Virus record (IMG/VR): IMGVR_UViG_3300037316_000027
Coordinates: 62,001 to 126,000 of that record
From: a virus
Length of the DNA stretch: 64,000 nt
Reading direction: 5' to 3' (one strand)
Shown in pieces: positions 1 to 64,000 of the stretch. The position numbers and the translations under genes were made by a program. Below the pieces are notes generated by a model that did no database searches, was not told the origin of the DNA, and worked only from the letters and a program-made list of their open reading frames with translations. The first letter of the stretch is position 1. The number at the start of each line of letters is the position of its first letter.

Positions 1-238
1 TGGCGGCCGGAATTTTCCCGCCCTCGTCATTGCGCGAGCGCATGGTCGGAGTGGTCGGCACTTTCTGCTCGGCGGAGACGGGGCGCGTTTGCGGGTTGAC
101 GCCGACTGGCACAGTAGCCTGCGGCAGGAAGCCGGAAGTCGTGTGCTTGCCGGGAGTGTCGCTCGACGGACCAGCGAAGCCGTTCTGGCCGTAGCCATTG
201 TCCGACTTCATCTTGCTTCCAACTACGTCAATCGCCAT
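1..238 (-). CDS. Partial disordered protein, C-terminus beyond window
   Basis: The reading frame starts with ATG at 238 (MAIDVVGSKMKSDNGYG...) and is open to the window edge, so only about 79 residues are visible. It is rich in Gly, Pro, Ser and Thr with no predicted fold. That matches the low-complexity proteins encoded just upstream. Its start overlaps the end of the preceding 37-residue frame. Function is unknown; a virion accessory role is inferred only from neighbours. Confidence 0.75.
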   Translation of the reverse strand, partial: MAIDVVGSKMKSDNGYGQNGFAGPSSDTPGKHTTSGFLPQATVPVGVNPQTRPVSAEQKVPTTPTMRSRNDEGGKIPAA

Positions 239-341
239 GATCGTCTCTTTCGTCAATGTCGCTACCGTGCAGCCCGTCTTCCGCTTCCAGCCTTTCGGCT
301 TCGGCGTCAGCTTCGAGCCACTCGCTCAGAAAGTCGTCCAC
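228..341 (-). CDS. Small acidic protein, 37 residues
   Basis: A GTG start just after the upstream TAA opens a 37-residue frame (MDDFLSEWLEADAEAERLE...). It is strongly acidic with a probable amphipathic helix. It ends 11 nt inside the next gene, the overlap style of this operon. It is short and uses GTG, so confidence is moderate. Function is unknown. Confidence 0.5.
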   Translation of the reverse strand: MDDFLSEWLEADAEAERLEAEDGLHGSDIDERDDHGD

Positions 342-344
342 AGA

Positions 345-719
345 TTAGCGGCCGAGGCGCGCGGCCTCTGCGAGGACGGCCTTGCCGAGATTGCCGTTGA
401 CCGACTGGCCGTTGGCGTCCTTCATGCCCCACGAGGACTTGAGTTCGCCCGGCTGCCGACGCAAAACCTTGTCGGTCGGCGACGGATCGAGCGGGTTCGG
501 GCTGGAGGCGTCGGGCGCGTGATCGAAGCCCGGGCTCGTCGGCGACGCGCCGCGAAGCTTCGAGGCATCGGTCTGATCCTTCATGCCTTCCTTGACAGGG
601 AATTTGGTCTGGGTGCGCTTCGCAGCGCCAGAGCGCGGATCGACGGGGCTGTTGGAAATGCGATCCTGCATCGCGGGGTCGATGGTCTTCGCTACAACGC
701 CGCTACCTTTGACTGCCAT
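345..719 (-). CDS. Hydrophilic low-complexity protein (cargo-cluster member)
   Basis: I chose the ATG at 719 because AAGGA lies about 10 nt upstream; the product is 124 residues (MAVKGSGVVAKTIDPAMQDR...). The segment AKTIDPAMQD resembles a weak form of the PKSDxVPVHDSM motif of the proteins at 3.2-5.2 kb. The rest is Pro/Ser/Asp-rich. The upstream part of its operon is interrupted by the GIY-YIG gene on the other strand. Function is unknown. Confidence 0.75.
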   Translation of the reverse strand: MAVKGSGVVAKTIDPAMQDRISNSPVDPRSGAAKRTQTKFPVKEGMKDQTDASKLRGASPTSPGFDHAPDASSPNPLDPSPTDKVLRRQPGELKSSWGMKDANGQSVNGNLGKAVLAEAARLGR

Positions 720-802
720 GTGCGTGATCCTTACGAGTTGGAATTTCTCCGCAAGCATACGCGTAGCGCAGCTTCGGAACAACTGGGAATTAGGACGGGG
801 GC

Positions 803-831
803 TTGACAGTCCTCAGTGAGAGCAGTATCAA
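803..831 (+). promoter_or_regulatory. Sigma70-like promoter for the GIY-YIG gene
   Basis: TTGACA at 803-808, a 17-nt spacer, and TATCAA at 826-831. The expected transcription start falls on or next to the ATG at 838, so the transcript would be leaderless or nearly so. No Shine-Dalgarno sequence lies between the -10 element and the ATG. Confidence 0.6.
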
Positions 832-837
832 AACCAT

Positions 838-1503
838 ATGCCCCATTTTCTCTATCGCATCGTTGCTCCAGATGGTCGTGCCTACATAGGTGTTACCAAG
901 AGCCCGAAAAAGCGTTTCAGTGCCCACTGCCATCGCTCTTCGTCGGCGGTCAACGCAGCGATCAGAGAGTTCGGCCGCGCCGCGATGAAATTCGAATTAC
1001 TCACCTGCGGACCTAACGAGTATATCTACGAGCTTGAAGCGGCAGCCATTACTGCTTTTAATACTCGGCAGCCGAACGGTTTCAATCTGGCGATTGGCGG
1101 TCCTGCCGGGCGGTCCAATCGCAACCCGCTTCCGTCTACGCGTACCCGACTGTCAGAGGCGGCTAAGAAAAATATCAAAGCTCAAGTGGCTATGACGCTT
1201 GCTGCGACGGCAGCGCGACTTGGGAAACCCCTCCCAGCCACAACACGCGCAAAAATATCTGCGGCAAACAGCGGCACAAAACCCGCCGCACATACGATTG
1301 CGGCGTCGGTAGCCGCGCGAAAAGGCAAGCCTGCATGGAATAAAGGAATATCACCGTCTGCCGCGACCCGCACGAAACAGTCGATAGCGAGCAAGAATAA
1401 CCCGAGGGTGGTAGCGGCACAAATTTTTGCGACGGCGAAAGCGGCAGAGAAGCGACGAATTATGTCGAGCCGAGCGGGCCGCCCGGACCTGAGCCGCCGG
1501 TAG
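838..1503 (+). CDS. GIY-YIG homing endonuclease with NUMOD3 repeats
   Basis: The 221-residue product opens with a GIY-YIG nuclease domain (about residues 1-90): FLYRI and AYIGVT form the signature strands, KKRFSAH carries the conserved Arg, and YELEAAAI carries the catalytic Glu. Residues 95-215 are basic and contain NUMOD3-like DNA-binding repeats, including GKPAWNKG. Such enzymes are selfish mobile genes. It is the only plus-strand gene in this minus-strand cluster, its last 44 nt overlap the converging gene at 1460-1690, and it has its own promoter. All this fits a later insertion. Confidence 0.9.
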   Translation: MPHFLYRIVAPDGRAYIGVTKSPKKRFSAHCHRSSSAVNAAIREFGRAAMKFELLTCGPNEYIYELEAAAITAFNTRQPNGFNLAIGGPAGRSNRNPLPSTRTRLSEAAKKNIKAQVAMTLAATAARLGKPLPATTRAKISAANSGTKPAAHTIAASVAARKGKPAWNKGISPSAATRTKQSIASKNNPRVVAAQIFATAKAAEKRRIMSSRAGRPDLSRR

Positions 1504-1690
1504 TTGGGGGACCATTTGCTCCGGGCGCAGCTCCGCTCCCCGGCGAGCCCGGAAGAACTTGAGCTGGTTCCGGAAAGCTCGGCGGATCACTCTTGGGATG
1601 GCCATTTGCCAACACATCAGCGGCTTCATCATCGGTCACGCTCCGGTTGGGTTTGTCCCACTGGATATTGCTTTTAGATGCTCGCAGCAT
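1460..1690 (-). CDS. Pro/Gly-rich disordered protein
   Basis: A 76-residue product starts at the ATG at 1690, one base after the upstream stop. The N-terminal half is charged and contains HPKSDPPSFPEP, which recalls the PKSDxVPVHDSM motif of neighbouring proteins. The C-terminal half is almost entirely Gly, Pro and Ser. The 3' end overlaps the GIY-YIG gene antisense by 44 nt, so the original C-terminus may have been altered by that insertion. Function is unknown. Confidence 0.6.
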   Translation of the reverse strand: MLRASKSNIQWDKPNRSVTDDEAADVLANGHPKSDPPSFPEPAQVLPGSPGSGAAPGANGPPTTGGSGPGGPLGST

Positions 1691-1691
1691 G

Positions 1692-2150
1692 TTACTTCCC
1701 CTTGAGTTTCATATAGACGACATCGGGTCCGCCCGCTGTCCAATTCTTTTCGCGATGATCTTCAACGAACCCGTGCTTCGCGTAAATCTGCGGAAGCCCG
1801 ACATCGAACGCGTCGAGGGTTTTCCCGCCGGCCGCTTTCGCCGCTTCGATAGCCGCGCCGCCTGCGCCCTTTTCGCCTGAATTGTTGAACACGCTCTGCA
1901 CGTCACCTTCGGGAGAGACGGCGGAGCCGACCTTGCCGTCGTTGCGAAGGATCAGCGTGTGATGGTCGAGTTCGCTCGGGTCGGCGTGAGGCGTGAACAT
2001 GCCGACGCGCGAAGACTGATTGCGCGCAGCCAAGAACTCAGCAGGGGCGGCGCGGCGAAAGCCATTGGGCAGGCCGATGTTGTTGATGCCCGTCGCGTGC
2101 GCGGGGCCGCCGCGCGGGTTCGATCCGTGTCCGCCTGCATCCTTGGGCAT
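1692..2150 (-). CDS. KDAxGHGS-tagged protein with GNAT-like C-terminus
   Basis: The product has 152 residues and starts MPKDAGGHGSNPRGG, the N-terminal tag shared by seven proteins here. Residues 95-150 (AGGAAIEAAKAAGG, LPQIYAKHGF, VVYMKLKGK) resemble the end of GNAT acetyltransferase-like folds seen in phage-encoded cargo domains. The middle includes HHTLILRNDGKV, a plausible beta-hairpin. It overlaps the preceding gene by TAATG. A modifying enzyme delivered with the virion is possible, but this is inference. Confidence 0.8.
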   Translation of the reverse strand: MPKDAGGHGSNPRGGPAHATGINNIGLPNGFRRAAPAEFLAARNQSSRVGMFTPHADPSELDHHTLILRNDGKVGSAVSPEGDVQSVFNNSGEKGAGGAAIEAAKAAGGKTLDAFDVGLPQIYAKHGFVEDHREKNWTAGGPDVVYMKLKGK

Positions 2151-2521
2151 TACGAGTTACTCCATTTGGCATCGCATGCGCACTGGGGCCAGAGATGCCA
2201 TGCACGCGGTACGGTGTGCCCGACATGGTGATGGCGTAGGCGTGCGTGCGGGACCGGAACGTAAGAGGGCATCACCGCCTGCGGATACGCGAACGCGGCG
2301 ACCTTGGTCTCGGGGAACGGCGCGGGCTTTCGTTCGATGACCCTATCGACGAACGTTTCGACTTTCGTTTCGACGGTCTTCACGATCACCTTCGGTCGAA
2401 AGACCAACCGCTCAACGGTCTTCGTCTGAGCTGGCGCGGCGACAGGCTTATCCTGCTCATGGAAAAAGACGAGGGTCACGACGGCAGCTAGCACAATGAT
2501 CGATGGGATGGTGATGTTCAT
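2150..2521 (-). CDS. Membrane-anchored protein with His-rich tail
   Basis: The 123-residue product has one N-terminal transmembrane segment (IPSIIVLAAVVTLVFF, about residues 5-20). A Lys/Val-rich stretch with repeated VETKVET follows, then a His/Cys-containing tail. The topology suggests an inner-membrane anchor with an extended periplasmic part, in the manner of an i-spanin, but no family signature is present. The start overlaps the previous gene by ATGA. Confidence 0.7.
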   Translation of the reverse strand: MNITIPSIIVLAAVVTLVFFHEQDKPVAAPAQTKTVERLVFRPKVIVKTVETKVETFVDRVIERKPAPFPETKVAAFAYPQAVMPSYVPVPHARLRHHHVGHTVPRAWHLWPQCACDAKWSNS

Positions 2522-2700
2522 CCGAGTGGCCTTTCTGATGGCAGCACAATTCGCTTCTGCGCCCGCGTGCGTCGATCGGCCGATGCCATGTTGCGGATGG
2601 CTGCGTTCGGTGCCGAGATGTTCGACGGAGCGCCAAGCTTCGGGATCACGTCCATCCGCGAGGCGTTAATGCTTTTTGGTTGTTCGATCTGATCTGTCAT
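2518..2700 (-). CDS. Small hydrophilic protein, 60 residues
   Basis: It begins MTDQIEQPKSINASRMD at an ATGA overlap with the open frame upstream. The product is basic toward the C-terminus with no recognisable motif. Function is unknown. Tight coupling on both sides supports it as a real gene. Confidence 0.65.
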   Translation of the reverse strand: MTDQIEQPKSINASRMDVIPKLGAPSNISAPNAAIRNMASADRRTRAQKRIVLPSERPLG

Positions 2701-2840
2701 TTTGCTCTCCGCATAGCGTCGATTTGGGCAACAGTTTCTCTGACTGCATGCATCTCGCCATCGACGCGAAGAACCGCTTTCGTGCCCGGAGTGTTCGCAC
2801 GGTCCTCGTCGAAGGTTTCAGCGCGGGTGTTTTCATTCTT
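2697..2840 (-). other. Open frame without a start codon; possible frameshifted extension
   Basis: This frame encodes a plausible hydrophilic segment (NTRAETFDEDRANTPGTK... ending AQIDAMRRAK) and stops exactly in the ATGA overlap with the next gene, as real genes here do. It has no ATG, GTG or TTG near its 5' end. It begins just where the gene at 2833-2985 stops. A +1 slip at that gene's GAA-TGA would fuse the two into a protein of about 95 residues. The alternatives are a one-base deletion or a sequence error. Confidence 0.45.
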
Positions 2841-2985
2841 TCATTATCGACTTCGGCTTATCCACGACAAACTCGTCAAGGGCCTTATCGAGCGCGGAGC
2901 CGATCGGCAGAAGCGCGTGCGGGCACTCTTGGAGCCTTTCCTTGTCGTCATACCGGCGTTTGCATTTCGGGCAAGTGATGATCAT
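2833..2985 (-). CDS. Small zinc-finger-like protein, 50 residues
   Basis: It starts MIITCPKCKRRYDDKERL with an ATGA overlap to the gene upstream. CPKC plus a later Cys-Pro-His could bind one metal ion. The gene stops at TGA (2835-2833), and the next open frame continues in +1; see the neighbouring entry for a possible frameshift fusion. Confidence 0.65.
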   Translation of the reverse strand: MIITCPKCKRRYDDKERLQECPHALLPIGSALDKALDEFVVDKPKSIMKE

Positions 2986-3212
2986 GATCCGTATCCTCGG
3001 TCCCATTCCTGTGCGAGTTGCCCCGCGTTAGGGGCGAGCTTATCCGCGTGCGGGTTGTCCGCCGGTCGTCCAAGGCGCTTGGCCTCTCGACCCTTGTGGA
3101 ACGCGATCTCCAGCGGCGACATCGTAGGCGTCGGCGTGAAGTCCGCATGCGGGACGGCGATCGTCACTCCGACCGAATGCGTAGGTTTCGAAACTCGTTG
3201 CATCGGTGCCAT
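2982..3212 (-). CDS. Unknown protein, 76 residues
   Basis: It starts at a TAATG junction (MAPMQRVSKPTHSVG). The second half (FHKGREAKRLGRPADNPH...LAQEWDRGYGS) looks like a small helical domain in which WDRGY recalls short phage proteins of the 'AFxxGyxAG...W..Gw' type. Function is unknown. Confidence 0.75.
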   Translation of the reverse strand: MAPMQRVSKPTHSVGVTIAVPHADFTPTPTMSPLEIAFHKGREAKRLGRPADNPHADKLAPNAGQLAQEWDRGYGS

Positions 3213-3496
3213 TAGCTTGCTGCCTGATATCCGCGCTGTTTCGCCATCGTCTGAATGTTGTCGGCCAGAACCGGCGTGGTATCGTAGCCGCCCACGCTGT
3301 CGTGCACTGGGACCGGGTCCGACTTCGGCCCGCTGTAGAGTTCGCTGGCCGCGTCAGTGTTCTGCGTTGACGTGGCGAAACCGCGCACGCCCGGAATAGA
3401 CCCCGAGGTCCCTCGGACCCCGGGAGCAGTCACGAAGCCGCGTGCGCCCTCGTCCGCGAGATCATTCGTCCCCGATGTGCCACGTTCGTTTTTCAT
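3212..3496 (-). CDS. Low-complexity protein with PKSDPVPVHDS motif
   Basis: The 94-residue product lacks the KDAxGHGS tag (it starts MKNERGTSGTNDLADEG). It does carry SGPKSDPVPVHDSVGG near residue 55, almost identical to motifs in the next proteins upstream. PGVRG occurs twice before that. It overlaps both neighbours by a few bases. It is probably disordered; function unknown. Confidence 0.75.
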   Translation of the reverse strand: MKNERGTSGTNDLADEGARGFVTAPGVRGTSGSIPGVRGFATSTQNTDAASELYSGPKSDPVPVHDSVGGYDTTPVLADNIQTMAKQRGYQAAS

Positions 3497-3996
3497 CGCC
3501 CACTCAGAAGTCGGTGGATCATCTTCGCTTCGCGCCCGCCGATGCGTCGTCCGCTACGGTTCGAGCTGTTGATCGCGTTCTGCACCGCGCCCGCGTGATA
3601 GTTGGGGTTCGATCGCGACCAGCCATTCTTCGCATTGTAACTCGCCTGATCGGTTGCGCTCCAGTGAGAAGGGGCCGGACCCGCGCCCGGGTATGTATCC
3701 TGTACCATGCTGTCGTGCACCGGGACTGTGTCCGACTTCGGCGTACCACTGTGAAGCTGATCAGCGGGCGCATCCGACTTGCCGCCCCGGGCGCGATAGC
3801 CCATGACGGTTGCCGCGTCCGCGACTTGATCAGCGTATTTGCTGATGCCTCTCTGATCGCCCATCTCCTGCGCGTTGCGCCCGGCCTCGGCGGCGTCCTT
3901 CGCGATGAAGCGAAGCTCGTCGTTGGTCTTCGTGTGCATCGGCGAGCCCGAGATCGGCTTCGCATTGCTTCCGTGGCCTTTTGCGTCTTTTGCCAT
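3493..3996 (-). CDS. KDAxGHGS-tagged protein with PKSDTVPVHDSM motif
   Basis: The 167-residue product starts MAKDAKGHGSNAKPISG. A helical, Ala-rich stretch (about 25-70) follows, then GTPKSDTVPVHDSMVQD (about 86-102), then SYNAKNGWSRSNPNYHAG, which parallels AYQAKHGWSGD in the protein at 4342-4758. The shared order tag, helix, motif, KxGW suggests descent from one ancestor. Function is unknown; cargo or virion-associated role inferred. Confidence 0.85.
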   Translation of the reverse strand: MAKDAKGHGSNAKPISGSPMHTKTNDELRFIAKDAAEAGRNAQEMGDQRGISKYADQVADAATVMGYRARGGKSDAPADQLHSGTPKSDTVPVHDSMVQDTYPGAGPAPSHWSATDQASYNAKNGWSRSNPNYHAGAVQNAINSSNRSGRRIGGREAKMIHRLLSGR

Positions 3997-4000
3997 CTGT

Positions 4001-4270
4001 TTACTCTTCCGTGTTGGGTCGAGACGGGTTCATGCTCTTGAGCATGTTATAAATCCCGCTCTTGATGCCGGCGGCATCGGTCATTCCGGCGTGAACCGGC
4101 ACTGAGTTCGACTTCGGACCGCCGCTCGAAAGTGTGCTCGCCGCTGCTTGATCAGATGCCCCATAGAACTTGGCACGATCAGCTACGGATAGAAATTGCC
4201 GAGCGCGAGCGTATGGTATCTTCAGCGCGCCGCCGTTACCGTTACTGCCGTGTCCTTTGGCGTCTTTCAT
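4001..4270 (-). CDS. KDAxGHGS-tagged protein with PKSNSVPVHAGM motif
   Basis: The 89-residue product starts MKDAKGHGSNGNGGALK. Residues 45-70 contain STLSSGGPKSNSVPVHAGM. The DNA for this stretch is nearly the same as in the gene at 4342-4758, which points to recent duplication. It ends in a short acidic tail. Function is unknown. Confidence 0.85.
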   Translation of the reverse strand: MKDAKGHGSNGNGGALKIPYARARQFLSVADRAKFYGASDQAAASTLSSGGPKSNSVPVHAGMTDAAGIKSGIYNMLKSMNPSRPNTEE

Positions 4271-4341
4271 TTTAGAAAAATCCTCTCAAGAGCGCACAGA
4301 CCGCGCCGCTGATGATGATGATGGCGAAAACGTCGGCCACC

Positions 4342-4758
4342 TTAGTAGCTCACGCGGGCGAGAGACGCTGCTCGTCGGGCAGTGTGATCGGGCTGAGCGC
4401 CTACGTCACCACTCCAGCCGTGTTTGGCCTGATATGCGTCGGACAGGTTTTTGCCATAGTCTCCCTTGGTCGAGACGCCGTTGCTATCGCGGTCACCCCA
4501 ATCCTGTCCGTGACCGCCCGCCATGCTGTCGTGCACCGGCACCGGGTCCGATTTCGGGCCGCCGCTTGAGAGCGTGCTCGCCGCTTCTCGATCGCCGCCC
4601 GGAGTGTTGCTCCATGCATCCTGTCCGGCGATCGGCGTACCTTGACTGACAACTCGGCTGAGCACGCCCAGCGGATGGTTTGGATTGGTGCGCGCCGCCG
4701 CGAGCCGCGCCATCGCGCCGCTGCGCCCGTTGCTACCGTGGCCTTGTGCGTCTTTCAT
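4342..4758 (-). CDS. KDAxGHGS-tagged protein with PKSDPVPVHDSM motif
   Basis: The 138-residue product starts MKDAQGHGSNGRSGAM. It carries STLSSGGPKSDPVPVHDSM at about residues 62-80 and AYQAKHGWSGDVG at about 108-120. It overlaps the upstream 58-residue gene by ATGA. This is the best-preserved example of the tag-plus-motif layout. Function is unknown. Confidence 0.85.
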   Translation of the reverse strand: MKDAQGHGSNGRSGAMARLAAARTNPNHPLGVLSRVVSQGTPIAGQDAWSNTPGGDREAASTLSSGGPKSDPVPVHDSMAGGHGQDWGDRDSNGVSTKGDYGKNLSDAYQAKHGWSGDVGAQPDHTARRAASLARVSY

Positions 4759-4931
4759 GTGCCTGCTCCAAGTGCTGACCCGATGCCGTAGCCCAGAGTT
4801 GAGCCGACTTCGAGTTTGTTCTGCCCGGTGCCGACCATCGCGGGATGGATCGGTGCCTCGTGAGACTTTCCGCCACCGAGCGCGACCGCGACCTTCACGT
4901 CCTGATCGGTCACTGCCGGCGCTCGTTTCAT
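4755..4931 (-). CDS. Short protein with degenerate GGKSHEAPIHPAM motif
   Basis: The ATG at 4931 overlaps the upstream stop (ATGA), giving 58 residues. GGGKSHEAPIHPAMVGTG matches the spacing of PKSDxVPVHDSM with several changes. It lacks the N-terminal tag. A Gly-rich hydrophobic tail follows (STLGYGIGSALGAGT). Function is unknown. Confidence 0.7.
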   Translation of the reverse strand: MKRAPAVTDQDVKVAVALGGGKSHEAPIHPAMVGTGQNKLEVGSTLGYGIGSALGAGT

Positions 4932-5248
4932 TTCTGTCCTCGCCACGCTGCCGAAGCCAGTCTCTCGCCTTGACTTTGTCCGCGCGTTACGACGCCGCTG
5001 ATCCGATCACCGAGACCTGTGGGCGCTCGCCCCGTGGTCGGGTTCGAAGCCCGACCGGCCATCGCATCGTGCACGGGGGCTTGCGTAGACTTCAGCGTGC
5101 TCATGAGCGACTGCGCTGCTTGCGCGTTCGAAGTCGTGTCGCGCAACAGCGTCGGGCGCGGGCCGCCGAACATCCGCGCGTCTTCTCCCATCCGTTGACG
5201 GAGAAAAGCACCAGTGCTGCCGCTACCGTGTCCAAGTGCATCTTTCAT
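4928..5248 (-). CDS. KDAxGHGS-tagged protein with STQAPVHDAM motif
   Basis: The 106-residue product starts MKDALGHGSGSTGAFLR. LKSTQAPVHDAMAGR near residues 50-64 is a shortened form of the second shared motif. The C-terminal half is basic and Gly/Arg-rich. Function is unknown; family membership is clear from the tag. Confidence 0.85.
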   Translation of the reverse strand: MKDALGHGSGSTGAFLRQRMGEDARMFGGPRPTLLRDTTSNAQAAQSLMSTLKSTQAPVHDAMAGRASNPTTGRAPTGLGDRISGVVTRGQSQGERLASAAWRGQK

Positions 5249-5256
5249 TAGACTGT

Positions 5257-5643
5257 TTATCCTTTGATCCGTCCGTTGGGGCCTTCGCTTCGTTCGCTGG
5301 GACGAAGGGTCTTATAGCGGAAAGATTTGTCGTTCCCCAAGCCGGGGTTCAAATCAGCCCCGCTAACTTTCGCGGCTCGGCGCTGCACGGCGGGATCGCC
5401 GTGATCAGATTTGAACCGATAATCGCCGCCGGTCGCAGCAGCGACGAAGAAGTCACGCCGAAAACCGGGGTTCGTGGTCGCGAGCTTGTCAGCCATTGCG
5501 TGGACTTCGTCCGGTTTCGCGCCTCTCGCCTTCAAGTCGGAGGCGATTGCTTCGAAATGCCGACGCTGCAACTGCGGGGTTGCCTTCACGCCTTGCGAGT
5601 GGATGCCACTGCCGGCCGAACCGTGTCCAAGTGCGTCTTTCAT
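5257..5643 (-). CDS. KDAxGHGS-tagged helical protein
   Basis: The 128-residue product starts MKDALGHGSAGSGIHSQG. Residues 25-60 (LQRRHFEAIASDLKARG, DEVHAMADKLATTNPGF) look helical, like a small phage DNA- or capsid-associated domain. The C-terminus is basic. It lacks the second motif. Function is unknown. Confidence 0.85.
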   Translation of the reverse strand: MKDALGHGSAGSGIHSQGVKATPQLQRRHFEAIASDLKARGAKPDEVHAMADKLATTNPGFRRDFFVAAATGGDYRFKSDHGDPAVQRRAAKVSGADLNPGLGNDKSFRYKTLRPSERSEGPNGRIKG

Positions 5644-5658
5644 GGGGGAGCCCCTTCC

Positions 5659-6063
5659 TCAGTAGTCTTCGCCGGACATGCCGACCTTGTGATACTTGAC
5701 TTGAACCCGATCGGGGCTCTTCGGGGCCACGCTGTAGCCCCGGCGATTGTCCTGTAGTTCGCGCGCTACGTCGCGCCAATTCTCGCGCTTGGCATACGCT
5801 TCATCGACCCGAGACTTTTCGCCAGCGCTCAGGCCTTCCGGCTTTTGACTGCCGGACCAAAGCCCGAGCAAGTCTTGAACGCCGCCCGTAAATCGCTCCG
5901 CTGGCATCGTCGCGTGATAGACCGCGTCCGACATGCCGCCAAACACTCCGCCGCCCTTCGCAGGGAGCGCGTTGACAGCGGCAGCATGTGTCGCTACCGG
6001 CGCAGCCGCCGGAGCAGCCGCACCGCCGCGATCTTCCGAACCGTGGCCGAGTGCGTCCTTCAT
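5659..6063 (-). CDS. KDAxGHGS-tagged protein, first of the tagged series
   Basis: The 134-residue product starts MKDALGHGSEDRGG, followed by an Ala/Pro-rich linker and a charged C-terminal region with AYAKRENWRDVARELQ. That region is comparable in position to AYQAKHGW of its paralogues. It is the most upstream tagged gene in the transcript. Function is unknown. Confidence 0.85.
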   Translation of the reverse strand: MKDALGHGSEDRGGAAAPAAAPVATHAAAVNALPAKGGGVFGGMSDAVYHATMPAERFTGGVQDLLGLWSGSQKPEGLSAGEKSRVDEAYAKRENWRDVARELQDNRRGYSVAPKSPDRVQVKYHKVGMSGEDY

Positions 6064-6070
6064 GGCAGCC

Positions 6071-6310
6071 TCACGCGTTGTGGTATTTGCAGTCGTGCTT
6101 GCCCAAGACCGCGTCGGCCTTGTGCTTGATCTTCGATGCCTGCACAGGAGAGAGCTTGCCCTTCGAGACCATCTCGCTTTCGCGCGCGAGCGCGTCGCGG
6201 GCGTGAGCCGGGTTCTCGACGGGATACTTGCCCGGCTTGCCGTTCTTGCCCGGGAGAGCGAATTTCGACGACGGGATTGCCTTGCGGGTCTTCGCAGTGA
6301 GTGCGGCCAT
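6071..6310 (-). CDS. Small basic protein (DUF6582-like)
   Basis: The 79-residue product contains PSSKFALPGKNGKPGKYP, then NPAHARDALARESEMVSKG, and ends with a Cys-Lys-Tyr-His tail. The order FALPG..KYPI...HARNAL is characteristic of a small uncharacterised domain common in phages and actinobacteria (DUF6582, from memory). No enzymatic role is known. Confidence 0.85.
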   Translation of the reverse strand: MAALTAKTRKAIPSSKFALPGKNGKPGKYPVENPAHARDALARESEMVSKGKLSPVQASKIKHKADAVLGKHDCKYHNA

Positions 6311-6378
6311 GACGGTGCCTCCGGTAGCGGGATTGGGCGTTGAACTTAGCGCGCAATGGTTCCCGAGGCAACTGGGAA

Positions 6379-6714
6379 CTACATCAGGTCCTCAACGCTG
6401 TCGCGAATGCTCGCGGCCTCACGATCTGTGATACCAGCAAGGTGCTCGTCGGGCGTCGCCGACTTCGTCTCGACCTTGTCCGCTACAAGATCAATCACAG
6501 CCCGGGGCTTCTTCAGCTTCGCCGCCGTGGTGAGGGCGAGCATGACTGCCTTGACCGGGTCCGCATCCTCGGCAAAGCTCACGCCGAAATGACTGCACAT
6601 CGCGAACGTCGCACGCCATGTCTTGCCGCCCTGCGACGGCACAAGCGAGATATGACTGATCTCGCCTCGTTTGGCTAGATCGCGGATGGTGTCCTCAAGC
6701 GTCGGCATCGTCAT
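6379..6714 (-). CDS. Unknown protein ending VEDLM
   Basis: I chose the ATG at 6714; 6708 is the alternative. The 111-residue product starts MTMPTLEDTIRDLAKRGE, then an alpha/beta segment (HISLVPSQGGKTWRATFAM). It ends DSVEDLM, a C-terminal motif found on four other unrelated proteins in this window. No coupled gene lies directly after its stop, so here the motif cannot be explained by an embedded ribosome-binding site. Function is unknown. Confidence 0.75.
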   Translation of the reverse strand: MTMPTLEDTIRDLAKRGEISHISLVPSQGGKTWRATFAMCSHFGVSFAEDADPVKAVMLALTTAAKLKKPRAVIDLVADKVETKSATPDEHLAGITDREAASIRDSVEDLM

Positions 6715-6856
6715 TGGTCGCTCCGGGTATGCCCTGAATTGGGCGAGTAGTCTTCGGCTCTGCCGGCAGCGGTCGTGCGGCACGGGATTTCTCCCACGCG
6801 GCTTTCCGTTCGTCCTGCGGTATCTGCAAAAACTTCGGGATGTCTTCAAGCGCCAT
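6695..6856 (-). CDS. Small unknown protein, 53 residues
   Basis: It starts MALEDIPKFLQIPQDERKA within the end of the upstream gene and overlaps the next gene by about 20 nt. An N-terminal helix is followed by a Pro-rich tail ending in acidic residues. The form IPxFLxIPxxxRKxAW is common in small phage proteins. Function is unknown. Confidence 0.7.
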   Translation of the reverse strand: MALEDIPKFLQIPQDERKAAWEKSRAARPLPAEPKTTRPIQGIPGATNDDADA

Positions 6857-7166
6857 AGCCATCTCGCTCCGGATCGTAATTTTGCCAGCCGTCCGCATAC
6901 GCCTCGCCGACCAGTCTGTCAAATGCCTCGTCGGCGGCGAACGTGGAGTGCACCGTCTCGGATTTCTCCGGCCATGTCTTCGGCGTGTCGCCCTCGTGCG
7001 GAGGGTCTAACACTCCCGGCAGAAACGACGCGGCCTTGAAGAACGTGCCGTAGTGCTGGATGCGAACGTCGCCCAGCTCGGTGTCGCGCCCGGTGCCACG
7101 CTTTAGCATGAGCATGCGGACAGCGTCGCCGGAATACTTCGGTTCGGTCCAGAGGCTCACGTTCAC
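6846..7166 (-). CDS. Unknown protein, 106 residues
   Basis: It begins MNVSLWTEPKYSGDAVRM at an ATGA overlap. The second half has ...EAFDRLVGEAYADGWQNYDPE, a helix ending in a Trp/Tyr motif typical of small phage proteins. No domain is recognised and function is unknown. Confidence 0.75.
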   Translation of the reverse strand: MNVSLWTEPKYSGDAVRMLMLKRGTGRDTELGDVRIQHYGTFFKAASFLPGVLDPPHEGDTPKTWPEKSETVHSTFAADEAFDRLVGEAYADGWQNYDPERDGYGA

Positions 7167-7450
7167 TCGCCTTCGCCGAACTCGCAGCCCGGATAACGGT
7201 AAGACAGATGGATGACGCCCTCGGCATCAGCATACCGGACCGGGTGACAGTGCTCGGTCCAGCGCGCGATGGCGGCATCGCGAGCGCGACGCTCGGCATC
7301 GCCAAGCGGCTCCGGGATGTTGATGATATGCGCACTAGCTCCCGGCGAAAACAAGAGCGGCGGAGCGAGCCGGATGGTGATGTCCTCGGCCTCAGCCGAC
7401 GAAGTAGACAGCGCCGCCACGAAGACGACGACTAGAACCGGGTGTTTCAT
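7163..7450 (-). CDS. Exported protein, 95 residues
   Basis: A classical signal peptide (MKHPVLVVVFVAALSTSSAEA) precedes a mature domain of about 74 residues. That domain has two Cys that could form a disulfide (EHCHPV and YPGCEF). The sequence DAAIARWTEHCHPVR resembles small secreted proteins of alphaproteobacterial phages. It should act in the periplasm. Function is unknown. Confidence 0.8.
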   Translation of the reverse strand: MKHPVLVVVFVAALSTSSAEAEDITIRLAPPLLFSPGASAHIINIPEPLGDAERRARDAAIARWTEHCHPVRYADAEGVIHLSYRYPGCEFGEGE

Positions 7451-7635
7451 TTGATCTCCCTAAATGAGCGTATGGCGTTCACGCTCTCCCAGTTGACTGT
7501 GTAGAGGCCCGCCCACGCCGCGAACTGCACGCGCTCACACGTACCGAAATACGTCAGCGTGAAACAGTTGCGTGGCATAGCCGACAACGCAGCGGCCTGC
7601 ACGAAGGCTGCGAAAACCAGCGCGGCGATCTTCAT
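7447..7635 (-). CDS. Exported small protein, 62 residues
   Basis: It starts MKIAALVFAAFVQAAALSA, a clear signal peptide or anchor. A short mature part follows with two Cys and several aromatic residues. The ATGA overlaps on both sides make it part of the same transcript as the next exported protein. Function is unknown. Confidence 0.75.
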   Translation of the reverse strand: MKIAALVFAAFVQAAALSAMPRNCFTLTYFGTCERVQFAAWAGLYTVNWESVNAIRSFREIK

Positions 7636-7814
7636 GCCACCCTCACTGCGTTGTTGTGAAGGTCCTGCCGGAGGTTCTGCGCTACGCGCTCGGCAACCGC
7701 CGGTCGCGCGTAGCGGCCGACTGTCTCCCAGATACGCCCGACCCGAACGCCGCTCGGCAGTTTGCCGGCGAGGGTCATGCACACTTGGACCTTGAATTTC
7801 GGCTTGCGGGTCAT
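7632..7814 (-). CDS. Small basic protein, 60 residues
   Basis: The product MTRKPKFKVQVCMTLAGK... is basic, with an N-terminal beta-strand and a C-terminal helix (VAERVAQNLRQDLHNN). It could be a small nucleic-acid-binding protein, but there is no family match. It overlaps both neighbours by 4 nt. Confidence 0.7.
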   Translation of the reverse strand: MTRKPKFKVQVCMTLAGKLPSGVRVGRIWETVGRYARPAVAERVAQNLRQDLHNNAVRVA

Positions 7815-8017
7815 TTGCTGTTCCTTGCGGTTTCACTAGCCAGATCACTGGCGATGCGGTCACTAACGTAGCGCAGGAACGTTTTGCGGTCCAGTTCTAC
7901 GTCGTCAAGACTGACATACGACGCCAGTGATTTCACCAAATCTGACACGGTAAGTTCGTGCTTGCGCAAGTCCCTGTCGTGATCGGCGCGTTCGTCTGGT
8001 GTGGCGTTGCGGGTCAT
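7811..8017 (-). CDS. Small charged helical protein; first gene of its transcript
   Basis: The 68-residue product (MTRNATPDERADHDRDLR...) is highly charged and helical. It is first behind the promoter at 8046-8074. The 8018-8104 gap upstream has no gene and contains that promoter. Function is unknown. Confidence 0.75.
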   Translation of the reverse strand: MTRNATPDERADHDRDLRKHELTVSDLVKSLASYVSLDDVELDRKTFLRYVSDRIASDLASETARNSK

Positions 8018-8045
8018 GTGTTGTTACCGTTCGTTGACATTCGTG

Positions 8046-8108
8046 GGTGTAGTCGTTCGCCGACATTCCGTCAATCCAAAACGTCGGCGGTGGTTAACGT
8101 CGGGTTAA
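8046..8108 (-). promoter_or_regulatory. Leftward promoter with TTAA-N7-TTAAC box
   Basis: Read on the minus strand: TTGACG at 8074-8069, a 17-nt spacer, and TACACC at 8051-8046. A box TTAA-N7-TTAACC lies upstream with its half-sites at 8108-8105 and 8097-8094. The second half-site starts 23 nt before the -35, as at most other promoters of this phage. The box centre is near -62 from the predicted start. The TTAA-N7-TTAAC pattern matches the CtrA consensus. Confidence 0.6.
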
Positions 8109-8365
8109 AAGAACTCGATCCGGGTCTGATCGTGAAACTTCGGCTCATTGTCGGCAGTGAATTCGATCCCGAAGCTTTTGCCCGGATCGACCTTGTCCTT
8201 GCTCAGATAGCCGAAGCCCCGGTACTGGCGAGCGTCCATCAGAACGCTTTCGACGAAGCTCTGAATGTGCTTACGGCCGTCCGCGTAGTCGTTCTCACTT
8301 GTACGGAACACGGCGTTGGCTTTCGCCTTCAGGGCGGCGAGATGGATCGTTGTGCGCTTGGACAT
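8105..8365 (-). CDS. Unknown protein, 86 residues
   Basis: It starts MSKRTTIHLAALKAKANAVF and has a central helix followed by strands (YRGFGYLSKDKV, SFGIEFTAD). Its TAA stop lies inside the TTAA-N7-TTAA box of the next promoter. It is compact and probably globular. Function is unknown. Confidence 0.8.
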   Translation of the reverse strand: MSKRTTIHLAALKAKANAVFRTSENDYADGRKHIQSFVESVLMDARQYRGFGYLSKDKVDPGKSFGIEFTADNEPKFHDQTRIEFF

Positions 8366-8371
8366 TTGATT

Positions 8372-8557
8372 TCAATCCTCGTCAATGGGTTCGTCGTGCC
8401 AGTAGTTCGGGTCGGTCAGCACGTCGGGGCGATACCCGGCGAGCTTTTGCTTTTCGCACTTGCTACAGGTGTAGCATAAGAAGATGTTGCGCGCGTCGTG
8501 CTGCGCCTCCGGGTATTCTCCGGAGCCGCAGGGACATTGCTGAAGTCTACGCGGCAT
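8372..8557 (-). CDS. Small zinc-binding protein, 61 residues
   Basis: It starts MPRRLQQCPCGSGEYPE at the ATG at 8557, which overlaps the upstream gene by 11 nt. CPCGSGE and CYTCSKCEK supply four or five Cys for one zinc site. The pattern is like small phage zinc ribbons. Function is unknown. Confidence 0.8.
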   Translation of the reverse strand: MPRRLQQCPCGSGEYPEAQHDARNIFLCYTCSKCEKQKLAGYRPDVLTDPNYWHDEPIDED

Positions 8558-8840
8558 GACACTCCCCACTCGCGATCAGGGTCGCTGCGGTCCGGCCGAA
8601 GAAGCCTTGCAGCTTCCAGCACAGGCCGGTGTTGATCAGGTGTTGCCACGCGGAGCGCAGCGCCTCAGCATCGTGGTCCTCGCCGTCGAAGCCTTCGCAG
8701 GCGGCGACCGCATCGTAGTCGGTCCAGACGCGTTGCTCTTCCAGCTTGACCCCGGCATCGTGCGCCATCTTCTTGGCGGCGGTCGGATATGGGGCGGGCT
8801 TCACGTCGCTCTTCAGTGTCGGTTTGCGTTTGGCAGTCAT
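8547..8840 (-). CDS. Unknown protein, 97 residues
   Basis: A basic N-terminal tail (MTAKRKPTLKSDVKPAPY) is followed by a helical region. That region contains EDHDAEALRSAWQHLINTG, LCWKLQGFFGRTA and a C-terminal Cys-His. The form 'W..Li..G..w.LqG..gR...' recurs in small phage proteins of unknown function. Confidence 0.8.
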   Translation of the reverse strand: MTAKRKPTLKSDVKPAPYPTAAKKMAHDAGVKLEEQRVWTDYDAVAACEGFDGEDHDAEALRSAWQHLINTGLCWKLQGFFGRTAATLIASGECHAA

Positions 8841-9046
8841 GGTAGCACCACTATGGTTTGGGATCGGCGCATGACGGCGATCCGGGTTGCCTCCTTGAGC
8901 GCGGAGGGATAGGTCTGATCGACTTTCGAGCTGACGAAGTGGTCGCGCTCTGTCACGCGGTCGGTTACCAGCTTGAAGGTCCAGTAGCCGCGACCGCGAG
9001 GCTTGCGCCCCATCACTCGCTCGTAAATTTCAGTGCTCACTTTCAT
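8837..9046 (-). CDS. Unknown protein, 69 residues; first gene behind leftward promoter
   Basis: It starts MKVSTEIYERVMGRKPRGRG, then a strand-rich basic domain (GYWTFKLVTDRV, YPSALKEATRIA). The -10 element lies only 7 nt before the ATG at 9046, so the transcript should be almost leaderless. Function is unknown. Confidence 0.75.
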   Translation of the reverse strand: MKVSTEIYERVMGRKPRGRGYWTFKLVTDRVTERDHFVSSKVDQTYPSALKEATRIAVMRRSQTIVVLP

Positions 9047-9052
9047 GCAGTC

Positions 9053-9114
9053 AACATACACCCTCCCGGAGCGCATGCAAGCCAAACCACTCGGCATAGT
9101 TAACGCTTGGTTAA
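9053..9114 (-). promoter_or_regulatory. Leftward promoter with TTAA-N7-TTAAC box
   Basis: Minus strand: TTGCAT at 9080-9075, a 16-nt spacer, and TATGTT at 9058-9053. The box spans 9114-9100 with seven bases between the TTAA half-sites. Its second half-site starts exactly 23 nt before the -35. The core resembles the rightward promoter at 9168-9195: both have TTGCA, a GGGAG-containing spacer and GTGTATGTTG. The two form an inverted pair. Confidence 0.7.
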
Positions 9115-9133
9115 CGCCTGCGGCACAGGGGTC

Positions 9134-9195
9134 TTTACGATCTGTTAACCACCCTGAGCGGCTTTGCTTGCAGGTTCTACGGGAGAGTGTATGTT
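9134..9195 (+). promoter_or_regulatory. Rightward promoter with TTTA-N7-TTAACC box
   Basis: TTGCAG at 9168-9173, a 16-nt spacer, and TATGTT at 9190-9195. The half-sites TTTA at 9134 and TTAACC at 9145 are 7 nt apart. The second starts 23 nt before the -35, so the box centre lies near -61. This promoter drives the plus-strand block 9230-11365. Confidence 0.7.
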
Positions 9196-9229
9196 GTGGA
9201 TATCGAGAAACGAACAAGGACATCAGCAC

Positions 9230-9643
9230 ATGCTTTACGTTTCAACAGTACGCAGCTCGGTAGACGACAAACTCCTGAGCGCAGTTGCGACCAGCGAATA
9301 CCATCCCGATTTCGAAACCCGGAACGACTGGAAAACATTCGAAGAGGCGAAGGAAGTCGCCGCCGTTCTTGGTGCCGACTACGTCGCGACCGATGCCGGT
9401 CAATGGACTTCGCCCCGGTACGACGTGATCAAGCTGCCGAAAGTCGGCGACAAGATCAGCAAGGCATTCAACGGCGACAGCTATCCGAGCGGTACGATCA
9501 AGTCGATCAGCAAGTCGCTCCGGGTGATCATCACCGACGAAGGCGAAAAGTTCTACCGCATCCGGGAGACCGGGAGCTGGCGCAACAACGGCACGTGGTT
9601 CTTGACCCCGGGCCACGTCTACACTCAGAACCCCTCATTCTAA
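9230..9643 (+). CDS. Unknown protein, 137 residues
   Basis: I chose the ATG at 9230 because AAGGA lies about 9 nt upstream; an in-frame ATG at 9191 is possible. The product has an N-terminal alpha/beta part and a C-terminal strand-rich part (VGDKISKAFNGDSYPSG, SKSLRVIITDEG, FYRIRETGSWR) that looks like a small barrel. Similar 'VGDpVS..inGD.yP.G.I..is' domains occur in phages. Function is unknown. Confidence 0.85.
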   Translation: MLYVSTVRSSVDDKLLSAVATSEYHPDFETRNDWKTFEEAKEVAAVLGADYVATDAGQWTSPRYDVIKLPKVGDKISKAFNGDSYPSGTIKSISKSLRVIITDEGEKFYRIRETGSWRNNGTWFLTPGHVYTQNPSF

Positions 9644-9653
9644 GGAACGCACC

Positions 9654-9878
9654 ATGCTGCCGAAAGTCATCAACTTCATCCCTCGTGGCCACTGCGGGTT
9701 TCTCCCGCAGCGGTACTTCTACCGCGTCGTCGGGAAGCGCGCGCCCAAGAAGGGCGAGTTCTATCTGTCCGGCGCGATCGTCGAAGCTTACGAGGCCCTG
9801 TTCGACATGGCGGACGAATACACCATCGTCGAAAAGGCCCATCGGGCCAAGACGATTACGATTGAGGTTCCAGCATGA
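9654..9878 (+). CDS. Unknown protein, 74 residues
   Basis: It starts MLPKVINFIPRGHCGFLPQR, then YFYRVVGKRAPKKGEFYLSG, a beta-rich pattern, and ends in a helix plus strand. The form 'kyYRv.g..PKkGEfYLSGA' recurs in phage proteins of unknown function. It overlaps the next gene by ATGA. Confidence 0.8.
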   Translation: MLPKVINFIPRGHCGFLPQRYFYRVVGKRAPKKGEFYLSGAIVEAYEALFDMADEYTIVEKAHRAKTITIEVPA

Positions 9879-10045
9879 CCCGGCCGGTCGAAATGTCCGA
9901 AGGGTTCGCCGCGTTCTACGTCGGCGCGAACAAGAAGTGGCGCGTCGCACGCGACGCCCGGGGTGAGATAATTCTGTGCGAGACCGAAGCTCTCGCGAAC
10001 TCTGTCGCCCGCTACCGCAGGCGTCGTCTGAAAATCTGGAGCTGA
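9875..10045 (+). CDS. Small basic protein, 56 residues
   Basis: The product MTRPVEMSEGFAAFYVGANK... is basic at the C-terminus (RYRRRRLKIWS). It starts at an ATGA overlap. The strand-like VARDARGEIILCETE suggests a small alpha/beta fold. Function is unknown. Confidence 0.75.
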   Translation: MTRPVEMSEGFAAFYVGANKKWRVARDARGEIILCETEALANSVARYRRRRLKIWS

Positions 10046-10049
10046 GAAA

Positions 10050-10343
10050 ATGCCGAAATTTACCGCCCTCTCTATCGAAGACCTTTTCACCGCAGAACGC
10101 GACGCCGGTCGCGTCGCCCGCAAGGTCGAGTACATCGTCGCATGCGAAGCGAGCGATGGCACTTGGTGCGAATTCGACGCCGATACCCTTCTGCACGCGA
10201 GCCTTCTGGCGGACAATGCAGTCGATAAGCTCGGGGCTCGCGGCTGCTCGGTTTGGCGCGTGCGCCTGATCGATGGTAAGCTCGTGGGCACCAGCGGACA
10301 GCTCCCCGGTCGGCTTCCCTTGTATAAACACTTCGCTGCTTGA
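10050..10343 (+). CDS. Unknown protein, 97 residues
   Basis: It starts MPKFTALSIEDLFTAERDAG, preceded by a weak ribosome-binding site (GAGAAA). The central part (YIVACEASDGTWCEFDAD) and the end (VWRVRLIDGKLVGTS) look like a beta-strand framework. Function is unknown. Confidence 0.75.
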   Translation: MPKFTALSIEDLFTAERDAGRVARKVEYIVACEASDGTWCEFDADTLLHASLLADNAVDKLGARGCSVWRVRLIDGKLVGTSGQLPGRLPLYKHFAA

Positions 10344-10396
10344 ACCCCAAGCTGTCCCTCGTTCGACGACAGCGCCAACTTCTAACGGAGCAAACC

Positions 10397-10594
10397 ATGA
10401 GCAAGATCACGTACCATGCCGAAGATGAAACCGATACCAAGGTTCGCGTCTATTCTGGTGGCCTTCGCGTCGGCACCATCAAGCAGGAGACCGAGGCTGG
10501 TAGCGAAGGCTATCGCTACTACCCGAAGGGCAACAAGTACGGCGGCGACTTCTACAAGTCGCTGGCCGCGTGCAAACGATCACTGGAGGGTTGA
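10397..10594 (+). CDS. Unknown protein, 65 residues
   Basis: The ATG at 10397 follows a GGAG ribosome-binding site. The product (MSKITYHAEDETDTKVRVYS...) is strand-rich and contains EGYRYYPKGNKYGGDFYKSL. The '.YyPkg...g.ff.tl.acK.SLe' form is widespread in small alphaproteobacterial and phage proteins of unknown function. Confidence 0.8.
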   Translation: MSKITYHAEDETDTKVRVYSGGLRVGTIKQETEAGSEGYRYYPKGNKYGGDFYKSLAACKRSLEG

Positions 10595-10597
10595 GCC

Positions 10598-10996
10598 GTG
10601 GCAAAACACTGGAGCGATGTTCTGGTCTGTCAGTGCGGCAAGCGATTTCGATCGATGTCGGCTGAGGCCGTGCACCGGCACAACTTCCCGGCGCTCTGTC
10701 GGCGCAAGCCGAAGGCCGCGTGGGAAGTCGTCGCTGGGCTGGAGTGGACGCGCAAGCAGGACGGCTTCGATAACTCGGGTCGTCCGATGTACGAATACGA
10801 GGCGCACCATGGGAAAATTCATTTCGACATCGTCAAGAGCACGGACGCCGGGTTCGGCATCAGCGTGCATGACGGCGAGAAGTATCTGACCCATCACTTC
10901 GGCATCGAATGGCGGCGCACGCTTGGCAATTGTCAGGCCCGCGCCGTGCAGATCATGAACCTTGTTAGAGCAAAGGAAAAGTCATGCACGGTCTAG
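10598..10996 (+). CDS. Zinc-finger-like unknown protein, 132 residues
   Basis: A GTG start lies 4 nt after the previous stop. Residues 8-35 hold CQCGKRFRSMSAEAVHRH and a later Cys, an arrangement that could bind zinc. The rest is strand-rich and contains KSTDAGFGISVHDGEKY. Function is unknown; nucleic-acid binding is possible. Confidence 0.75.
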   Translation: MAKHWSDVLVCQCGKRFRSMSAEAVHRHNFPALCRRKPKAAWEVVAGLEWTRKQDGFDNSGRPMYEYEAHHGKIHFDIVKSTDAGFGISVHDGEKYLTHHFGIEWRRTLGNCQARAVQIMNLVRAKEKSCTV

Positions 10997-11214
10997 GTGA
11001 GATCAGGCGGATGAACAATAATCTCTCGCGTAACGGTCGGGGGTCGCCGTGGGAAGTTCGTTGGCCCACACGCTGGCCCGCGTCCGGCGAAAGAATTTTC
11101 AGTGTCGTCCGTGTCGCGGACGGCGTGGTCGAAAGTACGCACCCCAAACTCAGATTGGCCCGGCGCGCTGTCGTGACCCTGATCAAAAACGGGGAGCGCA
11201 CCGATGGTGCTTGA
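10984..11214 (+). CDS. Unknown basic protein, 76 residues
   Basis: It starts MHGLGEIRRMNNNLSRNGRG 9 nt after AAGGA. It is Arg/Trp-rich and ends in a basic helix (KLRLARRAVVTLIKNGER). It overlaps both neighbours. Function is unknown. Confidence 0.75.
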   Translation: MHGLGEIRRMNNNLSRNGRGSPWEVRWPTRWPASGERIFSVVRVADGVVESTHPKLRLARRAVVTLIKNGERTDGA

Positions 11215-11365
11215 CATTCACGACGAGATCATTTTGGAGCTTGCGCGGCTCCAACGGGCGGCCTTTGACGCCGTCCGCAAGCGCTGTGCTGAACAACAGC
11301 TCGGCGAGGCTTGGGTCGATTTCGAAACCGCCCATGTCGATGAACATCCGCGCAAGACTGCGTGA
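11204..11365 (+). CDS. Small helical protein, 53 residues
   Basis: The product MVLDIHDEIILELARLQRAA... is mostly one or two amphipathic helices. It is the last gene of the rightward block and converges on the minus-strand gene at 11412. I saw no clear terminator in the 46-bp gap. Function is unknown. Confidence 0.65.
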   Translation: MVLDIHDEIILELARLQRAAFDAVRKRCAEQQLGEAWVDFETAHVDEHPRKTA

Positions 11366-11411
11366 CCTTTTCGCTGATCTTTTCGCGGCATCGTTTTTCA
11401 TAATTCGGCCA

Positions 11412-11624
11412 TCAATTGCCCGGGATGCAGTCGGGATCGCATTGATTGAAGATCGTCGGCGGCTCCGGCTTCGGCGGCTCGGCCTTGTAGGCGCTCTTGA
11501 GCATATCGGCCGCGATCAGCTCGAAGTTGTCCCAGTTCTTCGAGTTGCTGGCTGTCAGCTCCGCCATGTCCCGCAGCATCTTCGCGGCCCCTGCCACGTC
11601 CATAATCTGGGTCACCTTAGCCAT
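11412..11624 (-). CDS. Unknown protein, 70 residues
   Basis: It starts MAKVTQIMDVAGAAKMLRDM and forms a helical N-terminal part followed by a Pro-rich tail with two Cys (NQCDPDCIPGN). It is the last gene of the long leftward transcript and overlaps the previous one by 8 nt. Function is unknown. Confidence 0.75.
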   Translation of the reverse strand: MAKVTQIMDVAGAAKMLRDMAELTASNSKNWDNFELIAADMLKSAYKAEPPKPEPPTIFNQCDPDCIPGN

Positions 11625-11979
11625 TTTGACCCCGCGCGGCGGCGATGACGTTCGCGTTGTCCTTGACGACCACGCTCTTGACCGCCTTGGCGACCTTGGT
11701 GAGCCCAGCCATGAGCCCGACCGGCGCAAGCGGGGCAACCCCACCCCGCTTCTTGCCGTGCGTTGGGTAGACCTTGCTACGCGCTACACCAGTGTACTGA
11801 CGACCGAGGAAGACCGGCCGCGCCTTGCGGTCACCGACCGGCTTGTGCGGGACCTGTGGCCCTTCGGAACGAACGCCCTTGACCGCGACCCTCTCGCCGG
11901 CCACGGCGATGAATGTCTTGGCATTGCGGTACGCCTTCTGAGGCGAGCGGTTTCGTTTCGTGCGGCGTGTCTTAGCCAT
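11617..11979 (-). CDS. Highly basic protein, 120 residues
   Basis: The N-terminal half is packed with Lys and Arg (MAKTRRTKRNRSPQKAYRN...). The C-terminal half has a hydrophobic Gly/Ala/Val stretch (APVGLMAGLTKVAKAVKSV). Such composition fits a nucleic-acid- or membrane-binding phage protein. It has no domain match. Confidence 0.75.
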   Translation of the reverse strand: MAKTRRTKRNRSPQKAYRNAKTFIAVAGERVAVKGVRSEGPQVPHKPVGDRKARPVFLGRQYTGVARSKVYPTHGKKRGGVAPLAPVGLMAGLTKVAKAVKSVVVKDNANVIAAARGQNG

Positions 11980-12205
11980 CTGCTAATTTCCTGTCTAGTT
12001 TGGCGTTCATTGTCCGGAGGCGATCGAAGAAAACCTTTTCGATGTCCGCCCCGGCGCGAAGCAGCTTCTCGCCGGGGATCATCTCTTGAACTTGAGCGGT
12101 GCGACTACCCGCCGAAAAATCAACGATGCGAAAGAAAATCCCCTCGCTGGTTCGTGACAGGCAAAGCTCACGTTTCTCGGGGATGGCCCGGTAAAGCTCA
12201 TTCAA
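11972..12205 (-). CDS. Unknown protein, 77 residues
   Basis: It starts MNELYRAIPEKRELCLSRTS, strand-rich, and ends in a charged helix (IEKVFFDRLRTMNAKLDRK). AAGGAG lies about 19 nt upstream, followed by a 9-codon frame (MIRKEMNCT), so translation may be relayed. Function is unknown. Confidence 0.7.
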   Translation of the reverse strand: MNELYRAIPEKRELCLSRTSEGIFFRIVDFSAGSRTAQVQEMIPGEKLLRAGADIEKVFFDRLRTMNAKLDRKLADG

Positions 12206-12241
12206 GTACAGTTCATCTCCTTGCGAATCATGCCTATCCGG

Positions 12242-12511
12242 TTAAAACCCATAGCCGCCAACCCTTGATGGTGCGGCAGCGTCGCCGAGCCAAGCCCACG
12301 GCCCCAGCTTGTACATCGTGACCCAATAAGCTGGCCACGTAGCTGCGATGATCGGGCCAAAAACAATAGTGACACTTGTGCGGGTAAAAGGAGGATAGTC
12401 GGGCACACCCTTGAGCCACACGAACTCCCAATGCAGCAAGGTTAGGATGCCGAGCGTGACGTAGAGCGCGAGGGCCTTAGTCGCTAGTCGTCTCACTCCG
12501 ATTTGCGTCAT
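12242..12511 (-). CDS. Small membrane protein, two helices
   Basis: The 89-residue product has hydrophobic segments at about residues 12-34 (LALYVTLGILTLLHWEFVW) and 46-66. Both are Trp-rich. It starts at an ATGA overlap. It is one of many tiny membrane proteins in this operon. Function is unknown. Confidence 0.75.
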   Translation of the reverse strand: MTQIGVRRLATKALALYVTLGILTLLHWEFVWLKGVPDYPPFTRTSVTIVFGPIIAATWPAYWVTMYKLGPWAWLGDAAAPSRVGGYGF

Positions 12512-12720
12512 GATCTAGTCTCCTTGGGTGACAACCGGATAGGCATGTTGCGAATGATGGAGCCAGCCTGCTTTTGCCGCTCGGCCAAAAACGCGGTGAC
12601 CATTCCGGCTGGCATTGGTCCGAACACCACGGTCCCGGGACGATCGTTCTCGCGCTCGATCACGTAGGAGCCCGCCAGTTCGTGTCGGACGCCCCACGTA
12701 TATCGAATAAAGTTATCCAT
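12508..12720 (-). CDS. Unknown protein, 70 residues
   Basis: The ATG at 12720 overlaps the upstream stop by 8 nt. The product (MDNFIRYTWGVRHELAGSYV...) ends with basic and Pro residues. Its 3' part includes one copy of the 15-bp sequence AACCGGATAGGCATG that also occurs at 12229-12243 and 18517-18531. Function is unknown. Confidence 0.75.
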   Translation of the reverse strand: MDNFIRYTWGVRHELAGSYVIERENDRPGTVVFGPMPAGMVTAFLAERQKQAGSIIRNMPIRLSPKETRS

Positions 12721-13081
12721 CGACAGTGCGGTAGTCGAGACCACCGTCCGTGTTCTTAGCGATGAATTCTTCAAGCCGGTCGATCAGATCGTGGGCCACG
12801 TGGTAGTTGAGCCCAATCGCGTTGTGCACTTCAGTCCGCGCGCGAAGCTCGTCAAGAAGCTGGCGCGTCGTAGCGCAGCCGAGCTGAGGCTCGTTGGGTG
12901 TCAGCGTGAAGTCCACCGCCGGCTTGGCGATTTCCTCGGCATAGTCCTTGAACCATGGGGCGATGTCCTGCGTGAGCGCCGCGAAGTGCTTCGCCTGCGC
13001 GGCAGCTTCATTCGGCGAAAAGCTCGCCCGCATCACAAGGCCCAGCCCCCGCAGGAGCAATTGTTCCGCCGACGTTGCCAT
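12713..13081 (-). CDS. Helical unknown protein, 122 residues
   Basis: It starts MATSAEQLLLRGLGLVMRAS with a GAAGGAAAG ribosome-binding site in the overlap with the upstream frame. It is almost wholly helical (AAAQAKHFAALTQDIAPWF, CATTRQLLDELRARTEV). The overall look is like small phage regulators, with no helix-turn-helix evident. Function is unknown. Confidence 0.8.
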   Translation of the reverse strand: MATSAEQLLLRGLGLVMRASFSPNEAAAQAKHFAALTQDIAPWFKDYAEEIAKPAVDFTLTPNEPQLGCATTRQLLDELRARTEVHNAIGLNYHVAHDLIDRLEEFIAKNTDGGLDYRTVDG

Positions 13082-13214
13082 GATCTTTCCTTCTCGGTTG
13101 AATGGTGCAGTAGATCGAGCCGTTCTCGACGCGCGCGTAGCTGATATGAACTAGCTCACCTTCGACGATCAAGTCAAGCAGGTATTTTCGTTCACATTCA
13201 TTTAGACAGCGCAT
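13008..13214 (-). CDS. Unknown protein, 68 residues
   Basis: It starts MRCLNECERKYLLDLIVEGE. The first 45 residues look real (helix, then strands ISYARVENGSIYCTIQPRR). The last 24 lie in an out-of-frame overlap of 74 nt with the next gene and look random. The natural stop may have been lost by a small frameshift. Function is unknown. Confidence 0.6.
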   Translation of the reverse strand: MRCLNECERKYLLDLIVEGELVHISYARVENGSIYCTIQPRRKDHGNVGGTIAPAGAGPCDAGELFAE

Positions 13215-13944
13215 CGGGGTCCGGGTTCATCTCGCTAGGGGCATGGTCATCCGTCGAGCCCTTGTAGCTTATCCGATCGCTGAGCGGGTCCGCTATGGTA
13301 GCGTAGAGCGTCTTGTCTGGCCCGGTGAAGTGGTAACCGTTCCCAGTGATGGCGGGCTCGACCGCGCGCGTCGGGTCAGACAGGATTGCCTTCGCAGCCG
13401 CGACCGTTGTGGCGTCGGGGCTCTTCCATGCGCCGGCTGACCCAGCTCCTAGGAAGTCGCCCCCGTGCCCATTGAACGGTGCCTCCGGAGTGATCGTGAG
13501 ACCGGTATCGACATAGACGCGTCCTGACGAGTGGTCAGCAAACTTGGTCTCGTACAGGAGCAGGTACGTCAACCAATCGCTGACCGTGGTGGGTTGGTTG
13601 GTTCCGGTGCGCCTCGCGACGCGAGCCGCGTGTGCCGCTGCATTGGTAAAGCCCCATCGATTGAGCGGGGTGCGACCTTGAAGCTTGCGCTGGATGTTCA
13701 CGCGCTCCAGTTGGCGCGGTGTCAGGAAGATCGAGGGCTTACGCTTGCCGAAGACTGGCGGCGCGTTGCGGAGCCAGTAAGCGACGATGCCCCCATCCCG
13801 GAAGCGCTCCCGCATCTTCTCGAACCCGGCCGGATCGAGCGGCGTGGGATGGTCGATCCCGGAAGATTTCGAGCGGGGCCAGCAGAAGAACGTGGCAAGT
13901 GCGGCCATGGTCATGCTGAGGACAAAAATCTCGAAGGGGGTCAT
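13198..13944 (-). CDS. Membrane-anchored unknown protein, 248 residues
   Basis: The ATG at 13944 overlaps the upstream stop by ATGA. An N-terminal transmembrane helix (FEIFVLSMTMAALATFF, residues 4-20) is followed by a soluble domain of about 225 residues. Helical segments include LTPRQLERVNIQRKLQG and VSDWLTYLLLYE. The orientation suggests a cytoplasmic or periplasmic domain tethered to the inner membrane. No family is recognised. Confidence 0.75.
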   Translation of the reverse strand: MTPFEIFVLSMTMAALATFFCWPRSKSSGIDHPTPLDPAGFEKMRERFRDGGIVAYWLRNAPPVFGKRKPSIFLTPRQLERVNIQRKLQGRTPLNRWGFTNAAAHAARVARRTGTNQPTTVSDWLTYLLLYETKFADHSSGRVYVDTGLTITPEAPFNGHGGDFLGAGSAGAWKSPDATTVAAAKAILSDPTRAVEPAITGNGYHFTGPDKTLYATIADPLSDRISYKGSTDDHAPSEMNPDPDALSK

Positions 13945-14150
13945 GTGCCATCCAATGTAGTGCGCCACTGAAACGAAGCTCGGTGTGCGTCGTTGAAGTA
14001 GACCGGGGCCATGCGATCGCTGAACGAATTGAAATAGTATAGCAGCTTCTTTTCGGCTACCCACCGTATAGACCAGCCGGGCCGCATCAATTCATCGTTG
14101 CGAATGAAGCCGCCGTGTTCTGCCGTGTGGGTCGCGCTATTCAGGTCCAT
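13941..14150 (-). CDS. Unknown protein, 69 residues
   Basis: It starts MDLNSATHTAEHGGFIRNDE inside the end of the upstream gene. It is rich in aromatic residues (WSIRWVAEKKLLYYFNSF). ATGA overlap with the next gene. Function is unknown. Confidence 0.7.
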   Translation of the reverse strand: MDLNSATHTAEHGGFIRNDELMRPGWSIRWVAEKKLLYYFNSFSDRMAPVYFNDAHRASFQWRTTLDGT

Positions 14151-14272
14151 GGCCAGATCAATCCGAAGCCTGCGATGTACGAGAAAAATTCCAAGACCAC
14201 GATGCTTACCAGATACGCCGCGATGATAACCGCGACGGTGACAGCAAGAGCTTTGATCGCCCAAACTCTCAT
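14141..14272 (-). CDS. Single-helix membrane peptide, 43 residues
   Basis: The product MRVWAIKALAVTVAVIIAAY... is hydrophobic over nearly its whole length, with one clear transmembrane helix and perhaps a second. It starts at an ATGA overlap. Function is unknown. Confidence 0.65.
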   Translation of the reverse strand: MRVWAIKALAVTVAVIIAAYLVSIVVLEFFSYIAGFGLIWPWT

Positions 14273-14457
14273 GCGCCGCCCGTGAAGAAGCCTGCGCTGT
14301 AGAGCACGAACAGGCCTAGCGCGGTGAAGGCTGTCGTGAGGGCGGCCGTGAAGTATTCACGGTCAATGACGCGAACGCCAACATTTACCATGCTGATGCC
14401 AAACCCCACGAGGAAGTACCATTGCTGCCAATGTAGCACGATCGGGGCAGTTGTCAT
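14269..14457 (-). CDS. Small membrane protein, two helices
   Basis: The 62-residue product (MTTAPIVLHWQQWYFLVGFG...) has two hydrophobic segments at about 8-28 and 38-58. ATGA overlaps occur on both sides. Holin-like topology is possible, but no lysis gene is nearby. Function is unknown. Confidence 0.7.
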   Translation of the reverse strand: MTTAPIVLHWQQWYFLVGFGISMVNVGVRVIDREYFTAALTTAFTALGLFVLYSAGFFTGGA

Positions 14458-14735
14458 GCGATGAAGCTCCGTATTGCGAGAATGAGCGGCGGTGCGAGGC
14501 ACACGGCCTCCGGGATCATGCTAAGCACGTCCTGAGTGGCCCGGTCAATAGCCTCGGCCATATTATTTTCGGGAGGGTTAACCGCCGGGCGCTCGTGCGC
14601 GTCCCACCCGGCAGTGAACGCGCCCTTGAGTAGCGCGCGGTCGCGAGCCGACGAACATAGTTCCGGCCACGCTTCGGCGACCCATTTCCTGTACGCTGCA
14701 TCGCGCACGATGTGATGCCGCTTATTTTCGCTCAC
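14454..14735 (-). CDS. Unknown protein, 93 residues
   Basis: It starts MSENKRHHIVRDAAYRKWVA. ALLKGAFTAGWDAHERP matches the short 'aF.AGw.a' helix-turn motif of many small phage proteins. The C-terminus is hydrophobic (AVCLAPPLILAIRSFIA). Function is unknown. Confidence 0.75.
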   Translation of the reverse strand: MSENKRHHIVRDAAYRKWVAEAWPELCSSARDRALLKGAFTAGWDAHERPAVNPPENNMAEAIDRATQDVLSMIPEAVCLAPPLILAIRSFIA

Positions 14736-14979
14736 GGTGACACTCCTGACAAACCCATTGGCCCGCGTCCGGCGTCGCGTTCTCGCATTGCGGCTTCCAC
14801 CACTCGCACTTTGCGCACATGAAGACGATCATGTCCAGCGCCGCGCAAAAATCCCTGTTGCTGTCGCAGCCTTCGAACTTCTCGTTGCCCTCGCGCGAAC
14901 AGAACTCGGCAAGGTCAATGGTCGTGTAGTTCAACCGCAGGGCCGCTTCGCCGGCCAGTGCGATGCTGTTGGTCATCAC
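14722..14979 (-). CDS. Cysteine-rich protein, 85 residues
   Basis: Eight Cys are present, including CAKCEWWKPQC and CQECHRERK at the C-terminus, which likely hold a zinc ion. The N-terminal half is helical. Zinc-ribbon proteins of this size are common in phage early regions. Function is unknown. Confidence 0.75.
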   Translation of the reverse strand: MMTNSIALAGEAALRLNYTTIDLAEFCSREGNEKFEGCDSNRDFCAALDMIVFMCAKCEWWKPQCENATPDAGQWVCQECHRERK

Positions 14980-15374
14980 ATCTCTCCGAAGCCGATACCG
15001 TCAACGCTACAACGCTCAGTACCATCCGGATCACGGGTCCTGCAATGCGGATAGTGACAGGGCGTCGGTCCATCGGTGCGATAGTTCTTGCAGAAGGCCG
15101 TGCTAGGCGGCGTCGCATAGGCGCGTCCCTCTGGCCCCCAGCCCTCAGTAACTCCCCTTGCCATTCGCAGCGCCCGCTCGCCTGCGCGGTCCTCCGGGAC
15201 CCAGCGGCGATAGCGGTAATGGTGCTCGTCGCCGGAGCCCCAGCCCCAGCCTTCGATCAGGACCCGCTCCCAGTGCAGCCATTCCAGCATGACGAGATCG
15301 CCTTCGATCGTGCGTCGCGGCCAGACGGCGAAGAAAATTCCGCACTGCTTGCGCGGTTTGCGTTTCAGGAGCAT
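14976..15374 (-). CDS. Unknown protein, 132 residues, Trp-rich
   Basis: The ATG at 15374 lies in the end of the upstream gene. Residues 25-75 are strand-rich with many Trp (MLEWLHWERVLIEGWGWG). The C-terminal third has four Cys (FCKNYR...PCHYPHCRTR...RC) that could bind a metal. Function is unknown. Confidence 0.75.
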   Translation of the reverse strand: MLLKRKPRKQCGIFFAVWPRRTIEGDLVMLEWLHWERVLIEGWGWGSGDEHHYRYRRWVPEDRAGERALRMARGVTEGWGPEGRAYATPPSTAFCKNYRTDGPTPCHYPHCRTRDPDGTERCSVDGIGFGEM

Positions 15375-15721
15375 AGCGACGAAACCTCCACACGTGAAAT
15401 CTCTGCGGTGCGGTCGAGACCGGTGATCACCGAGACGCCGGGGACTTCGACTTCGAAAAAGGTGCCGTCCTTGAACATGAAGCGCAACGCGGTGTGATGG
15501 CCAGCCTGCGTAGTCTTCATCGACAGCGCGCGATCCGTGATGATCTGCTCGCCCGCGTAGCGTAGCCGCACGGGGACTGCTTCGCTGAGCGGGACAGGCT
15601 CGTCGAGATCGTGCGTGTGTGAAATGCCCCAGAGCCCGGCCATCGCGTGAACCCACACGATGCAGTGCGGATTGGCGCGCTCAGTGATCAGTGCTTTGAC
15701 TTCGGGAGACAGTGCGATCAT
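15365..15721 (-). CDS. Unknown protein, 118 residues
   Basis: It starts MIALSPEVKALITERANPHC. Strand-rich segments (ALRFMFKDGTFFEVEVPG, SRVEVSSLCS) suggest a small barrel. It starts at the TGATA overlap with the previous gene. Function is unknown. Confidence 0.75.
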   Translation of the reverse strand: MIALSPEVKALITERANPHCIVWVHAMAGLWGISHTHDLDEPVPLSEAVPVRLRYAGEQIITDRALSMKTTQAGHHTALRFMFKDGTFFEVEVPGVSVITGLDRTAEISRVEVSSLCS

Positions 15722-16035
15722 AGCGCCCCCAGTGCGGCGCGCATCGCCGCGCGCCCGCGAAAACGGTCGAGCCAAATCTCCGCATCCGTGTAGCTGCGCG
15801 CGCCCTCGCAGCGGATGATCTGGTAGGTGATGCTGTCGGAGCCCGGGCCTTCAGGGATCGGAGCTTCCATCCGGTCTTCGCGGATGATCTGATAGTCATG
15901 CATGCCGCCGCCGTGACGCATGATGCGCCAGCACGCGGCTTCAGCACAGTACGCGGCATGGGCGCGATCGAGCGTCTCTTCATCGAACTCCATCGCCTTG
16001 ATGGAAGATGCAAACCGTTTACGGGGGGTGCTCAT
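15718..16035 (-). CDS. Unknown protein, 105 residues
   Basis: It starts MSTPRKRFASSIKAMEFDEE. It contains a helical stretch (DRAHAAYCAEAACWRIMRHG) and ends RGRAAMRAALGAL. ATGA overlap. It may be a small helical binding domain; function unknown. Confidence 0.75.
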   Translation of the reverse strand: MSTPRKRFASSIKAMEFDEETLDRAHAAYCAEAACWRIMRHGGGMHDYQIIREDRMEAPIPEGPGSDSITYQIIRCEGARSYTDAEIWLDRFRGRAAMRAALGAL

Positions 16036-16541
16036 AGCAGCGGCATTTCGGGATGTGGCACATCAACGAGCACACTGCACATGAGCAGCACGTCGCGCGG
16101 TGCGATGTGATGAAACGGAACGGTCAGGACGTACGGGAGGATTTTGCCGTGTCGCATCGCTGCCGTCGTGATTGCGGAACAGATCAGCTCACCCTGCTTG
16201 TGCAAATTCAACGAGGGAGCGATGAAGCTGATGAGCGAGCGCCAGTCATACGGCTCATTGTTGACTTTACTTTCGAGGTAGCCGTAGTACGTATCCGCCT
16301 GTTTCTGCGTGCATGGAATTTCAACGAAGAACTCCGCCTTCAAGGTCGCGTCGTCATACCCCTTCGGGCGTTTCCGCAAGCCTCCTGAGATATGCTCTCC
16401 GTAGTACCACTGACCATCCGGAGAAACACTCTCGACGTGGTTAGGCGTAAAAGGCATTGCGATGCCTGCTTGCACACGAATGAGCCAAGGCATGAAGCCT
16501 TTCTGGGCGATGAACCTGATGACTACTTTTGCTTCACTCAT
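16032..16541 (-). CDS. Permuted NlpC/P60-like cysteine peptidase candidate
   Basis: The 169-residue product resembles the circularly permuted papain-like (YiiX/DUF830) fold. TPNHVESVSPDGQWYYGEHI offers the early His in a strand. GGLRKRP is the usual Gly-Arg-Pro loop, and ELICSAITTA gives the later Cys at a helix start. Members hydrolyse peptides or lipids. The order His then Cys supports the assignment; the third catalytic residue is not evident. Confidence 0.6.
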   Translation of the reverse strand: MSEAKVVIRFIAQKGFMPWLIRVQAGIAMPFTPNHVESVSPDGQWYYGEHISGGLRKRPKGYDDATLKAEFFVEIPCTQKQADTYYGYLESKVNNEPYDWRSLISFIAPSLNLHKQGELICSAITTAAMRHGKILPYVLTVPFHHIAPRDVLLMCSVLVDVPHPEMPLL

Positions 16542-16783
16542 GACTTCAACCTAATCGTTGAAACGGGATACCAGCGACGCGGCCGATGAAGTTCGGCTTC
16601 GACGAATTCGTCCGGGTCGTCGAATGTAAAGCACAGGCCGTGAGCTTCGTCAAGTCGCAGCCCCTTGACCGTGCCGGCCTCGCCGTTAAACGTCTGCACA
16701 GCGGAGCCGACAAGGTCGTCCTCGGCCAGATGAAGCCACTTCAGGATGCTGACGACGGCGCGCTCGTAATCGTGGTGCGTCAC
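16538..16783 (-). CDS. Unknown protein, 81 residues
   Basis: A GTG start (VTHHDYERAVVSILKWLHLA) in a GTGA overlap. An N-terminal helix is followed by a strand-rich domain (GSAVQTFNGEAGTVKGLRLD, LCFTFDDPDEF). The pattern 'G..v.t.nG..G.V..i' looks like a small beta-barrel. Function is unknown. Confidence 0.75.
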   Translation of the reverse strand: MTHHDYERAVVSILKWLHLAEDDLVGSAVQTFNGEAGTVKGLRLDEAHGLCFTFDDPDEFVEAELHRPRRWYPVSTIRLKS

Positions 16784-16959
16784 AGGTCTTCTCCCAGACG
16801 ATCTTCCCACGCCTCGTATACGGCCGTCTCAAGCTCGCCAATGTAATCGAGTAGCGTGATCACGTTTTCGGGCGTCACGCACACGTAGTAGTTTGCTTGC
16901 TTCGCCTGCTCGCGGAGCTGATGCTGAAGTGTGGCGTGCCTGCCAATGGGTGGGCTCAT
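16780..16959 (-). CDS. Helical protein, 59 residues
   Basis: The product MSPPIGRHATLQHQLREQAK... is charged and helical, ending in an acidic segment. ATGA and GTGA overlaps on either side. Function is unknown. Confidence 0.7.
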   Translation of the reverse strand: MSPPIGRHATLQHQLREQAKQANYYVCVTPENVITLLDYIGELETAVYEAWEDRLGEDL

Positions 16960-17573
16960 TGGAATTCCCCTTCATCGTACAGCTCCAGCCCGGAGAAGCG
17001 GGCGCGCGCGCCCTCGCGGCTCTCCCGGATTTCGCGGGCCTTCTCTTTCGTAGACTTTGAGCGGCGAAACTGAGCGGGCTCCGGCAGCATCGGTACTCCG
17101 GGTGCCCACGGCTCTATCGCGGCCCGCTCGGCGAGCTGGCGCGTCAGCTTTCTCGACAGTGGCGGCGCATCGGTCTCGACCTTTTCGACAGGGGCTCCCG
17201 CCCTCTCTGCATTCTCGACGGTCACTGCGCCCATCTCGGCAACGATCTTGATCTCGCCGGCAGACATGCGATCGGTCTCGTCGGTCGTGAAACTGATCAG
17301 CCCCTTACGCAACAGGTATTCCCCGAACGCGGCTGCGAGGCTACGCTTGATCGGCTCCTGAAACTTGCGCGCCTGTTCGATGTTGTACTCGCTGACGACC
17401 TTGAGCGCGCGGACCTTTTGGTACTGCACCATGGGCACGCACTGCGGGCAATCGAATTCACGATACACGTGGTCCAGCATGGTCATCTCTTCAGCCGGCG
17501 TCGGCGCGCACTCAAGCTCATGGTGCCGCATCAATCGTACGCGCTTGGCATCCTGACAAATGTCACACTTCAC
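16956..17573 (-). CDS. Zinc-binding unknown protein, 205 residues
   Basis: A GTG at 17573 (VKCDICQDAKRVRLMRHHEL) starts 11 nt inside the upstream gene. CDIC at the N-terminus and FDCPQCVPM at about residue 43 make a four-Cys zinc site. A helical middle section (ALKVVSEYNIEQARKFQE) follows, then a basic, probably disordered tail. Possibly DNA-binding; no named family. Confidence 0.75.
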   Translation of the reverse strand: MKCDICQDAKRVRLMRHHELECAPTPAEEMTMLDHVYREFDCPQCVPMVQYQKVRALKVVSEYNIEQARKFQEPIKRSLAAAFGEYLLRKGLISFTTDETDRMSAGEIKIVAEMGAVTVENAERAGAPVEKVETDAPPLSRKLTRQLAERAAIEPWAPGVPMLPEPAQFRRSKSTKEKAREIRESREGARARFSGLELYDEGEFQ

Positions 17574-17736
17574 GGAAGTAGAACTCCCCAAACATGATCG
17601 TTGCAACAAAGACCGCGCCGCCCAAAAACGCGCCGGAACCCCAAAGTTCTCCGCTGAAGATTGCGACGATCGGCCGACCTAGGCACTCCAAAATCGAGCC
17701 GATCACAATTCCGTCTGCTATATGCTTGATCGTCAT
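17563..17736 (-). CDS. Small Gly-rich membrane protein, 57 residues
   Basis: The product MTIKHIADGIVIGSILECLG... has a hydrophobic stretch at about 35-50 (GAFLGGAVFVATIMFG) and a weaker one at the N-terminus. It starts at an ATGA overlap. Function is unknown. Confidence 0.65.
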   Translation of the reverse strand: MTIKHIADGIVIGSILECLGRPIVAIFSGELWGSGAFLGGAVFVATIMFGEFYFREV

Positions 17737-17951
17737 CGCAGCGCCGTCACGTACATGATCAAACTGAAGGCGGCAGCAAAGCTAAGCCAGCTAGCGAGCG
17801 CAGCCCAGCGAGCGTGACGCTGCGCTCGCTCGCGCATACCCTCGCTACGGAGATGGTCGCGCGCGACAAGACGAAACAGCCTGCCGAGATTGGGGCTGTC
17901 GTCGAACAGTTCATCTTTGAAGTCGGGACCCCCGAATTCGGTCACTAGCAT
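17733..17951 (-). CDS. Tail-anchored membrane protein, 72 residues
   Basis: It starts MLVTEFGGPDFKDELFDDSP with AGGAG just upstream; the in-frame GTG at 17945 has better spacing and may be the true start. A charged N-terminal part leads to one C-terminal transmembrane helix (ALASWLSFAAAFSLIMYV). Function is unknown. Confidence 0.7.
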   Translation of the reverse strand: MLVTEFGGPDFKDELFDDSPNLGRLFRLVARDHLRSEGMRERAQRHARWAALASWLSFAAAFSLIMYVTALR

Positions 17952-18163
17952 ATCTCCTGCTTCTGATGACGCTTCCGTCGTCGTCGATTGGCGCGGATAC
18001 AATGGACAGCGGCGAAGGCCGCGATAGAGACAGTCCCCAGCCCGACGCCAGAGAGCGATGCGGTCGGAGGCGCGAACATCACCATGGCAGTGCTGACGGC
18101 AAGCGTGAATGGCGCACCGTAGATGACGGCGCGCTCAGTACGTTCGTGATGTGGATGCGTCAC
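17945..18163 (-). CDS. Small membrane protein, two helices
   Basis: A GTG start at the GTGA overlap gives VTHPHHERTERAVIYGAPFT... Two hydrophobic segments (about 13-32 and 37-55) are followed by a Lys/Arg-rich tail. Function is unknown. Confidence 0.7.
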   Translation of the reverse strand: MTHPHHERTERAVIYGAPFTLAVSTAMVMFAPPTASLSGVGLGTVSIAAFAAVHCIRANRRRRKRHQKQEIC

Positions 18164-18261
18164 CGCAATTCTCCGATGGCAATTACCAGAGCTACGATTA
18201 CGCCGGACCATAACACGAGCCCGACCAGTTCGCAACGAGTAATTCGGTCACAGGAAGACAT
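18160..18261 (-). CDS. Single-helix membrane peptide, 33 residues
   Basis: The product MSSCDRITRCELVGLVLWSG... is one transmembrane helix with a short acidic tail. It begins 14 nt inside the previous gene. Short length keeps confidence moderate. Confidence 0.55.
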   Translation of the reverse strand: MSSCDRITRCELVGLVLWSGVIVALVIAIGELR

Positions 18262-18478
18262 ACGCGTAGGCTCCGACGAGAAAGATGCATAGGACCGTAG
18301 CCCAGAAGCCAATTTCGTAATTGCGCTCGCTGCTCTCACGCTCGCGCCGACGCCGCGCCGTGATCATGCGATTGCGGTCGCGGATGCGGAGCTGCTTCTT
18401 CAGCTCCCACTTCTCGTCGAATGTCAGGCCCGCGAACTCTGGGCCAGTCATGTCGAATGGGTTCTCGTGATGGTTCAT
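18248..18478 (-). CDS. Tail-anchored membrane protein, 76 residues
   Basis: It starts MNHHENPFDMTGPEFAGLTF. A basic helix (KKQLRIRDRNRMITARRRRE) precedes a C-terminal transmembrane helix (IGFWATVLCIFLVGAYAY). ATGA overlap with the 28-residue peptide upstream. Function is unknown. Confidence 0.7.
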   Translation of the reverse strand: MNHHENPFDMTGPEFAGLTFDEKWELKKQLRIRDRNRMITARRRRERESSERNYEIGFWATVLCIFLVGAYAYVFL

Positions 18479-18561
18479 GCGAACGCCGCGAACGCAATAG
18501 CGAGGATCAAAAGCAACATGCCTATCCGGTTTAGACACACGGCCCTAGATGTTGTGGTCAT
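18475..18561 (-). CDS. Membrane peptide, 28 residues
   Basis: The product MTTTSRAVCLNRIGMLLLIL... is a short basic head and one hydrophobic helix, between two ATGA overlaps. Its DNA contains one copy of the 15-bp AACCGGATAGGCATG sequence. It would be missed by most gene finders. Confidence 0.5.
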   Translation of the reverse strand: MTTTSRAVCLNRIGMLLLILAIAFAAFA

Positions 18562-18782
18562 GTGTCGTCCTCTTCTGCGTAGGCTCCGGGCTTGCAGGTT
18601 TCCCATCCGCCGTCATGGTGGTCGGTGTAACAGGTTTCGCACCATGTACGATTGCCTTCACAGACCGGACATTGATGAACATTGCAGCGGTTGCCTTCCC
18701 CGAGCGCCGCGATATCCGCGTCGCCCCGTAACAGGCTTTGGCAGGGCTGCTTCCCAATTGTGTAACGGTGTTGCGGTTTCAT
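18558..18782 (-). CDS. Cysteine-rich zinc protein, 74 residues
   Basis: The segment CNVHQCPVCEGNRTWCETCY gives five Cys in CxxxxCxxCx6CxxC spacing, followed by another Cys near the acidic C-terminus. This should bind one or two zinc ions. ATGA overlaps on both sides. Function is unknown. Confidence 0.75.
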   Translation of the reverse strand: MKPQHRYTIGKQPCQSLLRGDADIAALGEGNRCNVHQCPVCEGNRTWCETCYTDHHDGGWETCKPGAYAEEDDT

Positions 18783-18952
18783 GGCGTATTCCGATTTAGA
18801 CGGACTTCATCTTGTAGGGCCTCGCGGGCATAGCGGTGCATATTGTGGATGGTATCGAGCAGCCCCATTTCGCCCGTGCCGCTCTCATTGGCGCACTGCT
18901 CGATGCGCTCAAGGGAGCCCCAGATGTGCACGCGAGCCTCCTGCCGGTTCAC
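18779..18952 (-). CDS. Helical protein, 57 residues
   Basis: A GTG start in the GTGA overlap gives VNRQEARVHIWGSLERIEQC..., which ends with a charged helix (RYAREALQDEVRLNRN). GGAG lies inside the start region. Function is unknown. Confidence 0.65.
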   Translation of the reverse strand: MNRQEARVHIWGSLERIEQCANESGTGEMGLLDTIHNMHRYAREALQDEVRLNRNTP

Positions 18953-19260
18953 GACATTGCTCCGAAGACCAGCGCGATGACCGCGAGCACGGCGGCAACG
19001 ATCCAGAAGATATGCGCCCGCGTCTCCAGCCGGTTCGTATCGCCCAGCTCCTGCATGAGCTGCATGCGGCGCTGATGGCGCGCTTGCGCCCAGATACGAT
19101 CAGCGTCGTCGCTCGGCCGACGAGCACGCGGCACGCCAGCTTCGTCCAAGACCTGTTCCATCGGCGTCCCGAGCGGAATGATTTCGGGATCAGCGCGTGT
19201 GTTCGGCGGCGTCACGCCTGAGCGCGGACCGCCGCCTCGGGGTCCCATCACTGCACTCAT
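18949..19260 (-). CDS. Tail-anchored membrane protein, 103 residues
   Basis: It starts MSAVMGPRGGGPRSGVTPPN, a disordered N-terminus. A charged helix follows (IWAQARHQRRMQLMQELGD), then a C-terminal transmembrane segment (IFWIVAAVLAVIALVFG). ATGA overlap with the previous gene. Function is unknown. Confidence 0.75.
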   Translation of the reverse strand: MSAVMGPRGGGPRSGVTPPNTRADPEIIPLGTPMEQVLDEAGVPRARRPSDDADRIWAQARHQRRMQLMQELGDTNRLETRAHIFWIVAAVLAVIALVFGAMS

Positions 19261-19832
19261 GGCACGTTGCTCCCTGTTCCGTATGCGCCGCCCTGATCAT
19301 GCCGGCTACCGGCGACGATGCACGTGATGATGAAGCCGATGAAGCACACGACGGCGGCAACCGCCACGTGACTAGGGTGCGCGACGAACGGCGAGCTGAG
19401 AGCAAACGCGGCGGTGAAGCCGAGCAGCGTGCGGGCTGCGATAGCTTCGTGCTTGCGCTGACGTATGACCTTGCCCTCAGCGATCGTGGGGAAGTGAGGC
19501 GAGAGGCGACGACGACTATCTCCCAGCGGCGGCATTGGGTCGGAGCCTGCGGCGGCGGCGGCGATCTGGCGAAGCTCCTGATTGACTGCCGCGTCGGCGC
19601 GAAGGGCTTCATGGCATCCGTATGGGGCGCAGAGAGCCGGGTGAAAGCCGACGATGCGATCGTCACCGACCCGGGGATTGCATCGGCGCGGACGAGCAGC
19701 CCACGCGTGGGCCAGTCCCGGCTCTTCGTTGAGATGCTGTTGCCAGCTCTGTTCCGATATCTGTCCGCTGAGGTAGCAGTCGATCAGATCGCGATTGCGT
19801 TCGCTCGTTGACATCTTGTGTTCGAACTTCAT
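19257..19832 (-). CDS. Membrane protein with two C-terminal helices, 191 residues
   Basis: It starts MKFEHKMSTSERNRDLIDCY; the ATG at 19814 is an alternative. Residues 1-45 form a charged helical domain that includes CYLSGQISEQSWQQHLNEEP. The middle is low-complexity. Two transmembrane helices lie at about 137-180. The shared-space plus-strand frame lacks ribosome-binding signals, so I favour this one. Function is unknown. Confidence 0.65.
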   Translation of the reverse strand: MKFEHKMSTSERNRDLIDCYLSGQISEQSWQQHLNEEPGLAHAWAARPRRCNPRVGDDRIVGFHPALCAPYGCHEALRADAAVNQELRQIAAAAAGSDPMPPLGDSRRRLSPHFPTIAEGKVIRQRKHEAIAARTLLGFTAAFALSSPFVAHPSHVAVAAVVCFIGFIITCIVAGSRHDQGGAYGTGSNVP

Positions 19833-20272
19833 AGGATGTCCTCAATGCTTCGGCGGAAGCGGTCCGCCTCCGATAGCTCAACTCCTAAACCATCATCCTC
19901 GGTCGTGTCAAGCGGTTCGATGGGGTCCGGCCCTTCTTGCGCAGTTTGGTTAACGAACTGACCCGGATCGAGCGCGGCGGTGATGTTTTCCGCGCTGTAT
20001 TCGTCGAGTACGATCGTAATAGAGGCCTGCGTCTCGGTATCTTCCGCACCGGCCTCTAGCGAGGCGATATGGGCCGCCGCCGCTGCCTGCGCCTTGAGAA
20101 ATTTCCATGCTTCGCGCCGTTCGGTCGCAAGGGTCCGCGCGCAATGGGCGCAGCCGCCGCCGATGTAACGCTCGGTCGTACCGCACGCTGCATGCGGGCT
20201 GCCGGTGTAAGTCTTGAAGCCGAGCGCGATTGCGTTCTGGCGATCGAGGTTGGTTGGTCTTCCGCCGCTCAT
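19829..20272 (-). CDS. Zinc-ribbon protein, 147 residues
   Basis: Residues 18-45 (YTGSPHAACGTTERYIGGGC then HCAR) match the N-terminal zinc ribbon often found before phage HNH and endonuclease VII domains. The same layout occurs at 46540-46977, but no nuclease motif follows here. A helical part and a long acidic tail come next. The end, SIEDIL, recalls the EDLM C-termini elsewhere in this window. It may be a remnant or a regulator. Confidence 0.75.
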   Translation of the reverse strand: MSGGRPTNLDRQNAIALGFKTYTGSPHAACGTTERYIGGGCAHCARTLATERREAWKFLKAQAAAAAHIASLEAGAEDTETQASITIVLDEYSAENITAALDPGQFVNQTAQEGPDPIEPLDTTEDDGLGVELSEADRFRRSIEDIL

Positions 20273-20382
20273 GGTGTGTTCCTTTTGATTACGTCGCGCA
20301 CGATCTGATCGAAGTGGTAGTCGATCCACAGTCGCAGATACGCAGCCGCGAAGCGTTTGAAGTATTCAATCCCGGGGGTCAT
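20269..20382 (-). CDS. Small amphipathic protein, 37 residues
   Basis: The product MTPGIEYFKRFAAAYLRLWI... is one aromatic-rich amphipathic helix with a basic end. It overlaps the upstream gene by 17 nt and the next by ATGA. Function is unknown. Confidence 0.55.
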   Translation of the reverse strand: MTPGIEYFKRFAAAYLRLWIDYHFDQIVRDVIKRNTP

Positions 20383-20584
20383 ACGGTTTCCTCCGGGACA
20401 TCGGTCGCATGCCGTGCTGTTGCGACACAACGTCGATCAGCATGTCGGCGAGCGCACCATACGAGCGAATGACTTCGCTGCGCTGGTAGTCGTTGCGGCA
20501 GAGCTTGAGCGCGGGGCGTTGCGCCTCTTCGACGCGCACTTGGATATCGCGAACCTGTCGCTGGAGCGGGGTGTCCTCGGTCAT
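20366..20584 (-). CDS. Helical protein, 72 residues
   Basis: It starts MTEDTPLQRQVRDIQVRVEE, a likely coiled coil, then a second helix (YGALADMLIDVVSQQHG). GGGGAGGGG lies just upstream and can act as ribosome-binding site. Function is unknown. Confidence 0.7.
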   Translation of the reverse strand: MTEDTPLQRQVRDIQVRVEEAQRPALKLCRNDYQRSEVIRSYGALADMLIDVVSQQHGMRPMSRRKPYDPRD

Positions 20585-20611
20585 TTCATCCCCTCCCCCG
20601 AAATTTGTCAG

Positions 20612-20803
20612 TCATCGCTTCAGGCCCTCTCTGGCGATCTTCTGGATATCGTCGTGCGCGTTCACGTGCTCGACGATATGCCGTAGCACCGCTCGCAGGC
20701 GTTCCACGTCGCGCCGGAGCTGAGCCGCGTCGTCTTCGGCTGCCATGCGCAGGAACGCATTGTCGCCGCCGTAGCTCTCGTATCGAATTCCCATGTCAGT
20801 CAT
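20612..20803 (-). CDS. Coiled-coil protein, 63 residues
   Basis: It starts MTDMGIRYESYGGDNAFLRM at an ATGA overlap. Residues 20-60 form a charged coiled coil (AAQLRRDVERLRAVLRHIV). Function is unknown. Confidence 0.7.
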   Translation of the reverse strand: MTDMGIRYESYGGDNAFLRMAAEDDAAQLRRDVERLRAVLRHIVEHVNAHDDIQKIAREGLKR

Positions 20804-21189
20804 CCTCGCTGCACGCGACGCATTTGCCGGGCAGGCGGACGCGCTAACTTCCGACACGAGACGATCTTGTGTTCGACGATATCGACTTCCACGCGACATA
20901 CGTCACCGGCTTCGTAGGCCCCCGCGCCCATTGGTTGTGCGCTCCAGAGCGGTGCGCTCCAGAGCGGCCCCGACGTGATGGTGTAGCAGCCAACGCTCTT
21001 GCCCTTCGCGTTTTTGATCCACTCGAATTTCGGGCTGGGATTGCCGCGCCGCGTGAGCGAGCCCGGCTCGGGCGCGATCGACGTGGTGTTGCCCAGACAA
21101 TACCGCCGACTTTCGCAAAGCGGATTGGAGCAGCTAGCGCAGCGCACGAACGGGCGCTCGAATTCATCGCGCGTGTGTTCGATCTTCAT
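20800..21189 (-). CDS. Cysteine-containing protein with 15-bp internal duplication
   Basis: The 129-residue product has CASCSNPLCESRRYC near the N-terminus, a possible zinc site, and a strand-rich middle. LWSAPLWSAQ is encoded by an exact 15-bp tandem duplication (20938-20967). The C-terminus is basic. Function is unknown. Confidence 0.75.
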   Translation of the reverse strand: MKIEHTRDEFERPFVRCASCSNPLCESRRYCLGNTTSIAPEPGSLTRRGNPSPKFEWIKNAKGKSVGCYTITSGPLWSAPLWSAQPMGAGAYEAGDVCRVEVDIVEHKIVSCRKLARPPARQMRRVQRG

Positions 21190-21214
21190 TTGGGGTGCAC
21201 CGCGAATGCCGGCA

Positions 21215-21394
21215 TCACGTCCTGCCGTTATAGATGGCTTTGAGCTTGGCTTGCAACGCGCTAAACGCGGCCATCACTTCGCGATGCTCGGTGATAAGCT
21301 CGTCGCTGACTTCGTAATCGCCATCATCATCATGATTGTCGTCGAAGTCGAAATACGGATAAAGCTCGTCGCGGTAGATGTAGCGCTTAGGCAT
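21215..21394 (-). CDS. Acidic protein, 59 residues
   Basis: The product MPKRYIYRDELYPYFDFDDN... has a run of Asp residues and a C-terminal helix (AAFSALQAKLKAIYNG). It starts at a TGATG overlap. Acidic mini-proteins of phages often block host nucleic-acid-binding enzymes, but nothing specific supports that here. Confidence 0.75.
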   Translation of the reverse strand: MPKRYIYRDELYPYFDFDDNHDDDGDYEVSDELITEHREVMAAFSALQAKLKAIYNGRT

Positions 21395-21735
21395 CACACA
21401 TTGACCTTTCGCTTGACGCGGTTGTCCCACTCGTCACCGCCGGTCGGTTGCTCAAGCCATTGATCGACCGTGGTGCGCATCTCCGTGGTGTAGCGGCGGA
21501 TCAGGCGGAAGTTACGTGACGGGAACGACGCTTCGGCCCAGCCCTTGCCGCCGGAGAAGCGCACGGTAGGATTGCGCAGACCAACGAGTAAGATATTCGT
21601 CTCGCGCCTCTTACAGATCGAGCGCACCGTGTAGCGTTGGCCGACCACGGGCGGAGTGACGCGCCACTGTCGCGCGGCGCGGTGCCACTCGGGCGTGAGG
21701 CCCTTGATGCATTCGACTTCGTCGCTGGGTCCCAT
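21394..21735 (-). CDS. Unknown protein, 113 residues
   Basis: It starts MGPSDEVECIKGLTPEWHRA at a TGATG overlap. The middle (VGQRYTVRSICKRRETNILL) and the following strand-rich part suggest a small beta-barrel: 'p..G..Y.Vr.i......i.L.gi.NP'. Comparable proteins occur in alphaproteobacterial prophages without known function. Confidence 0.8.
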   Translation of the reverse strand: MGPSDEVECIKGLTPEWHRAARQWRVTPPVVGQRYTVRSICKRRETNILLVGLRNPTVRFSGGKGWAEASFPSRNFRLIRRYTTEMRTTVDQWLEQPTGGDEWDNRVKRKVNV

Positions 21736-22439
21736 CACGCACCTTCTTCGTTGTCGTCGGCGTCTTCCTCGCGGCCGGCCTCTGCAAAACTCCAACTGTA
21801 CCAGAATTGAATACTGTTGCAGGAGATCGGCATCTTCGTGCGCCCGTCCAGCGGTTCGTTGTGCTGCATGAGGCCGGGCAGCGGAAAATGTTCTCCGTCA
21901 GACGTGACCCGATCGAAGCCGGCGATCAAGCCATTAGAGCCGAAGCTTGGCTTGATGTCGTCGCCCGTGTGGAAGATGACGGGCTCCGCGAGAACGAAGT
22001 GGCGCGGCTGCGTTCGCTGATCGGCGGCCGACGCGTGATCGCCTCGCGGCTCGTACTCCGGGCCGCGACCGACCCAATTGCGGAACAGGTACTCGCCGAC
22101 GCACAGCGCTTCGAAATTGACACGGGGAAAAGCTCGCATAACGTTTCCGAAAAGTTGCGGTTCGACCCATGGAGCGTCGGGAGTTTCGGACGGCTCGGGG
22201 ATCACGCGGCGGCCGACGCGTTGAATGTCCGCCGCCGTAGGCAGGGGCTTCATTGGCTCCGGTGCGTGATCGCCGACAGCGACCGCGTCGCGCGGTGTCT
22301 GTTCGAGACGGGCGCGGGCTTCGGCGAGTAGTTGACGCGTGATGTCCGCGCCGAGTTCATCGCCAGCGCGGACGCGTTCGAACATCAGGTCGCCGAGAAT
22401 TCTGACGGCCGCAGTGCGGCGTTCGTAGAGGGTCGTCAT
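21735..22439 (-). CDS. Unknown protein, 234 residues
   Basis: The ATG at 22439 sits in an ATGA overlap. A helical N-terminal segment (LMFERVRAGDELGADITRQL) is followed by a linker with TAADIQRVGRRVIPEP and a strand-rich C-terminal domain of about 130 residues with many aromatics. The tail is acidic. It is one of the larger genes in this operon. No family is recognised. Confidence 0.75.
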   Translation of the reverse strand: MTTLYERRTAAVRILGDLMFERVRAGDELGADITRQLLAEARARLEQTPRDAVAVGDHAPEPMKPLPTAADIQRVGRRVIPEPSETPDAPWVEPQLFGNVMRAFPRVNFEALCVGEYLFRNWVGRGPEYEPRGDHASAADQRTQPRHFVLAEPVIFHTGDDIKPSFGSNGLIAGFDRVTSDGEHFPLPGLMQHNEPLDGRTKMPISCNSIQFWYSWSFAEAGREEDADDNEEGA

Positions 22440-22702
22440 GATTTGGCATCCTCGATCTTGCAACTGAGATCATCAAGGTCACACTGTTCGAGTGCGTACT
22501 GCACTTCCTCCAACAGCGTCGCCGAGTTCTCGGCAGCAGTGCCCTTGTCGCCGCTCTGCATGTTCTCCGGCATGTTGTCGTAGAACTCGCGCTCTTCCGG
22601 CGCGACGGCTTCGATGATGTCCACCAAGGCCTCGAAGTCGGATTTGATTTTCTCGATCAGGTCTTGCGCCTTGGCAAGCTCTTTGCGGCGGGCGGCGTTC
22701 AT
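22436..22702 (-). CDS. Helical acidic protein, 88 residues
   Basis: It starts MNAARRKELAKAQDLIEKIK; two long helices flank EREFYDNMPENMQSGDKG. The pattern 'L..a...i..a...le....eE...ydN.PEsmq.sekg..aE' defines a small family widespread in phages and prophages, function unknown. ATGA overlap. Confidence 0.8.
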   Translation of the reverse strand: MNAARRKELAKAQDLIEKIKSDFEALVDIIEAVAPEEREFYDNMPENMQSGDKGTAAENSATLLEEVQYALEQCDLDDLSCKIEDAKS

Positions 22703-22866
22703 TGGCGATGGCTCTTGTGATCATGCTCGGTCGCGAGGATGCGCGCGCGGGTCAGCTTAATCTGGGTCATCAGGTCGTCGTTGATCGGCGAGGCTGATGT
22801 GATCCACAAGGTGCGCATGATCACGAGCTGATTGCTCAGTAGCAGGAGAAGGTCTTCGCGTGACAT
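22699..22866 (-). CDS. Small helical protein; first gene of the leftward operon
   Basis: The 55-residue product (MSREDLLLLLSNQLVIMRTL...) is helical and lies directly behind the promoter at 22902-22930, with a 36-nt leader. Function is unknown. Confidence 0.7.
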   Translation of the reverse strand: MSREDLLLLLSNQLVIMRTLWITSASPINDDLMTQIKLTRARILATEHDHKSHRQ

Positions 22867-22901
22867 CGTTCACTCCAGATTTGCCGGACCGGCGGAGCTT
22901 T

Positions 22902-22930
22902 TGCCTAGTTGAAAACCGGAACTGTGTCAA
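22902..22930 (-). promoter_or_regulatory. Leftward promoter of the 11.4-22.9 kb operon
   Basis: Minus strand: TTGACA at 22930-22925, a 17-nt spacer, and TAGGCA at 22907-22902. The spacer contains one copy of a 13-bp direct repeat. No TTAA-N7-TTAA box lies at the usual distance, so control differs from the other promoters. Confidence 0.65.
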
Positions 22931-22990
22931 GGGAAGTTTTTCTTAAACCCGAATTTTTAATTTTTCTGAATTCCGACTTGAAAACCGGAA
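22909..22990. repeat. Two 13-bp direct repeats flanking the leftward promoter
   Basis: TTGAAAACCGGAA occurs at 22909-22921 (inside the promoter spacer) and at 22978-22990, 69 bp apart. A protein bound to the first would block RNA polymerase, so the pair could be an operator with looping. This is inference. Confidence 0.55.
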
Positions 22991-23134
22991 GGTGTGTGCG
23001 CACAAGGGCACATAGCACTTTCGGCCGATCGCCGATTTTGGGGTCCTACCCCGTATGTCTGCGCCGCCACGGTAGCACCAACCTTGCCAGCCCCTCAAGC
23101 ACGCGCAGGTTGTAATTCATCATGTGGTTTATAA

Positions 23135-23515
23135 TTAAGGTTAATGGTTCGATCTGCTAACGTGGTTACTAGTTAAGGTTAATAGGCTCCCTACCCTAGG
23201 GCTGGCGTTAACGTTAATAGTTAAGGTTAATGCACGATAGTCTAGCGTAGCGCATGCTGGCGTTAACCTTAATAGTTAAGGTTAACGCCAAGTGGTATAG
23301 TAGTAGGGTTGACAGCCCCCTACAGGGGTGGTTAACCTTAATTAGTAACCCTACCTACAGCCGGGGGCTTGTGTAACGCCCTGATACAGGGTATAAGTGC
23401 TTGATATTGCTAGCCAAAGGGCGTTGGTAGGGTTAATAGTTAAGATTTACCTAGCTCCGTGTACGTTAAGGTTAATGAGTAAGGTTAACGCGCCCCTGAT
23501 TAGGGTTAATCTTAA
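23135..23515. repeat. TTAAGGTTAA repeat cluster, candidate origin or operator array
   Basis: Seven exact TTAAGGTTAA decamers occur: plus orientation at 23135, 23173, 23221, 23276 and 23466; minus orientation at 23263 and 23332. Two variants are TTAACGTTAA at 23208 and TTAATCTTAA at 23506. More partial copies (TTAATAGTTAAG near 23432) lie between. The cluster sits between the divergent operons in the largest non-coding stretch of the window (22867-24024). It also holds a small CCCC-TACA-GGGG hairpin near 23320. Iterons of a replication origin or a regulator array are the main readings. Confidence 0.75.
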
Positions 23516-23543
23516 CTATGTTGACAGCCGGCGCTTGACATGC

Positions 23544-23696
23544 ATGCGCTACGGTAGCAGATGGCGGATGCCAACTAAGCGGCGGAGCAACCATAGACCC
23601 GACAATCAATCGCTCATCATGTTCAGATGGTGTACCGAGCGGCTGAGCGATAATCAAATCAAGCACTTAAGAGCCGATTATACAGGAAACTTGTGA
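23544..23696 (+). CDS. Possible small basic protein, 50 residues
   Basis: The frame MRYGSRWRMPTKRRSNHRPD... ends TERLSDNQIKHLRADYTGNL, which could be a short DNA-binding helix. Base composition is less GC-rich than known genes and there is no ribosome-binding site. It may be chance within the intergenic hub. Confidence 0.25.
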   Translation: MRYGSRWRMPTKRRSNHRPDNQSLIMFRWCTERLSDNQIKHLRADYTGNL

Positions 23697-23719
23697 TGTT
23701 TTGCATGGTGGCCTTTCTG

Positions 23720-23753
23720 AGTATAGCCGATATACTGACACTTCCGATAGTGT
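23720..23753. promoter_or_regulatory. Two adjacent inverted repeats
   Basis: AGTATA-GCCGA-TATACT (23720-23736) is followed at once by ACACT-TCCGAT-AGTGT (23738-23753). Both could bind a dimeric regulator or form small hairpins. They lie about 200 bp upstream of the rightward promoter at 23953. The rest of 23754-23952 shows nothing I can name. Confidence 0.4.
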
Positions 23754-23952
23754 ATATCCTGTATTCTGTAGCATGAACTTAGAGAAGACAGTAAGGACCA
23801 TGTGTAACCGTGAATAAGCGATTGATTTGTCAACTATAAAAGCCTCTCACTCTTCATTGAGTTAATCACAGGCTTCACTGAGTACCTGAGTAGAAGATTG
23901 TCCAACAGTTTCAAGGATCGGCACCCGGCCAGCCCGCTCAAAGCGGCAAAAC

Positions 23953-23981
23953 TTGACAGTGTCAGAAACCCGTGATAATGA
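23953..23981 (+). promoter_or_regulatory. Rightward promoter with palindromic -35 region
   Basis: TTGACA at 23953-23958, a 17-nt spacer, and TAATGA at 23976-23981. The palindrome TGACAGTGTCA (23954-23964) covers most of the -35, a likely operator. It would drive the rightward block that starts at 24025. Confidence 0.65.
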
Positions 23982-24024
23982 CCCCAAACGACCCCTCAAA
24001 AACGACCCCTAAAAAGGCATCAAA

Positions 24025-24537
24025 ATGACGACAATTCGCCGACCACTCGCACGCTCCTATCCCGAGATCGCCGCCGCTCAAGGGCTGACAAACGCCGGCC
24101 ACGTGAACCGCACAGGCTTGAGCCGAGCCGAGCGAGCGGTGCTCGATGTTGGTCCACGGTCAAGGCGAGAGGCTACGGTAGAAGAGCAAATAGTCCGAAA
24201 CGAGAAATACGTGATCAGCCTTCTACGCCCGACAGCGGAGATTAACAACAGGGAGATCGAGCGGGACCGCGTCAAGCTTGCGGTGGTCCACAACACGGCC
24301 GACCAATTGGAGTTGACTGGTGCGGATCGGGACTACTTCGTTGCCAGTTACGGGACCGACAGCGGCACGATACGGGCTGCGAAAGCGGGAGGCCATCTCT
24401 TGACAGCGGTCAACTTGAAAGCCTCTGTAGGCGTTCCTGAGACGCCTTACGAGATGATGGAGCGCCTTGGCCTGACCGAACAGGAGCGCGAACGTCTCGG
24501 CGAATTCACCGTCACCATCACATGGGCGAGAGCTTGA
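24025..24537 (+). CDS. Unknown protein, 170 residues; first rightward gene
   Basis: It starts MTTIRRPLARSYPEIAAAQG. Residues 10-60 look like a helical, possibly DNA-binding domain (GHVNRTGLSRAERAVLDVG). The end, TPYEMMERLGLTEQERERLG, is a charged helix. Its position right behind the promoter with a palindromic operator would suit an early regulator, but no family is recognised. Confidence 0.8.
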   Translation: MTTIRRPLARSYPEIAAAQGLTNAGHVNRTGLSRAERAVLDVGPRSRREATVEEQIVRNEKYVISLLRPTAEINNREIERDRVKLAVVHNTADQLELTGADRDYFVASYGTDSGTIRAAKAGGHLLTAVNLKASVGVPETPYEMMERLGLTEQERERLGEFTVTITWARA

Positions 24538-24539
24538 CA

Positions 24540-24722
24540 ATGGCTTCATCATCTGCGATTGAGAAAAACAAGGTGCTACCACGTCGCTTGCGACGTGCAG
24601 TGGCTAAGCTGCAAATTGAGGTTTACTCCAAGATTGCAGTGGGGGCCAGACCGACCGAACAAGAGCGAGCAAACCATGTTAGGCACGATGATGGCCCGGG
24701 CGGCCGGCTGGGGCAAAGGTAA
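24540..24722 (+). CDS. Small basic protein, 60 residues
   Basis: It starts 3 nt after the previous stop. The first 40 residues (RRLRRAVAKLQIEVYSKIAV) form a basic helix. The last part overlaps possible upstream starts of the next gene. Function is unknown. Confidence 0.55.
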   Translation: MASSSAIEKNKVLPRRLRRAVAKLQIEVYSKIAVGARPTEQERANHVRHDDGPGGRLGQR

Positions 24723-24726
24723 TCCC

Positions 24727-25599
24727 GTGAACCGAGACGATCCGCGCCAACGCAAGATCGAGTGCAAGGAAAGCGGAACGCCTTTTCGTGATGAACCCGA
24801 CTTGCGATCAGTCGCGGTGCTCTACGTGACAAGAGAAGAGGCATCGGCGATTGCCGATCTGGTGCGCGAGTTGCAAGCTGCCCGGGCCAGCGGTGCCGAT
24901 CAGTTCGTGGTGCGCAAGCCATACACGTGTGCTAACGGTCACAGGTTGAACGATCCGGGCCAGCGATGCGTCAAGTGTGCGGCGGCGGTGAAGTTGTTTC
25001 CGCCTACGACCGGCGTCACGGGAGCGATCGGGGTGACCAGCGGCTATCCTAATGGCGTTGGCGCGACCGGATATACTGGCAGCGGTTATAGAGAGCCAAC
25101 CGGGTATACTGGCGACAGAGAGCTGTCCGGGCTCATAGAGGGTGCGCGGTTTCAGCCCGGCCGAATGCCATCGGGTTGGACGATCGACTTCGATGCAGGT
25201 AATGAGCGGTATCTTCTATGCGACGAGACGCGTGCGGTCCGCGCTGAGGTAGACCGCGTGTTAGGTACGGCGGACGACTGGATGATAGTTCGCCTCGTTG
25301 ATAAACAGCCCCCAAAGCCGATTGGCGCTACTGGCGGTGGCATCGGCTTTCTCATTGAACCGAGCGCGCGGTTTCAGCCCGACCAACTGCCATCGGGTTG
25401 GGCGATCGACTTCGATGCAGGTAATGAGCGGTATCTTCTATGCGACGAGACGCGTTCGGTTCGTGCTCAAGTAGCGCGCTTGATAGCAGGCCAATGGATG
25501 GTAGTGCGCGCCGTCGAGACAGCAAAACCTACAGAACCCACAACGGCAAAACTAAGCGGCGACGCGGCGAGATTTGCGGGGATCGACTTCAATGACTAA
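24727..25599 (+). CDS. Protein with zinc ribbon, Gly-rich linker and duplicated module
   Basis: I chose the GTG at 24727 (AAAGG about 7 nt upstream); an in-frame ATG at 24676 would add 17 residues. Order: an N-terminal domain; a zinc ribbon near 65-85 (CANGHRLND, QRCVKC); a collagen-like Gly-X-Y stretch (GVGATGYTGSG); then two copies of a 40-residue module (RFQP..LPSGW.IDFDAGNERYLLCDETR). The module copies are almost identical in DNA, so the duplication is recent. Function is unknown. Confidence 0.75.
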   Translation: MNRDDPRQRKIECKESGTPFRDEPDLRSVAVLYVTREEASAIADLVRELQAARASGADQFVVRKPYTCANGHRLNDPGQRCVKCAAAVKLFPPTTGVTGAIGVTSGYPNGVGATGYTGSGYREPTGYTGDRELSGLIEGARFQPGRMPSGWTIDFDAGNERYLLCDETRAVRAEVDRVLGTADDWMIVRLVDKQPPKPIGATGGGIGFLIEPSARFQPDQLPSGWAIDFDAGNERYLLCDETRSVRAQVARLIAGQWMVVRAVETAKPTEPTTAKLSGDAARFAGIDFND

Positions 25600-26017
25600 G
25601 AAACTTTCGCCTATGGAGTTGGGCACACGCTTGCATCAAGAGATCGAAAGCCTGCGCCAAGAGATCGAAAAGGTGAGTGGCAATCCGCGTCCGCAACGCG
25701 CGCTGATTTTCGGCGACATGCATGCAGGAATGTACGAGAGCGTTGCCGAGCACGCGACAGCGATGCGCAAAACGTCCGCTCAACTTCGCGTCTACGCTAG
25801 CGCAGTCGCGATGGACGAGGCGATCTACGGCAGAGCCGACGTGCTGGTGATACACGGGGGCGATCTGTTACAACTCGCCGTTAAGGATGTTGACTTTTCG
25901 AAGATCGAGCGGCGCGTTCTCGACCACATGGTTGTTGACATGGCCAAGAAGATCGAGCTAGACACCGAGGACGTTGCAATGATCGGCTATGCCGAAGAAT
26001 GGATGTATCATGGCTAA
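25592..26017 (+). CDS. Unknown protein, 141 residues
   Basis: It starts MTKKLSPMELGTRLHQEIES within the end of the previous gene. A coiled coil (LRQEIEKVSG) precedes an alpha/beta domain with RALIFGDMHAGMYESVAEH and VLVIHGGDLLQL. GDMHxG and GGDxLQ loosely recall calcineurin-like phosphoesterase motifs (GDxHG, GD), but their order and spacing are incomplete. I leave the function open. Confidence 0.7.
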   Translation: MTKKLSPMELGTRLHQEIESLRQEIEKVSGNPRPQRALIFGDMHAGMYESVAEHATAMRKTSAQLRVYASAVAMDEAIYGRADVLVIHGGDLLQLAVKDVDFSKIERRVLDHMVVDMAKKIELDTEDVAMIGYAEEWMYHG

Positions 26018-26267
26018 GTGCATTCGTGTTGTCGGTCAAGGCGTTCCCGTCCGCATGTCGGACGAGGACGCTTTTCAAGTCGTGGTGCGCGACCACGACG
26101 GCGAGTATTGCCCGAAGCAATACTACAAGAGTTGGCATGAGCCGGCGGTAGAGGGCAAGGAGCCGACGACGAAGATCGTCAAGCTTCAGCAAGGCAAGCT
26201 CGTCGAGACTGGCACGCTGGCGCGCAATCTCCAACACAAACGGGAGAAGAAGCGCCATGCCGTTTAA
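26010..26267 (+). CDS. Unknown protein, 85 residues
   Basis: The ATG at 26010 lies in the end of the previous gene. The product (MAKCIRVVGQGVPVRMSDED...) has an N-terminal beta-hairpin and a basic C-terminus. The sequence 'VRms..eA...V..g.a.Y..K..wk' is typical of small phage proteins. Function is unknown. Confidence 0.75.
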   Translation: MAKCIRVVGQGVPVRMSDEDAFQVVVRDHDGEYCPKQYYKSWHEPAVEGKEPTTKIVKLQQGKLVETGTLARNLQHKREKKRHAV

Positions 26268-26466
26268 GCATAAAGCCTACACCCCGCCACTTGGTCTGCT
26301 CTGCAAGCTGGGCAGTATCATCGTGCATGCCGAAGAGATGATGCAGCCCGATGGGCACGACTTCGATCGTGTCGCGATGGAGACGTTGCTTGCCGATCGC
26401 GATGTTCGGAAATGGATCGACGACATGGGCTCGTTGTTGCCTCTCAAGCGGAGTGCGCGGCGATGA
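26257..26466 (+). CDS. Unknown protein, 69 residues
   Basis: The product MPFKHKAYTPPLGLLCKLGS... is helical, with VAMETLLADRDVRKWIDDMG, and short overlaps on both sides. The form 'LasivVH..E....gh..D..A...ll.d..v..Wl..m' is recurrent in phages, function unknown. Confidence 0.75.
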   Translation: MPFKHKAYTPPLGLLCKLGSIIVHAEEMMQPDGHDFDRVAMETLLADRDVRKWIDDMGSLLPLKRSARR

Positions 26467-26660
26467 TGCAGATCAACGTTAGAAACCCACTTCGTTTGGG
26501 TGCAGTCGTTGGCGGTGCCATCGCCTATTACTATTTCGCAGGCGGGCTCACGTGCTTTGCGTTTCTGTTTGGTGCAGTCGTCGGCAGTCTATCAGTTGAG
26601 CTGAAGCCTAAGCAGCAACAGCCGACGCGCAAGGCCAACCCGGAGGACATCCCGATATGA
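26463..26660 (+). CDS. Small membrane protein ending PEDIPI
   Basis: The 65-residue product has a hydrophobic middle (LGAVVGGAIAYYYFAGGLTC and onward, one or two helices). A Lys/Gln tail follows, ending in NPEDIPI. ATGA overlaps occur on both sides. Function is unknown. Confidence 0.7.
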   Translation: MMQINVRNPLRLGAVVGGAIAYYYFAGGLTCFAFLFGAVVGSLSVELKPKQQQPTRKANPEDIPI

Positions 26661-26803
26661 CCTACCACACAAAGTTGTTCTGGTTGTCATGGTGGGCTAT
26701 TATGATCGGGCTTGTCGGCTTCGTGACGATTGTCCTGCCACCGCTGCTCAAGCTGGAGATGCGATACCTCGATTGGATCAACGGCGTGTTGGGGTGCCGA
26801 TGA
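26657..26803 (+). CDS. Single-helix membrane peptide, 48 residues
   Basis: The product MTYHTKLFWLSWWAIMIGLV... has one strong transmembrane helix rich in Trp, then a short basic tail. ATGA overlaps on both sides. Function is unknown. Confidence 0.65.
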   Translation: MTYHTKLFWLSWWAIMIGLVGFVTIVLPPLLKLEMRYLDWINGVLGCR

Positions 26804-26991
26804 ACAAGACCAAGGAAGCCCAACGCTCCGATCTGATCGATCAGTTATGCGCGCTTCAACGCGAGTATCATACGCGCGCCGAACCAATCATCATGGAGCT
26901 TGCCCGCTTGACGACGCCAGCCCCGATTGTTATGCCTGACGGCAGCACGATGAAGTACATCGGTCCGGGGAGCGAAGATGACAGGGATTAA
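26800..26991 (+). CDS. Unknown protein, 63 residues
   Basis: It starts MNKTKEAQRSDLIDQLCALQ, a charged helical hairpin (REYHTRAEPIIMELARL), then a short strand-rich tail. ATGA overlap. Similar small helical proteins are common in phages. Confidence 0.7.
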   Translation: MNKTKEAQRSDLIDQLCALQREYHTRAEPIIMELARLTTPAPIVMPDGSTMKYIGPGSEDDRD

Positions 26992-27190
26992 GAGCCTGCC
27001 GGCGATGCGTGTTGATATCGCGCAACTGCGGCAGCAGCAATGGCGAGCCGACAAGCTCTACAACGAATTTCGGCGCTTCGCTGTTAGTATCGGCTGCAAG
27101 GTCGGTGAAGGCACGTGCTCAGACGAAATCATGGCGACCAACGCGCAAGCGCGAGAGCTGGCCAGATGGTGGCAGGAGAAAACGACATGA
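26978..27190 (+). CDS. Unknown protein, 70 residues
   Basis: It starts MTGIKSLPAMRVDIAQLRQQ. It is helical and ends QARELARWWQEKTT. Overlaps with both neighbours. Function is unknown. Confidence 0.7.
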   Translation: MTGIKSLPAMRVDIAQLRQQQWRADKLYNEFRRFAVSIGCKVGEGTCSDEIMATNAQARELARWWQEKTT

Positions 27191-27396
27191 CATACGATGA
27201 GGCGATGGAGCGTGCAAAAGCAAACCCCGGCCTAGGCGTCCGCGAGAAACGGATGCAGGCGAAGTGGAAGATAGTCTGGATGAACCTCAAAGCTGGAGAC
27301 GGTGACTTCTTCTGTATCAACCCGATCACCGGCAGTGACTATCTATATCATCCGAGCGATGCCGACAGGGTTTCCACGAAATGGGGGATCGCTTGA
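27187..27396 (+). CDS. Unknown protein, 69 residues
   Basis: The product MTYDEAMERAKANPGLGVRE... has a short N-terminal helix and then a strand-rich domain (KIVWMNLKAGDGDFFCINP, SDYLYHPSDADR). It resembles DUF2829-like small proteins (MnF.eAl..lk.G..v.R..W), which have no known activity. ATGA overlap. Confidence 0.7.
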   Translation: MTYDEAMERAKANPGLGVREKRMQAKWKIVWMNLKAGDGDFFCINPITGSDYLYHPSDADRVSTKWGIA

Positions 27397-27776
27397 AGCG
27401 CACGCGGGAGATGGTTCGAAGTCAGGGGCACAATGACTGCGGTGTGTGCGCCGTAGCCAATCGCTGCGGTATCACGTGGGCAGCGGCCCGCGTTCGTATC
27501 TTCGGCACCAAGCGCAAGCGCGCGTTCAATACCACGACATGGATGCTCAAGGATGCGATGTTCGTCAACGGTTGGCGTCTGATCCGAGCGCGCGACTGGT
27601 ACGACATTCCCAACAACTCAGTTGTGAAGGTGATACCCTCCGGATGCCGGGGCACGCGCAACTGGCACTGGGTGGTCTGGCGCGGCGGCATGGTGTGGGA
27701 TAGTGAATTCACCGTCCCGATATCGCCCGTCTACTACACGCACGGCCCTGTCTCTTACATAGGATACCCGAAATGA
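27381..27776 (+). CDS. C39-like papain-fold peptidase candidate
   Basis: The 131-residue product has the order Cys (QGHNDCGVCAVANRCG, residues 16-30), His (RNWHWVVWRGG, about 92-102) and Asp (MVWDSE). This is the catalytic layout of C39-like cysteine peptidases, which cleave leader peptides at Gly-Gly or act on other proteins. The family usually has a transporter or signal peptide; neither is seen, so this would be a free cytoplasmic enzyme. Confidence in the fold is moderate. Confidence 0.7.
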   Translation: MGDRLKRTREMVRSQGHNDCGVCAVANRCGITWAAARVRIFGTKRKRAFNTTTWMLKDAMFVNGWRLIRARDWYDIPNNSVVKVIPSGCRGTRNWHWVVWRGGMVWDSEFTVPISPVYYTHGPVSYIGYPK

Positions 27777-27817
27777 CTTTCATTGCAGAAGGTGGCGCGC
27801 GCACGGTGACCAACTGA
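27773..27817 (+). CDS. Possible 14-residue bridging peptide
   Basis: ATGA at 27773 opens a 14-codon frame (MTFIAEGGARTVTN) that ends in TGATG with the next gene. It may exist mainly to carry ribosomes across the gap. Coding status is uncertain. Confidence 0.3.
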   Translation: MTFIAEGGARTVTN

Positions 27818-28101
27818 TGCCGACCAACAAATTCATCCCCTGCAAGGACTGCCGATGGTTTTCGTCGTGGGGCGATGACGGCGTGACGTGCACCAACGTT
27901 CTGTATCGGAAGTTCGATCCGGTCGATGGTTGGCAGCCGCAACAGGCGAGGCATGTGCGCACAACCGAAGAGCTATGCGGCGAGGCCGGCAAGGGCTGGG
28001 AGCCGCGCCGCCCCGCGCCCCCGAGATGGATGGATCATGTCGGAATGGGTGTGCTTGTCGTGCTGATCCTAGCATGGTTGTGGGTTACGGTGTCGCGATG
28101 A
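27817..28101 (+). CDS. Tail-anchored cysteine-containing protein, 94 residues
   Basis: CKDCRWF at the N-terminus with later Cys (VTCTN, EELCG) forms a zinc-ribbon-like or disulfide domain of the form 'kdCrwf......C.n'. A C-terminal transmembrane helix follows (VGMGVLVVLILAWLWVTV). TGATG start. Function is unknown. Confidence 0.75.
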   Translation: MPTNKFIPCKDCRWFSSWGDDGVTCTNVLYRKFDPVDGWQPQQARHVRTTEELCGEAGKGWEPRRPAPPRWMDHVGMGVLVVLILAWLWVTVSR

Positions 28102-28340
28102 GTGACTACATCACTCTGCTCGGAGCCGAAGATGTTCGCAGCGCGGGCCACACGATGACGCGTGCGGCCGAAACAATGAGCAACGCTGCCAGCACAATCG
28201 ACGGCGCGATGGAGCGCCAGCGTCATTTCCTTGAAGACTGGCTGGCCCGGTTCGAGATCGCCGTCGAGAAGATGCCGCGCCCCGAAGTTCGCGCGGGCTC
28301 TACCGACGACGACTACCTGCCGTCAATGGCGAAAGGCTGA
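28098..28340 (+). CDS. Helical protein, 80 residues
   Basis: It starts MSDYITLLGAEDVRSAGHTM. The whole is a helical hairpin with 'G.EdVrsAg..m..Aa..m..A...id..l..q..fleeWL', a small family common in phages of Proteobacteria. ATGA overlap. Function is unknown. Confidence 0.8.
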   Translation: MSDYITLLGAEDVRSAGHTMTRAAETMSNAASTIDGAMERQRHFLEDWLARFEIAVEKMPRPEVRAGSTDDDYLPSMAKG

Positions 28341-28342
28341 CA

Positions 28343-28558
28343 ATGGCCGACCACCCGATGAAAACATTCGTTACGCAAGACGGTCGCCACTTCCTGATCC
28401 CGGGCAATCCGGCGTGCGGCTATCAACGCGCCGAGGCCGCGACTAGGGAGGACGGCTATCAGTGCGACTGTCACCAGATGATGGGCAACGATTTTTATTT
28501 CCTGCCTGTCGGTCAGTGTATCCGCAAGGATAAGACGTGCAATCGGGTGGACGCATGA
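28343..28558 (+). CDS. Unknown protein, 71 residues
   Basis: It starts MADHPMKTFVTQDGRHFLIP. Four Cys are present (YQCDCHQMM and QCIRKDKTC), a possible zinc site. Overlaps the next gene by 4 nt. Function is unknown. Confidence 0.7.
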   Translation: MADHPMKTFVTQDGRHFLIPGNPACGYQRAEAATREDGYQCDCHQMMGNDFYFLPVGQCIRKDKTCNRVDA

Positions 28559-28845
28559 AACTCCCGTGGCGATACCATGCGAGGATGATCGGCGAGATCG
28601 TGGTCGAGATCGACCAGCGCGGCTGCATGGCCGAGGACCATGTGATCAAGCGGGTAGGCGAGATCGTCGGTATCGATGATCAGCGCGTGTTCCTGAATAA
28701 CCCCGGCGCGCAAAGCATCATCGTCGCGCGTTGTCGCACGCTTTCTAGTCAAGAACTGATCGAACCCGAATTCTTTCTAGTGCCGATTGCAGACGGCGGT
28801 TTCCAGCCGTCCGAGAACGCGACCCTGTATTGGTGGAGGCACTGA
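28555..28845 (+). CDS. Unknown beta-rich protein, 96 residues
   Basis: It starts MKLPWRYHARMIGEIVVEID at an ATGA overlap. Alternating strands (VIKRVGEIVGIDDQRVFLNN) suggest a small barrel. Function is unknown. Confidence 0.7.
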   Translation: MKLPWRYHARMIGEIVVEIDQRGCMAEDHVIKRVGEIVGIDDQRVFLNNPGAQSIIVARCRTLSSQELIEPEFFLVPIADGGFQPSENATLYWWRH

Positions 28846-29237
28846 TGGGCGTTCAAGATGACTACAATGAAGCGTGGGAGGCTGGCGCGAAAGACGCGGC
28901 CGAACGTTGCGCGCTGCTGGCCGAAGGGCTGGCGGCTATCCACGAAGCGAGCGCGGCCCGCATACGTCGAGAGGGCACGTTCACCTATGGTTGGTTCGGT
29001 CGCAAGAAGCGTGTTGCTCCAGCGTGGGAGCGTGCGGCCAAGGATATGGAGGCAGCCGCTCACGGCCTGCGCACCATAGCGCGCGGCTGTCGTGCCGGCT
29101 GGGACCCGCGCAAGTGTGAGCCGGACCCGAACGAGAAGATCGAAGTAAACCCGGCCGCTGTTTGGAAACCGTGTTCGCGTTGCTCCATGCCAATGGATTG
29201 TGCTTCGTGGTGCTCATGCGAACGGGGCCTGTTGTGA
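28845..29237 (+). CDS. Helical protein with C-terminal zinc cluster, 130 residues
   Basis: It starts MGVQDDYNEAWEAGAKDAAE in a TGATG overlap. Long helices are followed by a Cys-rich tail (CSRCSMPMDCASWCSCERG) with five Cys that could bind zinc. Function is unknown. Confidence 0.75.
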   Translation: MGVQDDYNEAWEAGAKDAAERCALLAEGLAAIHEASAARIRREGTFTYGWFGRKKRVAPAWERAAKDMEAAAHGLRTIARGCRAGWDPRKCEPDPNEKIEVNPAAVWKPCSRCSMPMDCASWCSCERGLL

Positions 29238-29623
29238 AGTCCCTAGCACAGAAGCTTCTTGACGTGACGCCCGCGTTCGCCGACCGTCAAGTCGCGAACA
29301 TGATCGCCAGCCGGGCAATCGAGTTTGGTGCTCCCTACCGCTTCGCTATCAATCACGACATCCGGCCGCCCGGCATGAAGGCCTGCCCGTTGTCTCATTA
29401 CGATTGGGCGCTGAAAGACGCGGTCGGTATCGATACGCCGGTCACCCCGATCGCTTTTAGGTGGTTGACATCGGCATTGCTCCGGGGCTATACGATCTCC
29501 CGCGTAGACCACAATCACCGTGATCTGGTTCCCGGCTTTTCTTCTAGCATCGCCATCGTGCGACGCCGCGCCGAGAACCATCAGCGGCCGAAGGTAGACA
29601 ATGACGATGATATCCCGTTCTGA
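29234..29623 (+). CDS. Unknown protein with SSB-like acidic tip DDDIPF
   Basis: I chose the GTG at 29234 (GTGA overlap); an in-frame ATG at 29216 exists. The 129-residue product has an alpha/beta domain of about 115 residues without an obvious OB fold. It ends VDNDDDIPF. The last six residues equal the C-terminal tip of bacterial single-stranded-DNA-binding protein, which docks PriA, RecQ, Exo I, RecO and others. It may recruit host replication or repair factors to phage DNA. Confidence 0.8.
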   Translation: MKSLAQKLLDVTPAFADRQVANMIASRAIEFGAPYRFAINHDIRPPGMKACPLSHYDWALKDAVGIDTPVTPIAFRWLTSALLRGYTISRVDHNHRDLVPGFSSSIAIVRRRAENHQRPKVDNDDDIPF

Positions 29624-29666
29624 CCTCAATGAGTGCCCGTTTAATTCAAACTCTGGAGAGAATATC

Positions 29667-30260
29667 ATGGTAGCCGATGACGAGCCCATAGCTGACGAGG
29701 CCGCACCGACGTTCGATCACGTGATGATCGATATCGAGACTATGTCGCTGCATCCGCACAATGCGCTGATCCTGTCGATCGGCATGGTCGAGTTCGATCC
29801 ATCTCCGATCGAGGGGCTAGTGATCGGCGAGCGCAAACTATTCTTGCCTGATCTCGAAGCTCAGCTAGGTCTCGGTCGCGAAGTCAGTGCCAGCACACAG
29901 AAATGGTGGATGGATCAGTCACCTGAAGCACGTAAGCACTGGGCCGCTACAGGAAATACGCGTGAGCATCTGTCTAGCGTGCTGTATCGCATCCGGTCGT
30001 TTTGCGCCGACAAGAAATGCATCTGGGCCAACGGCACCCAATTCGATCTTTCCAATCTTGTTGGCCTCAATGCTCAGGTCAGCGGCGAGCCGCTGTGGCA
30101 TTATCAAGCGCCGAACGATATGCGGACGTTTGTCAGGCGAACGCCCGCGACGCGGCTGGTGCCGATCGGCGATGCACTGGCTATTCCCGGCGTGCCTCAC
30201 GACCCGATCTACGATAGCACTTCGCAAGCGTGGCAAGTATGGAGCCATTGGGCATGCTGA
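29667..30260 (+). CDS. 3'-5' exonuclease, DEDDh type
   Basis: GGAGAG stands 6 nt before the ATG at 29667, one of the clearest ribosome-binding sites here. The 197-residue product has Exo I DHVMIDIETMS, Exo II NGTQFDLSNL and Exo III VPHDPIYDSTSQA, so the DEDDh residues are intact. SASTQKWWMDQS is typical of the Rv2179c/T4 DexA-like group. It degrades RNA or DNA from 3' ends and may trim transcripts or host DNA. Confidence 0.85.
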   Translation: MVADDEPIADEAAPTFDHVMIDIETMSLHPHNALILSIGMVEFDPSPIEGLVIGERKLFLPDLEAQLGLGREVSASTQKWWMDQSPEARKHWAATGNTREHLSSVLYRIRSFCADKKCIWANGTQFDLSNLVGLNAQVSGEPLWHYQAPNDMRTFVRRTPATRLVPIGDALAIPGVPHDPIYDSTSQAWQVWSHWAC

Positions 30261-30451
30261 CAACACAAGAACAACAGCGACGCGCTAAGACCATCAAGCG
30301 CATGGTGACGTTTTGGTACTGGGTCATTGCGACCATTGTCGCTGCCGGCTTTGCCGCCGCCATCATGGGCGTGTACTCAGGCGAGTGGCGATGGTTGCTG
30401 ATCTCAGTGCCCGGTTATCTCCTTCTTCGCGCTGCGATGAAGCACCCATGA
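30254..30451 (+). CDS. Small membrane protein, two helices
   Basis: The 65-residue product (MLTTQEQQRRAKTIKRMVTF...) has a basic N-terminus. Two transmembrane segments follow (WYWVIATIVAAGFAAAIMGV and WLLISVPGYLLLRAAM). It overlaps both neighbours. Function is unknown. Confidence 0.7.
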   Translation: MLTTQEQQRRAKTIKRMVTFWYWVIATIVAAGFAAAIMGVYSGEWRWLLISVPGYLLLRAAMKHP

Positions 30452-30636
30452 CCCCGCGTCTGCGCAAGAAGCTGACAGCGACGGAACGTGCGCAGTTCTT
30501 CCGGCTGTCGGCTGCTTGCGCCGATCGCGATCAACTGAAGCGGTTGACAGCGCGGCTGAAGCTGAATAGGTTCGTGATCCTGCACAGCAAGGAAGCCTGT
30601 CAAGCGGCATGGGATGCGAGAAAGAAAAAGCGATGA
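30448..30636 (+). CDS. Small basic helical protein, 62 residues
   Basis: It starts MTPRLRKKLTATERAQFFRL at an ATGA overlap. It is a Lys/Arg-rich helical protein with a possible nucleic-acid-binding role. No family match. Confidence 0.65.
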   Translation: MTPRLRKKLTATERAQFFRLSAACADRDQLKRLTARLKLNRFVILHSKEACQAAWDARKKKR

Positions 30637-30872
30637 GTGTCTCCCCTAGAATGTTGGATTGGGCGCTTAATGGCGTGCCGGTCTACATCCGAAAGCGTCC
30701 GATCGACGGCGCGGTCTACGCTACGACGTTTGACTTCTCTAAGTTCATTCGTGAAGCGGCGCTCGAAACGATGCGCGTGCACGTGCCGAAAAACGCGCTG
30801 AGAAACTGGGATGCTGCACAGGACCCGCGCGTAAAGAAAAAGATAGCGGAGTGGGAGCGCGCCAGCGCATGA
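30633..30872 (+). CDS. Unknown protein, 79 residues
   Basis: It starts MSVSPRMLDWALNGVPVYIR; an alpha/beta N-terminal half is followed by a charged helix. ATGA overlap. Function is unknown. Confidence 0.7.
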   Translation: MSVSPRMLDWALNGVPVYIRKRPIDGAVYATTFDFSKFIREAALETMRVHVPKNALRNWDAAQDPRVKKKIAEWERASA

Positions 30873-31072
30873 CCGATAAATTCACGATGCAATACGTTGA
30901 AGAGGAACGCGACCGTTGCGCGAAGCTCGTCGAGATGCTAATAGGCGAGCCGGACTTCCTGATGCATTGCATCGCGTACTGGATCAGGCCTGACGAAGTC
31001 GAGACGCGACGTGCTCGCTTCGAAGAGATGGACAACGTCATCGCCGTAGACAACTTTGAGGATTTGATGTGA
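30869..31072 (+). CDS. Unknown protein ending FEDLM, 67 residues
   Basis: It starts MTDKFTMQYVEEERDRCAKL. It ends VDNFEDLM, one of five unrelated proteins here with a C-terminal EDLM/DDLM. The codons GAG-GAT-TTG-ATG also supply GAGGA upstream of the GTG start of the next gene, so RNA function may help keep the motif. Confidence 0.7.
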   Translation: MTDKFTMQYVEEERDRCAKLVEMLIGEPDFLMHCIAYWIRPDEVETRRARFEEMDNVIAVDNFEDLM

Positions 31073-31254
31073 GTAACCGAGCGCTCGATAGCGCCGAAGT
31101 CAAGGGCGCGAAAGCGGCTGAAGAGGGCAAGCCCTTGACGGCCAACCCTTACGGTGATACTCGCACCTATAGAGGCTCTGTGACGTTCGCGCGCGCCTTC
31201 TGGCGCGCATGGCGTCGCGGGCATACCGAGTACGTCTTGAAAAGGAAAGTGTGA
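31069..31254 (+). CDS. Unknown protein, 61 residues
   Basis: A GTG start (GTGAG overlap) gives MSNRALDSAEVKGAKAAEEG. The end, SVTFARAFWRAWRRGHTEYV, is the common phage 'F..aW..Gy' helix. The ribosome-binding site GAGGA lies in the last codons of the previous gene. Confidence 0.7.
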   Translation: MSNRALDSAEVKGAKAAEEGKPLTANPYGDTRTYRGSVTFARAFWRAWRRGHTEYVLKRKV

Positions 31255-31547
31255 TGCGTGGACGCGGCGGAGTGATAGCACCTAGCAGCGTGCGCCGACA
31301 GGCGGCGTGGGATGAGCCCATCTCGGACAAGATGAACAAGCACGTCCGGTTCCAGTGGGTGAAGCGGGGCGGCGTCGGCCGACAGTCCGGTTCCGGTCCG
31401 AGCGGCTGTAAGGCGACGCCCAGAGCCCTCCTGAGCCGTGCGCTACGCGAACGTGCTGGAGTGGCTGAGTTCGTAACCAAGCGACAGGCGGCTGTTGTAG
31501 TCCGCAAGGCAAGCCCTCCCAAGGTGATCTATGGCCCCTCGGTTTAA
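31254..31547 (+). CDS. Basic protein, 97 residues
   Basis: It starts MRGRGGVIAPSSVRRQAAWD. It is rich in Arg, Lys, Gly and Ser, and probably binds nucleic acid or is disordered. It overlaps the next gene by 17 nt. Function is unknown. Confidence 0.6.
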   Translation: MRGRGGVIAPSSVRRQAAWDEPISDKMNKHVRFQWVKRGGVGRQSGSGPSGCKATPRALLSRALRERAGVAEFVTKRQAAVVVRKASPPKVIYGPSV

Positions 31548-32019
31548 CCTGAAAGTCCAAGTCAAGCGACTGGGCGACAGCCTCTTGCCGCCGGCCGAGC
31601 CAGCGCGCAAGGCACCGCACGGCATGGTGCTTTCGCCCAACGGGCTGAATGCGTCACCAATCCGCCGTAAGCGCAGGACACGGTCAACGTTCTGTTCTGA
31701 CTTCGCGTGCGAGAGTGAAGAATTCAACGGCCCGAAATGCAAACGTCAATGTCGGAGCTGCAAGCCCAAGAAGCAGGCAACGCATCCGAGTGTCCAATGG
31801 GAGGACTACCGCGTAGACATCGGCTCCGATGGAAAGTACGGCATCTATACGCGAAATTATAACTGCCGACTGGCCACATTCAACGTGGGCACGCTGGCGC
31901 TACAGACCCGACTTAGACTTCTGTTCGACAAGGCCCATCAACGGCGTCACGATATCGGTGGGATGACTAATGATATCGAGGGCGCACTCTTGCGTGCCGG
32001 GGAAACGCGGCGCAAATGA
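31531..32019 (+). CDS. Cysteine-containing protein, 162 residues
   Basis: It starts MAPRFNLKVQVKRLGDSLLP. A basic N-terminal half leads to FCSDFACESEEFNGPKCKRQCRSC (positions about 53-76), a likely zinc-binding cluster. A strand-rich segment and a C-terminal helix follow. Possibly DNA-binding; no family recognised. Confidence 0.65.
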   Translation: MAPRFNLKVQVKRLGDSLLPPAEPARKAPHGMVLSPNGLNASPIRRKRRTRSTFCSDFACESEEFNGPKCKRQCRSCKPKKQATHPSVQWEDYRVDIGSDGKYGIYTRNYNCRLATFNVGTLALQTRLRLLFDKAHQRRHDIGGMTNDIEGALLRAGETRRK

Positions 32020-32261
32020 GGATCAACAGTGTGCATCGGGCGATCCTTGACAATCAGCGGGCCATCATGCTCGCCCTGTTGCAGAACGCGACGGCCGTCT
32101 CGACCCGCTCGCTACGGGACAGGCTAGAAATTACGTCGGCTCTGACAGCCGTGCCCAAGGTGAAGCCGAAACGCAGAGCGCCGCGCGTGATCGACGTAAT
32201 CGGAGGCGGGGCGTTCATGAGCGACGTGGGCGATCAGGGCTATCCCAAGGTGAAGCGATGA
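32016..32261 (+). CDS. Unknown protein, 81 residues
   Basis: It starts MRINSVHRAILDNQRAIMLA, a helical N-terminal half with a possible winged-helix start (TAVSTRSLRDRLEIT), then a basic linker. ATGA overlaps on both sides. A DNA-binding role is possible but weakly supported. Confidence 0.65.
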   Translation: MRINSVHRAILDNQRAIMLALLQNATAVSTRSLRDRLEITSALTAVPKVKPKRRAPRVIDVIGGGAFMSDVGDQGYPKVKR

Positions 32262-32455
32262 TCCATCGTCTCGTCATGCATGAGGACTTCTCGACGCACA
32301 CTCGCTGCGGCATTCGGCTCAGCGACAATGATACGCGGCTGACGTATGCTGGCGTAGAGATCGACACGACGCACTTCGACGCCCGGATCACGTGCCCCGA
32401 TTGTCGCGACCATTTCGTGCGCGTTACGAAGCCCAAACTCAGCATGGTGCGGTGA
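32258..32455 (+). CDS. Small zinc-finger-like protein, 65 residues
   Basis: It starts MIHRLVMHEDFSTHTRCGIR. It carries His, Cys and a later CPDCRDHF, the order seen in small phage zinc proteins of the 'H......CG......t......vtCp.C' type. Function is unknown. Confidence 0.75.
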   Translation: MIHRLVMHEDFSTHTRCGIRLSDNDTRLTYAGVEIDTTHFDARITCPDCRDHFVRVTKPKLSMVR

Positions 32456-32712
32456 TGTTTGGCCAGCTTACCATCGAGGAAGAGACGCGGCTCGGCACAC
32501 AGATGGCCGCTGTTTACAAGATCATGCGCGACGGTCAGTGGCACACCCCGCCGGAGATCATGGCGCGCGTTGTTGGCGGGACCGCTGCGATCACGGCACG
32601 CATCCGTGATCTTCGAAAGGAAAAGTTTGGCGGGTTCACGATCGAGCGTGACTACATCGAACGCGGGCTGTATCGCTATCGCATGATCGATCCCGTAGAG
32701 GATTTGATGTGA
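32455..32712 (+). CDS. Winged-helix-like protein ending VEDLM, 85 residues
   Basis: It starts MFGQLTIEEETRLGTQMAAV. Residues 22-75 (IMRDGQWHTPPEIMARVVGG, AITARIRDLRKEKFGG, YRYRMI) follow the 'l..g.w.t..ei......aSvtaRIRdLRk..fGg..ve' pattern of small phage winged-helix DNA-binding proteins. The end, DPVEDLM, repeats the shared C-terminal motif, and its codons again place GAGGA ahead of the next start. A regulator is likely. Confidence 0.8.
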   Translation: MFGQLTIEEETRLGTQMAAVYKIMRDGQWHTPPEIMARVVGGTAAITARIRDLRKEKFGGFTIERDYIERGLYRYRMIDPVEDLM

Positions 32713-32852
32713 TGATGAAAGTAAGCAAGAAGCAGCGCAAGGCACTGCGGTCTGTGTGGCGTCTCGGCAAGCCGCGCAAGCAGATGGAGCACTCACGCCG
32801 GATCAACAACGCGATGGAGCGAGCCCAATGGCGACGGAACAGAACTTCCTGA
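32712..32852 (+). CDS. Small basic protein, 46 residues
   Basis: The frame starts MMKVSKKQRKALRSVWRLGK in a TGATG overlap. It is highly basic and helical and runs 25 nt into the next gene. It could bind DNA or RNA. Function is unknown. Confidence 0.55.
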   Translation: MMKVSKKQRKALRSVWRLGKPRKQMEHSRRINNAMERAQWRRNRTS

Positions 32853-33058
32853 TCACAGTGCAGCGCATGTGCACGTCCGACGAATGCGATCTAGTCAGCA
32901 GTTGGTCGGCCGTCGTCGCCGAGAAAGATATCGGAAATTTCGGTGCGCTCGAAGACGTGATCAAGTTGACCGGCATATCGCTTGAAGGTGCGCCGGTCAC
33001 GAACATCCGACCGATGACGGAAGCCGAGATCAAGGCGTGGAGAGATGCGGATGCTTAA
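32828..33058 (+). CDS. Unknown protein, 76 residues
   Basis: It starts MATEQNFLITVQRMCTSDEC with a GGAG ribosome-binding site in the previous frame. Strand-rich, ending RPMTEAEIKAWRDADA. Function is unknown. Confidence 0.7.
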   Translation: MATEQNFLITVQRMCTSDECDLVSSWSAVVAEKDIGNFGALEDVIKLTGISLEGAPVTNIRPMTEAEIKAWRDADA

Positions 33059-33317
33059 GCGCATCGCGTGCATAGGTCGCGAGGCGCGCTACACGCGCGC
33101 CATCATCGATCTTGACTTTCCCACAGAGAAGGCCCAACGTGCGATCATCATCATTGAGCGCGATAAAGACGTGGGACTTCTGGGCGGTTATCAGCCGGAC
33201 GAGCTTTGCTATATTCCGATGGCCCCAACGAAATACCAGCTCGACTTTCTCGCGTCTCGACACTTCAGCAGCATCACGATCGAAGCGGCCCGAGAATGGC
33301 TCAAGCAGCATGCCTGA
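33045..33317 (+). CDS. Unknown alpha/beta protein, 90 residues
   Basis: It starts MRMLKRIACIGREARYTRAI, strand-rich with a C-terminal helix (SITIEAAREWLKQHA). It overlaps the HNH gene by 8 nt at a 15-bp tandem duplication (33306-33335). Function is unknown. Confidence 0.7.
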   Translation: MRMLKRIACIGREARYTRAIIDLDFPTEKAQRAIIIIERDKDVGLLGGYQPDELCYIPMAPTKYQLDFLASRHFSSITIEAAREWLKQHA

Positions 33318-33693
33318 GTACAGCATGCCTGAGTATCGCATCTGGCTAGATGTTGACGCCGGTATCTACGCTACAGTCTCGCTCGAAGATCATGCGTGGG
33401 CTCTCCAATGGAAATGGCAGATCACGTGGGATCGGCACAAGCGCAAGGCCTATGCGACGCGTTCGACGCGCACGAAAGAGAGCGGCGGCCGGCGGCACAA
33501 GCTCTACCTTCACAAGGAAATCTTGAAACGCTCCGGCAAGCCCCCGCCGTGCGATCGGCACACGATGGGCGATCACGGTGACGGCAACAGCCTGCACTGC
33601 GAGCGGGATAATCTTGACTGGGCCACTCCAGCGCAGAACCGCAAAACGGCCCGGCCGCCCGCGCCGAAGCCCGTTAGTGATATTCCGTTTTAG
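33310..33693 (+). CDS. HNH homing endonuclease, ends VSDIPF
   Basis: The 127-residue product has an N-terminal strand domain (VSLEDHAWALQWKWQITW, usual in HNH_3 enzymes). The HNH core follows: CDRHTMGDHGDGNSLHCERDN, with Asn and His in place, and DWATPAQNRKTA as the closing NR helix. The tandem duplication at its start gives two in-frame ATGs (33310 and 33325). The tail SDIPF resembles an SSB tip. Free-standing HNH genes like this are mobile. Confidence 0.85.
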   Translation: MPEYSMPEYRIWLDVDAGIYATVSLEDHAWALQWKWQITWDRHKRKAYATRSTRTKESGGRRHKLYLHKEILKRSGKPPPCDRHTMGDHGDGNSLHCERDNLDWATPAQNRKTARPPAPKPVSDIPF

Positions 33694-33754
33694 TGCTTGA
33701 CTTCGCAAAGCCGTCGCCCCACGTTGCGCCGATCGAAACCAATTGGAGATGGCT

Positions 33755-34075
33755 ATGAGAGGGATTTTGGCTGGGCTCGCAGCGCTGGTTTGCGTGTGCG
33801 CGCTCATCTTCGGGTTGAACCTGTTCGGGTTCGCCCAGTTTCAGTTCTTCGCGCCGAAGATGGAAAGTGTCCGTCGCGACGTGATGATCCAGTCTCGCGC
33901 TTACGGCGAGGCGAATACTCGCGAGCTTTACCGGCTGAGGCTGCAATACGCGCAGGCTCAGTCCGATGAAGAGCGGGCAACCATCAAGGCATTTGCACTT
34001 CATGAGGGAGACGCGATGGATAAGACGCGCCTGCCGCAGGATTTGCAGGCGTTCTTGATCTTCCTCGGAGGCTAA
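33755..34075 (+). CDS. Membrane-anchored protein, 106 residues
   Basis: GGAG lies 6 nt before the ATG at 33755. One N-terminal transmembrane helix (ILAGLAALVCVCALIFG) is followed by a charged coiled-coil-like region (LRLQYAQAQSDEERATIKAF) and KTRLPQDLQAFL. The form 'ffaPk.e.vRr..f..s.ay..G...dl..l..eY..A...qr.al......h......LP.dL..Fl' is a known phage protein type without assigned function. It lies just upstream of a lipoprotein gene. Confidence 0.8.
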   Translation: MRGILAGLAALVCVCALIFGLNLFGFAQFQFFAPKMESVRRDVMIQSRAYGEANTRELYRLRLQYAQAQSDEERATIKAFALHEGDAMDKTRLPQDLQAFLIFLGG

Positions 34076-34076
34076 C

Positions 34077-34633
34077 TTGAAGAAACTCTTTCTTGCTTTT
34101 GCTGCGCTGTCGGCTTGCGTGATGCTAGCCGGTTGCGATGAAGACACTTCGGCCGGGGCACGTGATACTCGCGCGCGACCATGGTGGCGACCGAACAAGG
34201 TGCTGTCGCGGTTGGCTTTCCGGCGATCATCAACTGGGCCGAGAAGCGGCTTCTCAAGATGATCTATGAGCTACGGGACAATCCCAAGCTGGTGACGTAC
34301 ACATACGTCACGGATTTGGCCGGCAAGCTGCATTCGGTCTGCATCGGGACCAACTCAGTGGGCTATCCACTGCCCTACGCGACCCAGTACACGGCCCCGA
34401 AGTCGCCGGTCATACGGCGTGCCCAATACCCGACGAGCTATCAGGGCAGCTCCCAAGGCGAATGGCGCACCTATGAAGCGGACCAGCCCGAACCGAACGG
34501 GCTGTATATGCCGTCGTCGGCGGAAGGCACGTGGGTTGCGTGTTTGAACCCGGAGACCAAACAGGTAGCGCCGGTCTATGTCGAAGATCGTGTGCGGACT
34601 TACCCTTACAAGATCGCGACCGCTGTCGATTGA
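34077..34633 (+). pseudogene. Lipoprotein gene split by a CG-repeat frameshift
   Basis: A TTG start with GGAGG 6 nt upstream encodes a lipoprotein signal (MKKLFLAFAALSACVMLAGC, lipobox LAGC). That frame runs off at 34262. A second frame from about 34165 to 34633 continues a typical phage protein (FPAIINWAEKRLLKMIYELR, VTYTYVTDLAGKLH, GYPLPYATQYTAP, PSSAEGTWVACLNP), whose relatives start with a lipobox. Removing one CG from CGCGCGCG (34170-34177) restores one frame of about 184 residues. It could be a mutation, a phase-variable site, a programmed slip or a sequence error. Confidence 0.75.
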
Positions 34634-34654
34634 TTGTCGATCGCGCGAAAATCG

Positions 34655-34682
34655 AAAAGCCCGGCATTGCTGCCGGGCTTTT
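34655..34682. terminator. Two-way rho-independent terminator
   Basis: AAAAGCCCGGCA, loop TTGC, TGCCGGGCTTTT: a perfect 12-bp hairpin with A-tract and T-tract, so it should work from both sides. It ends the 24.0-34.6 kb block and could also end leftward transcription from 34.9 kb. Confidence 0.85.
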
Positions 34683-34722
34683 CTTTGACCGTTCTGTTGC
34701 TAGGTGGTCGGCCCCAACCGCG

Positions 34723-34941
34723 TTACGCCGCGAGGCGCATTTCGGTCATGGGAACGTTGTCGTTCACATTTAGAGTTTGACCCGAGCCCACGCCGCTTCG
34801 CGGCATAGGGGACGGCGGTATCATGCCGAGTTCACTTCGAGACTTCTTCGCGTCCATCGATCCTGTTTCGCCCCCATCAAAGTCGGCGCGTGCATCCCCG
34901 CAGGGTGTGTGCTCGCTCTTAGCGAATGGCATCCATGCCAC
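34723..34941 (-). CDS. Possible leftward gene, up to 72 residues
   Basis: This minus-strand frame ends NDNVPMTEMRLAA just before the two-way terminator. An internal ATG (MDAKKSRSELGM) has AGGA 5 nt upstream, giving about 43 residues. Composition is plausible but nothing else supports it. The rest of 34683-35215 shows no gene I can defend. Confidence 0.35.
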   Translation of the reverse strand: MAWMPFAKSEHTPCGDARADFDGGETGSMDAKKSRSELGMIPPSPMPRSGVGSGQTLNVNDNVPMTEMRLAA

Positions 34942-35215
34942 TTCGCGCCGACCATGGTGGAGGCGCGGGGCATTGCATCCCCGGTCTGACCGCAGTCCGT
35001 CTCAACATTCAGAACCATCGTCCGCCGCTGGTCAACCACTCGCTACCCATCCCCCGTTGCGTTCCTTGAAACGTGGGGGCCAAAGCCTTGTCCGTTGTGC
35101 GGCGAACGTCGTTAACCTACCTCCGCATTCCGTGCCTGTCAAGAGGAACGTTTCGGCGCGCTCTGAATTGATATGCCCAGAGGGGCAACCCGAAAATAAG
35201 GAAAGAGAGACTGAC

Positions 35216-35515
35216 ATGAAAAAGGTTTTGATCATCGCCGCTGCGATCACCGCGCTCGCATGCGCGCCTGCCCTAGCGCGTGGCAATGGAGGCGGACACG
35301 GCGGCGGTGGCGGCTTCCATGGCGGCGCTGGTGCTGGCGTTCACGTCGGCGGCTTCCATGGGGGCGGCCACATTGGCGGTCGTGGCGTAGGCATCGGGCT
35401 CGGTCTCGGTGCAGCCGGCATCGGTCTGGGCCTCGGCTGCCCGGCGCACGTCGTAGGCTACGACGCTTACGGCAACCCGGTCTATCGCCGCACGTGCGGC
35501 GACTACGACTACTGA
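35216..35515 (+). CDS. Exported Gly/His-rich protein, 99 residues
   Basis: AAGGAAAGAGAG precedes the ATG at 35216. A signal peptide (MKKVLIIAAAITALACAPAL) ends at ALA. The mature part is made of GGGHGG and GGFHGG repeats with about ten His, then a Gly/Leu stretch and a C-terminal strand with two Cys. Such proteins resemble small secreted proteins of rhizobia-related bacteria and could bind metals. In a phage genome it looks like an acquired host-type gene. Confidence 0.85.
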   Translation: MKKVLIIAAAITALACAPALARGNGGGHGGGGGFHGGAGAGVHVGGFHGGGHIGGRGVGIGLGLGAAGIGLGLGCPAHVVGYDAYGNPVYRRTCGDYDY

Positions 35516-35653
35516 GTAATACCCGGCGCGCTCCCGCGCGTCGGTCACCCCACAGAAGAAGGATACTAATCGGAGCCGGTCGAAAAATGACCGAGTGACC
35601 AAACAACGCTGGGGTCTCCGCCTCGGCGCGTTTCTTTTATTGCCCTCGGGCGC

Positions 35654-35682
35654 TTGACTGATGTTGTGGTTAATGCTACGAA
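35654..35682 (+). promoter_or_regulatory. Promoter for the modification cassette
   Basis: TTGACT at 35654-35659, a 17-nt spacer with GTTAAT, and TACGAA at 35677-35682, about 25 nt before the ATG at 35710. No TTAA-N7-TTAA box is present at the usual distance. Confidence 0.55.
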
Positions 35683-35709
35683 CCACTCTGCGAGGGTATT
35701 GTAAGTAGC

Positions 35710-36831
35710 ATGTCGAGATACACCAATCTTGAAAGTGCCGGTTCGTATCCGGCCCCCCGCTCCAATCCTGAACTCTATCTGGAAGTGTGTTCTGCGGGCG
35801 ACCCCCGCTACAAGGACATTCTCAAACACCACTACATCTGGGCCGGTGAGACAATCAAAGGTATACAGGGTCAACAAGTTCATTTTCTTATTTGGTACAA
35901 GGAAAAGATCGTTGGGGTGATCAGCGGCGCGAGCGCCGTCTATCTCACCGCTCCCCGAGATAAATTCTTTGGGCTGCATGGCAAACGCGCGACCAAAGGC
36001 AAGCCCGCAATCGGCAATCGAGAAAAGTGTCTGAATGGCATCGTCGATAATGTTGTGTTTAGGCTCGAAGATCATGAGAAAAATCTAGCTAGTCGGGTTC
36101 TCTCCCTCTGGGAGAAAAGCGTTGTTTGGGTCTGGGAAGCGCTTTACGGGACCAAGGTTTATGGTTTTGAAACCTTCGTTCTCGGCAACGGATCAATGAA
36201 ACAGGAAGAGGTTCCCGGAGCCGCGCCAGATAGTCGCGGGCGGCCAATCTTGCATGTTGTACGCGTCGATGACCCCGAAGGTATCGTGCGTAAAGGCTTT
36301 ATCTATCGTGCAACCGGCTGGTCGTTGGCTGGGACAACTTTCGGGAGTGCTAAAGGGCACGACGGGGTCGGACTAACCGGCGGCAAAAATTACCGCGAGC
36401 GCGTCTCGCCGCAGCTACACAAAGACCTAATCGAGTTGGGGGTTCTGGAAGAGGGTGATGACAATCGCATCAACGACCCATTCCGAAGAAGGAACGTGCC
36501 AACGAAAGATGTTTATTGCAAGTGGGTTCCCGGATACTCGTCTCCGATAGAAAGCAATTACATCTCGTCGTGGAAGGCGGGCACTGCGAATGGGACGCCG
36601 GAAGAGAAAGCGTTGGCTAAGTGGCGGACTGATTTTCGGCGCAAACTGCTCGGCACGAGATTTTCTCGGGACGGAAAGGCGCTTGTATATGAAAACCTCG
36701 AACAGACAATTTGCGGGCGGGTCGAGTGGAATGCACCCGGAGCGCCGGGTGACACTAGACGCCGTAAAATGCGACAATCTATCCGTGCACCCTCTGAGCG
36801 TGAAAATTTACGGTCGCCCAAAACCGACTAA
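35710..36831 (+). CDS. Mom/DUF4338-like acetyltransferase-fold protein
   Basis: The 373-residue product matches the GNAT-related DUF4338 family (DruA of Druantia, distant from Mom of phage Mu). KHHYIWAGETIKG is the usual HHYL start. IVGVISGASAVYLTAPRDKF is the central strand with the 'RD' step, VDNVVFRLEDHEKNLASRVL the NLASrvL helix, and GFETFVL and FIYRATGWSLAGTTFGSAKG the closing block. A long C-terminal extension is unique. With ParB-like genes next to it, base modification or protection of phage DNA is the best inference. GC content seems lower than nearby. Confidence 0.75.
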   Translation: MSRYTNLESAGSYPAPRSNPELYLEVCSAGDPRYKDILKHHYIWAGETIKGIQGQQVHFLIWYKEKIVGVISGASAVYLTAPRDKFFGLHGKRATKGKPAIGNREKCLNGIVDNVVFRLEDHEKNLASRVLSLWEKSVVWVWEALYGTKVYGFETFVLGNGSMKQEEVPGAAPDSRGRPILHVVRVDDPEGIVRKGFIYRATGWSLAGTTFGSAKGHDGVGLTGGKNYRERVSPQLHKDLIELGVLEEGDDNRINDPFRRRNVPTKDVYCKWVPGYSSPIESNYISSWKAGTANGTPEEKALAKWRTDFRRKLLGTRFSRDGKALVYENLEQTICGRVEWNAPGAPGDTRRRKMRQSIRAPSERENLRSPKTD

Positions 36832-37459
36832 AGAATTCCTGCGTAGTATTGAGACGCACGGGCTCTTGCAACCCATCATCATAAACGACCAAGGTCACCA
36901 TGTGATCCTGTCTGGGAGTACACGGGCGGAAGCGTGGCGAATGCTATGGGAGCAGAAGCGCCTCAAGTCAAGCTGGATACCCTGTCGCATTCTTCATCTT
37001 TCGCCGCTGGAGGCTGAGCGCCTCGTTATAGAGAGCAACCGTCAGCGGGTAAAGACAGCGGGGCAGAAGGCGCGAGAGAGCAACGAGCTTGTGAGGATTT
37101 TCTCGGCCGATCAAGATGTCAGGAGCGCGATTGCCCGGATCGCCCGTGAAACCAAACAGGGCGTCCGAACGGTCAACAAGCAGATCATGATCGTGACGGA
37201 GGCAGGCGCGCGGAACGTAGTTGCACAAAACGCTCTCGCCGAACTGGATAAAAACCAAACGAGCGTGAGCGCCGCCTACCGTGCGATCAGTCCGCAAAAA
37301 CGGACCTTGCGCAATTCTCCGTTAGGGGGTAGGGTTGCGGCACTTGAGACGCTCGCCCGGAAGCTCCCTAATGATCTCAAGGACCCGACGAACAAAGAGT
37401 TTCTAGCCGAGGCCGTGGCGAGAATAGGCGCAGCGGTCCGCCTACTGCACCGGAGTTAA
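36731..37459 (+). CDS. ParB-like nuclease-domain protein
   Basis: The start is uncertain (ATG 36689, ATG 36731 or GTG 36749); all lie inside the upstream gene. Residues 15-100 form a ParB/Srx domain: VHPLSVKIYGRPKPT, FLRSIETHGLLQPIIIN, HVILSGSTRAEAWRML. A helical domain follows (SPLEAERLVIESNRQRVKTA), then a HTH-like region (SAIARIARETKQGVRTVNKQ). In phages, ParB-like proteins often accompany DNA-modification genes and may act as NTP-using clamps or nucleases. The long overlap implies co-translation with the DUF4338 gene. Confidence 0.8.
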   Translation: MHPERRVTLDAVKCDNLSVHPLSVKIYGRPKPTKEFLRSIETHGLLQPIIINDQGHHVILSGSTRAEAWRMLWEQKRLKSSWIPCRILHLSPLEAERLVIESNRQRVKTAGQKARESNELVRIFSADQDVRSAIARIARETKQGVRTVNKQIMIVTEAGARNVVAQNALAELDKNQTSVSAAYRAISPQKRTLRNSPLGGRVAALETLARKLPNDLKDPTNKEFLAEAVARIGAAVRLLHRS

Positions 37460-37460
37460 A

Positions 37461-37988
37461 ATGTCAAAGAATTTTCCGTCTGCGCCCGGCTCTACGGATA
37501 ACAATCATGAGCGGTCTGGCCGCCGGGATTTGACAGTCTCCGGCTTTTTGCGTACTTTGTACGACATACGCGTGCTCGATAGCGACGGGTACGGCTACTG
37601 CAAGAAGTGTCATGAAGTACTGTGGTTTGTAGAGGCTACTGGGCGACCCAACAAAGTTTGGACAATGACGCAGCAGCTTGCGCGCGACAGCAGCAAAGCG
37701 CGGGAGGGCTGTTGTTCGGCCTTTTTGATTGTTCATGCGCCCGGCGGAGAAGACGGAGAGCATGAGCACCCGATAGATTTTCACCACGTTAGGTATGTCA
37801 ATGGCCAAACAGCGAGCCTTAGCAAAGACGACGAGCTTGTGAGCGACACGGTCGAAGTTGAACGTAGCGCCCCTTGGCGACGCCTGCGCGCTGTTATGGA
37901 CGGTTTGCGGCTGTCCCATGAGTGCAAGAGAAAATTAACCCTAAAATCAGGTCGCGTCTTGACGCCCTCGCGGTTCTCGACTAAGTAG
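37461..37988 (+). CDS. Cysteine-containing protein of the modification cassette, 175 residues
   Basis: It starts 2 nt after the ParB-like gene. Residues 45-110 have GYCKKCHEVLWFVEATGRPN and a later Cys pair (EGCCSAFLIVHAP) plus a His, a possible metal site with strands that recalls endonuclease-like small domains. The C-terminal half is charged. It is likely co-expressed with the two upstream genes. Function is unknown. Confidence 0.7.
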   Translation: MSKNFPSAPGSTDNNHERSGRRDLTVSGFLRTLYDIRVLDSDGYGYCKKCHEVLWFVEATGRPNKVWTMTQQLARDSSKAREGCCSAFLIVHAPGGEDGEHEHPIDFHHVRYVNGQTASLSKDDELVSDTVEVERSAPWRRLRAVMDGLRLSHECKRKLTLKSGRVLTPSRFSTK

Positions 37989-38075
37989 GGGGCTCGCTCA
38001 GCGCCGCAACGGCAACGAGCATCAACCGGGCAACGATCCGCGTGATCAGCGCCCCGACCCTGAAAAGGAGCCGTC

Positions 38076-39092
38076 ATGGCTCGCACTTCTATTGTTAAGT
38101 TGCCCCTCGCCAAGCTTTTTGTCGATGGGGTGGAAGAGAAAATTTTCGTGGGCGAAGTACGCCATGCTCACGGAGAAGAAGGCGCTGGCTATCAGCGCGA
38201 TCCCTATCGCCGCAGAAAGTGGATCAAGCTCCACGCGGCGAAGTTCAATAGCGCGCTGATGCGCGTCATTGAAGTCTCGGCGCGCGGTGACGGCACTTTC
38301 GCCATCATCGACGGCGGAGGGCGCTGGGCCATGGCCCAGATCGCCAAGAAGACGGACCTTCTTTGTCGCGTACATCATGGACTGACGCGCGAGGAAGAGG
38401 CGACGCTCTTCAAGGACTTCGACAAGGAAATCTATCGTCTGCGAGGGATTGATACCTTCCTCGCCATGATAGGCGCGAAAGACGAAACCGCTCTCGCTAT
38501 TCAGAGCGCGGTCCTCCCTTACGGGATTGCGGTCGCTGGCAAGGGCACGCTCAAGTGCGTTGGTCAGTTTCTTTCGGTCAAGAAGGGTTCGCCGCACGGC
38601 TTGCGGCTGCTGTCATCGGTCGCGAACATTCTCGCGACTGCATACGGCAACTATGATCCCAAGACCGGCGAGTTCGGCAAGGGCTGTGGTGTGATCGATG
38701 GCTATATCGTCATCGCATACGCCACGATCCTCGACAGCGTCCTCGAAGCTATCGAGGACGGTGGTGTTCCTGAGGGACAGTATGCGGCATGGGAGAAGCG
38801 TCTCGCTTTCATCGCCTCGCGGACTGCTCCCGCCAAGATCGCGGAACACCTGAGCAAGGGCGGGTTTCTCCCCAAGAGCATCCCGGCTGCTCCACTTGCC
38901 GCTCACTACCTCGTCAACCGCCCGGTAACGTCCGGGGTGGGCAAGGACCCGGCCCCGGTCAAGTTCAAGCCCACGAAATACGATCTCGGAGCCAACCGGG
39001 TCAACACCTGCTACTCGACCGGGAAGACCTTCTCGTCCCGCATATCTGAAACTACCGCGCTGAATGAGGACGATCCCGCCGACGCGGCATAA
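38076..39092 (+). CDS. ParB-like (DUF6551-type) protein, 338 residues
   Basis: AAAGGAG lies 5 nt before the ATG at 38076. Residues 40-95 read YQRDPYRRRKWIKLHAAKFN, ...VIEVSARGDGTFAIIDGGGR, a degenerate ParB fold in which GGGR replaces the usual GxHR. The rest is helical (LTREEEATLFKDFDKE), like phage DUF6551/ParB relatives. A 87-bp gap separates it from the modification cassette. It may take part in the same system or in replication next to the primase gene. Confidence 0.75.
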   Translation: MARTSIVKLPLAKLFVDGVEEKIFVGEVRHAHGEEGAGYQRDPYRRRKWIKLHAAKFNSALMRVIEVSARGDGTFAIIDGGGRWAMAQIAKKTDLLCRVHHGLTREEEATLFKDFDKEIYRLRGIDTFLAMIGAKDETALAIQSAVLPYGIAVAGKGTLKCVGQFLSVKKGSPHGLRLLSSVANILATAYGNYDPKTGEFGKGCGVIDGYIVIAYATILDSVLEAIEDGGVPEGQYAAWEKRLAFIASRTAPAKIAEHLSKGGFLPKSIPAAPLAAHYLVNRPVTSGVGKDPAPVKFKPTKYDLGANRVNTCYSTGKTFSSRISETTALNEDDPADAA

Positions 39093-39111
39093 AGCACCAC
39101 ACCACGCGACG

Positions 39112-39137
39112 AAAGCCGGGCAGCAATGCCCGGCTTT
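39112..39137. terminator. Two-way terminator between converging genes
   Basis: AAAGCCGGGCA, loop GCAA, TGCCCGGCTTT: a perfect 11-bp hairpin with A and T ends. It separates the rightward ParB-like gene from the leftward primase-helicase gene, whose stop codon overlaps its edge. Confidence 0.85.
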
Positions 39138-41529
39138 ATTCTTGCGGGTCGCCGAACTCGTTGGTAGCGTTATCGTCGTCATCGTCGATCGGCTTGCCCT
39201 TGCCAGCCTTCTGCTTGTCGGCCTCGTAGATCGCGCCCAGAGGCTTCGGCGTGAGGTTCTTCAAGATGCCGCCCTTGCCGTTGATCGCATACAGGCGCGG
39301 CCGTGCGCCGTTGGCGAGAATGGCCTGCCCCATCTCTTCAGCATCGAACTTCCGCAACAGGATGCTTCTGATATTGGCGCTCAAGCGCGGTGCCCGATGC
39401 TCGATCCGCTTCGGCACCAGAATGGCAATATCGTCGAGAGCGACCAGTCGGCCGTTGAACGGGAATATGTCGCGCTGGTCTTCCATCCAGCGCGCAAGCT
39501 CGTCTTGGCCGGCAGCGATCATAGAAGTCTTGGCCGCCGTGAGGGGCGCGGCTGAAGCGCCGCTGTATGTGCCGTAGTCCCAGTTTCCGAGCTGGTATGC
39601 GACGGCCGCGATAGCAGCCGGGTCGTTGAGCTTGGTGACGTAGAGGTTGGTATAGTACGCGATCGACGCCGGAGAGTTCTTCCCGTAGCGCGGCGTTGCC
39701 TTCGTGTTGATAACGAGATAGCGCCGATCGGTGTCGTCGAGATTGAGAGCCGCCTCATGGTTTGACATCGCGAAGATGCCGAAACAGTTTTCGACATTGC
39801 GCTGGGGCAGGTTCTTTTCGTTGACGCTGATCATGTCCTGCGTGATCAGCGGATGCAGCTTGTTGGCGACTTCGGTTTTGTCGATCGCGCGCAACTCTTC
39901 GATAACGAGAAGCTTCGATCGGATGGCCCAACCATTGAAGTCGCCGTGGAGATCGGACTGATTGATGTTGGCGACGTTCCGCAGGTTGAGAATGCGGCCG
40001 AGCATTTCGACGATGTAGCTTTTGCCGGTGCCCTGAGCGTCACCTTGGATCAGCAACGCGTGCTTCGGTTTCTCAGTGAGGTTCTGGAGCAGCCACGCCA
40101 TCCAGTTCATAACCATCATGCGGTCCTCTTCGAGCGGGAAGAGGTATTCGAGATGGTCGTTCCACCACGACACGTCGCCCTCTGCGGGCGTGATGTTCGG
40201 GGGCACGTACATATTGAAGACATCGCCGCTGATACGCTGATCGAGGCCCGGCTTGTAGGCGACGCTCTTGAACCGGGCGATCGTGCCCTTCTTCCGGCGT
40301 AGCAGAACGTCCGCGATGTTCTTGGTGCTCTTCGACCCGAGGATGTTGTTGTACTGGCCGTTGAAGGCCTCCTTGTCCCACACGTTGGTCGTGTCGCCCT
40401 TTTCGATAAATCGCTTGAGCCCGCCGACCCAGACCCACTCCTTGATCAGCTCGTTCTCCTTGAGAAACCGCTCTCGCTTTTCAGGCGACTGAGCGGCGAC
40501 CTCCTGACGCGCGGCTGCCCGGGCTTCGGCTGCCGTGTCGGGGTCGGCGCTGTTCGTGAATTCGTAGGTTTTAGTTTCTCGGTTGTAGGTGCCCATCCGC
40601 GTGGGGTTAATCTCGGGCTCGTCGTCGGCGAAGTCGGCCTCTGCCGTTTTGCCGCCAGTCTTCGAGAGGCTGGCGTAGTTGAAGGCGTTCTCGACCTTCC
40701 GCTCCATGTCGTCGCGGTCCCATTCGGGAACGCAACGAGGATTGTAATACTCACAGAGAATATCAAGCGAGACCGCAGGACTGATCCCGATATCCTTGAG
40801 GTACATCGCGGTCTTCAGTGTGTTGAAGTCGCCGCCCGAACCCTCGATAGCCGGGACTGCATCCTGCAACAGGAAGTCAATCGCCAGTTCGATGTTCGCT
40901 GGCTGATCCAGCTCAACCACGACTTCACCCGCGTTGGCGATGCGTGACTTGGCTTTGGAGTTTTTGATCGTGTCGTAAATCCACTGCGGACAGTTGACCG
41001 CATCGGCATCATTCGTGGTGTAGCTCGTGCCGTCCGCGAATACGCATCCGGGGATCAGCGTGTAGTTCGGACTGTCGATATCTTTGCCGATGCCGTTCAA
41101 TCCCAACGCCATGACGTGCGCAGGGTGGTTCTCGTCGGCCCAACCTTGATAGACCATATGCCAGCCGCCGGACGGCGTCTCAGTGCGCTCGGTCGCGTCC
41201 CATCCGTAGATCAAGTCGAGAACGGCGAAGGTCTCGTCGCCGACCTTGCCTTTGGTTTTGTTAGTGTCAACGTCGGCGACAAGGAGCTTTGATTTCGCAT
41301 GCGCGACGCCCCAGTTGCAGCCGGGAAACTTTTTCGCCCACGCGATGATTTGCTTCGGATCGTTCGAACAGTTACCGTCGAGATTGTCTCGAACACAGGG
41401 CGGGAACTTTTTCAAAGCCTTGATCGGGAAAATGTAGCGCGTATACATATGCCGATCGAGATAGGCGAGCGCGAGCGCGAGGCTTTCAAAAATCATGGGG
41501 CGGGTTCTCACGGGGCCGGGGACGATCAA
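39136..41529 (-). CDS. Primase-polymerase/SF3 helicase fusion
   Basis: The 797-residue product joins an N-terminal AEP primase-polymerase domain (about 30-210; VADVD metal-binding residues, TPSGGWHMVYQG with the catalytic His) to a C-terminal D5-like SF3 helicase (about 480-680; Walker A GDAQGTGKS, Walker B LLVIEEL, sensor AMSNHE). It should prime and unwind phage DNA. The TTG start at 41529 has AAGG-type signals; ATGs at 41496 and 41448 are alternatives. It is the only large leftward gene in the right arm, so its expression is separate. Confidence 0.9.
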   Translation of the reverse strand: MIVPGPVRTRPMIFESLALALAYLDRHMYTRYIFPIKALKKFPPCVRDNLDGNCSNDPKQIIAWAKKFPGCNWGVAHAKSKLLVADVDTNKTKGKVGDETFAVLDLIYGWDATERTETPSGGWHMVYQGWADENHPAHVMALGLNGIGKDIDSPNYTLIPGCVFADGTSYTTNDADAVNCPQWIYDTIKNSKAKSRIANAGEVVVELDQPANIELAIDFLLQDAVPAIEGSGGDFNTLKTAMYLKDIGISPAVSLDILCEYYNPRCVPEWDRDDMERKVENAFNYASLSKTGGKTAEADFADDEPEINPTRMGTYNRETKTYEFTNSADPDTAAEARAAARQEVAAQSPEKRERFLKENELIKEWVWVGGLKRFIEKGDTTNVWDKEAFNGQYNNILGSKSTKNIADVLLRRKKGTIARFKSVAYKPGLDQRISGDVFNMYVPPNITPAEGDVSWWNDHLEYLFPLEEDRMMVMNWMAWLLQNLTEKPKHALLIQGDAQGTGKSYIVEMLGRILNLRNVANINQSDLHGDFNGWAIRSKLLVIEELRAIDKTEVANKLHPLITQDMISVNEKNLPQRNVENCFGIFAMSNHEAALNLDDTDRRYLVINTKATPRYGKNSPASIAYYTNLYVTKLNDPAAIAAVAYQLGNWDYGTYSGASAAPLTAAKTSMIAAGQDELARWMEDQRDIFPFNGRLVALDDIAILVPKRIEHRAPRLSANIRSILLRKFDAEEMGQAILANGARPRLYAINGKGGILKNLTPKPLGAIYEADKQKAGKGKPIDDDDDNATNEFGDPQE

Positions 41530-41546
41530 ACCCTTACACCTTCTCG

Positions 41547-41598
41547 TTAACTATGTCCAGCCCCCGCATGTTGACAATGCTCTCGGCCTGTGTACGCT
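41547..41598 (+). promoter_or_regulatory. Rightward promoter with TTAAC half-site
   Basis: TTGACA at 41571-41576, a 16-nt spacer, and TACGCT at 41593-41598. A TTAACTAT half-site starts at 41547, 24 nt before the -35, near the position seen at other promoters; the second half-site is not recognisable. Drives 41677 onward. Confidence 0.6.
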
Positions 41599-41676
41599 GC
41601 ATCTAGCGTCAAGAGATTTAGTTCGGAAAAACCCCTGCCTGTTGACAGAGGCCCGGAAAAGGAGTAGCGGAAAACA

Positions 41677-42204
41677 ATGCCACACGATCCGTGCATCAAA
41701 GCTCTTGCCCGTGCTCTCGATCTTGAGTGTTGGGAGAGCTACTCCGGCCAGCCTGTCGCGATCAAGCGCGCGCTCGACAAGAGACGCACCGCCGCGCTCC
41801 GCACCGCGCAGGAAACCGTTGACGAAATCTTCGCTGAAAATTCCCCCAAGCCCGAGAGAAGTCCCATGCATGCTAAACACTCAACCGGATTTGAATTCGT
41901 CCTAGAAGACGAGCCGCCGCGATACCATTCGTCGGTGATGAAGATCGAGATGATGCTGCACTTCGCGACGATCGCCGGGCCATTCGTTCCCGAGGCTCAG
42001 CGCACGTCGCCGGCCTACACGAAGTTCGTCAAGCAGTTGCTCGCCGACGATCTGATCGAGCGGCCGACGCATGCACAACGCAGCATGCACCCGGGCTGGG
42101 CGTACATCGCGACCGAGCGCGGACGCGCCTACGTCGAAGCCCTCAAGGATATGCAGTTGCCCGTCGCGTTGAAGACGACCACCACGTGGCGCATCCCCGA
42201 GTGA
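41677..42204 (+). CDS. Unknown protein with possible winged helix, 175 residues
   Basis: AAAAGGAG lies 12 nt before the ATG. The N-terminal half is charged and helical. The C-terminal half (KFVKQLLADDLIERPTHAQ, GWAYIATERGRAYVEAL) follows the 'l..Ll..gLi.r.......y.lT..G..yv..l' pattern of winged-helix domains. A regulator of this operon is plausible. Confidence 0.75.
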   Translation: MPHDPCIKALARALDLECWESYSGQPVAIKRALDKRRTAALRTAQETVDEIFAENSPKPERSPMHAKHSTGFEFVLEDEPPRYHSSVMKIEMMLHFATIAGPFVPEAQRTSPAYTKFVKQLLADDLIERPTHAQRSMHPGWAYIATERGRAYVEALKDMQLPVALKTTTTWRIPE

Positions 42205-42419
42205 TGATGACCCGAGACCAGCGGAGCGCCCTGAGAGATCAGGGCGCTTTTGCGATCAAGACGCTCAAGAAGCTTCAGCGCGCGTGCACGAACGGTGCCG
42301 ACGTGAACGACTTGTGGCGCACCATCAACTTCGCCGTGTTCGATCTCAAACTGGCGAAGGCTCGCCGGGACCAGATAATCGCGCGCAAAAAGAAACGGAA
42401 ACTTCCCCTGTGCCTTTGA
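42204..42419 (+). CDS. Small helical protein, 71 residues
   Basis: It starts MMTRDQRSALRDQGAFAIKT in a TGATG overlap. Helical with a Lys-rich tail (IIARKKKRKLP). Function is unknown. Confidence 0.7.
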   Translation: MMTRDQRSALRDQGAFAIKTLKKLQRACTNGADVNDLWRTINFAVFDLKLAKARRDQIIARKKKRKLPLCL

Positions 42420-42676
42420 CATGCCTTTGCGGAAAGATATTCGAGCCCAAGCGCAATTCCAAAACGTGTTCGCCAGAGTGCAGCAAAGTGCGCACCGCGC
42501 GCCGGGACCGCGCATATAGGAATACGCACCCGCACAAGAAGTACGCCCGGAAACCCCGGAGAGGATGGGAGCCCCGCGCAAGCGTCCATCGTAAGATCAA
42601 CCGCGCCGTGCGACTGCTGTTCGCACTAACAGGAGAGAACCATCATGAGAACCGAACTCCGCGCCAAGGTTTATGA
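42410..42676 (+). CDS. Zinc-ribbon basic protein, 88 residues
   Basis: A GTG at 42410 overlaps the previous gene. CLCGKIFEPKRNSKTCSPEC gives a CxCx12CxxxC zinc ribbon, followed by RRDRAY and a very basic tail. This pattern is common in small phage DNA-binding proteins and partial HNH proteins. The last 31 nt overlap the next gene. Confidence 0.7.
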   Translation: MPLTCLCGKIFEPKRNSKTCSPECSKVRTARRDRAYRNTHPHKKYARKPRRGWEPRASVHRKINRAVRLLFALTGENHHENRTPRQGL

Positions 42677-42896
42677 CGCCGTTGATACCGAACGTGATCA
42701 TCAGGGCCGCAAGTGGGGAGAAAAGTCGCAGAGCGCGGCGGCTTTCATCCTGTTCATGGAGCATCATCTGACAAAGGCGCGGGCTCTCGCCACAACAATG
42801 GCTGGTGAGACCGCAGCACTCGACGAGATCAGGAAGGTCACTGCGCTCGGCGTGGCCTGCATGGAGCAACACGGGGCTCCGCGCTGCCAAAAATAA
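42645..42896 (+). CDS. Helical protein, 83 residues, MazG-like context
   Basis: AGGAGA lies 9 nt before the ATG. The product (KVYDAVDTERDHQGRKWGEK, FILFMEHHLTKARALATT, ALDEIRKVTALGVACMEQHG) follows the helical layout of phage MazG-like nucleotide pyrophosphohydrolases, but the EExxE/D metal motif is missing. It is probably a structural relative without known activity. Confidence 0.75.
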   Translation: MRTELRAKVYDAVDTERDHQGRKWGEKSQSAAAFILFMEHHLTKARALATTMAGETAALDEIRKVTALGVACMEQHGAPRCQK

Positions 42897-42904
42897 ATCG
42901 GTGG

Positions 42905-42966
42905 ACCCGGCTTGACTAGCCGGGTCTTTCGGTCTAAGAGCCATTATCGTTAACGAATTCTTAACC
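42905..42966 (+). promoter_or_regulatory. Terminator hairpin overlapping a promoter and TTAA-N7-TTAAC box
   Basis: ACCCGGCT-N5-AGCCGGGT (42905-42925) followed by CTTTC can end the previous transcript. TTGACT at 42912-42917, inside the hairpin, a 17-nt spacer and TAAGAG (42935-42940) form a promoter. A perfect TTAA-N7-TTAACC box (half-sites at 42950 and 42961) lies at about +10 from the predicted start, where binding should repress rather than activate. Confidence 0.55.
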
Positions 42967-42980
42967 CGGAGTTGTCCCCC

Positions 42981-43490
42981 ATGTCCGATGCCCTGCTTAC
43001 CGAAATCTCGAAAAAGCTTAGCGACATTCACGCTACGCTGAAGACCGGGGGCACTCCTGCCGCTGGTGCCAACAAGCCCGCCGCCGCCGCCGTCGCTGGC
43101 GCTGCCGTCCCGGATGCTGCCGCTAAGGCCGCCGCCGCTGCCAAGGTGAAGGCTGCCGCCGAAGCGAAGGCCAAGGCCGAAGCCGAAGCGAAGGCGAAGG
43201 CCGCTGCCGCTGCGAAGCCCGCTGCCGGTCCCGCGTCTGGCACCAAGGCTCCGGGTGGGAAGTACACGGTCGATCAGGTCCGTGAGAAAATCCGCGAAGT
43301 CGCGACCAACCCTGCGCTTGGCAAATCGTCCGCATCCGATATTCTGGATCAGGACGGGGCCGGCGTGAAGTCGGTGAAGGACCTGAAGCCAGAGAACTAT
43401 GACAAGGTCTATGAAGCGTGTCAGGTCGCGCTTCAGAGCGAAGGCTCGGCCGCTGCCGCTGCGCCCGCGCCCGAAGATGATTTGATGTAA
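42981..43490 (+). CDS. Ala/Lys-rich coiled-coil protein ending EDDLM
   Basis: GGAG lies about 8 nt before the ATG. Residues 1-25 are helical. Residues 35-90 are an Ala/Lys/Glu repeat (AKAKAEAEAKAKAAAAAKP), like histone H1-type or TolA-type linkers. Residues 95-155 are a small domain (YTVDQVREKIREVATNPALG, KDLKPENYDKVYEACQVAL) found at the C-terminus of several phage DNA-associated proteins. It ends PEDDLM. It may bind or bridge DNA. Confidence 0.8.
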   Translation: MSDALLTEISKKLSDIHATLKTGGTPAAGANKPAAAAVAGAAVPDAAAKAAAAAKVKAAAEAKAKAEAEAKAKAAAAAKPAAGPASGTKAPGGKYTVDQVREKIREVATNPALGKSSASDILDQDGAGVKSVKDLKPENYDKVYEACQVALQSEGSAAAAAPAPEDDLM

Positions 43491-43510
43491 GGTGGTTCGT
43501 CCTCTTACGG

Positions 43511-43532
43511 GGGCGGTGCATGTGCACCGCCC
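43511..43532 (+). terminator. Perfect intercistronic hairpin
   Basis: GGGCGGTGCA-TG-TGCACCGCCC has 10-bp arms but no T-tract, and GACTACCT follows. The hairpin at 63305-63328 is followed by the same bases, so this may be an RNA-processing or stability element rather than a terminator. Confidence 0.6.
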
Positions 43533-43558
43533 GACTACCTCTTCGGAAGTTTTGCGCC

Positions 43559-44191
43559 ATGACCGATCTGACTTTTCTCAAGCCGCTTGTCTCCAGCATC
43601 TTGCGGGACGAGCACCGTGAATGGACCGTGCAGGGCTTCGGCTTCTTGCGGACCTATTTCGGTCCCGCCGACGCGCCCAAGAAATTCCGTCTCAATCTCT
43701 GGGATAGTCACTTCACGGTCCCGAACGTCTCGACCATTCACGATCACCCATGGGACTTCAAGTCCGTGATCGTCGCCGGTCACTTCATCAATCAGCGATA
43801 CACGATGACGATGAAGCTGCCCCTTGAAGAAGAGGCGGGTGATAAACTCATATCGGCGGCCCTTCGCGCACGCGGACCGACGCATACATACGGGCTCATC
43901 ACGACCGGCGTCGGTAGTGATTGTACGCCGGTCAACGTCGAGCACTGTCGGCTCGTGCCGCGCGAGAAAGAAGTCTACATTCCCGGCGACTGGTATCGCC
44001 AGCGAGCCGACGAAATTCACGAGACCCTGTTCGTAGACGGCGCGGTTACGCTCAATGAGCGGGTCGGCGACACCGAACATGCGCGCGTGTTCTGGCCCTA
44101 CGGGACGGAATGGGTCGATGCCATGCCGCGCCCGGCCACGCCCTACGAGGTAGCGTCGGCAGTTGATTACAGCTTGAGGGAGTGGTTCTGA
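43559..44191 (+). CDS. Cupin-like protein, 210 residues
   Basis: Residues 55-80 hold STIHDHPWDFKSVIVAGHFI, the metal-binding HxH and strand of a cupin barrel. Later, EVYIPGDWYRQRADEIHETL supplies the second cupin motif with its His. It resembles a phage protein group with 'HnHPw.F.S.vlkG'. The substrate is unknown; dioxygenase or isomerase activity is possible, since both metal-binding motifs seem intact. Confidence 0.8.
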   Translation: MTDLTFLKPLVSSILRDEHREWTVQGFGFLRTYFGPADAPKKFRLNLWDSHFTVPNVSTIHDHPWDFKSVIVAGHFINQRYTMTMKLPLEEEAGDKLISAALRARGPTHTYGLITTGVGSDCTPVNVEHCRLVPREKEVYIPGDWYRQRADEIHETLFVDGAVTLNERVGDTEHARVFWPYGTEWVDAMPRPATPYEVASAVDYSLREWF

Positions 44192-44526
44192 TGCCGCTTC
44201 AGGAAAGACAAGCGTCCATAATGGGTTCCAGCTTCTACCCGGGAGCTAATGTCCATATCCCGAGGCTCCGACCCGGTCAGCAATTGCGAGTTGAACGCGA
44301 GCCCAATAACAAATACGATGCCAATGCAGTCTCGCTCTACATCTTCAATCAGAAGCTAGGTCATCTCCCGCGCGGTCTCGCTGCTGAGATCGCGCCGCTG
44401 ATCGATGCGGGCGTGATCGTCACTGTGCACAAGTCGCGAGACCCGAGGTTCGGAACCTCCGGCGTCGTCGTCGTTCGATGGGAGCTACCCGATGAGCCGC
44501 CGATTGTCGCAGGAGAGGATCAATGA
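44191..44526 (+). CDS. HIRAN-domain protein
   Basis: The 111-residue product is almost all HIRAN: SSFYPGANVHIPRLRPGQQL, REPNNKYDANAVSLYIFNQK, LGHLPRGLAAEIAPLID. HIRAN domains (as in HLTF) bind DNA 3' ends, often fused to SNF2 helicases. Here it is free-standing, and an SNF2-like helicase is encoded at 57.6 kb. Start in a TGATG overlap. Confidence 0.85.
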   Translation: MPLQERQASIMGSSFYPGANVHIPRLRPGQQLRVEREPNNKYDANAVSLYIFNQKLGHLPRGLAAEIAPLIDAGVIVTVHKSRDPRFGTSGVVVVRWELPDEPPIVAGEDQ

Positions 44527-44911
44527 GATCGTCAAGCGCCACCGGCCGCGAGGCTGGCGAGTTCGTCAAAGTAAATATCGATGGGAGTGGGAGAGCGCAG
44601 AGGCCGACGACAAACGGCGCATCCTCTCGGTCCCGACGCTCAAAGACGATGATAGCCTTTTTCTCTATCTGCACGAAGTTGGCCATGTCAAGCAGGACCA
44701 TTTTAAGCTCCGGCTTCCAAAGCATCGTGAAGAGTTTGAGGCCGAGCGCTACGCTCTCCACGTTTTCCGCAACGAGGGCATCCCGGTTACGAAAGCGATC
44801 ATGAAGGCTGTTCGCGCGCGCCTGCGCGGATGGATTGACTACGACATCAAGCGCGGTGTAAAGGTACAACATCACATCGCACGTTGGGCTCTACACAATG
44901 GATGCAGTTGA
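44492..44911 (+). CDS. ImmA/IrrE-like zinc metallopeptidase
   Basis: The 139-residue product has YLHEVGHVKQDH, an HExxH zinc site, and a downstream Glu in EEFEAERYALHVFR, as in ImmA/IrrE-like peptidases. These cleave phage repressors or stress regulators. It carries no HTH domain of its own. A basic C-terminal helix follows. It could switch gene expression by cleaving a phage or host regulator. Confidence 0.75.
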   Translation: MSRRLSQERINEIVKRHRPRGWRVRQSKYRWEWESAEADDKRRILSVPTLKDDDSLFLYLHEVGHVKQDHFKLRLPKHREEFEAERYALHVFRNEGIPVTKAIMKAVRARLRGWIDYDIKRGVKVQHHIARWALHNGCS

Positions 44912-45224
44912 AAAAGGAAAGATCGTCAATGCCTGCCCCGAGGGGTGGCGCGTTTTGGCTGTCGCCGTTCCTACTACCGCCCTCCGCATCATCACAGACG
45001 ATCCCCATCTCATTTTCCGTGTCGAACAACTTGACCGCCTGCCCGATCGCAGCTACACGTGGCGCGTCGTTTCCACGCATGCTGGTGACGATGCCTTCGA
45101 GAGTTACCCTTCGGCGATCAAGGATATGTTGACGAAGCAGGCCCGGCTCAAGGAGATGATTAAGCTGGCGCAGCACAATGCCCGCATGGCCCAGATCAAA
45201 GCGGAGAAGCCCCGTGGCGGATAA
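44898..45224 (+). CDS. Unknown protein, 108 residues
   Basis: It starts MDAVEKGKIVNACPEGWRVL. A strand-rich first half leads to a long charged helix (AIKDMLTKQARLKEMIKLAQ). Overlaps with both neighbours. Function is unknown. Confidence 0.7.
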   Translation: MDAVEKGKIVNACPEGWRVLAVAVPTTALRIITDDPHLIFRVEQLDRLPDRSYTWRVVSTHAGDDAFESYPSAIKDMLTKQARLKEMIKLAQHNARMAQIKAEKPRGG

Positions 45225-45471
45225 CATCCCCGAGATTGCCAGTGTTCGCCACGTCACCAAGAACCATGTTGTCATTGTGTGCTCGGTTGGCTACAAGGTC
45301 GCGGTGTTCAATATCTCCGAGAGCCGCCAAGCCGAGGCGATCATCACCGCTGACGATGGCTCCGAAACTATCCGCCTGCATTTGGAAGGCCCGACCGACA
45401 CTCAGGGCATTCAGATCGACGGCGACGACCAAGTCATGCATATAACCTACGTGGAGAAACCCAGTGCGTAG
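45214..45471 (+). CDS. Unknown beta-rich protein, 85 residues
   Basis: A GTG at 45214 has GGAG 8 nt upstream. The product (VADNIPEIASVRHVTKNHVV...) is almost all strands with acidic turns. Function is unknown. Confidence 0.7.
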   Translation: MADNIPEIASVRHVTKNHVVIVCSVGYKVAVFNISESRQAEAIITADDGSETIRLHLEGPTDTQGIQIDGDDQVMHITYVEKPSA

Positions 45472-45745
45472 GTTCAATCCGAAGAAGGGCGATCTCGTCT
45501 ACTTCAAATGGGAAGACCACTGCTCGTACCACGGCTGCGAGTGGATTTCGTTCAGCAAGATCGGCGAGCGCCTGACGGGCTCGTTCTGCGAGACGGTCGG
45601 CTTCGTCGTGGACATCACGTCGCAGCACATCACGACGGTCGCGCATATCACAGATAACGACGACGGCGAACCCGATGGCAGCCAAGTCGCTACACGTCTC
45701 CGAAGGGCCATCATCAAAGGTACGATCCTCAAGAGGTTCAAATGA
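45464..45745 (+). CDS. Unknown protein, 93 residues
   Basis: A GTG start (MRRFNPKKGDLVYFKWEDHC) overlaps the previous gene by 8 nt. Strands with PKKGDLVYFKWEDHC and FVVDITSQHITTVAHI look like a small SH3-like barrel. Function is unknown. Confidence 0.75.
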   Translation: MRRFNPKKGDLVYFKWEDHCSYHGCEWISFSKIGERLTGSFCETVGFVVDITSQHITTVAHITDNDDGEPDGSQVATRLRRAIIKGTILKRFK

Positions 45746-46092
45746 GTGAGCTTGTTAAATTTGCTAAGGCCGAGCTTCGTGCGGCCGGCCTGTTCGACGC
45801 CGACGCCGACTATGATGGCGCGGTCGCGGCCAATGTCGTCGCCCTGATGGAGACGTACACGGCCTACGGCCACTCGGGCGAGAGTGCCGCAGTCGTGCTC
45901 GCGCTCTTCAACAGGCTCGCGGCTCACAAGCCGATTACGCCGCTGACCGGCGAAGACGACGAGTGGGGCGAGCTGGGCGAAGCCGACCTGATGCAGAACG
46001 TGCGCTGCCCGACCGTGTTCAAGAAAGAGAACGTCGCATGGGACACCGCTATCGGTCACAAGCCGATCACGTTTCCCTACACAGTGGTATAA
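45742..46092 (+). CDS. Widespread phage protein of unknown function, 116 residues
   Basis: The C-terminal half, PLTGEDDEWGELGEADLMQN and VRCPTVFKKENVAWDTAI, is the hallmark 'pLtge.dEW......QN.Rcs.vFk......Yd' of a common but unstudied phage family. The N-terminal half is helical. ATGA overlap at the start. Confidence 0.85.
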   Translation: MSELVKFAKAELRAAGLFDADADYDGAVAANVVALMETYTAYGHSGESAAVVLALFNRLAAHKPITPLTGEDDEWGELGEADLMQNVRCPTVFKKENVAWDTAIGHKPITFPYTVV

Positions 46093-46096
46093 TAAA

Positions 46097-46540
46097 ATGC
46101 ATTCGATATACGTGATCACGGCCCCGGATGGGAGGGCCTATGTTGGCCGCACGAGTGGGTTTCCTAGCGCCCGCTTCGAGAAGCACGCTAGAGACAGCTC
46201 GCCAATTGGCGTAGCCATCCGCAAATTTGGCCGAGACGCAATGAAACTGGAAGTTCTCAAGAGCGATGTTCCAGCCAATGAAATTATCGCTCTGGAAGAG
46301 CACACAATTAGCGATCTTCGAACGGTTGTTCCTCATGGATTTAACCGATCTGAGAGCGGCGGCAAGCGCGCCGTTCATGAGGGAAAAAGCATTACCTTAA
46401 ACCTTAGAACAACAGCCGCAGTCAAGCAGATGGTTGATGCGCTTGCGAAAGAAGATGAGCGGTCTATTGCTCAGATAGTTGAGCGGCTGATAAAAGCGGC
46501 CTACCGTGAGAGCGGTCTTGACGTAGAGGATTTGATGTGA
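46097..46540 (+). CDS. GIY-YIG nuclease fused to ribbon-helix-helix domain, ends VEDLM
   Basis: Residues 1-85 are a GIY-YIG domain (SIYVITAPDGRAYVGRTSG, ARFEKH with the Arg, EIIALEEHTIS with the catalytic Glu). Residues 95-140 (SITLNLRTTAAVKQMVDALA, RSIAQIVERLIKAAYRES) have the strand-helix-helix form of a CopG/Arc-type DNA-binding domain. The end is DVEDLM. Most phage GIY-YIG enzymes use NUMOD or HTH modules, so this fusion is unusual. GC content appears lower than nearby genes. Confidence 0.85.
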   Translation: MHSIYVITAPDGRAYVGRTSGFPSARFEKHARDSSPIGVAIRKFGRDAMKLEVLKSDVPANEIIALEEHTISDLRTVVPHGFNRSESGGKRAVHEGKSITLNLRTTAAVKQMVDALAKEDERSIAQIVERLIKAAYRESGLDVEDLM

Positions 46541-46977
46541 TGCAGCGTCCCCGTGTTGAAGCACGTCGAACCGGAAAGCCAAAGTACGTCGGCCGTGTTT
46601 GCGCGTGCGGCAGTGCCGAACGATATACATCTACCGGCGGGTGCGTCGTTTGCACGCTTACCGAAAGCAAAGCCCGTATTCGATCCCCGCAGTTTAGGAT
46701 GACGCATCGTGACGCGCAACGTGCCAGAAACGCTGTGCTTCGAGGGCATGCCTGTCCGCCGCGAGAGCGCGACTGCCCGCCGCGTCCGGGCCAGTGCGAG
46801 AGTTGCGGAGAGCCGGGGCTTGACCTTCGGCTAGATCACGACCATACCACGGGTGCGTTTCGCGGATGGTGCTGCGACGGTTGCAATACCGGGCTCAAGC
46901 TCGCCGACAATCCGCGTCTGTGTCGGTTGCGAGCACTGTATTTAGAGCGCGCTCTTCAACGATCCGAGGCAGCATAA
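46540..46977 (+). CDS. Endonuclease VII-like HNH nuclease
   Basis: The 145-residue product has an N-terminal zinc ribbon (YVGRVCACGSAERYTSTGGC) and a C-terminal recombination endonuclease VII fold: CESCGEPG, DHDHTTGAFRGWCCDGCNTG, ADNPRLCRLRALYLERAL. It can resolve branched DNA or act as a homing enzyme. The start overlaps the previous TGA (TGATG); GAGGA in the EDLM codons serves as ribosome-binding site. Confidence 0.9.
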   Translation: MQRPRVEARRTGKPKYVGRVCACGSAERYTSTGGCVVCTLTESKARIRSPQFRMTHRDAQRARNAVLRGHACPPRERDCPPRPGQCESCGEPGLDLRLDHDHTTGAFRGWCCDGCNTGLKLADNPRLCRLRALYLERALQRSEAA

Positions 46978-48287
46978 TGGGTGTGCACGCAAAACTTTCC
47001 CCGAGTTCATCGCATAGGTGGATGCACTGTCCGGGCTCCATCGCCTTGATCGGCGATCCGAGTTCGACAACGGGCCAAGCGGCGATGCTCGGCACGGCCG
47101 CGCACAAGCTGATCGAAATCATGATTATTGCCGGGGCCGAAGATGCCAGCGACTACGCGGGCTCTACCTTCCTTGTGAAGGCAGCCGGCGACGAAGAGAC
47201 GGAATACTATCCGCCCGGCGCTCCCGCGCTCGATCCCGAACACGCGCGGCCGGGTTGGTTCATGTTCGTTGCCGACGAGAAGATGATCGAAGGCGTGCAG
47301 CAGACGATCGACGAAGTCGGCCGCATCAAGGAAGAGCGCTACAAGCCGGACATTTATTCCGAAGTCTATATCGATGGTTCATGGCTCGACAGCCGCTTCG
47401 GCGGTTCGATCGACGTGCGCGTCGCCGAACCTTACGGCATGCTCGATATCGTCGATCACAAGAACGGCTACATCATCGTCGAAGCCAAAGACAACGATCA
47501 GCTCAAGCAGTACGCGGTTCTCGCCGCGCATGAGCATCCCGACTGCGAAGGCGTCCGGGTCACGATTTCTCAGCCGCATGCGCCCCACAAGGAAGGAACG
47601 ATCCGCTCCGATACATTCTCGATCGACGAGCTGAAGCTCTACGAGATCAGGATGAAGGAGGCGGCCGAAGCGACCGATAAGCCGAATGCCCCGCGCCGCG
47701 CTGGCGATTGGTGCCTCTGGTGCCCGGCCAAGGGACGCTGCCCCGAGTTCGACGAGATGCTGCTCGAAGAGGCTGGTGCCGAATTCCGCGATGACGAACC
47801 GCCGGCCCAACTCGCGCTGCCCAAGAGCACGGAAGAGTTGGCCCACAAGGCGCAATGGCTCTCGGTGATCGAGGCATGGTGCAACAACATCAAGGGTGAC
47901 ATTCAGCGCGAGCTTGAGAACGGCAACGCCGTGGGCGATTGGAAACTGGTGCGCGGGAAATCGAAGCGCCGCTTGATTGACCCGATCGAGACGGTGCGCC
48001 GCCTGACCACGACCGAGCCGGACTTGATCGATGGCACTCCCGCGATCGGGCTTGCGGAGGCAGACCTGTACGTCGAACCCAAGCTGAAGACACCCGCTCA
48101 GTTGGAGAAGCTCGGTGTCGGTAAGGAACAACGCAAGCTCGTCAAGCAGGCCATCGGTGAATTGGCGTTCATGCCGAACGGCAAGCTGACGATCGCGCCC
48201 GGCTACGATCCGCGCGAAGCGACCAGCGCCCTTGACGACGCGGTCAATGAGTTTGCTGACGAAGAGGAAGAGGACGACTTCGGATGA
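46977..48287 (+). CDS. DUF2800-like RecB/Cas4-type nuclease, 436 residues
   Basis: It starts MGVHAKLSPSSSHRWMHCPG, the typical DUF2800 opening. Residues 150-195 give the PD-(D/E)xK core: FGGSIDVRVAEPYGMLDIVD, HKNGYIIVEAKDNDQLKQYA. GDWCLWCPAKGRCPEF holds three Cys of the iron-sulfur-like cluster. The tail is acidic (EEEEDDFG). These phage exonucleases partner with ssDNA-binding proteins in recombination or replication; the DUF2815-like gene lies at 52.6 kb. Confidence 0.88.
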   Translation: MGVHAKLSPSSSHRWMHCPGSIALIGDPSSTTGQAAMLGTAAHKLIEIMIIAGAEDASDYAGSTFLVKAAGDEETEYYPPGAPALDPEHARPGWFMFVADEKMIEGVQQTIDEVGRIKEERYKPDIYSEVYIDGSWLDSRFGGSIDVRVAEPYGMLDIVDHKNGYIIVEAKDNDQLKQYAVLAAHEHPDCEGVRVTISQPHAPHKEGTIRSDTFSIDELKLYEIRMKEAAEATDKPNAPRRAGDWCLWCPAKGRCPEFDEMLLEEAGAEFRDDEPPAQLALPKSTEELAHKAQWLSVIEAWCNNIKGDIQRELENGNAVGDWKLVRGKSKRRLIDPIETVRRLTTTEPDLIDGTPAIGLAEADLYVEPKLKTPAQLEKLGVGKEQRKLVKQAIGELAFMPNGKLTIAPGYDPREATSALDDAVNEFADEEEEDDFG

Positions 48288-48559
48288 TCGTCGTCAGCGT
48301 CCAGCTCGTATCCGCGATCCACCCGAGCCGCAGCAAGGAGCTGGCCCGGATGGAAATCTGCAACGTCGGCGGCGACGACGAGACCGGCGACTACGACGTG
48401 CGGACCCTTCGCGGTCGCGATAAGGAACAACTTGACAGGCGCAGCATAACGAGGCAAGGAAAGGTCACCGGGTATCCCCGCCTCGCCATTCACGTGTGGC
48501 ATCTCGTTTCTGAGGCCCTGAAGGCAGTTGGCTACGATCGGAGACCTAATCTAAAATGA
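48284..48559 (+). CDS. Widespread small phage protein, 91 residues
   Basis: It starts MIVVSVQLVSAIHPSRSKEL, then MEICNVGGDDETGDYDVRTL and GYPRLAIHVWHLVSEAL. The form 'MI.vrv.l.sa......l..m.I.Ndg.....g.Y.v......................v..ypR....vw.Lv..aL' is common in alphaproteobacterial phages, function unknown. ATGA overlap. Confidence 0.8.
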   Translation: MIVVSVQLVSAIHPSRSKELARMEICNVGGDDETGDYDVRTLRGRDKEQLDRRSITRQGKVTGYPRLAIHVWHLVSEALKAVGYDRRPNLK

Positions 48560-48578
48560 CCCACGGAGAATGGAAGCC

Positions 48579-48941
48579 ATGAAACCGACAAACACTCGCG
48601 CTGCTACGCATCTCTTCGCGAAGCCCGCGAACTGGAACAGCGAGAAGGACGGCGAGTGCGGTGATCTGATCGTGCGTGCCGAGACCTACGGCAAGAGCGA
48701 GATCGTTCAGCTCGTGAGCACATGGAAGCCGAGCGAGGCCGAACTTGTGATGCTTCAGAACGGCGGCGTGATCGAAGTCTCGCTCTGCACTCCGTCTCAG
48801 CCCGCGATGGCAGTGGCCGTCGTCGAGCCCTTCATCCTCGATCGAGAGCCCGTGTCGAGCAGCTTGACCGACACCGATCAAGTTACACTTGACAAGGTAG
48901 TCACGATCAACGAGGAAGCCCACGGTCATGGTGGGGCATGA
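48579..48941 (+). CDS. Unknown protein, 120 residues
   Basis: I prefer the ATG at 48579 (GGAAG close upstream) over 48570. The product has strand-rich parts (VQLVSTWKPSEAELVMLQNG, VIEVSLCTP, MAVAVVEPF). 'Wkps..El..L..Gg.v.L.v.G..hPp..v.V' is a common phage protein type with no known role. Confidence 0.78.
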   Translation: MKPTNTRAATHLFAKPANWNSEKDGECGDLIVRAETYGKSEIVQLVSTWKPSEAELVMLQNGGVIEVSLCTPSQPAMAVAVVEPFILDREPVSSSLTDTDQVTLDKVVTINEEAHGHGGA

Positions 48942-49497
48942 TGAGCACGGCCCGGCGTATCCGGAGCCTGACGATGATTACATCGACCACAAGAGCACGC
49001 GATGCGACAGCCGCACCGTGTGGGACAAAATTCTGTCAGCCGCGTTCGCCGCGCTGATATTGGGCACCCTGTTCTGGCTCTTCACGCCCCACCCCGCTCC
49101 GGCGTTCGATCACGGCTTCGATCCGCTTGCGCCGACCACAATTTGGATGGGGAGCCTTATCCAGCCGGCCAACCCGCCCGGACCATGCTGCGGGAAAGCC
49201 GACGCCTATCAGGCCGACACGTATCGCCGCAACAGAGACGGATCGTACACAGTCACGATCACGGACGGGTCTGCGGTAGAGTTTCCGGATGGCGGCCATC
49301 GCACGCCGCTCGCGGACGGCACTGTGATCGAAGTCCCGGCGAACCATGTCAATCCGCCGACCGAACAGGCGGGCAACCCGACTGGGCACGCTTGGATTTT
49401 CCTATCGGTCTACGGCATCGTCGGCGAGGATGGCGTCGAGAGCCAGACGACGCCGGGCACGATCTATTGTTTTGTGCCGCTGCCCGAAGGCTTCTGA
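48928..49497 (+). CDS. Membrane-anchored periplasmic protein, 189 residues
   Basis: One transmembrane helix (AAFAALILGTLFWLF, about 37-51) is followed by a periplasmic domain with PCCGKADAYQADTY, TIEVPANHV-like strands, NPTGHAWIFLS and TIYCFVPLPEG. The same set of motifs is found in chromosomally encoded exported proteins of rhizobia-like bacteria, suggesting exchange with the host. The Cys-Cys and GH could bind a metal. Function is unknown. Confidence 0.8.
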   Translation: MVGHDEHGPAYPEPDDDYIDHKSTRCDSRTVWDKILSAAFAALILGTLFWLFTPHPAPAFDHGFDPLAPTTIWMGSLIQPANPPGPCCGKADAYQADTYRRNRDGSYTVTITDGSAVEFPDGGHRTPLADGTVIEVPANHVNPPTEQAGNPTGHAWIFLSVYGIVGEDGVESQTTPGTIYCFVPLPEGF

Positions 49498-49499
49498 CA

Positions 49500-49673
49500 A
49501 TGGCTTGCGAAGCGTGCGAGCGCCGTCGCAAGGAGATGGCGCTTCTGATGGAGGCGGCCAAGGAGTGGGCGGACGGCCCACTAGGACCGACCATCCGAGA
49601 GATTTATTCGCGACTTCGCAGTGAGGCGGTAGCGCGTGGGGAATTAGATGGAACTGTTCGACCGAATTCTTGA
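49500..49673 (+). CDS. Small helical protein, 57 residues
   Basis: It starts MACEACERRRKEMALLMEAA; CEAC plus a long helix. It starts 3 nt after the previous stop and overlaps the PAP2-like gene by 26 nt. Similar 'CeaCe.RR......k.a..W' proteins accompany phage operons. Function is unknown. Confidence 0.7.
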   Translation: MACEACERRRKEMALLMEAAKEWADGPLGPTIREIYSRLRSEAVARGELDGTVRPNS

Positions 49674-50268
49674 ACTCTTCATCACGGTCGTTCTGATCGT
49701 CGGGGGGTATCAATTTTACTTCTGGGCTCAGCGGCAGACGTTCTTCGACGCGCGCTACTTCGAGATGGCATGGGATCGGCGCATCAACTTCAACCCACGC
49801 TGGGTTTGGATTTACTCCGGTCTGTACTATCCGATGATCCTGCTCGCCGCGCTCAGCGTGCCGTCGTGGCAGGCCTACGCCTACGCTGTAGGCTGCTTCC
49901 TGAGCTTGCTGGCGATACAGGTGACGTTCTTCGTACTGTGGCCAGTAGCCATCCCTGCGGCTTGGCGAGCCCATGAGCACATCGTGGCGGCGCGCGGGAC
50001 GCATCCCCACTCCATGCGGATGCTAGACTTTGTCTGGAGCTACGACAAGCTCCGCAACAGCCTGCCGAGCATGCACGTCAGCGTCGCGATGATGGTCGAT
50101 CTCACGATCTGGGCCAACTGGCCGGCGGCCGGATATGTCGGCGGTCTCTTTCCGCTGCTGATCGCAACGTCGGCTCTCAAGACAAAGCAACACTATTGCG
50201 TCGATGTAATTCCGGGTGCTATATTGGGGTCTATCGTCTTCTTTGGCTGGCACTACTTCATCCCATGA
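49648..50268 (+). CDS. PAP2-like membrane phosphatase
   Basis: The 206-residue product has five or six transmembrane helices. LRNSLPSMHVSVAMMV is the second PAP2 motif (PSGH written PSMH), and SALKTKQHYCVDVIPG the third (H....D). Motif 1 (KxxxxxxRP) is weak. Such enzymes act on lipid phosphates or sphingolipid-like heads (Aur1/inositolphosphotransferase branch). It could alter the host envelope, which is rare for phages. Confidence 0.75.
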   Translation: MELFDRILELFITVVLIVGGYQFYFWAQRQTFFDARYFEMAWDRRINFNPRWVWIYSGLYYPMILLAALSVPSWQAYAYAVGCFLSLLAIQVTFFVLWPVAIPAAWRAHEHIVAARGTHPHSMRMLDFVWSYDKLRNSLPSMHVSVAMMVDLTIWANWPAAGYVGGLFPLLIATSALKTKQHYCVDVIPGAILGSIVFFGWHYFIP

Positions 50269-50756
50269 TCTCCCAAGTGTATCTGAAATCGATCCTGCGC
50301 TACGACCCGCTGACTGGCGAGTGGACGTGGCGCACTCACGTCTATCGGTCCAAGATGTATGCAGGCGACCGTGCGGGCTACTTCGATGGCCGCTACAATC
50401 TCATCACGATAGATCATCAGGCGTACTCTGCGGCGTCGTTGGCGTTCTTATACATGACTGGCGAATGGCCAGATCAGGAAGTCGATCATCGAGATCACGA
50501 CGGCGGCAATGATCGCTGGCGCAATCTTCGTCCCGCCAACGAGAGCCAAAACAAAATGAACCGCCGCCGCATGAAGAACAACACAACTGGCTTCAAATGG
50601 GTTAGCTGGCACGTTGGGCGCAAGATGTTCATTGCGTCCGTGTCCCGCGACAAAAAGCGGAAACATCTGGGCTACTACTTGACAGCACGTGAGGCATATG
50701 AAATAGCTCAGACGTATGCTGAAGGTGCGCACGGGCGCTTCTTTACGGGAGTTTGA
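50265..50756 (+). CDS. HNH endonuclease with AP2-like C-terminus
   Basis: The 163-residue product starts MISQVYLKSILRYDPLTGEW and has VDHRDHDGGNDRWRNLRPAN, a textbook HNH_3 core. NTTGFKWVSWHVGRKMFIAS and KKRKHLGYYLTAREAYEIAQ follow, an AP2-type DNA-binding strand domain. It is a free-standing homing endonuclease wedged in the operon by a 4-nt overlap. Confidence 0.92.
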   Translation: MISQVYLKSILRYDPLTGEWTWRTHVYRSKMYAGDRAGYFDGRYNLITIDHQAYSAASLAFLYMTGEWPDQEVDHRDHDGGNDRWRNLRPANESQNKMNRRRMKNNTTGFKWVSWHVGRKMFIASVSRDKKRKHLGYYLTAREAYEIAQTYAEGAHGRFFTGV

Positions 50757-50757
50757 G

Positions 50758-50985
50758 ATGGCCAATGAAATTACAACGCGCGGCTTTGCCGGAACTGAGC
50801 CTGTTAAACTCGGTAGTCTCAAACCCGGAACGCTTATCTGCGGCCCCGGAGACAATGCGCATGTCGCGTACATAAAACTTGATCACAACCGATGCGCTGA
50901 TCTGGGCACTGGGAAAATCGTGCCGCTTAACGGGGGCGCGGACGTTGTCCCCCTAAACTTTGTCGAACTTATAGGAGGAAAGTGA
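50758..50985 (+). CDS. Unknown protein, 75 residues
   Basis: GGGAG lies 7 nt before the ATG. The product (MANEITTRGFAGTEPVKLGS...) is strand-rich and ends VELIGGK, whose codons carry AGGAGG for the next gene. Function is unknown. Confidence 0.75.
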   Translation: MANEITTRGFAGTEPVKLGSLKPGTLICGPGDNAHVAYIKLDHNRCADLGTGKIVPLNGGADVVPLNFVELIGGK

Positions 50986-51497
50986 TGGCGAAGCTCAACA
51001 AGAAATTCGTTGCTCCGAAACAGCCCGGGCCGGTGGTAGAGGCCGACACGTCCAATGTCTATACGATGGAATTGGACCGTCTGCTCTCGGACGCGAAATA
51101 CGACGAGAAAGATTTCGCGATCCTGATCAGTCAGAAGCTCCCCAAGCTCTCCCTTGAGCAGTCGTTGATCCTCCGAGCCCTCGCGGTCTCGTTCTGCCGA
51201 CACGGCGCTGGGAAGGCCCCGAAGCCAGAGCCAGTCGTGAAGTCAAAATCAAATGCCGCTGAGAAGATACAGGCGCGCATGGCACGGGATGCGCGAGCCC
51301 TCGCCGCGCTCGCCGAAGCGAAGGAAGAAGTCAAGAGCCGGTTCCTCATGACAATCACCCCTGATATGACGATGGATCAGCTATGGACCATCTGCGGCAA
51401 AGGCCAGAAGCTCGGCAAGAAGGGCGACAAGTCTTTGGTGGTCGATAATTACACCAAGGGTCAACTCGCGAAGGCCGGGCTCGGGCTGATCGAGTGA
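50985..51497 (+). CDS. Unknown protein, 170 residues
   Basis: AGGAGG stands 6 nt before the ATG at 50985, the strongest ribosome-binding site in the window, so the protein is probably abundant. An N-terminal helical part and a Lys/Ala-rich middle (AEKIQARMARDARALAALAE) precede a domain with TPDMTMDQLWTICGKG. Function is unknown. Confidence 0.75.
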   Translation: MAKLNKKFVAPKQPGPVVEADTSNVYTMELDRLLSDAKYDEKDFAILISQKLPKLSLEQSLILRALAVSFCRHGAGKAPKPEPVVKSKSNAAEKIQARMARDARALAALAEAKEEVKSRFLMTITPDMTMDQLWTICGKGQKLGKKGDKSLVVDNYTKGQLAKAGLGLIE

Positions 51498-52567
51498 CCT
51501 CGCTTGCCGAAAGAGCACGGGAGCACGGGTTGCGCCCGGACCTTGTCGTAGATCGGAAGCGACGCGGTTGGCCCGAAGAACAGTGGTTCATTCCGCCCGG
51601 CCCAAGACAGCCGCGTCCCGATAACGGGAGGCTCGCCGAAAGGGCACGTGAGCGCGGGCTCCTTCCGCAAATTGTATATAATCGGAAGCGGGCGGGCTGG
51701 CCCGAAGAGCTATGGTTCGTGCCGCCTATACCACAGTCTGAGACCGCAAAGCGAGTGAACGCCGTTCGGTGGTCAAATGGCTCGCTATCCGAGAGGGCGC
51801 GGGAGCATGGGCTCTCTCGGGGAATTGTATATAATCGGAAGCGGTCGGGCTGGCCCGAAGAGCTATGGTTCGTGCCGCCTATACCACAGTCTGAGACCGC
51901 AAAGCGGGGGAACGCCGCCAAAAATGATTTGCCTATTCGAAAAGTCAATCGCTTGATTGCTGGGCTCGCGATTGAGAGCGGCATTGATCCTCAACTGGCG
52001 ATAGTGCGTGTACGACGTGGGGAGAGTATTCATATTGCATGTTCAACTCCACCCGAAAGGCGCGCGAATGCTAAATCCGGTCAAACGGGTTCGCTCTCCG
52101 AAAGGGCACGGGAGCACGGATTGCGCCCAGACCTCCCCCTATCCCGGAGAGCCGCAGGCTGGCCCGAAGAGCTATGGTTCGTGCCGCCCTTATCATCTTC
52201 TGAGACTGTAGAACGGATGCGCGCTGCAAGTCGAACAGACGCGGGCAACCCGGTTCGCGGGTCACTATCTGAAAGGGCGCGTGAGCACGGGCTCTCTCGG
52301 GGAATTGTCCATAAGCGGAAAGTCGCGGGCTGGCCCGAAGAGTTATGGTTCGTGCCGCCGTTATCCGCGCTCGAAGCTACTAAGCGCGCCCACAATGTCC
52401 AATCGGAAAACTCCCTCTCTAAAAGAGCACGGGAGCACGGATTGCGCCCAGACCTCCCCTTATCCCGGAGAGCCGCAGGCTGGCCCGAAGAGCTATGGTT
52501 CGTGCCGCCCCTATCCCGCTCTGAGGTCCTAAAGCGCGCCTGCAAAGCCCATGAAAATAGCTGTTGA
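51494..52567 (+). CDS. Tandem HTH-like repeat protein, six copies plus one degenerate
   Basis: A GTG start (GTGA overlap) encodes 357 residues built from repeats of about 45-100 residues. Each repeat has L(S/A)ERAREHGL, a variable stretch of about ten residues, then RKxxGWPEELWFVPP. The fourth copy has decayed (LIAGLAIESGIDPQLAIVRV). The core looks like a helix-turn-helix in which only the second helix varies. Related single motifs occur in homing endonucleases. The DNA repeats are nearly identical, so the array expands and contracts. Sequence-specific DNA binding is inferred. Confidence 0.85.
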   Translation: MTSLAERAREHGLRPDLVVDRKRRGWPEEQWFIPPGPRQPRPDNGRLAERARERGLLPQIVYNRKRAGWPEELWFVPPIPQSETAKRVNAVRWSNGSLSERAREHGLSRGIVYNRKRSGWPEELWFVPPIPQSETAKRGNAAKNDLPIRKVNRLIAGLAIESGIDPQLAIVRVRRGESIHIACSTPPERRANAKSGQTGSLSERAREHGLRPDLPLSRRAAGWPEELWFVPPLSSSETVERMRAASRTDAGNPVRGSLSERAREHGLSRGIVHKRKVAGWPEELWFVPPLSALEATKRAHNVQSENSLSKRAREHGLRPDLPLSRRAAGWPEELWFVPPLSRSEVLKRACKAHENSC

Positions 52568-52592
52568 CAACATGGTTAATCTACGTTAACCA
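52564..52592 (+). promoter_or_regulatory. Promoter before the DUF2815-like gene with TTAA-N6-TTAACC
   Basis: TTGACA at 52564-52569, a 17-nt spacer and TAACCA at 52587-52592. TTAA at 52576 and TTAACC at 52586 are separated by 6 nt and overlap the spacer and -10, which would fit repression. A second option is TTGCCA at 52598 with TATCAC at 52620. Confidence 0.45.
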
Positions 52593-52647
52593 CACCGTTG
52601 CCAAGTCCACCATCAATCATATCACATCACATCGAAAGGACATTGAC

Positions 52648-53283
52648 ATGGCAACCAACGACACCACTGCGCCCAAAAAGGGCTCCCGCCTGCTCACCCC
52701 GAAATTCCGCGTGAGCTTTCCCCAAGTCTTCGAAAAATCTTCGTACAACAACGGGACGCTGCGCTATTCGCTCGTCGGCCTGTTCTATCCGAAGGCGTTC
52801 ACCGAAGCGGACAAGCTGAAGTGGCAGGCCATTCGGTCGAAGCTCGGCGAAGTCTGTCAGGAGTTCTTCAAGAAGGACATCAAGACGATGAAGGAGGATC
52901 GCTCCTTCAAAATCCCGTTCCACAAGGGAAGCGAGAAGACCTATCAGGGCTACGGCGATCCGGACATGGTGTTCTTTTCCATGGCCAACTCGAAGCGCCG
53001 GCCGCAAATTCTTGACGTGAAGGGCAACCCGATCACGTCGGAAAATTCGGAAGAGTTCTATGCTGGATGCTGGGCTCGCGCCTCCGTCAACCCCTACGCC
53101 TTTGACAACATCGGCAAGGGTCTGGCGATCGGTCTGGGCAACATCCAGAAGCTCGGCGATGACGAAAGCTTCGAAGGCTTCACGTCGGCCGAGGATGACT
53201 TCGGCGACGATCCGGCCGAGGGCTTCACTGACGGAACCGACGACGACGACTTCGGCGGCGTCGGCGACGATCCGACCGCGTAA
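52648..53283 (+). CDS. DUF2815-like ssDNA-binding protein
   Basis: AAAGGA lies 10 nt before the ATG at 52648. The 211-residue product opens LLTPKFRVSFPQVFEKSSYN and has YSLVGLFYPKAFTEADKLKW, then AGCWARASVNPYAFDNIGKG and GLAIGLGNIQKLGDDESF, the standard DUF2815 pattern. The long acidic tail (EDDFGDDP, DDDDFGG) is typical of ssDNA-binding proteins. It should coat phage DNA during replication and partner the DUF2800-like nuclease. Confidence 0.9.
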   Translation: MATNDTTAPKKGSRLLTPKFRVSFPQVFEKSSYNNGTLRYSLVGLFYPKAFTEADKLKWQAIRSKLGEVCQEFFKKDIKTMKEDRSFKIPFHKGSEKTYQGYGDPDMVFFSMANSKRRPQILDVKGNPITSENSEEFYAGCWARASVNPYAFDNIGKGLAIGLGNIQKLGDDESFEGFTSAEDDFGDDPAEGFTDGTDDDDFGGVGDDPTA

Positions 53284-53331
53284 ACCGGAACCGCTGGCAA
53301 CGGGAAATCAGCCACTCAGCCGCCAGCGCAC

Positions 53332-53364
53332 GGGGCGCGATGTCGCAAAACGATGTCGCGCCCC
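53332..53364 (+). terminator. Strong hairpin after the ssDNA-binding protein gene
   Basis: GGGGCGCGA and TCGCGCCCC pair across a 15-nt loop that holds a repeated GATGTCGC-like sequence. No T-tract follows, so it may act as a transcript stabiliser or a weak terminator. Confidence 0.55.
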
Positions 53365-53370
53365 AACCAT

Positions 53371-53398
53371 TTGACAACGCTGCCCGGAGTGCTATCGA
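53371..53398 (+). promoter_or_regulatory. Promoter for the DNA polymerase operon
   Basis: TTGACA at 53371-53376, a 16-nt spacer, TATCGA at 53393-53398. It is one of the few promoters here without a TTAAC half-site upstream. Confidence 0.6.
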
Positions 53399-53428
53399 AC
53401 GTGCTCCGCCAATGGAGTGTCCCACCTT

Positions 53429-53632
53429 ATGTCTCATCCTGCCGTCGAAACAAAAATCGAACTCGTCACAGAGGCCGTCGAGGCTCTGACGCTAGCGACT
53501 GTTGTCGCCACTCTCCCGTCTCGTAATCCAGAAGAGCAAAGGGCCAATCACCAGAACGTTGTTGACGCGCGCACTACACTATCCAGCGCGCTTCGGGCGT
53601 TGCTGGCTCCGACACTCCGCCTCGTTGCATGA
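53429..53632 (+). CDS. Small helical protein, 67 residues
   Basis: It starts MSHPAVETKIELVTEAVEAL (GTG at 53417 possible). Helical and acidic, directly upstream of the polymerase with an ATGA overlap, so the two are co-translated. Function is unknown. Confidence 0.7.
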   Translation: MSHPAVETKIELVTEAVEALTLATVVATLPSRNPEEQRANHQNVVDARTTLSSALRALLAPTLRLVA

Positions 53633-55926
53633 TCACGATCGACTTCGAAACGCGTAGCGTTGCCGACCTTATACGTTGGGGTCAGCGGCGCTATGCGCTC
53701 GATGTCAGCACGCAAGCTCTCTGCCTCGCATGGGCGTTCGATCAGGAAGAGAAAGTCTATCTCTGGCATCGCTGGCACTATGATCCTGTCACCGATACGG
53801 CGTGGACAGAGGCCGGCGGCGACGATCCGGATGAATTGATCCGGCGCATTCGCGACGGCGAGCCAATCGAAGCGCACAATGCGGGCTTCGAGTACAACAT
53901 CTGGAATGAATGCCTCACGAAAGAATTCCCCGAATTCGATGTCAAGATCGAGCTAGAGCAACTGCATTGTTCGGCTGCGAAGGCATCGTGCTTCTCTCTG
54001 CCGCGATCGTTGGAGGGGGCGATCGATGCTCTCGGCCTGCCCGATAAGAAGATCGCGGACGGCAAGCGGCTGATCAACAAGCTCTCGAAGCCGATGGCCC
54101 GGCGCAAGGTCAATGGTGTGCTGCCTCCGATCAGGTTTAGTGAAGAGGAAATCGAGCACCGTCGTAACTGGGAATACTGCAAACAGGACGTGCGAGCCGA
54201 GCGTGGCCTGTCCAACTTCTGTCCAGAGATGACGCCGCGCGAGCGCGAATACTGGATGATGGACTTCCGCATGAACCTGCGCGGCATCGCGCTTGACATC
54301 CCGGCGGCTAGGGAGGGGTTTGACTACGCGGCCGAAGAGGCCATCCGCCTCAACAGCAAACTGAAAGACATTACGGCTGGCAAGGTTGAGAAAGGCTCGC
54401 AGCGGGCCGTGCTTTTGAAGTGGGCAAACGGCAAGCTGGCGGAGTTCGGGGCCGAACCGCTGGCGAATACCAAAGCTGACACGCTGAGCTTTGCTCTTGA
54501 CGGCGTCCCGACGAAGGCCGGTGACGAAGCGCGCGAGGCTGCCTATGATGCCAGTCGCGAGAAGTGGGACGCGTTCGGGCCAGAAGGCGAGCACGTCGAG
54601 AACGCGCTACGCATCTGCATGGAAGTCAACCGATCGTCGGTCGCCAAGTACAAACGCATGCTCCAGAGCGTGTGCCCTGACGACCGTCTGCACGACATCA
54701 TGCTCTACAACGGGGCCGATCGCACTGGCCGCTGGTCCGGTAAGGGCGTGCAGCCGCACAACTTCGTGCGTGGCTACGGTCCCGCCTATCCCCACGACGC
54801 CCCCGAAGACGAAATGTGCGATGCGTGGAATGACATCATGGGGCTCGACCACGACCTGATCACCGTGATGTGGGGCGAGCCGATGGTGATGCTCGCCAAG
54901 GCCTGCCGTGGGGCGCTAGTGGCGTCGCCGGGCAAGGAGCTGTATGCGGCCGACTTCAATGCGATCGAAGCCCGCAAGCTCGCATGGCTCTCCGGCTGCG
55001 CTGCCATGCTGGCGAAGTTCGTCCCGGGTCAGGACATCTACTGCGACATGGCGACGGGCATCTACGGACGCCTGATCACAAAGGCCAACAAGATCGAGCG
55101 CGGGCTGGGCAAGAAGGCCGTCTTGGGTCTCGGCTACGCGATGGGTTGGGAGAAATTCCAAGCGACGGTCTGGAATGAAGAGGGCATATGGCTTGACGAT
55201 GAGTTCTGTCAGATGGTCGTCAGGGTTTACCGCAAGGATAAGTACCCTGAAGTCCCAACACTCTGGCGCGACAGTGAGAGGGCGGCGATCTCGGCCGTGC
55301 TCGATCCCGGCGGCGTGTATCCCTGCGGCGGCGACGCGTTTGGTATCGGGTCCGTCAGCTACTTCATGTCGGACGACAAAAACTTCCTGCATTGCCGTCT
55401 GCCGAGCGGCCGGCTGCTGGCCTATCTCTATCCCCAAGTGCGTCAACGCGTCACGTACCGCTTCGCCGCTCTCAATGAGCGCGGGCGACCGACCACGGTC
55501 AATTTCCCCGCGAAGAAGAGCGTTCCTCAGCATCGCGTGCGCTGGCATGCGGAGAAGCTGGCGGAGAAGCAACGCAAGACGCTGCTGCCGGACCCGCCGG
55601 AGAGTTTCATCTCCCCGCACCTGTCATTCATGGGCCGCGATACATACACTAAGCAGTGGAAGCGGTGCGGCACGCACGGCGGTTCCCTCGTTGAAAACTA
55701 CGATCAGGCATCGTCCCGAGACCTTCTCGCGGAGGCGATGCTTCGCGTCGATGAACTGCCCGAGTTCGATTTGTTACTTTCCATCCATGACGAAGTCATT
55801 GCGGAGGCCGAAATTGGCACTTGCATGGTTAACGAGTTTGAGGCTATCATGTCGGTGGTGCCAAACTGGGCACCGGGTATGCCGATCACGGCGGAGGGCT
55901 GGATCGGGCCGCGTCTAAGAAAGTAA
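53629..55926 (+). CDS. Family A DNA polymerase with 3'-5' exonuclease
   Basis: The 765-residue product has an exonuclease domain (TIDFETRSVADL as Exo I, NAGFEYNIWNE as Exo II, YCKQDVRAE as Exo III). The polymerase domain follows: motif A YAADFNAIEARKLAW, motif B KKAVLGLGYAMGW and motif C LLSIHDEVIAE. A template-binding GRWSGKGVQPHNF block lies before motif A. It is the replicative polymerase of this phage, working with the primase-helicase and the ssDNA-binding protein. Confidence 0.95.
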   Translation: MITIDFETRSVADLIRWGQRRYALDVSTQALCLAWAFDQEEKVYLWHRWHYDPVTDTAWTEAGGDDPDELIRRIRDGEPIEAHNAGFEYNIWNECLTKEFPEFDVKIELEQLHCSAAKASCFSLPRSLEGAIDALGLPDKKIADGKRLINKLSKPMARRKVNGVLPPIRFSEEEIEHRRNWEYCKQDVRAERGLSNFCPEMTPREREYWMMDFRMNLRGIALDIPAAREGFDYAAEEAIRLNSKLKDITAGKVEKGSQRAVLLKWANGKLAEFGAEPLANTKADTLSFALDGVPTKAGDEAREAAYDASREKWDAFGPEGEHVENALRICMEVNRSSVAKYKRMLQSVCPDDRLHDIMLYNGADRTGRWSGKGVQPHNFVRGYGPAYPHDAPEDEMCDAWNDIMGLDHDLITVMWGEPMVMLAKACRGALVASPGKELYAADFNAIEARKLAWLSGCAAMLAKFVPGQDIYCDMATGIYGRLITKANKIERGLGKKAVLGLGYAMGWEKFQATVWNEEGIWLDDEFCQMVVRVYRKDKYPEVPTLWRDSERAAISAVLDPGGVYPCGGDAFGIGSVSYFMSDDKNFLHCRLPSGRLLAYLYPQVRQRVTYRFAALNERGRPTTVNFPAKKSVPQHRVRWHAEKLAEKQRKTLLPDPPESFISPHLSFMGRDTYTKQWKRCGTHGGSLVENYDQASSRDLLAEAMLRVDELPEFDLLLSIHDEVIAEAEIGTCMVNEFEAIMSVVPNWAPGMPITAEGWIGPRLRK

Positions 55927-55938
55927 AGGGGCAGCGCC

Positions 55939-56157
55939 ATGGCAGAAGTTCTTGGAGCCGACGAATTGCAGATCGAGTTGTTCGAGGATACGGAAGCAAC
56001 CGAGTACAGCATCGAAACCAATATCGACGACGGCGCTTTCCGTCTTCAATTCCACAACGAGGAAGGCGTCTTGAGCAGCTTCACGTCGGACAGTGCCGGG
56101 GCATACGAACTTGCGCATCGCATTCTGCGGGCGTTTGACAAACTCGAAGGGCTATGA
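55939..56157 (+). CDS. Acidic protein, 72 residues
   Basis: AAAGGGG lies 10 nt before the ATG. The product (MAEVLGADELQIELFEDTEA...) is acidic and strand-rich with a C-terminal helix. Function is unknown. Confidence 0.75.
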   Translation: MAEVLGADELQIELFEDTEATEYSIETNIDDGAFRLQFHNEEGVLSSFTSDSAGAYELAHRILRAFDKLEGL

Positions 56158-56160
56158 AAA

Positions 56161-56352
56161 ATGACAAAGGAACACGTACGCGCCTCAGTGAACGCCCGGA
56201 TCAAAACTCATTATCAGCAGGATCAGGAACTTGCTGACAGGATTGGCCTCGGCAAAGTAGACCCCAACTCTGGGCTCAACAAGATACCGCTTCGGGTCAA
56301 AAGCGAAACTGTGTCGCCGAACGAGCGACGCGAGACAATCATTAAAAACTAG
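56161..56352 (+). CDS. Small hydrophilic protein, 63 residues
   Basis: It starts MTKEHVRASVNARIKTHYQQ 3 nt after the previous stop. Charged and helical. Function is unknown. Confidence 0.7.
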   Translation: MTKEHVRASVNARIKTHYQQDQELADRIGLGKVDPNSGLNKIPLRVKSETVSPNERRETIIKN

Positions 56353-56362
56353 GAGCTACCTT

Positions 56363-57262
56363 ATGTCCCCCAAAGCCATCGGCGAAGGCATGTCCCCCGT
56401 GGACGTGTCGTACAAGGATTTCAATCCGAGCAATATCACTCAGGCAGACGACGCGGTGATCCTGAAGACTGACACAGTTTATCGGGCCGCAACGTTCATT
56501 GAGACGTACACCGGCCGTGCGTTCTGGCCCCTGCACCCGACAATGGATGCGCTGTCCGTCATCGACATCGCGCATGCGCTGAGTAATCAATGCCGCTACT
56601 CCGGGCACGTGCAGTTTTTCTATTCGGTCGCTCAGCATTGCTGCCTGCTGGCATCGTGGCTCGCCAATCACGGAGGCTCTCCGCTCGAATGCCTTCAGAT
56701 TTTGATGCATGACGCACCCGAAGCCTATCTCGTGGATATCCCGCGTCCGGTCAAGCAATACATGCCTCAGTACCGCGTCTGGGATCACGCGATCAATGAC
56801 GTGATCCGCGAGTGGATGGGCTGGAAGGATTTGCCCATCCTGCCCATCCAAGACGAACTCGACAGCCGCATCATTGTTGACGAGCGGGCCGCGCTCATGT
56901 CGCGGAGCGGTCTCGACTGGGGCCACCATCTGGAGCCGGTCGGCATCGATATCGTACCGTGGACGCCGGCCGAAGCCGAGAAGCAATTTCTGATGATGTA
57001 CGCCGCCTACTCGCAAGAGGTTTATGGCTCGTATCAGTACATCAACTACACGTGGAACCTGCCGGTCACGATCCTGCACGAGGCGAACAGCGACGTGCTG
57101 CAATCGCTTGACGTGATGGAAGTGGACGTGAAAGGCCGCGTAGGTCGCGTTCGTCTCCGTGACGACGAGGGCATCTTAGTGCGCGATACCACGGGCGGCG
57201 TCTTTCCGCGCCCTCAGTGGAAATGGGTTCACGGCGACTTCAAGATCACGGAACGGGGATGA
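56363..57262 (+). CDS. HD-domain phosphohydrolase, YfbR-like
   Basis: The 299-residue product has YSVAQHCCLLASWLANHG with the first metal-binding His, ILMHDAPEAYLVDIPRPVKQ with the HD pair, and a later Asp in ELDSRIIVDE. This is the layout of HD 5'-nucleotidases that act on dNMPs. In phages they shape nucleotide pools or produce noncanonical bases. The last 70 residues form an additional strand domain. Confidence 0.88.
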   Translation: MSPKAIGEGMSPVDVSYKDFNPSNITQADDAVILKTDTVYRAATFIETYTGRAFWPLHPTMDALSVIDIAHALSNQCRYSGHVQFFYSVAQHCCLLASWLANHGGSPLECLQILMHDAPEAYLVDIPRPVKQYMPQYRVWDHAINDVIREWMGWKDLPILPIQDELDSRIIVDERAALMSRSGLDWGHHLEPVGIDIVPWTPAEAEKQFLMMYAAYSQEVYGSYQYINYTWNLPVTILHEANSDVLQSLDVMEVDVKGRVGRVRLRDDEGILVRDTTGGVFPRPQWKWVHGDFKITERG

Positions 57263-57435
57263 CCGTCCTAGAAGAGCTGCCAGCTCCAGAGACATTGCTG
57301 ACCTACGCCAGCATCCTCGAAAAGCCGCAGTACGTCGTCCATAAAGGCAAGCGGCACCAGCTCGCGACGGGCGAGATAGTTGAAGCGGCGTGCGCGGCGC
57401 TTCGTATTTGCGCGCGGATTAAGATGGGGCAGTAA
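57259..57435 (+). CDS. Small protein, 58 residues
   Basis: It starts MTVLEELPAPETLLTYASIL in an ATGA overlap. Helical ends with a short strand hairpin. Function is unknown. Confidence 0.7.
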   Translation: MTVLEELPAPETLLTYASILEKPQYVVHKGKRHQLATGEIVEAACAALRICARIKMGQ

Positions 57436-57437
57436 AA

Positions 57438-57659
57438 ATGAGCTTCGAAAGGCCATCTAGGGGGCTACTGACTTTTCAGTGCGACGTGTGTTTTGAGACA
57501 CATGAGTTCTCGAAAGCCGAGGGCGACGATATCAACAACTTCCACACGTGCTGGCGAGAGCTGCACGATGATGGGTGGACAATGAGCGGCACCGACCATC
57601 TTTGCCCGGACTGCTCGAAGACAGCGAAGGCGGACCGTGACAACCCTTTCCGCCGATGA
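57438..57659 (+). CDS. Zinc-ribbon protein, 73 residues
   Basis: It has FQCDVCFETHEFS, then FHTCWRELHDDGWTMSG and HLCPDCSKT. The two CxxC pairs should bind zinc. This is a common phage domain ('C..Cg......a.dfk.aw...k..GW.......dG.w.h.CP.C'), role unknown. It overlaps the helicase start. Confidence 0.8.
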   Translation: MSFERPSRGLLTFQCDVCFETHEFSKAEGDDINNFHTCWRELHDDGWTMSGTDHLCPDCSKTAKADRDNPFRR

Positions 57660-59184
57660 GCTGCTGGAGCTTCTAGGACCGGAGCCAGAGACGCCGCGCG
57701 TGGCGTGGGCGCATCAGGCTAAGGAATTCGACGAGCACAAGGACGACCGCTGTCGGGCGCTCCTGTGGTCCATGCGCACCGGCAAATCCAAATCCGTCAT
57801 CGACAAGGCAGAGTACCAGTTCGGCGAGGGCGCGATCGAGGGTGTCATCGTGCTGGCCCCGAATGGCATTCATCTCAACTGGGTGCTCAACGAAATTCCG
57901 CGCTGGTCGTGGCCCGAAAACGGTCAGCATATGGCTTTCGGATGGGAAGCACCTAAGCGAGCTGACTGGGACAAGGTCGCTGCGCTCAACGCGCTATGCG
58001 AGCATACGGGCGGCCTGAAGTGGTTCACGATTAACATGGAGGCCTTCGGCAGCAACGACGAAGCCACTCGCGCCGTGATCGCGGCGATCAAGCGGTTCAA
58101 GGTGTCCTGCAATAAGAAGTTCATGCTGGTGATTTCCGAGGCTCATCACTTCGGGCATGCAGGGGCGAAGCGCACGCGGCTGGCTCGCAATCTCGGTAAG
58201 GTTGCTCAATTCATCACACTGGAGACGGGCACCGCGATCCTGAATTCCCCGCTGCGCTGGTACTCCATGGCGAAGATCATGGACGACAACGCGCTCGGTC
58301 CGGAATTTCAGGGCGATTGCTATGAACAGTTCGTTCGCACCTTCGCGGAGTATGAGATCGACCCGAACGCGTCCCCGTTTCGTGCCAAGCGCCGCGCGTA
58401 TAAAAAGCTCAAGGGCTACAAGAACCTCGATCGCATCCAGAGCATGATGGCCAATTACTCTTCGGTCGTGCTCCGCGAAGACATCGGAGACATGCCTGAG
58501 CTTCTCAACACCGAGCGCCTCGTAATCATGAGTGAGAAGCAGCGTCGGGCGTATCTGGAGATGGTCTCCCGACATCTCGTCGAGATCGAGACCGGCGAAC
58601 AGATTACAGCGATCGACGCGGGCGCGCGGATGATGAAGCTCCAGCAAATCTTGAATGGGTACATCAAAAATGAAGACACTATCACCGAGATCGATCCCGA
58701 CGCTCCGATCTATGACGCGCTTAGCGAAGAGGTTGGCGGCACGCTTCCCGGTAAGTCCATTGTCTGGTGCCGGTATCGAGAAGACATACGACGGGTATGC
58801 AAGCGGCTTAAGAGGGATGGTTACCAAGTCCTCGAATTCCACGGCGGCATCCCCACAGGCAAGCGTGAGGGTGTTCGGCTTGCTTTCCAGACCGACCCGC
58901 GCTATACCGTCCTTGTCGGACAACCGGCGGCTGGCGGCGAGGGCAGAGATTTTAGTGCAGCGGATGCTATCATCTTCTTTTCAAGCACGCCCAACGCCAT
59001 CCACTATGAGCAGGCCAAGGAGCGCGGAACGCTCGTCGCCGGCCATTCGGTTGGTATCGTCCGCATAAGAACGCCGGGCACGGTCGATGACCGCAACTGG
59101 CAGATCGTCGATGGGAAGGTTACGATGGCCGACACTGTCTCAGGGAGGGGTCTACGCGATCTCTTGATGCAAACCAATGTCTAA
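57637..59184 (+). CDS. SNF2-like helicase with SEAH in place of DEAH
   Basis: A GTG start gives 515 residues. The N-terminal motor has WSMRTGKSKSVIDKA (Walker A variant) and VISEAHHFG where DEAH is expected, so the first Asp is Ser. GTAILNSPLRWYSMA is motif III-like. The C-terminal motor has SIVWCRYREDIRRVCKRL, FHGGIPTGKR, GQPAAGGEGRDFSAAD and YEQAKERGT (motif VI). It may remodel replication intermediates; ATP hydrolysis could be altered by the Ser. Confidence 0.85.
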   Translation: MTTLSADELLELLGPEPETPRVAWAHQAKEFDEHKDDRCRALLWSMRTGKSKSVIDKAEYQFGEGAIEGVIVLAPNGIHLNWVLNEIPRWSWPENGQHMAFGWEAPKRADWDKVAALNALCEHTGGLKWFTINMEAFGSNDEATRAVIAAIKRFKVSCNKKFMLVISEAHHFGHAGAKRTRLARNLGKVAQFITLETGTAILNSPLRWYSMAKIMDDNALGPEFQGDCYEQFVRTFAEYEIDPNASPFRAKRRAYKKLKGYKNLDRIQSMMANYSSVVLREDIGDMPELLNTERLVIMSEKQRRAYLEMVSRHLVEIETGEQITAIDAGARMMKLQQILNGYIKNEDTITEIDPDAPIYDALSEEVGGTLPGKSIVWCRYREDIRRVCKRLKRDGYQVLEFHGGIPTGKREGVRLAFQTDPRYTVLVGQPAAGGEGRDFSAADAIIFFSSTPNAIHYEQAKERGTLVAGHSVGIVRIRTPGTVDDRNWQIVDGKVTMADTVSGRGLRDLLMQTNV

Positions 59185-59731
59185 GCACGTTGAGAAGTAT
59201 CCGGGTCTGTACGCGGGCGCGAAGGCTGTCGGGATGCAGTACGTCACGGCTCTCAATCGCGCCCGGAAGGGCATGAGTGTCGCCGACGCGCTGGCGATGC
59301 CGGTTCGTCGATACGGGCACATCCGTCCGATCCCGTTGACAGTCACGCAGCGTCAGATCGCGCATACCGCGCGCTTTATGGACAAGATACATCGACAAGT
59401 CGCGGAAGCCCTCAGTCCGTCGCGAATGATCCGTAAACGTTACATTGTGCGCTCGAATGATACGTCTCCGGCTCATATCCGCCACCTGCGCGCTGCCTAC
59501 TGCGCTCACTTCATCAAATTCGGCACGCTCGACGAGGGCATGTCAAAACAACTCAGGGACTACGCCCATGAATGTCGAACAGCTCAAAAGCATTCTCGAC
59601 GAGTACCCGATGAGTATGCGGCTCACCGTGACGGTCCGGCAACAGGAGCTATTAGCGACAACGGTCGTCGAGTTGTTAAGCAAATTGATGACGCAACTGC
59701 CCGGAGCGTCGCTGACTTTCTTCGGGCGTAA
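59177..59731 (+). CDS. Basic unknown protein, up to 184 residues
   Basis: It starts MSKHVEKYPGLYAGAKAVGM, which overlaps the helicase end by 8 nt. The first 130 residues look genuine (GMQYVTALNRARKGMSVADA is HTH-like). From 59568 on, the frame runs under the next gene for 164 nt with less typical codons, so the true end may be earlier in an ancestral form. It may be a DNA-binding protein. Confidence 0.65.
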   Translation: MSKHVEKYPGLYAGAKAVGMQYVTALNRARKGMSVADALAMPVRRYGHIRPIPLTVTQRQIAHTARFMDKIHRQVAEALSPSRMIRKRYIVRSNDTSPAHIRHLRAAYCAHFIKFGTLDEGMSKQLRDYAHECRTAQKHSRRVPDEYAAHRDGPATGAISDNGRRVVKQIDDATARSVADFLRA

Positions 59732-59822
59732 CGATTGCATCATCCGCGAACGCGTCGATCCGCACAACAACGCGCACGGCACACTGATCGTCAAGAGATG
59801 GCTTGAATTGGATTTGAGGTAG
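59568..59822 (+). CDS. Unknown protein, 84 residues
   Basis: It starts MNVEQLKSILDEYPMSMRLT. Strand-rich with GC-rich third positions typical of this phage, which favours it over the overlapping frame. Function is unknown. Confidence 0.7.
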   Translation: MNVEQLKSILDEYPMSMRLTVTVRQQELLATTVVELLSKLMTQLPGASLTFFGRNDCIIRERVDPHNNAHGTLIVKRWLELDLR

Positions 59823-59827
59823 AGCAC

Positions 59828-60088
59828 ATGGCAAAGCATCTTCCCCTGATCACGCGGCTGACGCGCCAGATCGGCACGGCCGAGTATCCCAATGCGCGCG
59901 ACGAAGCGGTCCGCATCCTGCGCGAGCGTGGTCATATAAAGCAAAATTCCGAAGAACTTACCGTAGAAGGTAAAAGGCGCGAAGCCATGGGGCCTGCCGG
60001 TCGCGCAATCGATCGAGCGGCGAAGCAGTCCGGGCGGCCGAAGAGTGACTACAAGTATGTCGGCGGAAGTCGGGCGGTGCTGAAGTGA
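59828..60088 (+). CDS. Basic protein, 86 residues
   Basis: It starts MAKHLPLITRLTRQIGTAEY. The first half is helical (ARDEAVRILRERGHIKQNSE) and the second half basic and flexible. 'A..iL...G.i..gs..LT..G..R..mg.agRaidR.ak.sgr....Y.Y' is a known small phage type without a role. Confidence 0.75.
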   Translation: MAKHLPLITRLTRQIGTAEYPNARDEAVRILRERGHIKQNSEELTVEGKRREAMGPAGRAIDRAAKQSGRPKSDYKYVGGSRAVLK

Positions 60089-60360
60089 GTGACGACTGGC
60101 GCAACCCTCCGCCTAGGACGAAGTACCGCATGATGTGGAAAGGCGAGTGGCGTCCGGTTCTCAACATGATTGACGCGAGCAACACGCCGACAACGTTGCC
60201 CGTGCGAGCGGCGAAGGCCGTGCTCTATGTCGCGCACCGACACGTGGTCGCGATCCCGGTTGGGCCGGCCGACATTTTGGAGAATGCCGACTATCGAACT
60301 TCCGCGTGGGAGACCATTGGCCCTGATCCCAGCGATGACGACGCCGATACGGACCATTAA
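60085..60360 (+). CDS. Unknown protein, 91 residues
   Basis: A GTG start (GTGA overlap) gives MSDDWRNPPPRTKYRMMWKG. Strand-rich with an acidic tail. Its stop codon TAA forms part of the TTAAC half-site of the next promoter. Function is unknown. Confidence 0.7.
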   Translation: MSDDWRNPPPRTKYRMMWKGEWRPVLNMIDASNTPTTLPVRAAKAVLYVAHRHVVAIPVGPADILENADYRTSAWETIGPDPSDDDADTDH

Positions 60361-60408
60361 CCAACCGCCAACATCCCTCTTGACCTGGTTATGGATCACG
60401 CCTAGTTT
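60346..60408 (+). promoter_or_regulatory. Promoter with GATA-N7-TTAACC box
   Basis: TTGACC at 60380-60385, a 17-nt spacer, TAGTTT at 60403-60408. TTAACC starts at 60357, exactly 23 nt before the -35; the first half-site (GATA at 60346) is degenerate. It drives the gene at 60438. Confidence 0.65.
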
Positions 60409-60437
60409 CGTACCTGCAACGCAAACAGGAGTAACCC

Positions 60438-61172
60438 ATGCGTGGACTTTCTGAAATACGTTCTACCAATGAAGACCCGTCTGCATCCTTTCGCTCGCGA
60501 GAACCGCAGCACGGCCACGTCGAGAGCGGTGACAAGAACATCTCTTTCGAAAGCAACATGGCGGAGAAGCGCCGCCGGGAAGAAACGGACGAGATCGAAA
60601 ACTTGCTTCGCGATCTCGGTCACGCGACCGGCCATCGCACTCTCGCTGCCCGGACTAAGGAGCAGAATGCTCGCAAGGCCCTTCAGCAACTCGACGAGCT
60701 TTTCTTCACCGCCCTGCTGCTCGATCTCTTCGCCGCCAAGACGACGCGCGTCGAGCCCGAACATCAAGAGCGGGTCGAGAGCGCAATCGATGCGGAGCCT
60801 CCGTTCCTCGCGTTCTGGCGGAAGCTCAACGAGGGTCTGACTGCTGCCGGCAAATCGGAAGCGGCTTATGGCGATGCCAAGAGAGCGTTCCTTGGCGGAC
60901 CGACGCCGGTCGGTGCCATGACGTTCGTTGGTAAGGAGTGGAATGGCATTCGCGCCATTCCCTCTGCGCCGGTCAACTCTCTCGGCGGGGTCCGTCCCGC
61001 CTATCACGGCGAGTATTGCCGCGTGACCGATCACGGCACCATCTGGGACAAGGTCACGAACAAGCACGATCTCCCCATCGCCTATGCGCTCCCCGAAGCC
61101 GCACTCATTGCCGCGAAAGATCGCCGCACTGAAATCGTGGCGACGGCTCGCGAGGCGACGGACAACAGTTAG
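60438..61172 (+). CDS. Unknown protein, 244 residues
   Basis: AGGAG lies 7 nt before the ATG. A disordered N-terminus (1-40) leads to a charged helical domain (AEKRRREETDEIENLLRDLG, RKALQQLDELFFTALLLDLF). A smaller strand part follows (GAMTFVGKEWNGIRAIPSAP). It has its own promoter and terminator, so it is likely a well-expressed protein of importance. No family recognised. Confidence 0.8.
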   Translation: MRGLSEIRSTNEDPSASFRSREPQHGHVESGDKNISFESNMAEKRRREETDEIENLLRDLGHATGHRTLAARTKEQNARKALQQLDELFFTALLLDLFAAKTTRVEPEHQERVESAIDAEPPFLAFWRKLNEGLTAAGKSEAAYGDAKRAFLGGPTPVGAMTFVGKEWNGIRAIPSAPVNSLGGVRPAYHGEYCRVTDHGTIWDKVTNKHDLPIAYALPEAALIAAKDRRTEIVATAREATDNS

Positions 61173-61305
61173 CCCGGCGAGGGCGTTTGCGATCGGCTTC
61201 GTCGGTCGGTGACGAAAGATATCCTGCGGGCCTCGCTAGCGGCTAAACGTCTTGCACCGTTCAAGGGTATTGAAGACGCGGCGGTAGGTCCCGTCGAGAG
61301 GCAAC

Positions 61306-61344
61306 CGGCCCGGCAGCGCCCAACGCGCGCCGGGCCGTTTGTTA
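61306..61344 (+). terminator. Rho-independent terminator
   Basis: CGGCCCGGC and GCCGGGCCG pair over a 14-nt loop and are followed by TTTGTT. It ends the single-gene transcript 60438-61172. The 61173-61305 stretch before it shows no well-supported gene. Confidence 0.75.
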
Positions 61345-61372
61345 TACTCAATCCGCGAAAGTAGTATAACTC

Positions 61373-61525
61373 ATGCGGCAGCAGTGGATTTTTGGGCTCG
61401 TTTTGACCGTGTTCATTCTGGCGATGACGGTCGCGATTGTCATGATCCCCGGGCGCGACCATCAAACGCGCGATTACGAGTGGCGGACCCAGCACGAGAA
61501 ATACCCCGCTGGCGACCGGGATTAA
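61373..61525 (+). CDS. Single-helix membrane protein, 50 residues
   Basis: The product MRQQWIFGLVLTVFILAMTV... has one transmembrane helix and a charged 25-residue tail. A TATACT-like element upstream (61342-61347) might serve as a -10. Its stop codon forms the first half of the next TTAA-N7-TTAACC box. Function is unknown. Confidence 0.6.
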   Translation: MRQQWIFGLVLTVFILAMTVAIVMIPGRDHQTRDYEWRTQHEKYPAGDRD

Positions 61526-61584
61526 CCGCCTGTTAACCATTATCGCATTGGGTGCTTGCTCTTCTCCGGGAGAACATCTAGGTT
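61522..61584 (+). promoter_or_regulatory. Promoter with perfect TTAA-N7-TTAACCAT box
   Basis: TTGCTC at 61556-61561, a 17-nt spacer, TAGGTT at 61579-61584. The box (61522-61540) is the best in the window and includes the full TTAACCAT half-site of the CtrA consensus. TTAAC starts 23 nt before the -35, box centre near -62. It drives the AAA+ ATPase gene. Confidence 0.75.
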
Positions 61585-61623
61585 CTGATCCATCGATCAA
61601 CCCTACAGCACTAGGAAATGCAA

Positions 61624-63294
61624 ATGACCGCGACCAAGACCATCTCGAAAGGCCAGACTGCGGCTGCCGACGTTGCTTCACTTTTGCGCGCCCGCAACTC
61701 GTTGCTCTGGATCGTCACCCGTGAAGAGCATCGCGTCGAAGGCTTTCTGTTTGAAGCCGCTGCCGCTGCTGGCTACAAGACCATGTTCTGGGACGTAGCG
61801 CAGGGCGTCACCACGATCAACGGTGAGCCTGCCAAGAACGGCAACCAGCCCATCGGTGGTGAGGACGTTGAAACGACGCTCGCCGCGATCCGTACTGCTT
61901 CCGATGTCAAGCCCAAGGCTGACGACAAAGGCAACCGCACGGTGTGGGTCATGCGCGATCTCCCCCGCTGGCTCGGCGACGGCATTGCCGGCGCGAAGCC
62001 GATGCGCCAGCTCCGCAATCTCTCGAAGCATCTCCCGCGCGTTGACCGCAAGTCGGCGCAAGCGATCATCATCCTGACCACGGAGAGCAACATCCCGGCC
62101 GATCTCGCCGGCCATGCGACGGTCATCGAATGGCCGCTCCCGGATCGTTCGGAAATCGAAAAGGTGCTGACCGACGCAATCAACTCGTTGCCGGAGTACG
62201 AGACGGACAAGGAAACGGGCGAACCAATCTTGACGAAGCCCATCCGCTCGCTTGCTGCGACCCCGGAGACGCGTGAGACCGCGATTGACGCGGCGGTCGG
62301 TCTGACTTCGGACGAGGCTGCCTCATGCTTCGCCAAGTCGCTCGTGCAAACACGTGCGATCGACCCGGTCCTCGTGTCGAATGAAAAGAAACGAGTGATC
62401 GCCCGCGAGCGCGTGCTCGAATGGATTGATCCCCTCAAGGAGGGGCTCGATGCAGTCGGCGGTCTCGATAACGTCAAGGCGTTTCTCAACGAGCGCAAGG
62501 ACGCGTATACTCCGGCCGCACGCGAGTACGGCCTGCCCGCTCCGAAGGGCATCGTGCTGACCGGCATGTCCGGCTGCGGAAAGACGCTTACCGCCAAGGC
62601 CCTCGCCACGGGCTGGAGCGTGCCTCTTCTGAGGCTCGATCTGGGCGCGCTCAAGGACAAGTTCGTCGGCGGGAGCGAAGGCAACCTCCGCAAGGCGCTA
62701 AAGGTGATCGAAGCCATTGGCCGTTGCGTGGTCCTGATCGACGAGATCGAGAAGGCGATGCAGGGTGCGACTTCTGGCTCCGCTGACGGCGGCGTCTCCG
62801 CCGATGCTCTCGGTACGATCCTGTCATGGATGCAGGATCATCCGGCCGGCGCTTTCATCATCGCGACTGCGAACGATGTCAGCTCGCTTCCGCCGGAGCT
62901 GCTGCGCAAGGGCCGTTTCGACGAAGTGTTCTTTGTCGATTTGCCGAACGCAATCGAGCGCAAGGGCGTGCTCAAGGCCGCGCTCAAGGCCAACGGCCGC
63001 GACAAGGTCAAGATCAACTTCGGTGAAGTCGCTGACGCGACCGAGGACTTCACGGGCTCGGAAGTTGCCGAGCTGGTATCGACCGCCCTGTATGCGGGCT
63101 TCGCTGACAGTGTCCGCGAAATCACAACCGAGGACTTGATCCTCGCCGCGTCCAAGGTCGTGCCGCTGGCGAAGACCAAGGCCGACAAGATGACTGAGCT
63201 GCGCAAGTGGGGTAAGGCCAACGCTCGCCCGGCCACCAGTGCGACGAAGCTGGAAGTTGTTTCTGGCGGAAGTCGTCAGATCGATCTCGGCTAA
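61624..63294 (+). CDS. AAA+ ATPase, FtsH/SpoVK-like module
   Basis: AGGAAA precedes the ATG at 61624 (an ATG at 61618 is in frame). The 556-residue product has an N-terminal domain of about 250 residues (LLRARNSLLWIVTREEHRVE). The AAA+ core follows: Walker A GMSGCGKT, Walker B VVLIDEIEKAM, sensor 1 FIIATANDVSSLP and arginine finger LRKGRFDEVFF, then a small helical lid. No protease domain is fused. Such ATPases remodel proteins; in phages the target is unknown. It has the best regulated promoter of the window. Confidence 0.92.
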   Translation: MTATKTISKGQTAAADVASLLRARNSLLWIVTREEHRVEGFLFEAAAAAGYKTMFWDVAQGVTTINGEPAKNGNQPIGGEDVETTLAAIRTASDVKPKADDKGNRTVWVMRDLPRWLGDGIAGAKPMRQLRNLSKHLPRVDRKSAQAIIILTTESNIPADLAGHATVIEWPLPDRSEIEKVLTDAINSLPEYETDKETGEPILTKPIRSLAATPETRETAIDAAVGLTSDEAASCFAKSLVQTRAIDPVLVSNEKKRVIARERVLEWIDPLKEGLDAVGGLDNVKAFLNERKDAYTPAAREYGLPAPKGIVLTGMSGCGKTLTAKALATGWSVPLLRLDLGALKDKFVGGSEGNLRKALKVIEAIGRCVVLIDEIEKAMQGATSGSADGGVSADALGTILSWMQDHPAGAFIIATANDVSSLPPELLRKGRFDEVFFVDLPNAIERKGVLKAALKANGRDKVKINFGEVADATEDFTGSEVAELVSTALYAGFADSVREITTEDLILAASKVVPLAKTKADKMTELRKWGKANARPATSATKLEVVSGGSRQIDLG

Positions 63295-63304
63295 AAAGCA
63301 ACTA

Positions 63305-63328
63305 CTCCCGGGGAATGGTCCCCGGGAG
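63305..63328 (+). terminator. Perfect intercistronic hairpin
   Basis: CTCCCGGGGA-ATGG-TCCCCGGGAG has 10-bp arms, no T-tract and is followed by ACTACCT, as at 43511-43532. It probably stabilises or processes the AAA+ mRNA rather than fully terminating it. Confidence 0.6.
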
Positions 63329-63350
63329 ACTACCTACCGGAGAAAACAAG

Positions 63351-63542
63351 GTGAAAAACTTTATCGCAGACGGCCAAAACCGTTACTTCATCCTCAATGG
63401 CGGCGGGCGCATGGCTATCAAACCTCTGGGACAACGACGCCCGGTTCTTCATGCCAGCAAGCTCTCTTTCAAACACGACGCGGCTCGCCAGCGGCAGTAC
63501 ATGCGAAACCAACACCACGGCGCTTCACGCGGGCGGGCTTAA
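63351..63542 (+). CDS. Small basic protein, 63 residues
   Basis: A GTG start with GGAG and AAGG upstream gives MKNFIADGQNRYFILNGGGR. Strand-rich first half, Arg/His-rich end. Its stop codon lies in the next TTAA-N7-TTAAC box. Function is unknown. Confidence 0.75.
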   Translation: MKNFIADGQNRYFILNGGGRMAIKPLGQRRPVLHASKLSFKHDAARQRQYMRNQHHGASRGRA

Positions 63543-63601
63543 CCCTTCATTAACTATCCCCTGAGCTTGTACGTGACAAGCTCAAGGTTCTCAGCTAGAA
63601 C
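63539..63601 (+). promoter_or_regulatory. Promoter with TTAA-N7-TTAAC box
   Basis: GTGACA at 63573-63578, a 17-nt spacer, TAGAAC at 63596-63601. The perfect TTAA-N7-TTAACTAT box (63539-63557) has TTAAC 23 nt before the -35. It drives the last gene of the window. Confidence 0.65.
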
Positions 63602-63658
63602 TTAACCCAAGCCCGGCACCCCGCCGAGCGCCTTTTCTACAGCACATAGGAACAGCAA

Positions 63659-64000
63659 ATGTCACTCTCTTCGAAAATTCTCCGCCCCGGACTGCTCGTT
63701 GGTATGAGCACTTCCATCAAGGGCAATATCGACTACACCAAAACCGTGCTCGAAGAAGAGCACATTGACGAGGCCGGCCAGTTGGTCGGCTCATGGCAGA
63801 CTGACAAGGTCGTCTACGACGCTGCCGAGCAGGAGGCCGCCGTCAAGGTGCGCTCGAAAGCTCGCGGCTTCATCACCAGCGTTTGCGCGAAGTCCGACTT
63901 CGGCTACCTCTGTCCGGAAAGCCGCGAGGCTGATCTGGAGGCCGCGATCAAGAAGGCCATCGACGTGTGCGCCGACTTCAATTTCGGTGCTCGTATCACT
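63659..64000 (+). CDS. Partial unknown protein, C-terminus beyond window
   Basis: AGGAA lies 6 nt before the ATG at 63659, and 114 codons are visible (MSLSSKILRPGLLVGMSTSI..., DEAGQLVGSWQTDKVVYD, SVCAKSDFGYLCPESREADL). Strands followed by helices; one Cys pair. The opening 'lLRPGLLVslkTsi.Gnv.Y' is found in several phage proteins next to AAA+ ATPase genes, so the two may work together. Function is unknown. Confidence 0.85.
   Translation, partial: MSLSSKILRPGLLVGMSTSIKGNIDYTKTVLEEEHIDEAGQLVGSWQTDKVVYDAAEQEAAVKVRSKARGFITSVCAKSDFGYLCPESREADLEAAIKKAIDVCADFNFGARIT

What the first reader, a model, noticed from the sequence alone, without database searches (positions are those of the whole stretch)
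22867..24024. Intergenic hub with seven exact TTAAGGTTAA repeats on both strands
The largest non-coding stretch lies at the switch point between leftward and rightward operons. It carries seven exact decamers plus two variants within 381 bp, often arranged TTAA-N2-TTAA-N3-TTAA-N2-TTAA. The spacing differs from the N7 promoter boxes, although the half-site TTAA is shared. It could be the replication origin (iterons), a switch operator, or a sink that titrates the same regulator away from its promoters.
Basis: partly seen in the sequence, partly recalled or inferred. Interest (0 to 1): 0.75.

Follow-up and report, generated by a model that had tools for sequence, protein, structure and literature searches.

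The report
Phage control region with spaced TTAA repeats
A 1.2-kb control region in a phage that probably infects alphaproteobacteria carries a strictly spaced TTAA repeat code that recurs beside the early promoters of phages from unrelated groups but is essentially absent from bacterial chromosomes, so it most likely lets these phages read a host (CtrA-type) cell-cycle regulator rather than start DNA replication.

Summary
Observation confirmed. Seven exact TTAAGGTTAA plus two N2 variants lie in 23135-23515, and the exact decamer occurs nowhere else in the 126.8-kb phage. The unit is TTAA-N2-TTAA, often paired as a 23-29 bp dyad (GCRTTAACSTTAATNATTAASGTTAAYGC). The array sits in the same divergent gap in at least eight relatives, its sites kept while the spacers diverge. 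The dyad also occurs in otherwise different viral contigs and in phages Delta and MMDA13; single decamers occur in Lacusarx and phiCbK. Two scans of 84,980 bacterial genomes found 0 and 5 (non-alphaproteobacterial) hits. Where units are dispersed, most lie 31-70 bp upstream of an early promoter's -35, often with a CtrA half- or full box between. Delta's published CtrA-bound, CtrA-repressed probe consists of these decamers alternating with N7 boxes. So it is best read as an operator array for a host regulator of the CtrA pathway (CtrA itself or a partner), controlling the two early operons. Replication origin is not supported: GC skew merely follows gene direction, no DnaA boxes were found, and the same units are dispersed at promoters elsewhere. 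The binder is unproven. This is a new variant of the known CtrA gap-region ('LPEG') phages.

The parts
22867..24024 (.). Divergent control region (hub), 1158 bp, between leftward and rightward early operons
   Evidence: gene calls; same arrangement in relatives
22902..22930 (-). Putative leftward early promoter TTGACA-N17-TAGGCA
   Evidence: sequence; TGTCAA on the + strand at a similar place in most relatives; not tested
23040..23055 (.). Conserved block GGGGTCCTACCCCGTA left of the array, unknown role
   Evidence: hub alignment
23135..23144 (+). decamer TTAAGGTTAA
23173..23182 (+). decamer TTAAGGTTAA
23208..23230 (.). dyad module TTAACGTTAA-N3-TTAAGGTTAA (perfect spacing)
23263..23285 (.). 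dyad module TTAACCTTAA-N3-TTAAGGTTAA (perfect spacing; 29-bp near-palindrome with flanks)
23332..23341 (-). decamer TTAAGGTTAA
23466..23488 (+). direct module TTAAGGTTAA-N3-GTAAGGTTAA (one mismatch)
23506..23515 (.). variant TTAATCTTAA, right end of the array
23953..23981 (+). Putative rightward early promoter TTGACA-N17-TAATGA
   Evidence: sequence; not tested
22699..22866 (-). first leftward ORF, 55 aa, unknown
24025..24537 (+). first rightward ORF, 170 aa, no Pfam/PHROG match
8094..8108 (.). TTAA-N7-TTAA (CtrA-type) box, intergenic, 77 bp upstream of gene 7811-8017(-)
9100..9114 (.). TTAA-N7-TTAA box in a divergent intergenic region
42950..42964 (.). TTAA-N7-TTAA box upstream of 42981-43490(+)
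61522..61536 (.). TTAA-N7-TTAA box upstream of the AAA ATPase gene 61624-63294(+)
63539..63553 (.). TTAA-N7-TTAA box, intergenic

Best explanation
The hub is a regulatory operator array, not an iteron origin. Its unit is TTAA-SS-TTAA, typically doubled at 13-bp offset into a dyad, and it is read by a DNA-binding protein of the alphaproteobacterial host that belongs to the CtrA cell-cycle pathway. CtrA-P loading cooperatively on closely spaced half-sites is the single best candidate; an unidentified partner regulator is about as likely. Occupancy of the array sets when the divergent early operons are transcribed, tying the infection programme to host cell-cycle state. Shown by sequence: the unit, its spacing, conservation, near-absence from bacterial genomes, and promoter-proximal placement in other phages. 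Shown by others: CtrA binds and represses the Delta promoter built of these decamers plus N7 boxes. Inferred: the identity of the binder on the N2/N3 form, the sign of regulation, and the host of this phage.
For: Same array in the same divergent gap in G001, G002, G004, G005, G015, G019, G020 and G024, sites kept while spacers differ. 94 modules with a clean dyad logo in 21 records, duplicates G001 and G025 left out. Exact module: 17 viral contigs versus 0 in 257 Gb of bacterial and archaeal genomes; degenerate dyad: 18 viral contigs versus 5 non-alphaproteobacterial bacterial hits. Known phages: Delta 8 decamers, all in its gap; MMDA13 2, in its gap; Lacusarx 12, all within 120.8-129.8 kb; phiCbK 2, in its terminal repeat. 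Position: 31/31/31 and 44-55 bp to the -35 in Lacusarx; mostly about 50, 60 or 70 bp in G016, G014 and G021, commonly with TTAACCAT or an N7 box in between. The DELTA_120 upstream sequence (the 81-bp EMSA and lacZ target of Mascolo et al. 2022, PMC9437464) is a chain of three N2 decamers alternating with N7 gaps; there CtrA-P binds and CtrA represses, and a residual shift in another probe was ascribed by the authors to CtrA on orphan TTAA half-sites. N7 CtrA boxes in seven related records are intergenic in 13 of 14 cases. No non-replication, non-virion protein family found is common to this phage, Delta and MMDA13 except a 120-aa protein with no DNA-binding signature; no Trans_reg_C or HTH_3 protein in this phage, which favours a host binder.
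Against: The hub itself has no N7 pair, the only spacing with direct CtrA evidence. Bacterial genomes essentially lack the dyad, which is odd for the site of a host regulator. Promoters in G021 carry both an N7 box and the dyad at separate positions, arguing that the dyad's binder is not CtrA. In this phage the array is about 200 bp and 440 bp from the two predicted early promoters, not at the 31-70 bp seen elsewhere. The host is inferred (closest relative is a Roseobacter phage, GANTC avoidance), not known. Periodicity of distances is only modest (R=0.45, 81 of 5000 in the null) and observations within one phage are not independent. Lacusarx and phiCbK carry single decamers, not the full dyad.
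Confidence: 0.55

Rival explanations
1. Operator array of a phage-encoded regulator (repressor/activator or titration sink) whose gene is too diverged or too short for profile searches.
For: Full dyad essentially absent from bacterial genomes but recurrent in viruses. Several bearers are distantly related through virion genes, so descent of site and regulator together is possible. Delta does encode a Trans_reg_C winged-helix protein.
Against: No shared regulator found among G000, Delta and MMDA13; phiCbK and Lacusarx belong to a different phage group yet carry the decamer.
Confidence: 0.22
2. Replication origin: the repeats are iterons for a phage initiator and the hub is where replication starts.
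For: Cluster of direct and inverted repeats in the largest gap, AT-rich flank, cumulative skew minimum nearby.
Against: Third-position GC skew follows coding strand nearly everywhere, including embedded genes, in seven related genomes; no DnaA boxes; same units dispersed at promoters in other phages; no Rep-type initiator seen among the proteins scanned.
Confidence: 0.12
3. Architectural or segregation site (ParB/parS-like centromere, nucleoid-protein loading, packaging).
For: ParB-like proteins encoded at 36590-37459 and 38076-39092; multi-copy dyads resemble centromere arrays.
Against: Promoter-linked placement in other phages; no ParA searched for or seen among annotated proteins; ParB-like domains are common in phages without partition (own knowledge).
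Confidence: 0.08

Closest known systems
CtrA-box gap regions of 'LPEG' phages (Brevundimonas phage vB_BsubS-Delta, Sphingomonas phage MMDA13; Mascolo et al. 2022, PMC9437464)
   Same: About 1.2-kb gap between divergent gene blocks with a dense TTAA cluster; Delta and MMDA13 in fact carry the same TTAA-SS-TTAA units; N7 boxes also present in this phage.
   Different: Published motif is TTAA-N7-TTAA; in this hub there is no N7 pair, the spacing is N2/N3. The paper counts non-N7 TTAAs as half-sites and its text as read here does not describe the N2-N3-N2 dyad.
phiCbK-like terminal-repeat promoters (phiCbK, Sphingobium phage Lacusarx)
   Same: TTAA-SS-TTAA decamers confined to the terminal-repeat/early region, in Lacusarx about one per promoter.
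   Different: No full dyad; in Lacusarx mostly dispersed single decamers rather than one hub.
Caulobacter chromosomal origin (CtrA sites that silence replication)
   Same: TTAA-based CtrA sites clustered in one non-coding control region (own knowledge).
   Different: N7 sites there; DnaA boxes there, none here.
Iteron origins (plasmid/P1 type)
   Same: Clustered short repeats in one non-coding region.
   Different: Short 6/7-bp half-site spacing, both orientations, no initiator recognised, same unit at promoters elsewhere.

Membership tests
CtrA-regulated gap region (LPEG type) | Large gap between divergent gene blocks with strongly localised TTAA sites | tested here: met
CtrA-regulated gap region (LPEG type) | Canonical TTAA-N7-TTAA sites concentrated in the gap | tested here: not met
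   0 N7 pairs in the hub; the five N7 boxes lie at other intergenic places
CtrA-regulated gap region (LPEG type) | CtrA-P binds and changes transcription | not testable with these tools
   shown by others for Delta, phiCbK and Cp1R7A-A1 promoters, not for this hub
CtrA-regulated gap region (LPEG type) | Alphaproteobacterial host with CtrA | tested here: inconclusive
   closest phage RDJL3 infects Roseobacter; GANTC 2 observed versus 461 expected; host not identified
Iteron replication origin | Repeats confined to the origin, near an initiator gene, with an AT-rich element and DnaA boxes | tested here: not met
   units dispersed at promoters in other phages; no DnaA box; no initiator recognised
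Iteron replication origin | Strand-composition switch caused by replication | tested here: not met
   third-position skew follows gene direction
Operator array of a phage-encoded regulator | Cognate regulator gene shared by motif-bearing phages | tested here: inconclusive
   profile searches found none in common; a very diverged regulator is not excluded
ParB/parS centromere | Cognate ParA/ParB operon with sites nearby and ParB binding | not tested
   two ParB-like proteins exist 12-15 kb away; binding not testable here

The most novel reading that the evidence does not exclude
The TTAA-N2-TTAA-N3-TTAA-N2-TTAA dyad is the site of a second, still unidentified host regulator that phages of unrelated groups have independently recruited next to CtrA boxes, making early phage promoters two-input gates on host cell-cycle state; the dyad is used by phages and hardly ever by bacterial chromosomes.
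Probability: 0.33. Interest if true: 0.82.

Novelty: new variant of a known kind. Interest (0 to 1): 0.62.

Why it matters
It shows that TTAAs previously counted as orphan CtrA half-sites in alphaproteobacterial phages follow a strict second spacing rule shared by phages of different groups, with the decamer present even in the laboratory phage phiCbK. That makes a concrete, quickly testable prediction about which host protein phages read to time infection to the cell cycle, and supplies a marker (the dyad) for finding such phages in metagenomes.

Tried and rejected
Cumulative GC skew as origin evidence: the minimum is near the hub but third-position skew follows coding strand in seven genomes, so rejected. 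DnaA boxes: none within one mismatch. Phage-encoded regulator by shared families: only a 120-aa protein without a DNA-binding signature (f98) joins this family, Delta and MMDA13 apart from virion and replication proteins; Trans_reg_C and HTH_3 absent from this phage. Protein next to the hub (346 aa) as a probe for relatives: none found. Direct DNA similarity to known phages: none. CenR as the binder: its published motif is TGA-N8-TGA, so rejected. MucR and the XRE family (RtrA/RtrB/CdxA/CdxB/TgrL): the texts read give no motif letters, undecided. Literature search for the decamer itself: no relevant paper among the 20 of 30 listed. Structure prediction was not run because no candidate binder was singled out.

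Full report
What is there. The window is bases 62001-126000 of a 126,820-bp virus record. Between 22867 and 24024 no gene is called; genes to the left run leftward and genes to the right run rightward. Within 23135-23515 lie seven exact TTAAGGTTAA and two further TTAA-N2-TTAA units. The exact decamer occurs nowhere else in the record. Against dinucleotide shuffles 0.48 matches with up to one mismatch are expected in the whole window and 14 are found; against random placement of the same number of TTAAs in the hub, nine N2 pairs are never reached in 2000 trials.

Anatomy of the unit. Adjacent TTAAs are 6 bp apart inside a decamer and 7 bp apart between the two decamers of a module (N2-N3-N2). 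The two inner bases are CC, GG or CG in nearly all modules. From 94 modules in 21 records (two duplicate records left out) the dyad consensus is GCRTTAACSTTAATNATTAASGTTAAYGC.

Conservation. A protein search with the 473-aa exonuclease fetched relatives. Four of them have the same decamer cluster, and a pattern scan added more; records G000, G001, G002, G004, G005, G015, G019, G020 and G024 share many protein families and each has the array in a divergent gap (G001 and G002 are nearly identical). In an alignment of the hubs the modules line up while the spacers change in length and sequence. Each hub is enriched in N2 pairs on its own (at most 3 of 2000 random placements reach the observed count).

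Beyond the family. The exact paired pattern hits 17 viral contigs and no contig in a collection of 84,980 bacterial and archaeal species genomes. A degenerate dyad hits 18 viral contigs and five bacterial contigs, four of them Mesotoga or other Thermotogales and one Gilliamella, none alphaproteobacterial. These scans are exact-pattern searches over one genome per species, so weaker host sites could be missed. In several viral contigs (G014/G025, G016, G021) the units are dispersed, about one cluster per gene start. Among isolated phages, Brevundimonas phage Delta has eight decamers, all in its gap; Sphingomonas phage MMDA13 two; Sphingobium phage Lacusarx twelve, all in its last 10 kb; Caulobacter phage phiCbK two in its terminal repeat; CcrColossus and Roseobacter phage RDJL3 none. 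The full dyad is present in Delta and MMDA13 but not in Lacusarx or phiCbK.

Position relative to promoters. In Lacusarx seven isolated decamers lie 31, 31, 31, 55, 54, 46 and 44 bp before the -35 of the phage's promoter box. In G016, G014 and G021 the last unit lies mostly about 50, 60 or 70 bp before a -35/-10 pair, commonly with TTAACCAT or a TTAA-N7-TTAA box between. The combined periodicity near 10 bp is modest (R=0.45, 81 of 5000 null draws) and not independent within phages. These placements are what upstream operators show, and are not what iterons show. In the hub of this phage the array lies further from the two predicted early promoters (about 200 and 440 bp), so action there would need internal promoters, looping or spreading; in four relatives (two of them nearly identical) a TATAGT hexamer follows a decamer at 13-14 bp, a possible internal promoter, not tested; in this phage the corresponding spacing is 10 bp.

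Link to CtrA. TTAA-N7-TTAA is the CtrA motif (PMC9437464; PMC4287350). This phage has five such boxes, all intergenic, and 13 of 14 in seven related records, this one included, are intergenic. N7 boxes and N2 decamers occur together in most of the phages examined and both are absent from RDJL3, though G016 and G019 lack N7 pairs. The sequence upstream of DELTA_120, the target used by Mascolo and colleagues for gel shift and reporter tests, is a chain of N2 decamers alternating with N7 gaps (the 68-aa ORF with ATG at 87129 was identified here from its published length and place). They found CtrA-P binding and about four- to six-fold de-repression when CtrA is impaired. They also ascribe a residual shift in another probe to CtrA on orphan TTAA half-sites. 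Thus a CtrA-bound, CtrA-repressed promoter containing these decamers is already known, although the N7 gaps in it suffice to explain binding.

Who binds the N2/N3 form. No virus-encoded regulator common to this phage, Delta and MMDA13 was found: the families in common are virion proteins and one 120-aa protein without DNA-binding signature, with replication proteins shared with Delta only. This phage has no Trans_reg_C and no HTH_3 protein at the thresholds used. This favours a host protein. Against CtrA itself: no N7 in the hub, and in G021 the N7 box and the dyad occupy separate places in the same promoter. Against any host protein: bacterial genomes hardly ever contain the dyad. I put about equal weight on CtrA and on an unknown partner.

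Replication origin. The cumulative skew has its minimum near the hub, but third-codon-position skew has one sign on nearly all rightward genes and the other on nearly all leftward genes, including genes embedded in the opposite block, in seven genomes. Skew is therefore uninformative about the origin. No DnaA box was found in nine hubs.

Host. The nearest annotated relative by polymerase, portal and primase is Roseobacter phage RDJL3 (43%, 47%, 32% identity). GANTC, the CcrM site, is almost absent (2 observed, 461 expected), in line with an alphaproteobacterial host (inference).

Verdict. The thing is best described as a CtrA-pathway operator array with a spacing code that differs from the published N7 code: a new variant of a known kind. 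The decisive open point is the binder.

Noticed in passing
whole record G000 and relatives: GANTC (CcrM methylation site) is almost absent: 2 observed versus 461 expected in G000, 0 versus 99-333 in G001, G002, G004, G005, G015 and G024, while GATC is over-represented (1075 versus 461); G020 is near normal.
   Followed up: partly
right half of the hub: equivalents in G005, G015, G019, G020: A second, phage-type-specific set of short direct repeats (about 8-bp units, e.g. ACTCAGACACTCAGACA in G019, CTGGCACACTGGCACG in G020, CCGAGAA in G015) lies between the TTAA array and the rightward genes; it changes sequence from phage to phage, like an immunity-type operator.
   Followed up: partly
window 6379-6714(-), 30869-31072(+), 32455-32712(+), 46097-46540(+) and relatives: Unrelated small proteins share short C-terminal peptides: -[VIF]EDLM-like endings on 17 proteins in nine related phages (4 here), and NRFSGLD[LI] at or near the C-terminus of 9 proteins in G004, G005, G015 and G024.
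   Followed up: no
window 39136-41496: A Prim-Pol plus DUF5906 primase-helicase gene runs leftward inside the otherwise rightward replication half.
   Followed up: no
window 36590-37459 and 38076-39092: Two ParB-like/DUF6551 proteins near each other.
   Followed up: no
just right of the array in G004, G005, G019, G024: A conserved non-coding string TTAATCATAACTCTAAAT adjoins the array; in this phage it is diverged.
   Followed up: no
L027:1112-2479: RtcB-type RNA ligase gene.
   Followed up: no
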